Assembly (NCBI GenBank): GCA_019114845.1
Contig: DXEU01000023.1
Span: forward strand, 1 to 36,336
Origin: Candidatus Lachnoclostridium stercoripullorum
GTDB taxonomy: Bacteria > Bacillota > Clostridia > Lachnospirales > Lachnospiraceae
Direction of reading: 5' to 3'
Length of the DNA stretch: 36,336 nucleotides
The translations under genes and the position numbers were made by a program. Position 1 is the stretch's first letter. Each line of letters opens with the position of its first letter. Below the pieces are notes generated by a model. That model searched no databases and was not told the origin of the DNA. It saw only the letters and a list, made by a program, of their open reading frames with translations. Shown here piece by piece: positions 1 through 36,336 of this stretch.

Positions 1-194
1 TGGAAAAACTCCTCCTTGTGTAAAAACTGTCGCCATTTTGGGCTTTTGTAATACAGTATAGAGCGGAACTGCGGGTTTTTCAAGAAAATTACCGCAAATG
101 TGCAGAAATATATCCAAGGTTTTCCTTGCCGTAAAGGGAAATATTATGTATGATAGGGGGAGAAAAAATGAAGCGGAATGGAGGTAAAATCCGT

Positions 195-1382
195 ATGAAT
201 TTTAAAGATGCAGCAGAGAAAAATGAACCGTGGATCATCGAGCAGAGAAGATTTTTCCACCAATGCCCGGAGCTCTCCGAGCAGGAGAAAAATACTACCC
301 TGGAGATCGGAAAGCGCCTGGAGGAGATGGGACTTGAGCCCCACTATTACGAGGGATTTACAGGCCTGACGGCGGATATCAGGGGAGGAAAGGCCGGGGC
401 GGGCACGAAGACGGTGGCCCTCCGCGCCGACATCGACGCTCTTCCCGTGGAGGAGCGCACAGGGCTTGCGTTCTGCAGCAAAAACCAGGGCGTGATGCAC
501 GCCTGCGGCCACGACTGCCACATTTCCATGCTCTTAGGCGGAGCGAAGATGCTGGTGGAGCACAAGGAGGAGCTTGCGGGCACCGTGCGGCTGCTGTTCC
601 AGCCGGCGGAGGAGGTGGCCGTGGGGGCGAAATATATGATCGCCCACGGCGCCTTAGACGGTGTGGATGCCATCTACGGCGCCCACATTTGGGGCGGCTT
701 TGAGGCTCCCTACCTGAACTTTGAGTCAGGTCCCCGCATGGCCAGCTGCGACAAATTCACCATCGAGGTGGAGGGACTCTCCGCCCACGGCTCCGCTCCC
801 CACGCGGGGGTGGACGCCCTGACCACGGCGGTTCACATTATCTCTGAGGCCCAGGAGATCGTTTCCAGATACAACGATCCCTTAAATCCCCTGGTGGTAA
901 CCTTCGGCACCATCGCCGGCGGCCAGCGCTGGAATATCATCGCCAACAAGGTGGTGATGGAGGGAACGGTGCGCACCCTGTCCGCCGAGATGAGGGAGAA
1001 GACGGAGAAGATCCTGAGAAATATTGTGGAGCACGTGACGGCCATCCACGGGGCAAAGGGAACGGTGACGGTGGAGTACCTCACCAGCCCGGTGATCAAC
1101 AGCCACGAGGATCTGAACAAGATCGCCCAGGATGCGGCGGTGAAGCTGTACGGGGAGGGCTGCTTGAAGCATCTGGAGAAGATGATGGGAAGCGAGGATT
1201 TCGCCTTCTTTATGGATGAGGTGCCCGGGGTTTACGGCTTCCTGGGAAGCTGCGATCCGAAGCTGGGCTACACCGCCTCCAACCACAACGACTGCTACAC
1301 GGTGGATGAGGGCCTGTTGAAGAGAGGGGCGGCCATGTACGCCCAGTTTGCCTTCGACTATCTGGCGGCAAAGGCGGAGTGA
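195..1382 (+). CDS. M20 family amidohydrolase / metallopeptidase (M20D-like)
   Basis: ORF 150..1382. Motifs ALRADIDALPVEE, GVMHACGHDCH, LFQPAEE, MMGSEDFAFF. GGAGG about 10 nt before ATG 195, and the paralog also starts MNF(K/R). ATG 168 is a possible alternative start. Confidence 0.93.
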   Translation: MNFKDAAEKNEPWIIEQRRFFHQCPELSEQEKNTTLEIGKRLEEMGLEPHYYEGFTGLTADIRGGKAGAGTKTVALRADIDALPVEERTGLAFCSKNQGVMHACGHDCHISMLLGGAKMLVEHKEELAGTVRLLFQPAEEVAVGAKYMIAHGALDGVDAIYGAHIWGGFEAPYLNFESGPRMASCDKFTIEVEGLSAHGSAPHAGVDALTTAVHIISEAQEIVSRYNDPLNPLVVTFGTIAGGQRWNIIANKVVMEGTVRTLSAEMREKTEKILRNIVEHVTAIHGAKGTVTVEYLTSPVINSHEDLNKIAQDAAVKLYGEGCLKHLEKMMGSEDFAFFMDEVPGVYGFLGSCDPKLGYTASNHNDCYTVDEGLLKRGAAMYAQFAFDYLAAKAE

Positions 1383-1393
1383 GAGGGCACTCG

Positions 1394-2209
1394 ATGAAGA
1401 GTCGTTCTGTATTAACCGTGATAAAGGGGATGATCGTCGGGGGGACAATGCTGGTGCCGGGGGTCAGCGGCGGGTCCATGGCCATGATTCTGGGGATCTA
1501 CGACAAGCTGGTGTCCTCCGTCAGCTCGTTTGCGAAGCATAAGCGGGAGAGCCTTATATTTCTCGGGCAGTTCAGCCTGGGAGGAGGTCTGGGGATGCTC
1601 TTATTTGCCAGGCCGATTCTGGGGCTCATCGAGCGATTTCCCATGCCCATGCTGTACTTTTTCCTGGGGGCTGTGGCGGGGGGCGTGCCCCTGATTCTCA
1701 GGGAGGCCAAGGTGACCTCCTTCTCCTTCAGGGAGCCGGCATGGCTGGCTCTGGGCCTTCTGGCGGTCTTTGGGATCTCCTGCCTGCCGGAGGGGCTGTT
1801 CGCCGCGGAGATGGCGGGGGCAGCGGGATTTCTGTTCCTGATGGCGGCTGGGATTGCGGCGGCTGCCGCCCTGGTGCTGCCGGGAATCAGTGTGTCCTAT
1901 CTGTTTTTGGTTTTGGGAATCTATGACGAGCTGATGCGCTCCATCAGCACCCTGCGGCTCTCCTTCCTGGTGCCCCTGGCGCTGGGACTGCTGCTGGGGG
2001 TGGTTTTGACCACCCGGGTGCTGGAGACGGCCATGAACCGCCATCCGCAGCCCACCTACCTGATGATTCTGGGGTTCGTGTTCGGCTCCATGGCGGAGGT
2101 GTTCCCGGGGATTCCCTCGGGGACGGAGCTTCTGGTGTGCCTGGCGGCTCTGGCAGCCGGCTTTGGGGTGATCCGCCTGGTCACCGCCAGTGAAGGGAAC
2201 GAAAAATAA
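1394..2209 (+). CDS. DUF368 / PopT-family membrane protein (predicted undecaprenyl-phosphate translocase)
   Basis: N-terminal VIKGMIVGGTMLVPGVSGGSMAMILGIYDKL and internal ALVLPGISVSYLFLVLGIYDEL are typical of DUF368. Multi-TM. Start is 12 nt after the M20 stop. Confidence 0.88.
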   Translation: MKSRSVLTVIKGMIVGGTMLVPGVSGGSMAMILGIYDKLVSSVSSFAKHKRESLIFLGQFSLGGGLGMLLFARPILGLIERFPMPMLYFFLGAVAGGVPLILREAKVTSFSFREPAWLALGLLAVFGISCLPEGLFAAEMAGAAGFLFLMAAGIAAAAALVLPGISVSYLFLVLGIYDELMRSISTLRLSFLVPLALGLLLGVVLTTRVLETAMNRHPQPTYLMILGFVFGSMAEVFPGIPSGTELLVCLAALAAGFGVIRLVTASEGNEK

Positions 2210-2211
2210 TT

Positions 2212-2268
2212 CGCGATGCCGTATCGCGCAAAAGGAGGCGTACCGCCAATATGGGGTGCGCCTCCTTG
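2212..2268. terminator. Small hairpin plus GC-rich terminator-like hairpin between convergent genes
   Basis: CGCGAT/ATCGCG (2212-2228), then AAGGAGGCG...TGCGCCTCCTT stem. Confidence 0.7.
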
Positions 2269-2271
2269 CTG

Positions 2272-2301
2272 TGACAGCTATATTTTTGACAGCTATATTT
2301 T
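2272..2301. repeat. Perfect 15-bp tandem duplication
   Basis: TGACAGCTATATTTT x2 (2272-2286, 2287-2301). Confidence 0.95.
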
Positions 2302-2312
2302 GATGGATCGAT

Positions 2313-3491
2313 TTACTCGTTCAGATAGTCCATGGCGTACTGAGCGTACACTGCGGATGCGCCGGGAAGGGCGTCCTCATCCACGTTGAAGCGGCCGGAG
2401 TGGTTGGGCTCGCAGCAGCCCTTCTCCGCGTTGCCGGTTCCCACGTTGATGAACAGGGAGTCCGCCACCTTGTCCATCATGAAGGAGTAGTCCTCGCCTC
2501 CCATGCTGGCCGGCACGTGGGCCAGGCCCTCTTCGCCGAAGAGTTTTTTCACCGTCGCCTGCCCGCGGAGCGTCGGGGCATCGGGGTTGTAGCAGGGCAT
2601 GGTGACGGCGTCGTGCTTCTCCACCACCAGCTGGCAGCGGTAGGCGTCGGCGACGCTCTTTACCACCCGCTCCATGGATGCGGGAACCGCGCGGAAGATG
2701 TCCGGATCGTAGCAGCGGACGGTGCCCTCCAGGGTCGCCTCGGCGGCGATGACGTTGAAGCGGGTGCCCGCCTCGATCTTGCCGATGGTGATGACCAGGG
2801 GCTGGTCGGCGGGGAACTCGCGGCTCACCACGTGCTGCAGGTCGAGGGCGGCGGCACAGGCGGCCAGTCCGGCGTCAACTCCCTGGTGAGGCTGTGCGCC
2901 GTGGCCGGGCTTGCCGATGAAGCGGTACTTGAACCAGGTGGCGGCGGCCAGTCTCGGGCCTGCCTCCACGGAGAAGGTTCCGGCCTTGATGGAGGGGTTC
3001 ACGTGGGTTCCCATGGTGGCGTCCACGCCGTCCAGGCAGCCGTCCTCGATCATGGCCTTGGCGCCGTAGCCGGTCTCCTCGGCCGGCTGGAACAGCAGGC
3101 GCACCGTGCCGTTAAAATCATCCCGGCAGGCGGTGAGGATCTTGGCAGCTCCCAGCAGGGTGGCCGTGTGGGCGTCGTGGCCGCAGGCGTGCATCATGCC
3201 GTCCACGGTGGATTTGTAGGGGACGTCATTTAACTCCTGAACGCTGAGGGCGTCCATGTCGGCTCTCAGGGCGATGGTCTTTCCGGGGCCCTTGCCCTTG
3301 ATGTCGCACATTACGCCGGTGCCGCTGGAGCAGACCATCTTGGGCTCCAGACCCATCTTCTCAAGCTCCTCGAAGATCCGTTTGCTGGTGTTCACCTCGT
3401 GTTCACTTGCTTCCGGATGGCTGTGAAAATGGCGGCGCATTTCCACGATGTAATCTTTATTTTCCATGGCAAGCTGCATTGTTTTTTCCAT
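2313..3491 (-). CDS. M20 family amidohydrolase (more divergent paralog)
   Basis: ALRADMDALSVQE, MMHACGHDAHTATLLGAAK, LLFQPAEETGYGAKAMIEDG, MGGEDYSFMM. Confidence 0.93.
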   Translation of the reverse strand: MEKTMQLAMENKDYIVEMRRHFHSHPEASEHEVNTSKRIFEELEKMGLEPKMVCSSGTGVMCDIKGKGPGKTIALRADMDALSVQELNDVPYKSTVDGMMHACGHDAHTATLLGAAKILTACRDDFNGTVRLLFQPAEETGYGAKAMIEDGCLDGVDATMGTHVNPSIKAGTFSVEAGPRLAAATWFKYRFIGKPGHGAQPHQGVDAGLAACAAALDLQHVVSREFPADQPLVITIGKIEAGTRFNVIAAEATLEGTVRCYDPDIFRAVPASMERVVKSVADAYRCQLVVEKHDAVTMPCYNPDAPTLRGQATVKKLFGEEGLAHVPASMGGEDYSFMMDKVADSLFINVGTGNAEKGCCEPNHSGRFNVDEDALPGASAVYAQYAMDYLNE

Positions 3492-3623
3492 AGTGCAAAT
3501 TTCTCCTTTCTTTCATACGCTATAGTAATAACGAATTAATGTTGATTATAGGATGTTAGAAAGAGAATTTCAACATAAAGATATAAAAATTTAAGATTCA
3601 TGATATAAAGATTTTATTTTGTA

Positions 3624-3652
3624 TGGACATTTTTCGCCAAAAAAGGTATAAT
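3624..3652 (+). promoter_or_regulatory. Sigma-A type promoter for the transporter gene
   Basis: TGGACA (3624-3629), 17 nt, TATAAT (3647-3652). Confidence 0.75.
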
Positions 3653-3658
3653 GTGCTA

Positions 3659-3828
3659 ATTGAATACTCTGTTAAAGCAATTCTGCTCTCAAATGGCGGC
3701 GGCAAACCCAGCGGGCGGCCATATAAATATAGAGAGGCTGCGGCGTCCGACCCAAGACGGAGGCCACAGAGCGCGCCGGTGAGATCCGGGGCGGTTATTG
3801 GGATATAAAATAAAAGGAGGAAATTCAT
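3659..3828 (+). promoter_or_regulatory. Candidate structured 5' leader RNA of the transporter gene
   Basis: About 170-nt GC-rich leader between promoter and ATG. ATGGC...GCCAT stem; CTG-C-GGC-GTC...GAC-GGAG-GCC-A-CAG hairpin; ACCCA-containing loops complementary to TTGGG near the RBS. Confidence 0.35.
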
Positions 3829-5082
3829 ATGGAACAACTTCAGGCACTCATCATCGCATCGCCGATCGTTGCCATGTTGATCCTGTGCATCGTGTATGCG
3901 CTGGGCGACACCATTGGCACCCTGACGAAAGCATGGATTCCGTCCGTATTTGTGGTAGCAGTCCTGTTCCTTCTGGGATACTGGACCTTCTTCCCGAAGG
4001 ACATCGTGACGCTGGCAGGTTTTGGCGCTCCCCTGGGAGGCACCCTGGCCATCATGATCTGCATTACCCACATGGGTACATCCATCAGCCTGAACGAGCT
4101 GAAAAAGCAGTGGAAGATCATCGTAGTCTGCCTGGCCGGTCTGGCCGGCATGGTGGCTGCATGTATGATCATCTGCCCGATTTTTGTTGACTTTAACTAC
4201 ATCGTGTCCGGTCTTCCGCCTCTGACCGGAGGCATCGTGGCTGCGACCATGATGCAGGAGGCAGCCCAGAACCTGGGCCTGGAGAAGGCGGCTGTGCTGG
4301 CCATCTGCATGTACGTGTGCCAGGGCTTTGCCGGATATCCCCTCACAGCTGTCATGCTGAAGAGGGAGGGCCGCAACCTGCTCAAGGACTACAGAAGCGG
4401 CAAGGTGAAGAAGGTTGCCAAGGCCGGGGAGATCGATGAGGTGAACGGCAAGTTTGCTGTGGAGGAGAAGAAGAAAAAGAAACTCTTCCCGGAGATCCCC
4501 AATAAATATTACTCCACCGCTGTGTCCCTGACCACCATCATGATCGTCGCCCTGCTGTCCAACCTGATCAGCACCTGGACCGGCACCTTCATGGGCGTGT
4601 ACGCCATCAACCAGGCGGTGATCGCCCTGGTCCTGGGCATCGCGGCCACTGAGCTGGGCTTCCTGCGCCCCAACGTGCTGAAGGAGAACGGCTGCTTCAA
4701 CTTCCTGATGTTCGTGCTGATGATGTACGTGTTCGGCGGACTGAACAGCGCAACCCCCGAGCTGCTGCTGGAGATCCTGGGACCGCTGGTATTTATCATT
4801 GTGGTCGGCGTCGCCGGCATGTGCGTCTGCTCCTTCATCGTGGGCAAGATCTTAAAGGTCAGCCCCTACATGGCAATCGCCACCAGCCTGACGGCCCTGT
4901 ACGGCTTCCCGCCCAACTATGTTCTGACGGATGAGGCCTCCAAGGCGCTGGCTGAGAACGACGACGAAAAAGAATACTTAATGGATAATATGCTTCCGCA
5001 GATGATCGTGGGCGGATTCGTGACGGTTACCATCACCTCCGTGATCATCGCCAGCATCTTTATCCCGCTGCTCCGGGCATAA
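3829..5082 (+). CDS. Uncharacterised multi-TM secondary transporter (possibly GltS/2HCT-like or BART-like fold)
   Basis: 417 aa with about 10-11 hydrophobic segments, two hydrophobic halves and a central charged loop (KKVAKAGEIDEVNGKFAVEEKKKKK). RBS AAAGGAGG before ATG. Family assignment is tentative. Confidence 0.85.
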   Translation: MEQLQALIIASPIVAMLILCIVYALGDTIGTLTKAWIPSVFVVAVLFLLGYWTFFPKDIVTLAGFGAPLGGTLAIMICITHMGTSISLNELKKQWKIIVVCLAGLAGMVAACMIICPIFVDFNYIVSGLPPLTGGIVAATMMQEAAQNLGLEKAAVLAICMYVCQGFAGYPLTAVMLKREGRNLLKDYRSGKVKKVAKAGEIDEVNGKFAVEEKKKKKLFPEIPNKYYSTAVSLTTIMIVALLSNLISTWTGTFMGVYAINQAVIALVLGIAATELGFLRPNVLKENGCFNFLMFVLMMYVFGGLNSATPELLLEILGPLVFIIVVGVAGMCVCSFIVGKILKVSPYMAIATSLTALYGFPPNYVLTDEASKALAENDDEKEYLMDNMLPQMIVGGFVTVTITSVIIASIFIPLLRA

Positions 5083-5135
5083 GAGCATTTTGCAAATATC
5101 TTGGGAAACATATGCCGGAGACGCAGAGAAGAGAG

Positions 5136-5174
5136 ACACCCTGCCAGAAGGAAACTTGCCGGCGGGGTGTTTTC
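5136..5174 (+). terminator. Intrinsic terminator of the transporter gene
   Basis: ACACCCTGCC...GGCGGGGTGT hairpin followed by TTTTCTGT. Confidence 0.8.
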
Positions 5175-5185
5175 TGTATTATAAT
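5156..5185 (+). promoter_or_regulatory. Promoter for the downstream M20 gene, overlapping the terminator
   Basis: TTGCCG (5156-5161), 18 nt, TATAAT (5180-5185). Confidence 0.55.
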
Positions 5186-5245
5186 GAATGCAGTTTGAGA
5201 GGGCGGCGCACGGGCGCGGCCCGGATCGGAAAGGATGGGATATTC

Positions 5246-6436
5246 ATGAATTTTAGAGAAATGGCAGAGCAGAATGAGCAGTGGATCATCGAGCAGAGAA
5301 GATTTTTCCATCAGTACCCGGAACTCTCCTTTGAGGAGCACAACACCACCAAGGAGATCGGGAAACGCCTGGAGGAGATGGGGTTAAAGCCCCACTGCTA
5401 CGAGGATTATCCCGGACTCTGGGTGATGATCGAGGGGGGAAAGGCGGAGGCCGGAGCGAAGACGGTGGCGCTCAGGGCCGACATCGACGCCCTGCCGGTG
5501 GAGGAGCACACGGGTTTGGAATTCTGCAGCAGAAATCCGGGGGTGATGCACGCCTGCGGCCACGACTGCCACATCGCCATGCTGCTGGGCGGCGTGAAAA
5601 TGCTGCTGGAGAAGAGAGAGGAACTGAGGGGAAATGTGAAGGTGATCTTCCAGGCGGCGGAGGAGACTTGCTACGGAGCCAGGTATTACATCGAGCACGG
5701 CTTTCTGGACGATGTGGACGCCATCTACGGGGCCCACATCTGGGGGGATTTTGACGCGCCGTACATGAGCTTTGAGGCTGGGCCCAGGATGGCCAGCGCC
5801 GACAATTTCACCATCGAGGTGGAGGGAATTTCCGCCCACGGCTCCGCGCCTCACCAGGGGGTGGACGCCATTCTGGCGGCGGCCCACATCATCACAGAGG
5901 TTCAGTCCATCGTCTCCAGGATGAATGACCCGTTAAATCCCCTGGTGGTGACCATCGGGGAGATCCACGGGGGGCAGAGATTCAACATCATCGCCAACAA
6001 GGTGGTGATGGAGGGCACCACCCGCACCCACTCCGCAGAGATGAGGGGGAAGACGGAGGGTCTGCTGCGGAATATCGTGGAGCATGTGGCGGAGTCCTTC
6101 GGGGCCAAGGCCACTCTGAAATTTGACTACTACCCCGGCCCGGTGGTGAACAGCCATGAGGATTTAAACCGCATCGCCGAGGGGGCGGCGGTGAAGATGT
6201 ACGGAGAGGGCTGCCTGAAGCATCTGGAGAAGATGATGGGGAGCGAGGATTTCGCCATGTACATGGAGAAGGTTCCCGGCGTGTTCGGCTTTATCGGGAG
6301 CCGGAATGAGAAGCTGGGCTATACGGCCAAAAACCACAACGACCACTATACCGTGGACGAGAGCGTGCTCAAGATGGGCGCCGCCATGTACGCCCAGTTC
6401 GCCTACGACTATCTGGAGGAGAAGGCGGAGGGCTGA
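5246..6436 (+). CDS. M20 family amidohydrolase, close paralog of 195..1382
   Basis: Starts MNFREMAEQNEQWIIEQRRFFHQYPELS. Long identical blocks with the first M20 gene (GEGCLKHLEKMMGSEDFA, NPLVVT, IIANKVVMEGT). ORF extends 5' to 5090 but homology starts at 5246. Confidence 0.93.
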   Translation: MNFREMAEQNEQWIIEQRRFFHQYPELSFEEHNTTKEIGKRLEEMGLKPHCYEDYPGLWVMIEGGKAEAGAKTVALRADIDALPVEEHTGLEFCSRNPGVMHACGHDCHIAMLLGGVKMLLEKREELRGNVKVIFQAAEETCYGARYYIEHGFLDDVDAIYGAHIWGDFDAPYMSFEAGPRMASADNFTIEVEGISAHGSAPHQGVDAILAAAHIITEVQSIVSRMNDPLNPLVVTIGEIHGGQRFNIIANKVVMEGTTRTHSAEMRGKTEGLLRNIVEHVAESFGAKATLKFDYYPGPVVNSHEDLNRIAEGAAVKMYGEGCLKHLEKMMGSEDFAMYMEKVPGVFGFIGSRNEKLGYTAKNHNDHYTVDESVLKMGAAMYAQFAYDYLEEKAEG

Positions 6437-6476
6437 TCGCGCACGGCACAAATGCCCTTTGCCGGGCTTATCAAAC

Positions 6477-6511
6477 AAAAAGGGAGGAAGCGGCCAGCTT
6501 CCTCCTCTTTT
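6477..6511. terminator. Bidirectional intrinsic terminator
   Basis: AAAAAGGGAGGAAGC GGCCA GCTTCCTCCTCTTTT. Confidence 0.8.
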
Positions 6512-6562
6512 ATATCTTTGCACCGCCTGCGGGGCGGACAGGCCTCTGCCTGCAGACCGGAT

Positions 6563-7123
6563 TTACTCTGTGATCAGAGTCTCGTACTCGTTCTGGAATG
6601 TAACGCCGTCGGCGAACACGGAACCGTTCTCCTCGATGGTCAGGGAGCGGACGCCCAGATTTTCCGTGATGGTGTTGCCGATGGCTGCGGTGATCAGCTG
6701 GGTGTCGATGCTGTCGCCGTCGGGGATGTCGGAGAGATCGATGACGGCGGACTCAGCCACAGACACGTCAGCAGCTTCCCCGGGGCCGGCAGCGGCGTTC
6801 TCCGCCTCACCGGTTGCCTCGTAGGAGAGAACCTGGCAGCCCTCCGGGAGAACTCCGTACTCCACCAGCTTGGCCACCAGAGACTCGGCGTCCAGCACGG
6901 ACACTCCGTCCATGTTCTGGATGAGGCCGGTTCTCTCCTCGTCCGGAACGTAGATGGAAGCGATCTCCAGCACCTCCGTGGTGGGATCCGGCACTTTATC
7001 CTCGGCGCCTCCGGTGGAAGCCTCGGCGGCTCCCGCGGGGGCGGTCTCTTTCTGGGTGGGGGAGCAGGCGGCCATGGACATGGCGAGCATGGCTCCGGTC
7101 ATAAACAGTGCAAATTTTTTCAT
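6563..7123 (-). CDS. Lipoprotein with GerMN-like domain
   Basis: Lipobox MKKFALFMTGAMLAMSMAAC. GerMN-like pattern IYVPDEERTGL...LVAKLVEYGVLPEGCQVLS...AVIDLSD...AAIGNTITENLGVRSLTIEENG. Confidence 0.7.
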   Translation of the reverse strand: MKKFALFMTGAMLAMSMAACSPTQKETAPAGAAEASTGGAEDKVPDPTTEVLEIASIYVPDEERTGLIQNMDGVSVLDAESLVAKLVEYGVLPEGCQVLSYEATGEAENAAAGPGEAADVSVAESAVIDLSDIPDGDSIDTQLITAAIGNTITENLGVRSLTIEENGSVFADGVTFQNEYETLITE

Positions 7124-7139
7124 AATCTTAAAGCCTCCT

Positions 7140-7586
7140 TCATTCATGGGATGAAAGCTCCTTAAACCAGCCTTTCAGCTTCTCCAGCGCTTTCACCAGG
7201 GCAGCCATCTCCTCGGGCGTCAAGGCGGAACAGATCCCCTCGATCATCTCCCGGTGGAAACGGGCGTGCCGTTCATAGGCACTTCTGCCTCTCTCTGAGA
7301 GGGAAATGTAGACAACCCGGCGGTCCTCCAGGCCTCGCTGCCGCACAACGTAGCCCTTCTTCACCAGGCCGTTGACGGAAATGGTCAAGGTGCCCACAGT
7401 GACGGACAGCTCTCTGGCGATGGTGGACATGTTCTTTGGCTCGCCCACCCCGATCACCTCGATGACATGGAGGTCATTGCTGGTGATGTCAGGAAATTCC
7501 TGGCAGGTCACCGCCCTCTGCTCTATATCCATAATGCCCCGAAACAGATTGACCAATACGTCGTTTAACACTTGGTAGCTATCCAC
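7140..7586 (-). CDS. MarR family transcriptional regulator
   Basis: 148 aa. SNDLHVIEVIGVGEPKNMSTIARELSVTVGTLTISVNGLVKKGYVVRQRGLEDRRVVYISLSERG winged-helix motif. Confidence 0.93.
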   Translation of the reverse strand: MDSYQVLNDVLVNLFRGIMDIEQRAVTCQEFPDITSNDLHVIEVIGVGEPKNMSTIARELSVTVGTLTISVNGLVKKGYVVRQRGLEDRRVVYISLSERGRSAYERHARFHREMIEGICSALTPEEMAALVKALEKLKGWFKELSSHE

Positions 7587-7739
7587 TTTTTTCCCCTTTA
7601 AATTTCAGATGTGTTAGAAAAGTCTCCAACTGATTATACATGATTTCTCCGGCCTTTACAACTAGATAAAGATTAGGAAATTCTTACATTCCTGTGTTTT
7701 TTGTGTGTCTTTTGCCGGCAGAAGGGCCTCCCGGCGGGA

Positions 7740-7767
7740 CTTCCGGCGGAGGGCTTTCAGCGGAGGG
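7740..7767. repeat. 14-bp imperfect tandem duplication
   Basis: CTTCCGGCGGAGGG / CTTTCAGCGGAGGG (2 mismatches), within the terminator-like inverted repeat AAGGGCCTCCCG...CGGGAGGGGCCTT. Confidence 0.75.
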
Positions 7768-7779
7768 CGGGAGGGGCCT

Positions 7780-8301
7780 TTAGCGGGCGGCCAGGAAAAT
7801 GGCTGCCGCGGTGGCCGCTGCGGTGGCGGTGAGGGCGCCTGCCAGGGTGTAGCGGGTTCGGGTGACTCCCACGGAGCCGAAGTAGACGCTGACGCAGTAG
7901 AAGACGGTCTCCGTGGAACTCATGAGGATGGACGCCGCCATGCCGGTGAAGGAGTCCGCCCCGTACTGACGGAACAGATCCAGGAGAAGGCCCACGGCGG
8001 CGGAGTTGGAGACCAGGCGCACCAGGAGCAGGGGAACCAGGGGAGCCGGGATGGACAGAAGGGAGGCGGGGCCGGTGAGGAGGCTGCCCAGGAAGTCCAG
8101 GAAGCCGGAGGCCCGCAGCACGCCCACGGCGGTCATCAGCCCCACCAGGGTGGGGAGAATGCCCGCCACCGTGCGGATGCCGTCGGCGGCGCCTCTGAGG
8201 AAATCGTCGAACACGGGGCGGCGGGAGAGGACCCCGAAGCCGACGATGTAGAACAGGAGCAGGGGGACCAGAATGCCGGACAGAAAGAGGAGAAAGGACA
8301 T
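7780..8301 (-). CDS. SpmB-like spore maturation / nucleoside-recognition domain membrane protein
   Basis: Small membrane protein with GIRTVAGILPTLVGLMTAVGVLRASG and SSTETVFYCVSVYFGSVGVTRTRYTLAGAL, typical of SpmB. Start 8301 or 8322 is ambiguous. Confidence 0.8.
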   Translation of the reverse strand: MSFLLFLSGILVPLLLFYIVGFGVLSRRPVFDDFLRGAADGIRTVAGILPTLVGLMTAVGVLRASGFLDFLGSLLTGPASLLSIPAPLVPLLLVRLVSNSAAVGLLLDLFRQYGADSFTGMAASILMSSTETVFYCVSVYFGSVGVTRTRYTLAGALTATAAATAAAIFLAAR

Positions 8302-8346
8302 AAAAACACCGGGGAATCTCATTTCTGTAAAGGATATTCCCCGGTG
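8301..8346 (-). terminator. Intrinsic terminator downstream of the DUF885 gene, overlapping the spmB-like start
   Basis: CACCGGGGAAT (8307-8317) / ATTCCCCGGTG (8336-8346), perfect 11-bp stem followed by TTTTT on the minus strand. Confidence 0.8.
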
Positions 8347-8361
8347 CGATGGTTTATGCCC

Positions 8362-10191
8362 TCATGCCGCCAGATCCCCCTGGGTCAGGGGGGCGGTCAC
8401 CAGCCAGGACTGGAAGTGGGCGCGGATCACGGTGAAGGGGGCGGGGCCCAGGTCCAGAAGAAAGGTATGGAATTCCATGGGATCGAAGGAGGAGCCCAGG
8501 GCTTCCTCCGCCTGCTCCCGCATCTGCTGGATCTCCAGCCAGCCCACGTAGTATTCCAGGTAGTTGGACGGGTTATCCACCATGGCGTCAAACATGCGGT
8601 CGGAGGTCTCCCGGTCCGTGATCCCGTAAGTCTCCTCCAGGAAGGCGGCGGTCTGCTCCCTGGTCCAGCCGTAGTAGTTGATGTTTAAGTCCAGAAGGGC
8701 GTGGATGCCCAGGGTCACCGCCTGGTTGCGCATCAGCAGGTTCTGAAGCTCCGGCGAGAGGCCGTTGTCGAAGAAGTAGGACTGGAACTCCACGTAGGTG
8801 GCCCAGCCCTCCGTGTAGGCCGGGAAGGACAGCAGGTGCCGGATGGGGTCATCGCAGACGGAGGAGAAATACACCGTCTGGTACAGGTGTCCCGGATAGC
8901 CCTCGTGGGCCAGGGTGGTGTAGAGGGGCGTGTCGGCGTACTCCTCGCTGCCGTTGATGTAGATGACATTGTCCTGAAAACGGTCCATGGGCGGCGTCAG
9001 GTAAAAGGCGGGGCTGAGGGAGAGCTCCAGGGCCTCCGGCACCGCCTTGATGGTGCAGGAGCACTCGGGAAGCTCCGGAAATTCCTGTTTGGTCTGAACC
9101 TTCAGATCCGCCAAGATGGCGTCGGGCTCCGTCTCGGAAAATGAGTAGGAGAGCATCTCCAGGTACAGCTCCGCCGTCAGCTCATTGGCCATGGCGGCGG
9201 CGTCCTCGTCGATGCGCCGGGTGACGGCGTCGGTGAGCTCATCCACAGAGGCGTAGGAGGTGCCGGTGGACATGCGCACCAGGTATTCATAGTACTCCTT
9301 CCCCTGGGGGAAGCCGCACATGCCGATTTCGTTGGTGCCCGTTCCCTTCAGGGAGGTGAGGGTCTCGATGAGGGACTGGTAGGCGGGGACAAAATGCTCC
9401 GCGATCAGTTCCGTGTGCCTCCGCTTCCAGGCGGCCTTCTCCTCCTGGGTGACTCCGGTCAGGCCATCCAGCTTCTCGGCGAAGGTCTCCGTGAGGAAAT
9501 TCTCCTGGGGGACGATGAGATAGCTCTCGCAGGACTCGATGAGGCGCTCGATGGTGCCGTCGCTGTAGTAGAGGCCGGCGGCGGCCTTCTCCCGCTCAAA
9601 CTCCTCCAGCTCCCCGTAGTACACGTCGATCTGGGAGAGGATGGACAGATAGTCCTCCACGTCCTTCTCCGTGTAAAATGGGTATTCCGCCAGGAGAATG
9701 GGCAGCTGGGCCTGGATCCCGATGGTGGGAGCCAGGGGACGGCTGTAGAGCTCCAGCCCCTTGCCGGTGAGGGCGGTGTTCAGGTAGGAGCTCAGAATGT
9801 CGTAGGTGAGCTGCTGGCTTTCGGAGAGGAGGGAGCGGTCAAACTGGGTCAGCTCCCGGTGCACCCGCTCCGTGTCCTCCATATCCCGCCGCAGGGCCTC
9901 CGAGGACGCCTCCCCGAAGGCTGAGTCCGCACCGGTGATCCCTCGGGCGGCCGGGTCCGCAAGGCTGTAGTGCAGGGTGATCTGGTCGGCGGACACCTCC
10001 TCGCAGAACAGTTCATTGGTAAACGCCCGGAAGGAGTTCTGCTCTCTGGCGGAAGCCTCTGTGTATTTTTCGTATTCTGACTGGGACGGGGCGGACGGCT
10101 CCGTGATATCCGGCGCACCGCAGCCGGACAGTGCCAGGACCGCGGCGGCCGTCAGGGCGGCAAAGCGCCTGTACAGACGTTGAACGTTCAT
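8362..10191 (-). CDS. DUF885 family lipoprotein (putative metallopeptidase)
   Basis: Lipobox VLALSGCGAP. TTLAHEGYPGHLYQTVYF (HExxH-like) and GWATYVEFQSYFFDNGL, typical of DUF885. Confidence 0.9.
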   Translation of the reverse strand: MNVQRLYRRFAALTAAAVLALSGCGAPDITEPSAPSQSEYEKYTEASAREQNSFRAFTNELFCEEVSADQITLHYSLADPAARGITGADSAFGEASSEALRRDMEDTERVHRELTQFDRSLLSESQQLTYDILSSYLNTALTGKGLELYSRPLAPTIGIQAQLPILLAEYPFYTEKDVEDYLSILSQIDVYYGELEEFEREKAAAGLYYSDGTIERLIESCESYLIVPQENFLTETFAEKLDGLTGVTQEEKAAWKRRHTELIAEHFVPAYQSLIETLTSLKGTGTNEIGMCGFPQGKEYYEYLVRMSTGTSYASVDELTDAVTRRIDEDAAAMANELTAELYLEMLSYSFSETEPDAILADLKVQTKQEFPELPECSCTIKAVPEALELSLSPAFYLTPPMDRFQDNVIYINGSEEYADTPLYTTLAHEGYPGHLYQTVYFSSVCDDPIRHLLSFPAYTEGWATYVEFQSYFFDNGLSPELQNLLMRNQAVTLGIHALLDLNINYYGWTREQTAAFLEETYGITDRETSDRMFDAMVDNPSNYLEYYVGWLEIQQMREQAEEALGSSFDPMEFHTFLLDLGPAPFTVIRAHFQSWLVTAPLTQGDLAA

Positions 10192-10266
10192 TTCAGGTCC
10201 TCCTTTTTCTCAATTATAATATATATTGTCGGATATGACAAATCATACGTGACTTCGGTTTCAGGC

Positions 10267-10295
10267 TTGACAAAGGGTGGGAGAGCCATTAAACT
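10267..10295 (+). promoter_or_regulatory. Promoter of the T-box/metG transcript
   Basis: TTGACA (10267-10272), 17 nt, TAAACT (10290-10295). Confidence 0.75.
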
Positions 10296-10344
10296 AGGGT
10301 TAGTGCCGGCGTTTGCCGGCGTTCAGCGTGAGTGCTGTTTTTCC

Positions 10345-10618
10345 AACCGAATAGGAAAATGCAGTGAAGAGAAGAGTAGACGGCAGGAGCCATGACAGAG
10401 AATCCCGGCAGCTGAGATGGGAGCATGGCAGAGCCGTTGAACATGGCCTCGGAGCAGAGCAGGTGAGGGATTTTCGAGCCTGCGACGGAAGCGCCCGTTA
10501 CCGCGCAGACTGTTGAGCCCGAAGGGGCAGCAGCCGGCAAGGTCCGCACCGCGAGGGGCGGACGAATTAAAGTGGTACCGCGGGATGTCTCGTCTTTAAT
10601 AAAAGACGGGGCTTTTTT
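10345..10618 (+). promoter_or_regulatory. T-box leader, predicted tRNA-Met specific
   Basis: T-box AAAGTGGTACCGCGG (10569-10583). Terminator GTCTCGTCTTT AATA AAAGACGGGGC TTTTTT (10587-10618). GAAC-AUG-GCCUCGGAG places AUG (10443-10445) in the expected specifier position, matching downstream metG. Confidence 0.92.
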
Positions 10619-10756
10619 CATTTAATAGGAAACTTCGTTCCCTATTAAATAAAAACGCTCCGCTGTGGATGCGCACTCCGCGCTTAAGGAAATTGGTTGC
10701 TGAAGCAACCGCGCTCCGGCGCGAGTGTGCGCAGAAGCGCACACTTTTTCATTTAA
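10614..10756. repeat. Hairpin-rich cassette flanked by 12-bp direct repeats
   Basis: TTTTTCATTTAA at 10614-10625 and 10745-10756. Internal hairpins TTTAATAGGAAAC/GTTCCCTATTAAA, GGTTGC-TGAA-GCAACC, GCGC-TCCG-GCGC, AGTGTGCGC-AGAA-GCGCACACT-TTTT. Confidence 0.75.
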
Positions 10757-10791
10757 AGCGCCGGGACCGGCAGAGAGAAGGAGGAATGGAA

Positions 10792-12810
10792 ATGTGTCAG
10801 AATTGTAAAAAACCCTACTATATTACGACGGCCATCGCCTACACATCGGGCAAGCCCCACATCGGCAACACCTACGAGATCGTGCTGGCCGACAGCATCG
10901 CCCGCTACAAGAGAGAGCAGGGCTATGACGTGCGCTTTCAGACGGGAACGGACGAGCACGGCCAGAAGATCGAGCTGAAGGCGGAGGAGGCGGGGGTATC
11001 CCCCAAGGAGTTCGTGGACGGCGTCGCCGCGGAGATCAAGAGAATCTGGGACCTGATGAACACGTCCTACGACAAATTCATCCGCACCACCGACGAGTAC
11101 CATGAGAAGCAGGTGCAGAAGATCTTCAAGAAGCTCTACGACCAGGGGGATATCTATAAGGGCTACTACGAGGGACTTTACTGCACCCCCTGCGAGTCCT
11201 TCTGGACCCCGTCCCAGGTGGTGGACGGCAAGTGCCCGGACTGCGGCCGCCCGGTGCAGCCCGCCAGGGAGGAGGCGTATTTCTTCAAGATGAGCAAGTA
11301 CGCCGACCGGCTGATCGACCACATCAACAAGCATCCGGAGTTCATCCAGCCGGTGTCCAGGAAGAACGAGATGATGAACAACTTCCTGCTCCCGGGCCTG
11401 CAGGATCTGTGCGTGTCCAGAACCTCCTTCACGTGGGGAATCCCCGTGGACTTCGATCCCAAGCACGTGACCTACGTGTGGCTGGACGCCCTGACCAACT
11501 ACATCACCGGCCTGGGCTACGACTGCGACGGGGACAATGACCAGCTGTTTGAGAAATACTGGCCGGCGGACCTGCACCTGATCGGCAAGGACATCATCCG
11601 CTTCCACACCATCTACTGGCCCATCTTCCTCATGGCCCTGGGCCTGCCCCTGCCCAAGCAGGTGTTCGGCCATCCGTGGCTCCTCCAGGGGGACGGCAAG
11701 ATGAGCAAATCCAAGGGAAATGTGATCTACGCAGACACCCTGGTGGATTTCTTCGGCGTGGACGCGGTGCGCTACTTTGTGCTCCACGAGATGCCCTTCG
11801 ACAACGACGGAGTCATCACCTGGGAGCTGATGGTGGAGAGAATGAACTCCGACCTGGCCAACATCCTGGGCAACCTGGTGAACCGCACCATCTCCATGAC
11901 CAACAAGTACTTCGGCGGCGTGGTGAGGGATGCCGGTGCTGCGGAGGCCGTGGATGAGGATCTGAAGGCCACGGTTCTGGAGGCGGTGAAGAAGGCGGAC
12001 GCCAAGATGGATCAGCTCCGGGTGGCGGACGCCATCACGGAGATCTTCGGCATCTTCAGGAGAAGCAACAAGTACATCGACGAGACGGCTCCCTGGACCC
12101 TGGCCAAGGACGAAGCCAAGAAGGACCGCCTGGCCACGGTGCTGTACAACCTGACGGAGGCCATCACCATCGGCGCCTCCCTGCTGGAGTCCTTCATGCC
12201 TGAGACCTCAGAGAAGATCTTAAAGCAGCTGAACACGGAGAAGAGGGCCCTATCCGAGATGGATACCTTCGGAAAATATCCGTCCGGCAACAAGGTGACG
12301 GACAAGCCGGAGATCCTCTTCGCCAGAGTGGACGTGAAGGAAGTCATGGAGAAGGTGGAGGCGATGCAGGCCGCCCAGAGAGCGGAGGCACAGAAGGAGG
12401 CGGAGGCTGCAGGCGGTCAGGAGGGCGCCGGCGGCGAAGCCGGAGAGAAGGAAGCCTCTGACGGGATCGACGTGGAGGCGAAGCCGGAGATCACCTACGA
12501 CGATTTTGCAAAGCTTCAGTTCCAGGTGGGGGAGATCATCGCCTGCGAGGCGGTGCCCAAGTCCAAAAAGCTTCTCTGCAGCCAGGTGAAGATCGGCAGC
12601 CAGGTGCGCCAGATTTTGAGCGGCATCAAGGCACACTATACCCCCGAGGAGATGGTGGGCAAGAAGGTGATGGTTGTGACCAACTTGAAGCCTGCCAAGC
12701 TGGCGGGAATGGTGTCCGAGGGAATGCTGCTGTGCGCCGAGGACGCGGAGGGAAATCTGTCCCTGATGACGCCGGAGAAGGATATGCCGGCGGGAGCGGA
12801 GATCCGGTAA
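10792..12810 (+). CDS. metG: Methionyl-tRNA synthetase with C-terminal tRNA-binding domain
   Basis: YYITTAIAYTSGKPHIGNTYEI, KMSKSKGN signature, C-terminal DFAKLQFQVGEIIACEAVPKSKKLL...NLKPAKLAGMVSEGMLLCA. AGAAGGAGG RBS before ATG 10792. Confidence 0.97.
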   Translation: MCQNCKKPYYITTAIAYTSGKPHIGNTYEIVLADSIARYKREQGYDVRFQTGTDEHGQKIELKAEEAGVSPKEFVDGVAAEIKRIWDLMNTSYDKFIRTTDEYHEKQVQKIFKKLYDQGDIYKGYYEGLYCTPCESFWTPSQVVDGKCPDCGRPVQPAREEAYFFKMSKYADRLIDHINKHPEFIQPVSRKNEMMNNFLLPGLQDLCVSRTSFTWGIPVDFDPKHVTYVWLDALTNYITGLGYDCDGDNDQLFEKYWPADLHLIGKDIIRFHTIYWPIFLMALGLPLPKQVFGHPWLLQGDGKMSKSKGNVIYADTLVDFFGVDAVRYFVLHEMPFDNDGVITWELMVERMNSDLANILGNLVNRTISMTNKYFGGVVRDAGAAEAVDEDLKATVLEAVKKADAKMDQLRVADAITEIFGIFRRSNKYIDETAPWTLAKDEAKKDRLATVLYNLTEAITIGASLLESFMPETSEKILKQLNTEKRALSEMDTFGKYPSGNKVTDKPEILFARVDVKEVMEKVEAMQAAQRAEAQKEAEAAGGQEGAGGEAGEKEASDGIDVEAKPEITYDDFAKLQFQVGEIIACEAVPKSKKLLCSQVKIGSQVRQILSGIKAHYTPEEMVGKKVMVVTNLKPAKLAGMVSEGMLLCAEDAEGNLSLMTPEKDMPAGAEIR

Positions 12811-12836
12811 GAAGAATTAAAAATGATATATAAAGA

Positions 12837-12876
12837 GAGAGCCCCAAAGCCGCTGTGAGACTTTGGGGCTCTTTTG
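12837..12876. terminator. Intrinsic terminator after metG (bidirectional-looking)
   Basis: AGAGCCCCAAAG...CTTTGGGGCTCTTTT. Confidence 0.88.
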
Positions 12877-12919
12877 TACACCCGGCGTTTATGCCGCGGG
12901 CGGTGCGCCTGACATCCGC

Positions 12920-13564
12920 TCAGTGGAGTTCTCCAGCGCTCTCGCCGCCGTCCGCCCGGTCGATGGCCACCGCCTCGATGGCGTACTCCAGGGATTTGGC
13001 GATGGTCTCCAGGGGCATGGACGGGGTGGTGTTTGCCTTGTCGATCACCTGGCCGCAGGCGTAGGGCACATGGATAAATCCGGCCCGGATGCCGGGGTAG
13101 CGCTTCTCGCACATGTAGAGGACGTTGTACATGATGCTGTTGCACACGTAGGTGCCGGCGGTGAAGGAGAGGTAGCAGGGAAGACCCGCCTCCTTCACGT
13201 GCTGCACCATGGCCTTCACCGGCAGGGTGGCAAAGTAGGCCGCCGGACCGTCCGCCTGCAGCGGCTCGTCCAAGGGCTGCTCCCCGTTGTTGTCGGGAAT
13301 GCGGGCGTCCACGAAGTTGATGGCCACCTTCTCCACGCTGATGCTGGCGCGGCCTCCGGCCTGGCCGACGCAGATGACCACGTCGGGCTGATATTTTCGG
13401 ATGCCCTCCTCCACGGCCGGGCCGCTCAGGGAGAACACGGTGGGAATCTCCAGCTTGAAGATCTCCGCCCCGCCGATGACGTCGGGGAGCAGCTTGACGG
13501 CCTCGTAGGCCGGGTTGACGCTCTCTCCGCCGAAGGGATCAAAACCTGTCACTAAAATTTTCAT
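12920..13564 (-). CDS. pcp: Pyroglutamyl-peptidase I
   Basis: MKILVTGFDPFGGESVNPAYEAVK, VICVGQAGGR, AGTYVCNSIMYNVLY. Confidence 0.95.
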   Translation of the reverse strand: MKILVTGFDPFGGESVNPAYEAVKLLPDVIGGAEIFKLEIPTVFSLSGPAVEEGIRKYQPDVVICVGQAGGRASISVEKVAINFVDARIPDNNGEQPLDEPLQADGPAAYFATLPVKAMVQHVKEAGLPCYLSFTAGTYVCNSIMYNVLYMCEKRYPGIRAGFIHVPYACGQVIDKANTTPSMPLETIAKSLEYAIEAVAIDRADGGESAGELH

Positions 13565-13619
13565 AAGTACCTGTCTCCTTTCTCTGAAATAAAGAGTTCT
13601 CTAAAACAATAAAGGCTAA

Positions 13620-14564
13620 TCAATGGAGAACAATCATATATACGATCTGCACCGCCAGCATGATCACCGCCACCGGGGCCTGTTTTTTGATCACCCCGAA
13701 CCGGTCCTTCATGTCCAGCACCGCCACGGGCACAATGTTGAAGTTGGCCGCCATGGGGGTGAGGAGCGTGCCGCAGTAGCCGCAGGTGAGGGCCACCATG
13801 CCCACCACCACCGGGTCAGCCCCGTAGGCCAGGACACAGGGGGCGCCCACGCCGATGGTCATCACCGTGATGGCCCCGAAGGCGTTGCCCATGATGGCGG
13901 TGAAGAGGGCCATCCCCACGGCGAAGACGATGATGCCCACCGTCACATTTCCCTCGGGCACGACGGCGGATACCAGGCGGCCGATGATGTCGCCCACGCC
14001 GGCTGCGGTGAAGACGCCGCCCAGAGCGCCCAGGAGCTGGGGCAGCATGCACAGGGGGCCCATCATGGAGAGAAGCCGCTCAGAGTCCTTCAGGAAGGTG
14101 ACCGGCTTATTGTCCCTGGAATAGCACATCAGCAGGATGACGGAGAGAAGCACGCCCAGAGCCACCCCCACCAGGGCGCTGATGTCCGTGAACAGGGCGA
14201 AGAGCAGGGAGAACACTCCCATGGTCAGGGCAGGGAGAAAGATCTTCATGCCGATTTTCTGGAACTGGCTGTGGGTGTATTCTTTTGCGGGGGCGTCCTG
14301 CCGCCCCTTGTTCACCCGGCGGAAGATGGCCGGAAGGATCATAAGGACCACCAGGGCGCCGGATACGCGGGCGGGGAGCCAGTGGCCGAAGGCACACACC
14401 ACGCCGAAGGAGGTCCAGAAGACGAAGGTTCCGAAGCGGGAGGGATTTTCCCGGTCGAACAGGTTCTTGAGGCCCGCGTAGATGGTGATGAGGCCGATGA
14501 GGATGTAGACGCACTCCAGCAGTTTATCGCTCAGGGAGATGGCCGGGTCTGCAAAAAACATCAT
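13620..14564 (-). CDS. DUF979 family membrane protein, predicted 5-oxoproline transporter subunit
   Basis: Multi-TM; GNAFGAITVMTIGVGAPCVLAYGADPVVVGMVALTCGYCGTLLTPMAANFNIVPVAVLDMKD. Sits between DUF969 and pcp. Confidence 0.85.
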   Translation of the reverse strand: MMFFADPAISLSDKLLECVYILIGLITIYAGLKNLFDRENPSRFGTFVFWTSFGVVCAFGHWLPARVSGALVVLMILPAIFRRVNKGRQDAPAKEYTHSQFQKIGMKIFLPALTMGVFSLLFALFTDISALVGVALGVLLSVILLMCYSRDNKPVTFLKDSERLLSMMGPLCMLPQLLGALGGVFTAAGVGDIIGRLVSAVVPEGNVTVGIIVFAVGMALFTAIMGNAFGAITVMTIGVGAPCVLAYGADPVVVGMVALTCGYCGTLLTPMAANFNIVPVAVLDMKDRFGVIKKQAPVAVIMLAVQIVYMIVLH

Positions 14565-15289
14565 GAGCGGTCCGCCCCCTTTCCGGTGGATTTGGATGAA
14601 ATTTTACCGGATTTCCCGGATTTTAAGTATTTAGCCCTCAGCTTCCGGTCCATGAGGGTGAAGTAGATGCAGGCGATCACCAGGGCGATGAGAGCGACGG
14701 GGATCTCAATCCGGGCCAGGTCGATGAGCTCCACCTCGTAGCCCAGACCGCTCAGGGTGGTCTGCACCAGGATGCCGCCGGATCCGCCCACGAAGAGCAC
14801 CTGGAAGAAGAACCAGGCGATGTTGTCCATGGCGGAAGTCATGCCCTTGATCTCCTCCACATAGTCCTCGTCGGGGGTCTCGTCCTCCTCCGAGATGGCG
14901 CCCTCGGCCATGGGCATGATCACCGGGCGCACAAAGCCGGTGACGCCGCCGAAGTTGACGTTGAAGGCCCCGAAGAAGGACCGCATCACGCCGTAGATGC
15001 ACACCAGCTTGCCCGCGGTGACGTTTTTAAATTTGCGGATGAAGGCGGCGGCGGCTTCCCGCAGGCCGTTTCTCTCCAGGGTTCCGGTTACAAACAGAAT
15101 GATGATGAAAATTGCCATGCTCCGGTTGGAGACAAAGCTGCTTCCCAGGGTGTCCAGAAGTCCGCTGATGCCCAGACCTCCGGCCAGCGCTGTGGTGACA
15201 GCGGCCAGGAAGATGATGAGAATGGAATCCAGCTTCAGGGCAAAGCCCACGATGACGATGAGGATTCCGATGAGCCTAATGTATTCCAT
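14561..15289 (-). CDS. DUF969 family membrane protein, predicted 5-oxoproline transporter subunit
   Basis: MEYIRLIGILIVIVGFALKLDSI...RSFFGAFNVNFGGVTGFVRPVIMPMAEGA. 4-nt overlap with DUF979. Confidence 0.85.
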   Translation of the reverse strand: MEYIRLIGILIVIVGFALKLDSILIIFLAAVTTALAGGLGISGLLDTLGSSFVSNRSMAIFIIILFVTGTLERNGLREAAAAFIRKFKNVTAGKLVCIYGVMRSFFGAFNVNFGGVTGFVRPVIMPMAEGAISEEDETPDEDYVEEIKGMTSAMDNIAWFFFQVLFVGGSGGILVQTTLSGLGYEVELIDLARIEIPVALIALVIACIYFTLMDRKLRAKYLKSGKSGKISSKSTGKGADRS

Positions 15290-15514
15290 AGTCAGGCTTC
15301 CTCCTTTGTGGTAAATTTTGCTTCCGCGCAGCACGGATGGTAAAAGTGTGGCGGAAACTTCTAATAATTATACAATAGGACAGGGGATTCCGGCAACTGG
15401 CAAAGGCGGAAAGGGCGCTTCAACCTGCTTTACGGCGGAGGCTTTTTATGCTATACTAAGGGGTAAATTGGATTTTTGTGCGAAAAAATACATTTACATT
15501 TCAGTGAGGTGTAT

Positions 15515-17560
15515 ATGAAAGAGAAGCGAAAGGTGAGGGGCGAGCTGCGCATCTATCTCCAATGGCCGCTTCTGCTGTCGGTGCTCGTGGTGGCCATGAA
15601 TCTGATCGTGGGCATACTGAACGCGGTGGCAGGCCTGGTGATGTTTGCATTTACCCTGGTCTATGTGGGGATCGCCCTGTGGCTGTATTTCTACAGAAAG
15701 AGACGGCTTTTGGGGGGACTTGTGGAATTCTCCTCCGACTATTCATGGGTTCAGAAGCACCTGCTGTCGGAGATGAATCTCCCCTACGCCCTGGTGGATG
15801 AGAAGGGGCGGATTTTGTGGCGCAACCAGAAGTTCCAGGAGATCACAGGGGACTTCAAGGGCCCGAAGAAGAATCTGACGGTGCTGTTTCCGGATATCAC
15901 CAGGGAGGTCCTGGCGTCGGAGCAGAAGGGGACGGTCCACATCACCTGCGAGGACCGCAAATTCCGGGTGGATCTGTGCCCGGTGGGTCTGAAGCTGGAG
16001 GAGGATGAGGAGCAGGAGCTGGAACTCTCCGAGGCCCAGGAGAAGATGGTGGCGGTCTATCTGTTTGACGAGACCCGCATTCTTCAGTACGAGCAGGAGA
16101 TCAACGACCAGAAGATGGTCTGCGGCCTCATCTATCTGGACAACTACGAGGAGGCCCTGGAGAGCGTGGAGGAGGTTCGCCGCTCCCTGCTCACGGCCCT
16201 CATCGACCGGAAGATCAGCAAGTACATCGGCAGCCTGTGCGGGGTGGTGAAGAAGACGGAGAAGGACAAGTACTTTTTCGCCATCAAGCAGAAATACGTG
16301 GACAACCTGCGGGAGAGCCGCTTCTCCATCCTGGAGGAGGTGAAGACCGTCAACATCGGCAACGAGATGGCGGTGACCTTGAGCATCGGCCTGGGCATGA
16401 ACGGGGAGAGCTACATGCAGAATTACGAGTTCTCCCGCACGGCCATCGACATGGCCCTGGGCCGGGGCGGCGACCAGGCGGTGATCAAGGATGGAAGCCA
16501 TATCCAGTATTACGGCGGCAAGTCCCAGCAGACGGAGAAGGCCACCCGGGTGAAGGCCAGAGTGAAGGCCCACGCGCTCCGGGAGCTGATGGAGACCAAG
16601 GACCGGCTGCTGATCATGGGCCACAAGATGGGGGACATCGACTCCCTGGGGGCGGCCATCGGCATCTACCGCATCGCCATGGCCATGAACAAGAAGGCCA
16701 ATATTGTATTCAACGACATCACCTCCTCCGTGCGCCCCATGATGGAGCGCTTTACGGGGAACAGCGAGTACCCGGAGGACATGTTCATCCGCACGAAGAC
16801 GGCCCTGGAGCTGGCGGACCCCAACACCATGCTGGTGGTGGTGGACGTGAACCGTCCCAGCATCACCGACGCCCCGGAGCTTCTGCAGGCGGTGCGGACC
16901 ATCGTGGTGCTGGATCACCACAGACAGAGCAGCGAGATCGTCACCAACGCGGTGCTCTCCTATGTGGAGCCCTACGCCTCCTCCACCTGTGAGATGGTGG
17001 CGGAAGTGCTTCAGTATATCGCCGACGGCATCAAGATCAAGTCGGCGGAGGCGGACGCCATGTACGCGGGAATCGTCATCGACACCAACAATTTCACCAT
17101 CCAGGCGGGGGTGAGAACCTTCGAGGCCGCCGCCTACCTGCGGCGGAACGGGGCGGATGTGACCCGGGTGCGCAAGATGTTCCGGGACAACATGGCGGAT
17201 TACAAGGCCAGGGCAATCACCATCAGCAACGCGGAGATCTACAGGGACTGCTTTGCCCTCTCCGTGTGCCCGGCTGAGGGGATTGAGAGCCCCACCATCA
17301 TCGGGGCCCAGGCGGCCAACGAGCTGTTAAACATCATCGGCATGAAGGCCACCTTCGTGTTCACCCCCTTCAACGGGGTGATCTACGTCAGCGCCCGCTC
17401 CATCGACGAGGTGAATGTGCAGGTGGTGATGGAGAAATTGGGCGGCGGCGGTCACAGGACCATCGCCGGGGCGCAGCTAAAGGATATGACTATGGAGCAG
17501 GCCAAGGACCGCCTGAAGGAGGTCCTGGACGCCATGCTGGAGAAAGGAGATATTTCATAA
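15515..17560 (+). CDS. gdpP: GdpP/YybT-like cyclic-di-AMP phosphodiesterase (degenerate GGDEF + DHH/DHHA1)
   Basis: TM N-terminus, [53 protein letters not shown]. Upstream of rplI-dnaB. Confidence 0.93.
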
Positions 17561-17561
17561 C

Positions 17562-18008
17562 ATGCAGGTAGTATTATTGGAGGATGTAAAGTCCCTGGGC
17601 AAGAAGGGACAGATTGTAAATGTGAACGACGGCTACGCCAGAAACTTTATCTTAAAGAAGAACCTGGGCGTGGAGGCCACGGCGAAGAACCTGAACGACT
17701 TGAAGCTGCAGAAGGCCAACGCGGAGAAGATCGCCGCAGAGCAGCTGGCGGCGGCCAAGGAGCTGGCGGAGAAGCTGGAGGGAATGAGCGTCACCCTGTC
17801 CATGAAGGCGGGGGAGGGCGGAAAGGCCTTCGGCTCTGTGTCCGGCAAGGAGATCGCAGCGGCGGCCAAGGAGCAGCTGAACCTGGAGATCGACAAGAAG
17901 AAGCTGGTGCTCCCGGAGGCCATCAAGACCTTCGGAACCCACGAGGTCCCCGTAAAGCTGCACAAAGACGTAACCGGAAAACTGACTGTGAAGGTTGTGG
18001 AGGCGTAA
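17562..18008 (+). CDS. rplI: 50S ribosomal protein bL9
   Basis: [40 protein letters not shown]. Confidence 0.97.
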
Positions 18009-18017
18009 GAGAAAGCC

Positions 18018-19361
18018 ATGGCAGAGGAAAATGACGCCCTGTTGAAGCGGGTGCTCCCCCACAGCATTGAGGCGGAGCAGTCTGTGATCGGAGCCATGCT
18101 CATGGACCGGGACGCGATCATCGCCGCTTCGGAGATCATCACGGAGGAGGATTTCTACCAGCGGCAGTACGGCGTCATGTTCCAGTGTATGGTGGAATTG
18201 TTCAATGAAGGCCAGGCGGTGGATGTGGTGAACCTGCAGAACCGTCTCAAGGAGAAGGATGTGCCCCCGGAGGTGGCCAGCCTGGAGACCCTGAGAGACA
18301 TTATCACCACAGTGCCCACCTCGGCCAACGTGAGGGCCTATGCGGGCATCGTGCGGGAGAAATCCATGCTTCGGCGGCTGATCCGGGTCAACGAGGAGAT
18401 CGCCAACACCTGCTACGCGGGCAAGGAGAAGCTGGAGGACATCCTCTCCCACACGGAGAAGGCGGTCTTTGATCTGCTGCAGTCCCGGATGGGAGGAGAC
18501 TTTGTGCCCATCCGCCAGGTGGCCTTAAATGTGCTGGAGAAGATCGAGATGGCGTCCAAGACCAAGGACACGGTGACGGGAATCCCCACCGGGTTCATCG
18601 ATCTGGACTACAAGACCTCCGGTCTCCAGCCCTCGGATTTTATCCTGATCGCCGCCCGCCCGTCCATGGGAAAGACGGCCTTCGTGCTGAACCTGGTGGA
18701 CTATGTGGCGGTGAAGAAGAGGCGGCCCTGCATGATCTTCAGCCTGGAGATGTCCAAGGAGCAGCTGGTGAACCGAATGCTCTCCATGGAGTCCAACGTG
18801 GACTCCCAGAAGCTGCGGACCGGAACGCTGACGGACGAGGACTGGGACGCTGTGGTGGAGGGAATCGGCATCATCGGAAACTCCACCCTCACCATCGACG
18901 ACACGCCGGGTATCTCCATCTCGGAGCTGCGCTCCAAGTGCAGGAAGAAGAAGCTGGAGAGCGGCCTGGACCTGGTGATCATCGACTACCTGCAGCTCAT
19001 GAGCGGCAGCAGCCGGCGCAGCGAGAGCCGCCAGCAGGAGATCTCCGAGATCTCCCGCTCCTTAAAGGCCCTGGCCAGGGAGTTGAACGCCCCGGTCATC
19101 GCCCTCTCCCAGCTGAGCCGAGCCTGTGAGACCAGGACGGACCACCGCCCCATGCTGTCGGATTTGCGCGAGTCGGGAGCCATCGAGCAGGATGCGGACG
19201 TGGTGATGTTCCTGTACCGGGACGACTATTACAACAAGGACACGGACAACCCCAACGTGGCCGAGGTGATCATCGCCAAACAGCGAAACGGCCCCATCGG
19301 CACCATCAACCTGGTGTGGATGCCGGAGTACACCAAGTTTGCCAACATGGCCAGAAGTTGA
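18018..19361 (+). CDS. dnaB: Replicative DNA helicase
   Basis: LPHSIEAEQSVIGAMLMD, AARPSMGKTAFVLN, VIIDYLQLMSGSS, SDLRESGAIEQDADVVMFLYRDDYY. Confidence 0.97.
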   Translation: MAEENDALLKRVLPHSIEAEQSVIGAMLMDRDAIIAASEIITEEDFYQRQYGVMFQCMVELFNEGQAVDVVNLQNRLKEKDVPPEVASLETLRDIITTVPTSANVRAYAGIVREKSMLRRLIRVNEEIANTCYAGKEKLEDILSHTEKAVFDLLQSRMGGDFVPIRQVALNVLEKIEMASKTKDTVTGIPTGFIDLDYKTSGLQPSDFILIAARPSMGKTAFVLNLVDYVAVKKRRPCMIFSLEMSKEQLVNRMLSMESNVDSQKLRTGTLTDEDWDAVVEGIGIIGNSTLTIDDTPGISISELRSKCRKKKLESGLDLVIIDYLQLMSGSSRRSESRQQEISEISRSLKALARELNAPVIALSQLSRACETRTDHRPMLSDLRESGAIEQDADVVMFLYRDDYYNKDTDNPNVAEVIIAKQRNGPIGTINLVWMPEYTKFANMARS

Positions 19362-19459
19362 GGGTGAATCCCCTGAGAATTTTTGTCATAATCCAAATTT
19401 CTCTCACATAACATATAAGTAGGTTTTGAAATATTGCCGACTAAAGGAGAGGATTTGTG

Positions 19460-20101
19460 ATGAACGAAATACATTATCTGATTTCCGACGCATCGAAGAA
19501 GGTGGATGTGGAGTCCCATGTGCTCCGCTACTGGGAGGACGAGCTGGAGTTAAAGATCCCCCGCAACGAGATGGGCCACCGGTATTATACAGAATTTCAT
19601 ATCCGTCTGTTTCAGCAGATCAAGAAGCTGAAGGAGAAGGGATACCAGCTGAAGGCCATCAAGAGCGCTCTGGAAAAGATGCTGGAGGAGGGGAAGGACG
19701 AGCTGTCAGATGAGATGCTGGTTCAGGGGGCTGCGGCCCTGAGGGAGAGCGCCGTCTGCAGGGACGGACAGAGCCTGCAGGTGGTGGAGGAGGGCGGAGC
19801 GCCCGGCCCCCTCACGGCGGAGGAGAAGATGGAGCAGTTCCAGGAGATTATGAACCATATCATCGGCCGCGCCCTGGAGCACAACAACGAGCAGCTGAGC
19901 CAGGACATCAGCAGCCTGGTAAACGACCGGGTGGCTAAGGAGCTGGAATATCTGATGCGGGTGGGAGACGAGAAGGCGGAGGAGCGCTTCAAGCGCCTGG
20001 ATGAGACCATACGGGAATATCAGAAAGAGGGTAAAGGGCGGGCGGAGGCGGCGGCCTCGAAGATCTCGTTTTTCAAGAGAAGAAAGTTCAGAAAAAAGTA
20101 G
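19460..20101 (+). CDS. MerR-family HTH protein with long coiled coil and basic C-terminus (RacA-like architecture)
   Basis: MNEIHYLISDASKKVDVESHVLRYWEDELELKIPRNEMGHRYYTEFHIRLFQQIKKLKEKGYQLKAIK, then a charged helix ending SKISFFKRRKFRKK. Confidence 0.8.
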   Translation: MNEIHYLISDASKKVDVESHVLRYWEDELELKIPRNEMGHRYYTEFHIRLFQQIKKLKEKGYQLKAIKSALEKMLEEGKDELSDEMLVQGAAALRESAVCRDGQSLQVVEEGGAPGPLTAEEKMEQFQEIMNHIIGRALEHNNEQLSQDISSLVNDRVAKELEYLMRVGDEKAEERFKRLDETIREYQKEGKGRAEAAASKISFFKRRKFRKK

Positions 20102-20106
20102 AGAGA

Positions 20107-20155
20107 TAAGGGAGTATCACAGCTGATTTTGCGGTACTCCCTTGTCTCTTATATT
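20107..20155. terminator. Terminator between convergent merR-like and aldehyde dehydrogenase genes
   Basis: AAGGGAGTA...TACTCCCTTGTCTCTTATATTTT. Confidence 0.8.
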
Positions 20156-20186
20156 TTATGGAAGATCAAATTTACGGAAGATCAAA
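20155..20186. repeat. 16-bp tandem duplication (1 mismatch)
   Basis: TTTATGGAAGATCAAA / TTTACGGAAGATCAAA. Confidence 0.93.
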
Positions 20187-20216
20187 ATCCTCCGCCTCGT
20201 GGGAGGCGAATGCGCG

Positions 20217-21704
20217 CTACTTCACCGGGTAGAAGCCGGTGGGAGACTCTCCCAGGTTGATCATGATATTCTTCATCTGGGTGTAGTGCTCCAGGATGAC
20301 CTTGTGGGTCTCCCGCCCGATGCCGGAGGTCTTGTAGCCGCCGAAGGGAGCTCCCTCGGGGATGGAGTTGTAGGTGTTGACCCACATGCGCCCGGTCTCC
20401 ACGGCTCTGGCCACCCGGATGGCCCGGTTGATGTCTCTGGTCCACACAGCGCCGCCCAGGCCGTACTCGCTGTCGTTGGCCATGGCGATCGCTTCATCCT
20501 CCGTCTTAAACTTCAGAATGCAGGCGACCGGCCCGAAGATCTCCTCCTGGGCCACGCGCATGTCGTTGGTGACATTTCCCAGAAGGGTGGGGCGCAGGAA
20601 ACTGCCCTGGTCCAATCCGTTTTCTGTCACCTGACAGCCGCCGCAGAGGACGGTGGCGCCCTCCTCCTTGCCGATCTCTATGTACTTTAAGATCTTCTCC
20701 ATTTGGCCTCTGTTGATCTGGCTGCCCATCTGGGTATCGGCCTCCCAGGGCAGGCCCACCTTCACCTGGTTGAAGCGCTTCACGGCCTCTTCCACGAACC
20801 GGTCATAGATGGACTCCTGGACGAAGACGCGGGAGCCGGCGCAGCACACCTGCCCCTGGTTAAACAGAATGCCCATCTGCAGGCCGTCCATGGCCATCTC
20901 CCAGTCGCAGTCCTCAAAGAAAATGTTCGCGGATTTTCCGCCCAGTTCCAGGGTGGAGGGAATCAGCTTCTCCGCCGCGGCCAGGGCCACATTGCGGCCC
21001 ACCTCCGTGGAGCCGGTGAAGGCCAGCTTGCGGAAGCCCTTGTGCTCCAGCATGTACTGCCCGGATTTGGAGCCGGAGCCGGTGATCACGTTGAATACGC
21101 CGGCGGGAATCACATCCTGCACCAGCTTTGCAAACTCCAGCACGCTCAGGGGAGTCGAGCTGGAGGATTTGAAGACGGTGCAGCAGCCGCTGGCCAGCAC
21201 GGGGGCCAGTTTCCAGGCGGCCATGAGGAACGGGAAGTTCCAGGGGACGATCTGACCCACCACGCCGATGGGTTCCCGGAGAATGAGGCTCAGGGTCTCA
21301 TTTCCCAGCATGTTGGCGCTGCCTTCCTCGGCCATGATGCAGCCGGCAAAATAGCGGAAATGCTGGGCGGCCAGGGGGATGTCCACCGCCATGGTCTCGC
21401 GGATGGGTTTGCCGTTGTCCATGGTCTCCACCATGGCCAGGTGTTCCTTGTTGGCGTCGATGATGTCGGCGATCTGGTTTAAGATAGCCGAGCGCTCGGT
21501 GACGGTGGTATTCTTCCAGGTGGCAAAGGCTTTCCAGGCGGCTTGTACAGCCGCATCCACGTCCTCTCTGGTCGCCTGTGCACATTCTGCCAGCTTCTCA
21601 CCGTTGGCGGGACAGGTGGTGACAAAGGTCTTGCCGTCGGAGGCGTCCTTCCACTGACCGCCGATAAACAACTGATATTTGTCCTGCAGTTTCACACGTT
21701 CCAT
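20217..21704 (-). CDS. NAD(P)-dependent aldehyde dehydrogenase
   Basis: GQIVPWNFPFLMAAWKLAPVLASG, FTGSTEVGRNV, LELGGKSANI, NQGQVCCAGSRVFV, EEIFGPVACILKF. Confidence 0.95.
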   Translation of the reverse strand: MERVKLQDKYQLFIGGQWKDASDGKTFVTTCPANGEKLAECAQATREDVDAAVQAAWKAFATWKNTTVTERSAILNQIADIIDANKEHLAMVETMDNGKPIRETMAVDIPLAAQHFRYFAGCIMAEEGSANMLGNETLSLILREPIGVVGQIVPWNFPFLMAAWKLAPVLASGCCTVFKSSSSTPLSVLEFAKLVQDVIPAGVFNVITGSGSKSGQYMLEHKGFRKLAFTGSTEVGRNVALAAAEKLIPSTLELGGKSANIFFEDCDWEMAMDGLQMGILFNQGQVCCAGSRVFVQESIYDRFVEEAVKRFNQVKVGLPWEADTQMGSQINRGQMEKILKYIEIGKEEGATVLCGGCQVTENGLDQGSFLRPTLLGNVTNDMRVAQEEIFGPVACILKFKTEDEAIAMANDSEYGLGGAVWTRDINRAIRVARAVETGRMWVNTYNSIPEGAPFGGYKTSGIGRETHKVILEHYTQMKNIMINLGESPTGFYPVK

Positions 21705-21784
21705 AAAGTCCTCTCCTTTCTAAAGATTTCACATCTGTTCTGGTAATTTCATCATAGCACTGTCAGATAAGGACTTCAACGATA

Positions 21785-21798
21785 GTTAATATATTAAC
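21785..21798. promoter_or_regulatory. 14-bp perfect AT-rich palindrome upstream of the aldehyde dehydrogenase gene
   Basis: GTTAATATATTAAC. Confidence 0.4.
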
Positions 21799-21832
21799 AA
21801 AACGAGAGGAAAGTGAGAAAATATCAGAAAAA

Positions 21833-21872
21833 AACCCGCGTTCAAGAGCCATTAGCTGACTTTTGAGCGCGG
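21833..21872 (-). terminator. Intrinsic terminator of the dac-kdpDE-like operon
   Basis: Minus strand CCCGCGCTCAAAAG...CTTGAACGCGGGTTTTTTT. Confidence 0.85.
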
Positions 21873-21880
21873 GAAGAATC

Positions 21881-22591
21881 TCACGCGTCCGGCTCCCGCA
21901 TTCGGTAGCCGACGCCGATCTCCGTGCTGATGTATTTGGGATCGGCGGGATTTTCCTCCATCTTCCGCCGGATGTGGGCCATGTTCACCCGCAGGATCTG
22001 GTTGTTGCTGTCGGCGTAGGGCCCCCAGATGTGGTTGATGATGAAATCGTAGGTGAGGACCCGGCCGGCGTTCAAGGCCAGCAGGGAGACCAGCTTGTAC
22101 TCAATCTGGGTGAGGTGGATCTCCTGCCCGCCGATGGTCACCAGCCGCTTGTCAAAGTCGATCTCCAGGTCGCCGCTGCGGTAGACGGAGCCGCTGCCCC
22201 GGGAGGAGGAGGTCTGGCTGTGGCGCAGGGCCGTGCGGATGCGGGCCAGGAGCTCGGAGGTCCCGAAGGGCTTGGTGATATAGTCGTCCGCCCCGGCGTC
22301 CAGGGCGTTCACCTTCTCACTCTCCTCCGTGCGGGCGGAGATCACCAGGATGGGCACGGAGGAGAATTCCCGCACCTCCCGGATGACCTGGATCCCGTCC
22401 ATGTCCGGAAGCCCCAGGTCCAGCAGGACCACGTCGGGGCAGTTGGAGGCGATGCAGGAGATCCCGTCTTTTGCCGTGTAGGCGGATATGGCCTTATAAT
22501 CGTGGTTGGCCAGAGTCGTCTCTATAAAGGCACAGATATTTTTTTCATCTTCAATAATAACTACAGTCAGCTTATGATTCATAAGGCTCAT
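21881..22591 (-). CDS. OmpR/KdpE-like response regulator
   Basis: VVIIEDEKNICAFIETTL, VVLLDLGLPDMDG, DAGADDYITKPFGTSELLARIRTALRH, KLVSLLALNAGRVLTYDFIINHIWG. Confidence 0.92.
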   Translation of the reverse strand: MSLMNHKLTVVIIEDEKNICAFIETTLANHDYKAISAYTAKDGISCIASNCPDVVLLDLGLPDMDGIQVIREVREFSSVPILVISARTEESEKVNALDAGADDYITKPFGTSELLARIRTALRHSQTSSSRGSGSVYRSGDLEIDFDKRLVTIGGQEIHLTQIEYKLVSLLALNAGRVLTYDFIINHIWGPYADSNNQILRVNMAHIRRKMEENPADPKYISTEIGVGYRMREPDA

Positions 22592-23669
22592 CTCCTAGTG
22601 GAAGTGTAAATGTAAACAGGGCTCCGTCGGAAAGATTCTGGGCCCAGATGCGGCCGTTGTGGGCCATAATGATGGTCTTGCATATGGACAGGCCGATTCC
22701 CATGCCCTTGCGGGAGTCCCCGGAGCTGGCGGGGGTGTCGGCGTAGCCGTCGAAAATGCGGGGCAGCAGGTCCTCGCGGATTCCATGGCCGTGGTCCCGG
22801 ATGCGGAAATAGACCTGGCGCTCCGCAGCGATCACAGTCAGCTCCATGGGTTCCGTGGAGCCGCTGTGGTAGATGCCGTTTTCCAGGAGGTTGATGATCA
22901 CCTGCTCGATGAGGGTGGCATCCATGGGCACCATGATGAAATTTTCCGGGGTGGTCACCCGGATGCTGGCGTCCGGGATCCGCTTTTTTAGGCGGGAGAC
23001 GGCCTCCGACACCACCTCCTCCAGAGGTTCCAGGGTCTTTGTGAGTCGGGCCCCGTCCTGGCGGATCTTGGTGACGGACAGCAGGTTTTCCACCATGTGC
23101 AGAAGCCAGTTGGAATCGTCGTAGATGGTCTGCACCATCTGCAGTTTCTCCCCCTCGGAGAGGAAGGCTCCGTTTTCCAGGTAGGTGGAGCTGGCCCCGA
23201 TGATGCTGGTGAGGGGGGTGCGCAGGTCGTGGGAGACGGCCCGCAGCAGGTTGGCCCGCATCTTCTCCTTCTCCGCCTCCATGAGGAGTTTCTCCTGCTC
23301 CCGCAGGATCCGGTTTTTCTCCTTTAGATGGGTGGTGGTCATGCTGGTGAGGCAGGCGATGATCAGCATGGAGGCGAAGGTGACGGGGTAGCCGTCCAGG
23401 TTGAAGGCCAGGGAGAAATAGGGGGAGGTGAAGGCATAGTTGACGCAGACCACAGAGATCAGGGCTGCGGCGATGCCGGGCACGTACCCGGTGGTAAAGC
23501 GGGCGATGAACACCACCGCCAGCATATAGAAGGCCGGTACATTCTCCGCGTTTCCGGAGATCCGGTAGAAGGCGAAGGACACCGCGGTGGAAAAGCCCAG
23601 GATCAGGGCGGTAGTCAGAATGTTGCAAAGCAGAGTCTTTCTGTCCATAAATTTTATCTGGCGCTTCAT
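22572..23669 (-). CDS. KdpD-like sensor histidine kinase lacking the N-terminal KdpD/USP domains (DUF4118 + HisKA + HATPase)
   Basis: Four TM segments with AALISVVCVNYAFTSPYFSL; RAVSHDLRTPLTSIIGASSTYLENG; VIINLLENGIYHS; RKGMGIGLSICKTIIMAHNGRIWA. 20-bp overlap with the regulator. Confidence 0.9.
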   Translation of the reverse strand: MKRQIKFMDRKTLLCNILTTALILGFSTAVSFAFYRISGNAENVPAFYMLAVVFIARFTTGYVPGIAAALISVVCVNYAFTSPYFSLAFNLDGYPVTFASMLIIACLTSMTTTHLKEKNRILREQEKLLMEAEKEKMRANLLRAVSHDLRTPLTSIIGASSTYLENGAFLSEGEKLQMVQTIYDDSNWLLHMVENLLSVTKIRQDGARLTKTLEPLEEVVSEAVSRLKKRIPDASIRVTTPENFIMVPMDATLIEQVIINLLENGIYHSGSTEPMELTVIAAERQVYFRIRDHGHGIREDLLPRIFDGYADTPASSGDSRKGMGIGLSICKTIIMAHNGRIWAQNLSDGALFTFTLPLGDEPYES

Positions 23670-23681
23670 GGCAACCTCCCG

Positions 23682-25253
23682 TCAGCTCCTGTCTTTTCTG
23701 CCGCCGCGCCCGCTCTGCCGGGCGGCTCTTCTGGCGGCCATCATCTGTTCAAATTCCTCGTCGGAGACGCCGATCTCCCGCAGCCTCTGGCGGCGGCGCT
23801 CCTCCCTGCGCCTGCGGTCCTCCTCCCTGCGCTGGCGCTCCCGTCTCAGGTGGACGGTCACGGCTGCGGCTGCGGCGGCCAGTGCGGCGACGGCCGCGAG
23901 CACCCAGACGAAAACTGGGACGGAGAATCCGTCCTCCCCGGGGGGAGTTTCAGGGTTCCCCTGGGAGATGGCCCCGGGGGCGGTCTGGGGGCCGGCATCG
24001 GCGGAGGAACCCGCGGCGGGATCCGAGGCGTCAGCGGCGGGATCAGTCGCAGGGTTCGAGGCGCCGGCGGCGGGATCGGTCACGGGATCCGAGGCACCGG
24101 CGCCGGGGGACTCCAGCGGGATCAGAGGAATCTCCTCCTCCCCGGTGCGGTTCAGCAGATAGGCGGATCCGATGAGTCGGTCATTGTAGGTGTACTGTAC
24201 CTGGGCGATAGCATTTTCCGGCGCCAGCCCGTCCAGCTGGTAGGTCACGGACACGTCCGCATCCCCGATGGAGGCGGAGAGGGGCAGAGTGATCATCCCC
24301 TCCTCCAGGGAAAGGTCGGAGAGATCGCCCACAGAGATTCCGCCGATGGAGAGATCGCTGTCCAGGGTGGAAAAGCGGTCGTCCAGCTGGGAGATGGGGG
24401 CCGTGTGGAAATTGGCAAAGCCGAAATCCAGCATGGCCTTTGTGTCGGAGTAGTGGGTCTGATGGCCGTTCAGCACCACCGCCACCAGGGTCATGTCATT
24501 TCTGGTGGCGAAGGTCACAAGGGTGTTGCCGGCCAGGGATGTATATCCGGTCTTTCCGCCGAAGGCGCCCTCGTAGTACTGGGAGCGGCTGGGCAGGAGC
24601 ATGGCGTGATGGGCGTAGACCGTGGATCCCTCCGGATAGTTCCGGGTGGGGGGCAGGTCGTAGTATCTGGCGCCGTCGATCTCCAGGAACATGGGGTTCT
24701 GGATGGCCGCCCGGCAGATCAGGGCCATGTCGTAGGCGGAGGTGTAGTGGTTCTCGTCGTTTAAGCCGCTGGGGTTGGCGAAATGGCTGTCCTGGCAGCC
24801 CAGGCTGGCGGCGGTCTCATTCATCAGCTCCGCGAAGGCCTCCCTGGAGCCGGAGACGTGCTCCGCCAGGGCGTTGGCCGCCTCGTTGGCGGACTGGAGG
24901 AGCAGGGCGTAGAGGCAGTCCCGCACGGTGAGCACATCCCCCTCGTCGATGCCGGCGTTGCTGCTGCCGCTCTCCACGTTGTACACAGCGTCGTAGGAGA
25001 AGGTGACCTCCTCGTCCAGACTGCAGTGCTCCAGCACAATAAGAGCCGTCAGCACCTTGGTGATGCTGGCGGGGTAGTAGGTCTCATGCAGATTTTTTCC
25101 GAAAAGGACGGCGCCGGAATCGGCGTCCATGACGATGCCCCCGTCAGCCTCGATGGCCACGTCGGCGGGCCAGCCCGGGGCGGCGTAGGCGGCCGCCGGG
25201 AAGAGGCTGAGGGTGAGAATAACGGTCAATAATAAAGAGAGGATTCGTTTCAT
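23682..25253 (-). CDS. D-alanyl-D-alanine carboxypeptidase (PBP5/DacF-like) with C-terminal TM segment
   Basis: Signal peptide MKRILSLLLTVILTLSLFPAAAYA. YYPASITKVLTALI (SxxK), SGSSNAG, GKTGYTSLAGNTLVTFATR (KTG). C-terminal TM and basic tail. Confidence 0.92.
   Translation of the reverse strand: MKRILSLLLTVILTLSLFPAAAYAAPGWPADVAIEADGGIVMDADSGAVLFGKNLHETYYPASITKVLTALIVLEHCSLDEEVTFSYDAVYNVESGSSNAGIDEGDVLTVRDCLYALLLQSANEAANALAEHVSGSREAFAELMNETAASLGCQDSHFANPSGLNDENHYTSAYDMALICRAAIQNPMFLEIDGARYYDLPPTRNYPEGSTVYAHHAMLLPSRSQYYEGAFGGKTGYTSLAGNTLVTFATRNDMTLVAVVLNGHQTHYSDTKAMLDFGFANFHTAPISQLDDRFSTLDSDLSIGGISVGDLSDLSLEEGMITLPLSASIGDADVSVTYQLDGLAPENAIAQVQYTYNDRLIGSAYLLNRTGEEEIPLIPLESPGAGASDPVTDPAAGASNPATDPAADASDPAAGSSADAGPQTAPGAISQGNPETPPGEDGFSVPVFVWVLAAVAALAAAAAAVTVHLRRERQRREEDRRRREERRRQRLREIGVSDEEFEQMMAARRAARQSGRGGRKDRS
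24003..24110. repeat. Imperfect repeats encoding (D/G)ASDPxxDPAAGAS linker
   Basis: Encodes GASDPVTDPAAGASNPATDPAADASDPAAGSSADAG before the C-terminal TM of the carboxypeptidase. Confidence 0.8.
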
Positions 25254-25366
25254 AAATAGGGAACTCCATCTGATTTCAATTCTTTCGGCCGGGACCGCCA
25301 TGGATCCCGGGCTGATACAAGTATATGCCATTTCCCCGGACAAGTAAAGAATGAAGGGGGAATTCC

Positions 25367-26065
25367 TCACCGGCGGGAGTCCCCGGCGGGTTTCCGCAGG
25401 GAAAAGTACAGGCAGACGGCGAAGAACACCAGGACCGCCCCTCCGAAGGTGAGGCCAATGCGCAAGGCCGTGTCGGCGAAAAACGGTTCGGGCACGATGT
25501 TGATCAGGAGGTCGGTGGCCGGGTTTAAGATCCACAGGTCATTGTCGAAGAAAATGTGGTGGAACACTACGAAATACCGGGAAAAGTCCGAGGCGATCAG
25601 AAGCCCGATGCCGGCGGCGAGGAGGAAGAAGAGTCCCGTCCCCACGCAGAGCATTCTGGGCAGCGTCCGCTTCAAGTCTGCCTTCAGGGCGGTCATGAGG
25701 AGGACGCAGACGGCGGCTGCCGCAAGGCAGACGCGCCGCAGGGTGATGGCGCCCAGGAACAGTCCCCGCACGTCCTCCATGTGGGCGATTTCCCTGGCGT
25801 TGAAAAACTCCCGGGGGGATCCGTCCACCACGGTCATGACGTGGAGGTCGTCCCGGTCGCCCCGGAGATAATCCATCATCTCATCGGTCACCTGCAGCAG
25901 GTCGTCCATCTCCATGCGGACGGCGGCGGTGACATTGTATTTTTCATATTCGTGTTCATAGTAGCCGGGGGTCCAGTAGGTGACGGCCTCCACCGATGTG
26001 ATGAGAAAGACGATCATCAGGCAGAAGGCGCACACGATCCCCGGAAGTCTTTGCAGAAGCTTCAA
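25367..26065 (-). CDS. TIGR01906/DUF1461-like integral membrane protein
   Basis: YWTPGYYEHEYEKYNV, MDYLRGDRDDLHV, FFNAREIAHMEDVRGLFLGA. Confidence 0.8.
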   Translation of the reverse strand: MKLLQRLPGIVCAFCLMIVFLITSVEAVTYWTPGYYEHEYEKYNVTAAVRMEMDDLLQVTDEMMDYLRGDRDDLHVMTVVDGSPREFFNAREIAHMEDVRGLFLGAITLRRVCLAAAAVCVLLMTALKADLKRTLPRMLCVGTGLFFLLAAGIGLLIASDFSRYFVVFHHIFFDNDLWILNPATDLLINIVPEPFFADTALRIGLTFGGAVLVFFAVCLYFSLRKPAGDSRR

Positions 26066-26736
26066 GTCTCGTCATCTCCTTTGTCATGTTTTCCGGTGGC
26101 CCTGGGCAGATTCCAGCGGTATTTGGCGGCCAAAAGCCGGATCAGCACCACCACGGCGGAGCAGATCACCATGGCCGCGTCGGCGGGGATCAGATCCATC
26201 AGGGCGATGTAGAGCAGGGCGCCGGCGATGGAGGCGCAGGCGTACACGTGCTTGCAGAGGACGTAGGGGGTCTGGTCGGCCATGATGTCCCGGAGGATGC
26301 CGCCCCCCACTCCCGTGATCACCCCCAGGAACACGGCCAGAAAGCGGTAGTCCCCGAAGCCGGCGCTCACGGCGGTGTCGATGCCCACCACGGTGAAGGC
26401 GCCCAGCCCCACGGCGTCAAAAAGGTTCATGATCTTGTCGTAGGTCTGGCGGTAGAAGCCGGACATGAGATAGCTGTGGAAGCGGATGACGGCGAACAGA
26501 AGCAGCACCGTCACCAGGGCCATGAGGACGTAGATGGGGTTCACAAACAGGCTGGGGGGCACCTTCCCGATGATGATGTCCCGGATCATTCCCCCGCCCA
26601 CGGCGGTGGTGACGCCCAGCACGATGACGCCCAGCAGGTCCAGATTTTTATCGATGGCGGTCATGGCTCCGGAGGAGGCGAAGGCGACGGTGCCCACCGC
26701 CTCCAGGGCAAACAGGATCGACCAGTGTATCTCCAT
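26062..26736 (-). CDS. TRIC/UPF0126 (YadS-like) family membrane protein
   Basis: Two repeats: VAFASSGAMTAIDKNLDLLGVIVLGVTTAVGGGMIRDIIIG and TVVGIDTAVSAGFGDYRFLAVFLGVITGVGGGILRDIMA. Confidence 0.92.
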   Translation of the reverse strand: MEIHWSILFALEAVGTVAFASSGAMTAIDKNLDLLGVIVLGVTTAVGGGMIRDIIIGKVPPSLFVNPIYVLMALVTVLLLFAVIRFHSYLMSGFYRQTYDKIMNLFDAVGLGAFTVVGIDTAVSAGFGDYRFLAVFLGVITGVGGGILRDIMADQTPYVLCKHVYACASIAGALLYIALMDLIPADAAMVICSAVVVLIRLLAAKYRWNLPRATGKHDKGDDET

Positions 26737-26800
26737 GAGAAAACCCTCCTTTGCAGCGCGCACACTGCGGCATTTCCCCTATTTTAACATAAATCGAAAA

Positions 26801-26833
26801 AAAGAAAAAGCGCTGTTAAGCGCCTTTTTCTTT
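26801..26833 (-). terminator. Intrinsic terminator of the V/A-ATPase operon, overlapping the subunit D stop codon
   Basis: AAAAAGCGCT GTTA AGCGC(C)TTTTT; minus-strand TAA lies in the loop. Confidence 0.75.
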
Positions 26834-27439
26834 CATCCGTTTGATCACCTTCAGCCGGGTAAATTCCTCCCTCTCCTTCTCCTCCAGGGCGCCGGTGATG
26901 TCCTTCGTCAGCTCCTGGTACATGGGGATGGTGATATTTTTCAGGGCATTTGCCCGCTTCTGTGTCTTTTTGATGTTGTTTGCCAGCCGGTAGGCGGAAT
27001 TTTCCACCATGGACAGGCGGATGGTCAGCTCCTTGACCTTTTCAAATCTGGCTCTGGCCTCGTCCAGGGACTGCCGGGTGCTGTAGTAGGCGTAGGTCAG
27101 GTTCAGGGGAGCGTCCTCGTGCTGCACCAGGGGGATCTCCGTCCCCATGATGCTCCTGGCCTTGATGCGGATGCCGTTTTCCACAGGGACGGAGGAGGCG
27201 ATGTCCTGGACAAAGCTGATGCCCAGCTCGATGTTCGCCCGCTGGAGCGCCTTGTAGGCCTCTGTGAAGGTGGCGTCGATCTCCGACTGGATGTCCCTGG
27301 CCTGGTCGATGAGCTCCATCAGCTCCCGCAGAAGGATGTTTCTCTTCTTGTCCATCAGGCCGTAGCCCTGGGTGGCCAGGGCCAGGGAGTTTTTGGCCAG
27401 AATCAGATTTCCCTTTGTGGGGAATGTGTTCGGATTCAT
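26816..27439 (-). CDS. atpD: V/A-type ATP synthase subunit D
   Basis: [58 protein letters not shown]. Confidence 0.95.
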
Positions 27440-28833
27440 GCAGTCGCCTCCTCAGAAGCGGGGCGGTAGAACTCGTCCAGAATCTTGGTGTCGATCCGGT
27501 CAAGTTCCTCTCTCGGCAGCATGCCGAGAAGCTCCCAGCCGATGTTTAAGGTGTCGATGATGGTGCGGTTCTCGTGGGTGTCCTGGCCGATGAAGCGTTT
27601 CTCGAACGCCCGTCCGAACTCCAGGTACTTCTTGTCCAGGGGGGAGAGCTCGTCTTCTCCGATGACGGAGGCCAGGGCTCTGGCGTCCCCCACCTTGGCG
27701 TAGCAGGAGAAGAGCTGGTTGGCCACGTCCTGGTGGTCCTTCCTGGTGTATCCCTCGCCGATGCCGTCCTTCATCAGACGGGACAGGCTGGGCAGCACGT
27801 TGATGGGCGGATATACGGACTGTCCCTGCAGGGTGCGGTCCAGAACGATCTGCCCCTCGGTGATGTAGCCGGTCAGGTCGGGGATGGGGTGGGTGATATC
27901 GTCGTTGGGCATGGTCAGAATGGGAATCTGGGTCACAGAGCCGTTCTTGCCCGCCACGATGCCGGCCCGCTCGTAGATGGTGGCCAGCTCGCTGTAGAGG
28001 TAGCCGGGGTAGCCCTTTCTGGAGGGAATCTCCCCCTTGGAGGAGGAGACCTCACGCATGGCTTCGGCAAAGGAGGTCATGTCCGTCAGAATCACCAGGA
28101 TGTGCATCTCCTTCTCAAAAGCTAGGTACTCGGCCAGAGTCAGGGCCACCTTGGGGGTGATCAGACGCTCCACCACCGGGTCGTTGGCCAGGTTGATGAA
28201 CATGGCCACATGGTCGGACACGCCGCTCTCCTCAAAGGTGCGGCGGAAAAAATCGGCCACGTCGTATTTCACGCCCATGGCGGCGAAGACGATGGCGAAT
28301 TTCTCATCGGAGTCCTCTCCCAGGGACGCCTGCTGGACGATCTGGGCCGCCAGCTGGTCGTGGGGAAGGCCGTTTCCGGAGAAAATCGGCAGCTTCTGTC
28401 CCCGGATCAGGGTGGTCAGGCCGTCGATGGCGGAGATGCCGGTGCGGATATAGTTTCTGGGGTACTCCCGGGTCACCGGGTTTAGGGGCTTCCCGTTCAC
28501 ATCCAGGGTCATATCCGGCTCAATGTCCCCCAGGCCGTCGATGGGTGCGCCGATGCCGTTGAAGGTGCGGCCCAGCATCTCCTCGGAGACGCCGATCTCC
28601 ATGGGATGGCCGGTGAGGCGGGTGTGGGTGTTGCGCAGGGCCATGCCGTCGGTGCCCTCGTAGACCTGGATCACCGCTCGGTCGTCGTAGATCTCAATGA
28701 TGCGGCCGAGCCGGGGCTCCTTGGAGCCCTTGACGGTCATCTCCACGATCTCGTCGTAGGCGGCTCCCCGGACGCCTTCCAGCACGGCAAGAGGGCCGTT
28801 TATGTTGCTCAATCCTAAATATTCCACTGCCAT
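27436..28833 (-). CDS. atpB: V/A-type ATP synthase subunit B
   Basis: [69 protein letters not shown]. Confidence 0.96.
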
Positions 28834-28848
28834 GGCAGGCACCTCCTT

Positions 28849-30615
28849 TTATGCGTTCCGCTCTACGACGTCGTCGTAGAACTTGTCGATCATCTGCTTG
28901 TATTCTTCAAACATCTCCGGCTTGCTGTTGGGGATGTCGTATTTCATGGCGATCACCTTGTCGAAAATGTGGTCCTCCTTGAGCACCGACATGGGCATGC
29001 CCATGGAGATCAGCGCCCGGGACTTCTGGTAGAGGTAGAGGATCACGTCCATCATCAGAAACTGCTTGGACATGGGGACGCAGGTGTCGTCGGGGTGGAA
29101 AGCGTTCTGCTGCAGGAATCCCACCCGGATCACCCGGGCGATCTCCAGAGTCAGCTTCTGGTCGTCCGGCAGCACGTCGCTTCCGATCAGCTTCACGATC
29201 TCCAACAGGCTGCTCTCCTGGGTGAGGATCAGCATCAGCTGGTTGCGGTAGTCCACAAATTTCTTGTCTACATGGTCCACATACCAGGGGGCCAGGTCCG
29301 TCAGGTACTCGGAGTAGCTGGTCAGCCACTGGATGGCCGGGAAATGTCTGGCGTAGGACAGGTTCTTGTCCAGGCCCCAGAAGCAGCGGACAAACCGCTT
29401 GGTGTTCATGGTCACCGGCTCGGAGAAGTCTCCTCCCTGGGGGGATACGGCTCCGATGATGGACACAGAGCCCTCCGTGCCGTTTAAGTTCTGCATCATG
29501 CCGGCCCGCTCGTAGAAGGCGGACAGGCGGGAGGCCAGGTAGGCCGGGAAGCCCTCCTCGGCGGGCATCTCCTCCAGGCGGCCGGACAGCTCCCTCAAAG
29601 CCTCGGCCCAGCGGGAGGTGGAGTCGGCCATGATGGCCACATGGTAGCCCATATCCCGGTAGTACTCCGCCAGGGTCAGGCCAGAGTAGAGGCTGGCCTC
29701 ACGGGCGGCCACGGGCATGTTGGAGGTGTTGGCGATCAGGGTGGTCCGATCCATCAGGGGATTGCCGGACTTGGGGTCGATCAGCTCAGAGAACTCCTCC
29801 AGCACCTGGGTCATCTCGTTGCCGCGCTCGCCGCAGCCGATGTAGATGATGATGTCGGCGTCGGACCACTTGGCGATCTGGTGCTGGGTCATGGTCTTCC
29901 CCGTGCCGAATCCGCCGGGGATGGCTGCCGTGCCGCCCTTGGCCAGGGGGAACATGGTGTCCAGGATTCTCTGGCCGGTGATCAGGGGCACGGAGGGCGG
30001 AAACCGCTTCGCCGTCGGGCGGGGAACGCGGATGGGCCATTTCTGGGTCATGGTGATGTCCTTCTCAGTGCCGTCCGGCAGCTGAAGGGTCAGCAGCCGG
30101 TCGCTGATGGTGTACTCCCCGTCGGCGACCACGTCCAAGACGTAGCCCTCCATATCGGGGGGAATCATCACCTTGTGGGTGATGGCGGGAGTCTCCGGGA
30201 CCTCGGCGATGATGGCGCCGGGGTAGAGGCGGTCCCCCTTTTTCACAGTGATGTGGGTCTTCCACAGCTTTTTGGTGTCCAGGGAGTCCACGTTTACGCC
30301 CCTGGAAATGTATGGGCCGCCGGACTTGGCGATCTCCGCCAGGGGGCGCTCAATGCCGTCGAAAATGTTGTTTAAGATGCCGGGGGCCAGGGTGGCGGAC
30401 ACGGGAGCGCCCGTCCCCTCCACAATCTCTCCCGGCTTGATGCCGGTGGTCTCCTCGTACACCTGGATGGTGGTGGAGTCCGAGGAGAGGCCGATGACCT
30501 CGCCCACCAGATGGTCGCCTCCCACGGTGACCATTTCATGCATCTCGAAGCCGGCGTCGCCCTTCACGTGCACGATGGGGCCGTTGATGCCGTAAATGAT
30601 GCCTGTCTTAGTCAT
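28849..30615 (-). CDS. atpA: V/A-type ATP synthase catalytic subunit A
   Basis: GGTAAIPGGFGTGKTMTQHQIAKWSDADIIIYIGCGERGNEM; MADSTSRWAEALRE. Confidence 0.97.
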   Translation of the reverse strand: MTKTGIIYGINGPIVHVKGDAGFEMHEMVTVGGDHLVGEVIGLSSDSTTIQVYEETTGIKPGEIVEGTGAPVSATLAPGILNNIFDGIERPLAEIAKSGGPYISRGVNVDSLDTKKLWKTHITVKKGDRLYPGAIIAEVPETPAITHKVMIPPDMEGYVLDVVADGEYTISDRLLTLQLPDGTEKDITMTQKWPIRVPRPTAKRFPPSVPLITGQRILDTMFPLAKGGTAAIPGGFGTGKTMTQHQIAKWSDADIIIYIGCGERGNEMTQVLEEFSELIDPKSGNPLMDRTTLIANTSNMPVAAREASLYSGLTLAEYYRDMGYHVAIMADSTSRWAEALRELSGRLEEMPAEEGFPAYLASRLSAFYERAGMMQNLNGTEGSVSIIGAVSPQGGDFSEPVTMNTKRFVRCFWGLDKNLSYARHFPAIQWLTSYSEYLTDLAPWYVDHVDKKFVDYRNQLMLILTQESSLLEIVKLIGSDVLPDDQKLTLEIARVIRVGFLQQNAFHPDDTCVPMSKQFLMMDVILYLYQKSRALISMGMPMSVLKEDHIFDKVIAMKYDIPNSKPEMFEEYKQMIDKFYDDVVERNA

Positions 30616-31213
30616 GGCCCTGTCCTCCTTTTTCTGTCAGATGGAATGATACGTGGCGCTTCGCCTCCTGGATGAGGGAGTCGAAGGAGTTGTCGATCAA
30701 AATGTTCTTGGAGGGGATCACCGCCCGCATGCCTCCGCCGAAAGAGTACTGGCTGAGGCGGATATCGGCGCCGCCGCCCATGTGGAGGGCGATCCGCTGC
30801 AGCTTGTCCTCGTCCACCGGGTCCAGGTAGACCATGAGGGCCTCCTCGCCGGCCACCTCCTTCGCATGGCGGATCTGCCGCTCCAGCATCTGCTGGTAGG
30901 CGGAGGTCTCCATGAAGTTCACCAGCTTGTTTTTCAGCTCCACGAAGAGCATGTCTTTGAGCTCCTCCTGCTTTCTGCTCAGGTCTCGGCGGATCTTCAG
31001 CTGCTCCACAGCCAGCTGCTTGTTGATGTCCCGCTTGATTTTATCCTTCTCCATCTGGATCTGCATGTCGGCCCGCCTTTTGGCGTCCGCTTTGTAGTCT
31101 TCCAAATCCTTGTCCAGGGCGGCGGAGCAGTCGTCCAGCATTTTGGCGCTGCGTGCCCTGGAATCCTCCATGCAGAAATCCAGGAAATGCTGTAATTTTT
31201 CGTCGGTTGTCAA
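30608..31213 (-). CDS. atpE: V/A-type ATP synthase subunit E
   Basis: Position in operon; N-terminal coiled coil and C-terminal GGMRAVIPSKNILIDNSFDSLIQEAK. Confidence 0.88.
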   Translation of the reverse strand: MTTDEKLQHFLDFCMEDSRARSAKMLDDCSAALDKDLEDYKADAKRRADMQIQMEKDKIKRDINKQLAVEQLKIRRDLSRKQEELKDMLFVELKNKLVNFMETSAYQQMLERQIRHAKEVAGEEALMVYLDPVDEDKLQRIALHMGGGADIRLSQYSFGGGMRAVIPSKNILIDNSFDSLIQEAKRHVSFHLTEKGGQGHD

Positions 31214-31231
31214 ATCCTTACACCTGCCTTT

Positions 31232-31540
31232 TTATAATTTCAGGCCGATGGCCTCGTTTACATAGTCCGTGATAAAGTTGGGCTTGCGGCCGGTGCCGTG
31301 GCGGTCGGGGATTTCCACAAACAGAGGCACTTTGTAATCCAGCTTCAGCCGGTTTACCACCTCGGGGAAATCTCTGCCGAACTTTTCCGTCAGCAGAACG
31401 ATCCCGATCTCCTTATCGGCCAGCACTCTATCCAGGGCAGCCTGCAGTTCATCCTTCTCGTGGACAACCACGCCCTCCACGCCGGCCAATCGCATGCCGG
31501 TGTAGGTGTCGGTGTTGTCGCTGATGAGAAACATTTTCAT
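31232..31540 (-). CDS. atpF: V/A-type ATP synthase subunit F
   Basis: 102 aa; MKMFLISDNTDTYTGMRLAGVEGVVVHEKDE...IGIVLLTEKF. Confidence 0.92.
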   Translation of the reverse strand: MKMFLISDNTDTYTGMRLAGVEGVVVHEKDELQAALDRVLADKEIGIVLLTEKFGRDFPEVVNRLKLDYKVPLFVEIPDRHGTGRKPNFITDYVNEAIGLKL

Positions 31541-31541
31541 A

Positions 31542-31976
31542 TTAAAGCTGTCCCAAGATCATGAAGGAGATGATCAGTCCGTACAGGCACACACCTTCGG
31601 CAAGTCCAACGAAGATGAGGGATTTACCAAGAATGGAAGAGTCCTCGCTGATGGCGCCCAGAGCGGCGGATGCAGCTGCGGAGACGGCGATGCCGCCGCC
31701 CACGCAGGAGAGGCCGGTGGAGAGAGCTGCGGCCAGGTAGCCGAAGCCGGTGGCGGAGGAGGAAACTGCGGAAGCGGCCTCCTCGGCGGCGTAGGCATTT
31801 CCTGTGAACATCAGGCCGGCGGATACGGCCATAACTCCGAAGAACAGTACCATGTTGCAGGCGAGGGCCTTCTTGTAGCGCCCCTTGGATTTCTCGCCCA
31901 TGGCGAATGCGCCGAAGGGAACGGCGATGCTCAAGATCAGTGCGGCAGCCAGTGTGATTTTAACTAATAAAGACAT
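31542..31976 (-). CDS. V/A-type ATP synthase subunit K (membrane rotor)
   Basis: Four TM segments; GLSCVGGGIAVSAAASAALGAISED and FVGLAEGVCLYGLIISFMIL. Confidence 0.93.
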   Translation of the reverse strand: MSLLVKITLAAALILSIAVPFGAFAMGEKSKGRYKKALACNMVLFFGVMAVSAGLMFTGNAYAAEEAASAVSSSATGFGYLAAALSTGLSCVGGGIAVSAAASAALGAISEDSSILGKSLIFVGLAEGVCLYGLIISFMILGQL

Positions 31977-32029
31977 AATGTATATTCTCCTCTCTGATGA
32001 AACATTTATGGTGATAGGGCGCGCAGCCG

Positions 32030-33967
32030 TCAGGCTCCGGCCTTTCCGTAAGGTTTGAATTCGCGGCCGCTTCCGCGGTAGAAACGGCTGAACAGCTCAT
32101 AGTATTCCAGACGAAGCACCTGGATGCCAACCACCAGGCCTTCCAGCCCGCAGACGAAGAGGTTGCCCAGGACAACCACAAGCCAGTTGGGGCTTCCCGC
32201 CTCCGCGCCGGCCAGCATCAGGACCACCTCCATCATGGCGGCGTGGCTGACGGCGAAGGCTCCCACACGGACGAAGGACAGGGTGTTGGAGAAATAGCTG
32301 AGCAGGACCTCAAACAGCTCGAAGAAGCCCTGGATCACAAACATGGCCTTGCCCCCGGGAGCGGCTGTCCTGGCCTTCTTTTCGAGGAAGGCGGTGAGGG
32401 GTTCCTTGAAAAACATGAGAAGCAGGGGAACTCCGAACATTACCGCCAGCACGGCGCTTCCCGGCAGCACATGGCCGGTCATGAACAGAACCACGGCCAG
32501 AACCAGGCTTCCGTAGAAGACGAGGCCGGCCACGCCGTTGGTGTCAAACCAGAGCTTTTCCGCGTCCTTCTCCCGCAGGCTGTTGATGATGTTGAGCACC
32601 ATGGTCAGCAGGATGATCCCCATGCCGATGGAGATGGACACCACAAACACCGTGTTCAGCTTGCCGATGAAGGGCAGGGTGGTCATGGCGTCAGCCGGGC
32701 GCAGCCACAGGGGCGTGATCACGTCCTCGAAGCCGAACACGCTGCCGAACAGCAGGCCGAAGATGGTGGAGAAGAAGCCGCAGCAGGAGATGATGGCCGC
32801 CAGGCTCATCTTCTTCAACCGGTACAGCAGAAAGCCGCCGGCCAGCAGGCATAAGCCCTGTCCCGCATCCCCGAACATGAAGCCGAAGAGGAAGGAGTAG
32901 GTGATGCCGATGAGGATGGTGGGATCCAGCTCCTCGTAGGAGGGAAGCCCGTACATCCGGATAAACAGCTCGAACGGCCGGAAAATCCCCGGATTTTTCA
33001 GCTTGGTCGGGGGCTTGCTGATGACGTTCCCGTGGTTTTCCTCCACGATGAGGAAGACGTCCGGGTCGTTTTTGATCTCCTCCCGGAAGGCCGCCGCCTG
33101 GTTCTTGGTCATCCACCCGCACAGGATGTAGAAGGTGGAGGACTTGTGGGTGGTGGAGGCGGCCATCTTGCGGACGTTGAAGTTCTTGTCGTAGCGCTCC
33201 AGCCGGGCCGCAGCCGCCAGGATGGCGTCCCTGTTCTTCTCCAGGCATTCCCTGCGCTTGTTTTCCAGGTCAGCAATCCGGTTCTTCATGTCCCCGATCT
33301 TCTGATCCAGCGCCTCCCCCGCCTCCAGGGGCGTCCCCTCGTACTCGTCGGGAATCAGGTAGCGCTCAAAGTGCATGGACGCGTAGATGGCGTCGATCTT
33401 TTTGGAGATGGACTCCGGCACAAAGTAGACGATCCACACGTACTCCTCGTCCTCGCTGCACTTGTAGTAGACCGTGTCGATGGTGTCGTACACGTAGTCG
33501 GTAAATTTCTGGAAATACTCTTTGGGAATCCGCCCAAACCGGAAGCGGATGTATTTAAAATGCAGGATCGTGCTCAGATTGTAATTCAGGTCTGTAAACG
33601 GCGAAATCCTGGCTCTCGACTCCTCGAGTGACTCCACCCGCTGCTCCAACGTGTTTTTTTCCTGGTCCCAGGCTTTTAAATCAGAAGAAATCCTGGTCAC
33701 AGTGTCCATGGCCTCGTCCAGAGAAACCTCGGGAAGAGAGCCGGTCTCCGGGCTGCCGGCCTTCAAAGGCTCAGCCAGGCTGGCGGCCTCCCCGCAGAGC
33801 TCCCGATAAGGGTTGACCTCTGTGATGGGCCTTAAATCCTTCACGGACCTCAGCTCCGACAGCGCATTTTCCAGCTGGATTTCATATCGGGAGAGATACT
33901 TGTCCACCATCCGGTCGATGTCGGTCTTGGGTCCTGTGATGCTGACAAACTGCATCTTTTCAATCAC
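32030..33967 (-). CDS. V/A-type ATP synthase subunit I (stator a-subunit)
   Basis: MIEKMQFVSITGPKTDIDRMVDKYL; TYSFLFGFMFGDAGQGL; FFELFEVLLSYFSNTLSFVRVGAFAVSHAAMM. Confidence 0.95.
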   Translation of the reverse strand: MIEKMQFVSITGPKTDIDRMVDKYLSRYEIQLENALSELRSVKDLRPITEVNPYRELCGEAASLAEPLKAGSPETGSLPEVSLDEAMDTVTRISSDLKAWDQEKNTLEQRVESLEESRARISPFTDLNYNLSTILHFKYIRFRFGRIPKEYFQKFTDYVYDTIDTVYYKCSEDEEYVWIVYFVPESISKKIDAIYASMHFERYLIPDEYEGTPLEAGEALDQKIGDMKNRIADLENKRRECLEKNRDAILAAAARLERYDKNFNVRKMAASTTHKSSTFYILCGWMTKNQAAAFREEIKNDPDVFLIVEENHGNVISKPPTKLKNPGIFRPFELFIRMYGLPSYEELDPTILIGITYSFLFGFMFGDAGQGLCLLAGGFLLYRLKKMSLAAIISCCGFFSTIFGLLFGSVFGFEDVITPLWLRPADAMTTLPFIGKLNTVFVVSISIGMGIILLTMVLNIINSLREKDAEKLWFDTNGVAGLVFYGSLVLAVVLFMTGHVLPGSAVLAVMFGVPLLLMFFKEPLTAFLEKKARTAAPGGKAMFVIQGFFELFEVLLSYFSNTLSFVRVGAFAVSHAAMMEVVLMLAGAEAGSPNWLVVVLGNLFVCGLEGLVVGIQVLRLEYYELFSRFYRGSGREFKPYGKAGA

Positions 33968-35028
33968 TTTCCGTTGCCCCCTTTGCTGTCTTTGATAATA
34001 CAGGAAAGAATTTCACTGGAATCCATGCCGTACCGGATGCACTCGATGGCGGTGATCAGGCGGCTGATTTCCAGGTTCTTAAAATAGAAATAAGAGTTGA
34101 GGATCGCCGCAGAGTAGGGATTCTTCCGCGCAGTCACTGCGTAGATCTGGTTCATCACCTGCTCGTAGAGCGCCTCCAGATCCGGCTCGATCCTCAGATC
34201 GCTCCGGGAGAGAGATCCGTAGCGGGTCCCGCTCAGAACATTGAAAAATTCGTCCAGGCTTCCCGCCTCCGCGAGGCGGGTGACTTCCTCCTTTTTCAGC
34301 CGGTAATTTACCGGGATCAGAAGCGTGTAGATATCGGAGGAGGACAGATGGTAATACTTTTTTGACCGGTAGATCCACTGAATGTTCAGGAGATCCAGCC
34401 GGGAGCCGAAGCACCGGGTGAGGGTTTCCCGCTCGCTCTTGTCCGTGAACTTGTCCTTGATTCTCCAAGCCCATTTGAAATGGTAGAGATCCAGCTGGAT
34501 TTCGTAGTCGAAGAGCGAAGCGCTCTCCAGATTGTCCAGCCGGGAAAAGAGCTCATAGTAGGGAGTTCCCTTCAGCGCCGCGGTCAGGTCGGCCACGGTG
34601 GCGCAGGCCGAGAGCTTTGCCACATCCAGCCGGGAGTGCCGGGAGAAAAAGTCCTGGAACAGCTCCAGCTTTACGGGGCGTTTTTCCGGTCCGGCGATGC
34701 TTCGCAGACATCTCTTCAACAGGGCGATCTCAAAGCCGGAAAAATACAGGCTCAGAAATTTCCGGGGTCCCGGTCCGGCAAAGCGGTACAGCTTCTCAAA
34801 ATCCCGGTAGCGGGAGAGGAGCAGCAGTTTTTCCAGCTCGGAGCGATGGGTGGAGCTGTCGGCGGAGGCGAGAACCTCCCCGTAGGCCGGCTGGGATTTG
34901 ATAAATTCCAGCGCGTCCCCCACGGTGGCGAGGGAGGCCAGCTCTTCATACTGCCGCTCTGTGAAGAAGCGGCTTTCCATGGCCCGGACTTTGGTGGTTA
35001 GACCGCTGTAGGTCAGGAGATTTCCCAT
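33964..35028 (-). CDS. atpC: V/A-type ATP synthase subunit C
   Basis: TYSGLTTKVRAMESRFFTERQYEELASLATVGDALEFI; operon position. Confidence 0.9.
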   Translation of the reverse strand: MGNLLTYSGLTTKVRAMESRFFTERQYEELASLATVGDALEFIKSQPAYGEVLASADSSTHRSELEKLLLLSRYRDFEKLYRFAGPGPRKFLSLYFSGFEIALLKRCLRSIAGPEKRPVKLELFQDFFSRHSRLDVAKLSACATVADLTAALKGTPYYELFSRLDNLESASLFDYEIQLDLYHFKWAWRIKDKFTDKSERETLTRCFGSRLDLLNIQWIYRSKKYYHLSSSDIYTLLIPVNYRLKKEEVTRLAEAGSLDEFFNVLSGTRYGSLSRSDLRIEPDLEALYEQVMNQIYAVTARKNPYSAAILNSYFYFKNLEISRLITAIECIRYGMDSSEILSCIIKDSKGGNGK

Positions 35029-35032
35029 ATAA

Positions 35033-35344
35033 TCACCCCTTTGTCATTGATTGAAACAAGTTTTCCACGTACTGGACATGGCGTCTTTGATAATTTTCCT
35101 CCATGCGCCGGATGGTGTCGTCCGCCTCCCGCCGCTGGGCGTCCAGCTGCTTTTGGGCCTCCTCCTCCATGGCCGCCCGAAGCCTGCCCAGCTCAGCGTC
35201 GGTCTGGGCTTCCAGTTCCCGGTCAAAAGCGGCTTTTTTCTCCTCCGTCTCCCGGGCATAGTCCTTTTTCCGCTGGGCCGCCGCCTCCATGATCGATGCG
35301 GCGGAAGCTTCAATTTCGGAGATTTTGCTTATGATGTTGTTCAT
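35033..35344 (-). CDS. V/A-type ATP synthase peripheral stalk subunit G/H-like coiled-coil protein
   Basis: MNNIISKISEIEASAASIMEAAAQRKKDYARETEEKKAAFDREL; first gene of the operon, RBS CAGGAGGATC before ATG. Confidence 0.8.
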   Translation of the reverse strand: MNNIISKISEIEASAASIMEAAAQRKKDYARETEEKKAAFDRELEAQTDAELGRLRAAMEEEAQKQLDAQRREADDTIRRMEENYQRRHVQYVENLFQSMTKG

Positions 35345-35539
35345 ATGATCCTCCTGCCGGTTTATTTGTATAAAATCAGATACAATTATCACGCCACTCA
35401 TAATACTCCCATTATTCTTAAAATTCTATGGTAAATTGGCCACAAAATATAAAGGGAAGTGTTTGAAAATTTGGATGGTTTTTGAAATGGAAAACGTCGG
35501 GGTGTTTTATTTGACGAGAAAGGAAGCCCCTCAATTGAA

Positions 35540-35616
35540 TGAAAAAAGGCATGAAAAAGGGCGCCGCAAACCAGATTTTCCCGGCAATTGCGGGGAAAAT
35601 CTGGCCTGCGGTGCCC
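35540..35616 (-). terminator. Long intrinsic terminator downstream of the SH3-like gene
   Basis: GGGCGCCGCAAACCAGATTTTCCC ... GGGGAAAATCTGGCCTGCGGTGCCC; T-rich on the minus-strand 3' side. Confidence 0.85.
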
Positions 35617-35628
35617 TCCATAAAGTCA

Positions 35629-35679
35629 TTGGATCGGACAGTCGCTTAGATCGGACAGCCATTTAGATTGAACAGCTGT
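35629..35679. repeat. Three imperfect 17-bp tandem repeats
   Basis: TTGGATCGGACAGTCGC / TTAGATCGGACAGCCAT / TTAGATTGAACAGCTGT. Confidence 0.88.
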
Positions 35680-35688
35680 AGGGAAGGT

Positions 35689-36327
35689 CTACTGCTGCGT
35701 CAGGTAGCGGAAGGAGACATAGGCCTCCTGCCCCTCAAACAGGATCACCGCCCAGGTATCGTCGTAGGCCCGCACAAAGTCCACGGGGACATGGGCGCCC
35801 AGAACGCCCAGGGAACGGCTGCTGCCGGACGGCTGGGAGCGGACGTACAGCTCCGTGGTGGTCACATAGGTGACGCCCGCCGCGGTGGTCTCGGGAGGTG
35901 CGGTAGTCTCGGGCGCCTCTGTGGTCTCGGGCGCCTCTGTGGTCTCGGGCGCCTCTGTGGTTTCGGGCGCCTCTGTGGTCTCCGGCGCTTCCGTGGTCGC
36001 GGGCGCCTCTGTGGTCTCGGGCGCCTCTGTGGTCTCCGGCGCTTCCGTAGTCTCGGGCGCCTCGGTGGTCTCGGCCTCCGCCGTCTCTGTGGCCGCCTCT
36101 GTCGTCTCCTGGACGGTCGCCTCCACCGTCTGGGCCGGTGTCTCCGTCACAGCCGGATTCTGCCGCTCTGGCCGGAGCCGGCTGATGATGATGAGCAGCA
36201 GGATAATCACAGCCACGGGAACCAGAACCTTTAAGAGGTCCTCCGGCTGAAGAGACTTCGGCCTGCGGCTGGAGGCGGGGCGGCGCACCGGGGCTGAGTA
36301 TTGCCCGGCGGTCCGCGGGGCGGTCAC
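35689..36327 (-). CDS. Membrane-anchored protein with TTEAP repeat stalk and C-terminal SH3b-like domain (N-terminus may lie beyond the window)
   Basis: TM LLKVLVPVAVIILLLIIIS; tandem ETTEAP; C-terminal TYVTTTELYVRSQPSGSSRSLGVLGAHVPVDFV. No in-frame stop between the GTG at 36327 and the window edge. Confidence 0.75.
   Translation of the reverse strand: MTAPRTAGQYSAPVRRPASSRRPKSLQPEDLLKVLVPVAVIILLLIIISRLRPERQNPAVTETPAQTVEATVQETTEAATETAEAETTEAPETTEAPETTEAPETTEAPATTEAPETTEAPETTEAPETTEAPETTEAPETTAPPETTAAGVTYVTTTELYVRSQPSGSSRSLGVLGAHVPVDFVRAYDDTWAVILFEGQEAYVSFRYLTQQ
35880..36078. repeat. 18-bp tandem repeat tract encoding ETTEAP, about 11 units including degenerate ones
   Basis: Repeated GGCGCCTCTGTGGTCTCG with small variants. 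Confidence 0.92.
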
Positions 36328-36336
36328 CTGCCGGTA

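Follow-up and report, generated by a model that had tools for sequence, protein, structure and literature searches.

We analysed a window of 36,336 nucleotides from Candidatus Lachnoclostridium stercoripullorum, which is one contig of a 2.4-Mb genome that is 83% complete. Its genus relatives include Candidatus Lachnoclostridium pullistercoris and Lachnoclostridium sp. An14, which from their names we take to be poultry-gut Lachnospiraceae. At the start of the window lies an island with the gene order M1 (+), PopT-like gene (+), M2 (-), T (+) and M3 (+), in which the following features were recognised:

195..1382, + strand: M1, M20D amidohydrolase, 395 aa (PF01546/PF07687; TIGR01891, 334 bits; cytoplasmic type)
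1379..2209, + strand: DUF368/PopT-like (undecaprenyl-phosphate-translocase-like) membrane protein (PF04018, 137 bits)
2313..3491, - strand: M2, M20D amidohydrolase, 392 aa, divergent from T (TIGR01891, 365 bits)
3545..3573, - strand: promoter-like site for M2, TTGAAA-17-TATAAT (11/12 matches)
3624..3652, + strand: promoter-like site for T, TGGACA-17-TATAAT (11/12 matches; TATAAT invariant in 8 species)
3679..3821, + strand: putative structured leader RNA of T (covariation, and conservation in eight species)
3829..5082, + strand: T, predicted CPA/AT-fold secondary transporter, 417 aa (AlphaFold2, Foldseek, profile comparison)
5098..5105, + strand: invariant ATCTTGGG just past the T stop codon (conserved in eight genomes)
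5137..5175, + strand: intrinsic terminator separating T from M3 (arms covary across the genus; z -3.5 to -6.4)
5156..5185, + strand: promoter-like site for M3, TTGCCG-18-TATAAT (most of the eight genomes have a TATAAT here too)
5246..6436, + strand: M3, M20D amidohydrolase, 396 aa (Pfam and TIGR01891 matches)

The three M20 genes and the 417-residue membrane protein described by the initial annotation are thus present as open reading frames, and the outer M20 genes are, as it proposed, close paralogues that flank the divergent M20 and T: M1 and M3 share 74% identity, whereas M2 is 41% identical to each of them. Its inventory was incomplete, however, as it omitted the PF04018 gene at 1379-2209, the terminator and promoter-like site between T and M3, and a fourth M20 gene. 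The last, a close paralogue of M2, lies upstream and divergent in most genus relatives, and the window contig starts at about the position that it occupies there. The PopT-like gene overlaps the stop codon of M1, falls below the cut-off of the NCBIfam PopT equivalog (140 of 400) and adjoins M20 in only a subset of genus members; it is probably a bystander. Elsewhere in the window, a pyroglutamyl peptidase gene accompanied by DUF979 and DUF969 (12920-15334) matches a proposed 5-oxoproline transporter (PMC12795558), and a V-type ATPase operon was recognised by eye on the minus strand (27436-35028).

M1, M2 and M3 all match the Peptidase_M20 and M20_dimer domains of Pfam and score 334-365 bits against TIGR01891, for which the cut-off is 153.75. 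For M1, a start at 195 is favoured over one at 150 because a GGAGG sits just upstream of the former. Five columns (C104, H106, E140, H164 and H364), which correspond to the metal ligands of ILL2-type enzymes, are invariant across ten aligned M20 members. The N-termini of all three enzymes begin directly at the catalytic domain, and as no extra sequence precedes it we take the enzymes to be cytoplasmic. With hydrolysis placed in the cytoplasm, the substrate would have to enter the cell. Among solved structures, those closest to the three enzymes are YxeP, ILL2 (a plant IAA-amino-acid hydrolase), an acyl-glutamine aminoacylase and an M20 peptidase whose role is unknown. YxeP/ScmP and AgaA are the known M20D enzymes most similar to this system; YxeP partners an ABC importer (PMC9706529) and not a transporter of the T type.

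The initial annotation could not place T in a characterised family, and this judgement stands. No Pfam or NCBIfam family matched T, three homologues from Bacillota and Enterobacterales likewise found no match in Pfam, comparison with PDB sequences returned chance-level matches only, and our literature search found no description of the family; clear orthology to a characterised transporter did not emerge. The BART, GltS and 2HCT folds that had been suggested agree with both the structure model and the profile comparisons. An AlphaFold2 model of T (pLDDT 88.6, pTM 0.86, from an alignment of 63 homologues) gave top Foldseek matches that were all CitS, the Na+/citrate symporter of the 2HCT family (PDB 5a1s, 5xat; E about 1e-5, TM 0.5-0.6), followed by the more distant CPA/AT members NhaP, AspT and ASBT; the solved CPA/AT relatives among these fold matches transport citrate, Asp/Ala and bile acids. 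Profile comparison instead put GltS nearest (96.8% over about 330 columns), ahead of 2HCT (71.5%) and DUF819 (45.6%, whole-family), whereas seven unrelated membrane proteins reached at most 1.4%, with alignment depth differing between the two sets. The two halves of T also match each other (87.5% by profile comparison) and correspond in helix pattern. In the model, helices are broken at 133-135 and 358-361, and conserved residues cluster at these breaks (P130/G134/G135 and G359/P361). T thus combines the inverted repeats and the two broken or re-entrant core helices that mark the CPA/AT (BART) superfamily, a plan that corresponds to the CPA-reentrant type (PMC8396727).

Within this superfamily T appears to stand apart from its nearest neighbours. 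CitS shares the two inverted repeats and the two broken or re-entrant helices, but is only 15-18% identical to T, and the 2HCT model (PF03390) matched neither T nor anything else in its own genome. The same was true of the model for the GltS/ESS glutamate:Na+ symporters (PF03616), despite their being the best profile-profile match, and of DUF819 (PF05684), which belongs to the same superfamily. RefSeq names an E. faecalis homologue of T as DUF819, but that protein reaches 21.7 bits against a cut-off of 27. By these families' own models, and on a predicted structure, T is best described as belonging to a separate, unnamed CPA/AT family outside 2HCT, GltS and DUF819. Gene context separates them further: T is found beside amide hydrolases rather than the citrate enzymes of CitS, its conserved partnership with M20 distinguishes it from GltS, and GltS, DUF819 and 2HCT loci, which were shorter than the T loci, held one nearby M20 in 30. 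In Neisseria, a DUF819 gene adjoins an M15 peptidase gene (PMC12671195).

The association of T homologues with M20 genes, on which the initial reading depended, is borne out. We took 98 homologues with neighbourhoods, which are not independent samples, and recorded the nearest annotated hydrolase within 400 bp: this was an M20 in 61 (62%), a TIM-barrel amidohydrolase in 16, an S12 hydrolase in 2 and a gamma-glutamyltransferase in 1. By comparison, M20 accounted for 18 of 671 control genes (2.7%) lying at least three positions away. The one TIM-barrel amidohydrolase that was tested came closest to the Xaa-Pro dipeptidase model, under its cut-off. The count of 61 leaves out two alphaproteobacterial loci whose downstream 'Zn-dependent hydrolase' is an M20 by Pfam (L134) or by annotation (L135); in Alphaproteobacteria the T and M20 genes overlap by 1 bp. 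Among 64 further relatives from GTDB genomes (Bacillota, Enterobacterales and Desulfovibrio), a set that leans to closer kin because its members were retrieved with the window T as query, an M20 lies directly downstream on the same strand in 60, often as T-M20-M20, and directly upstream in three of the other four. Many operons of the Bacillus group and of enterobacteria consist of T, a carbamoylase-type M20 and an M20D. The family is nevertheless patchy, being present in 7 of 120 genomes at the level of the family, 24 of 391 of the class and 23 of 399 of the phylum. Overall, the comparative evidence for pairing of T with M20 is strong.

Most T homologues that lack an M20 carry an unrelated amide hydrolase instead, whereas about a dozen, and also a T paralogue in the same genome (contig C131), have no hydrolase nearby. 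Mapped on the T tree, partner classes require 32 changes, against about 50 with shuffled labels (0 of 200 shuffles as low). Unrelated amide hydrolases thus seem to have replaced one another beside T, and their alternation on the tree points to a shared amide substrate class; the case for T as a carrier of amide-bonded compounds rests mainly on this pattern.

Some individual loci deserve comment. A 76-residue frame resembling the T C-terminus lies between two M20-like genes in genome G096 (L019:6132-6332); it may be a remnant and was left out of the counts. One E. faecalis T homologue is recorded on a 'plasmid' of 747 kb with ribosomal protein genes adjoining T (L137), and two Enterococcus 'phage' records also carry T; all three look like mislabelled chromosomal DNA. 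Near another T-M20 pair, UbiX- and UbiD-like genes were recognised by eye (L056:8775-10819).

In this genus, T also appears to carry its own regulatory leader. The leader measures about 170 nt, and the structured RNA in it ~145 nt. Eight species share an invariant GCTCTC, three hairpins and a loop motif that reads CCGACCCAAGACGG or differs slightly from it; in the window copy the invariant loop lies in CCGACCCAAGACGG at 3747-3760. The motif occurs once per genome, with one extra, more degenerate match elsewhere in genome G000. In an alignment built from sequence only, 81% of cells pair, compared with 36-45% when slid, and 22 cells change on both sides, compared with 11.6 +/- 2.6 in shuffles. 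The evidence for this structure is good, although, coming from eight related sequences, it is short of conclusive. A covariance model of the leader matches once per genome and in this genus only; a search of E. coli DNA gave no match, and Rfam 15 returned nothing over gathering score in the window (best weak match, E 4.2). The element is put forward as a candidate regulatory RNA. Downstream, TCTTGGG (5099-5105, within ATCTTGGG) is the exact complement of CCCAAGA in the leader loop (3751-3757) in all eight genomes. Because a terminator and a promoter-like site intervene, T and M3 are probably not simply co-transcribed in the genus.

AbgT together with AbgAB imports p-aminobenzoyl-glutamate and cleaves it with M20 enzymes, and the same logic of an importer coupled to M20D hydrolysis may apply here; T itself found no match in the AbgT Pfam model and differs in predicted fold. 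We consider it probable that T is a CPA/AT importer of amide-blocked amino acids or dipeptides that works with cytoplasmic amide hydrolases. In this reading T is a secondary transporter from an unnamed family, built on the CPA/AT (BART) elevator fold, and would use an ion gradient to admit small anionic amide-bonded derivatives of amino acids, presumably dipeptides or amino acids that carry an N-acyl or N-carbamoyl group. The neighbouring M20 enzymes would then cleave the amide in the cytoplasm to provide free amino acid for the cell, each paralogue possibly working on a related substrate. Dipeptides seem as likely as N-acyl amino acids, because the partners include dipeptidase-like and gamma-glutamyl enzymes. 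Counting against this reading are the terminator and promoter-like site that lie between T and M3 in this genus, and the T homologues that have no hydrolase close by. Here we infer direction, ion coupling and substrate class; the fold by itself does not fix a direction.

That last point bears on the possibility that T carries a hydrolysis product, either the free acyl acid or the amino acid, outwards or in exchange, with the blocked substrate reaching the cytoplasm by some other path. CPA/AT families do include exchangers and exporters, AspT is among the fold matches, and gene pairing alone does not fix direction. The partners of T (M20D, carbamoylase-type M20, Xaa-Pro dipeptidase-like enzyme and gamma-glutamyltransferase) differ in their products, however, and what their substrates share is the amide bond; uptake of substrate fits this pattern better, and we regard export or exchange of a product as unlikely.

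A narrower specificity, for cysteine-linked compounds such as N-acetylcysteine conjugates or cysteine peptides in sulfur or cysteine salvage, is suggested by some neighbours. Two genus members have a gene for a PatB-type C-S lyase, a PLP enzyme, beside T-M20 (L053:4583-5770, over the TIGR04350 cut-off; L054:4961-6136, by similarity). In Tepidanaerobacter, Sedimentibacter and two MAGs, the T-M20 operon opens with an SDH_alpha gene, whose domain also occurs in L-cysteine desulfidases; such a gene lies directly upstream of T-M20-M20 at L216:2203-3492 and L218:4546-5826. Moreover, M20 enzymes of the same group in B. subtilis are N-acetylcysteine deacetylases (PMC12757645, PMC9706529), and the closest M20 of solved structure is YxeP. 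The neighbouring genes suggest that products in the lineages concerned may be of a cysteine or serine type. Yet SDH_alpha is compatible with serine too, and most T loci, including that of the window, have no sulfur gene nearby, which makes a general cysteine specificity distinctly improbable. Finally, with 24 M20 matches in 2.4 Mb, M20 genes are plentiful enough that their clustering in the window alone is weak evidence, but the pairing with T persists across phyla, in distant copies and in unrelated genomes, and we reject chance clustering around a bystander T as highly implausible.

Import by T followed by amide cleavage thus stays the leading hypothesis, and the earlier proposal that the transporter imports an N-blocked amino acid or small peptide conjugate split by the M20 enzymes is partly supported. 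What gene context and comparison add is that T appears to represent an unnamed family that crosses phyla and is tied to amide hydrolases generally, and that in this genus it seems to be preceded by an orphan leader RNA. A more ambitious reading is that T founds a widespread, as yet unnamed CPA/AT family dedicated to amide-blocked amino acids or dipeptides, placed beside whichever amide hydrolase suits the substrate, with the genus leader as a novel type of RNA that senses the substrate or a product; we offer this tentatively, as an idea with less than even prospects.

M20D enzymes are common orphan hydrolases of gut and soil bacteria, many without a known route for their substrates. If the leader RNA of T is ligand-responsive, it could help to name the substrate, and a family of 'hypothetical proteins' gains a testable role. 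A conserved, portable transporter partner would provide a handle on the diets of M20D enzymes, which may include conjugates of host or drug origin, hippurates and mercapturates among them.
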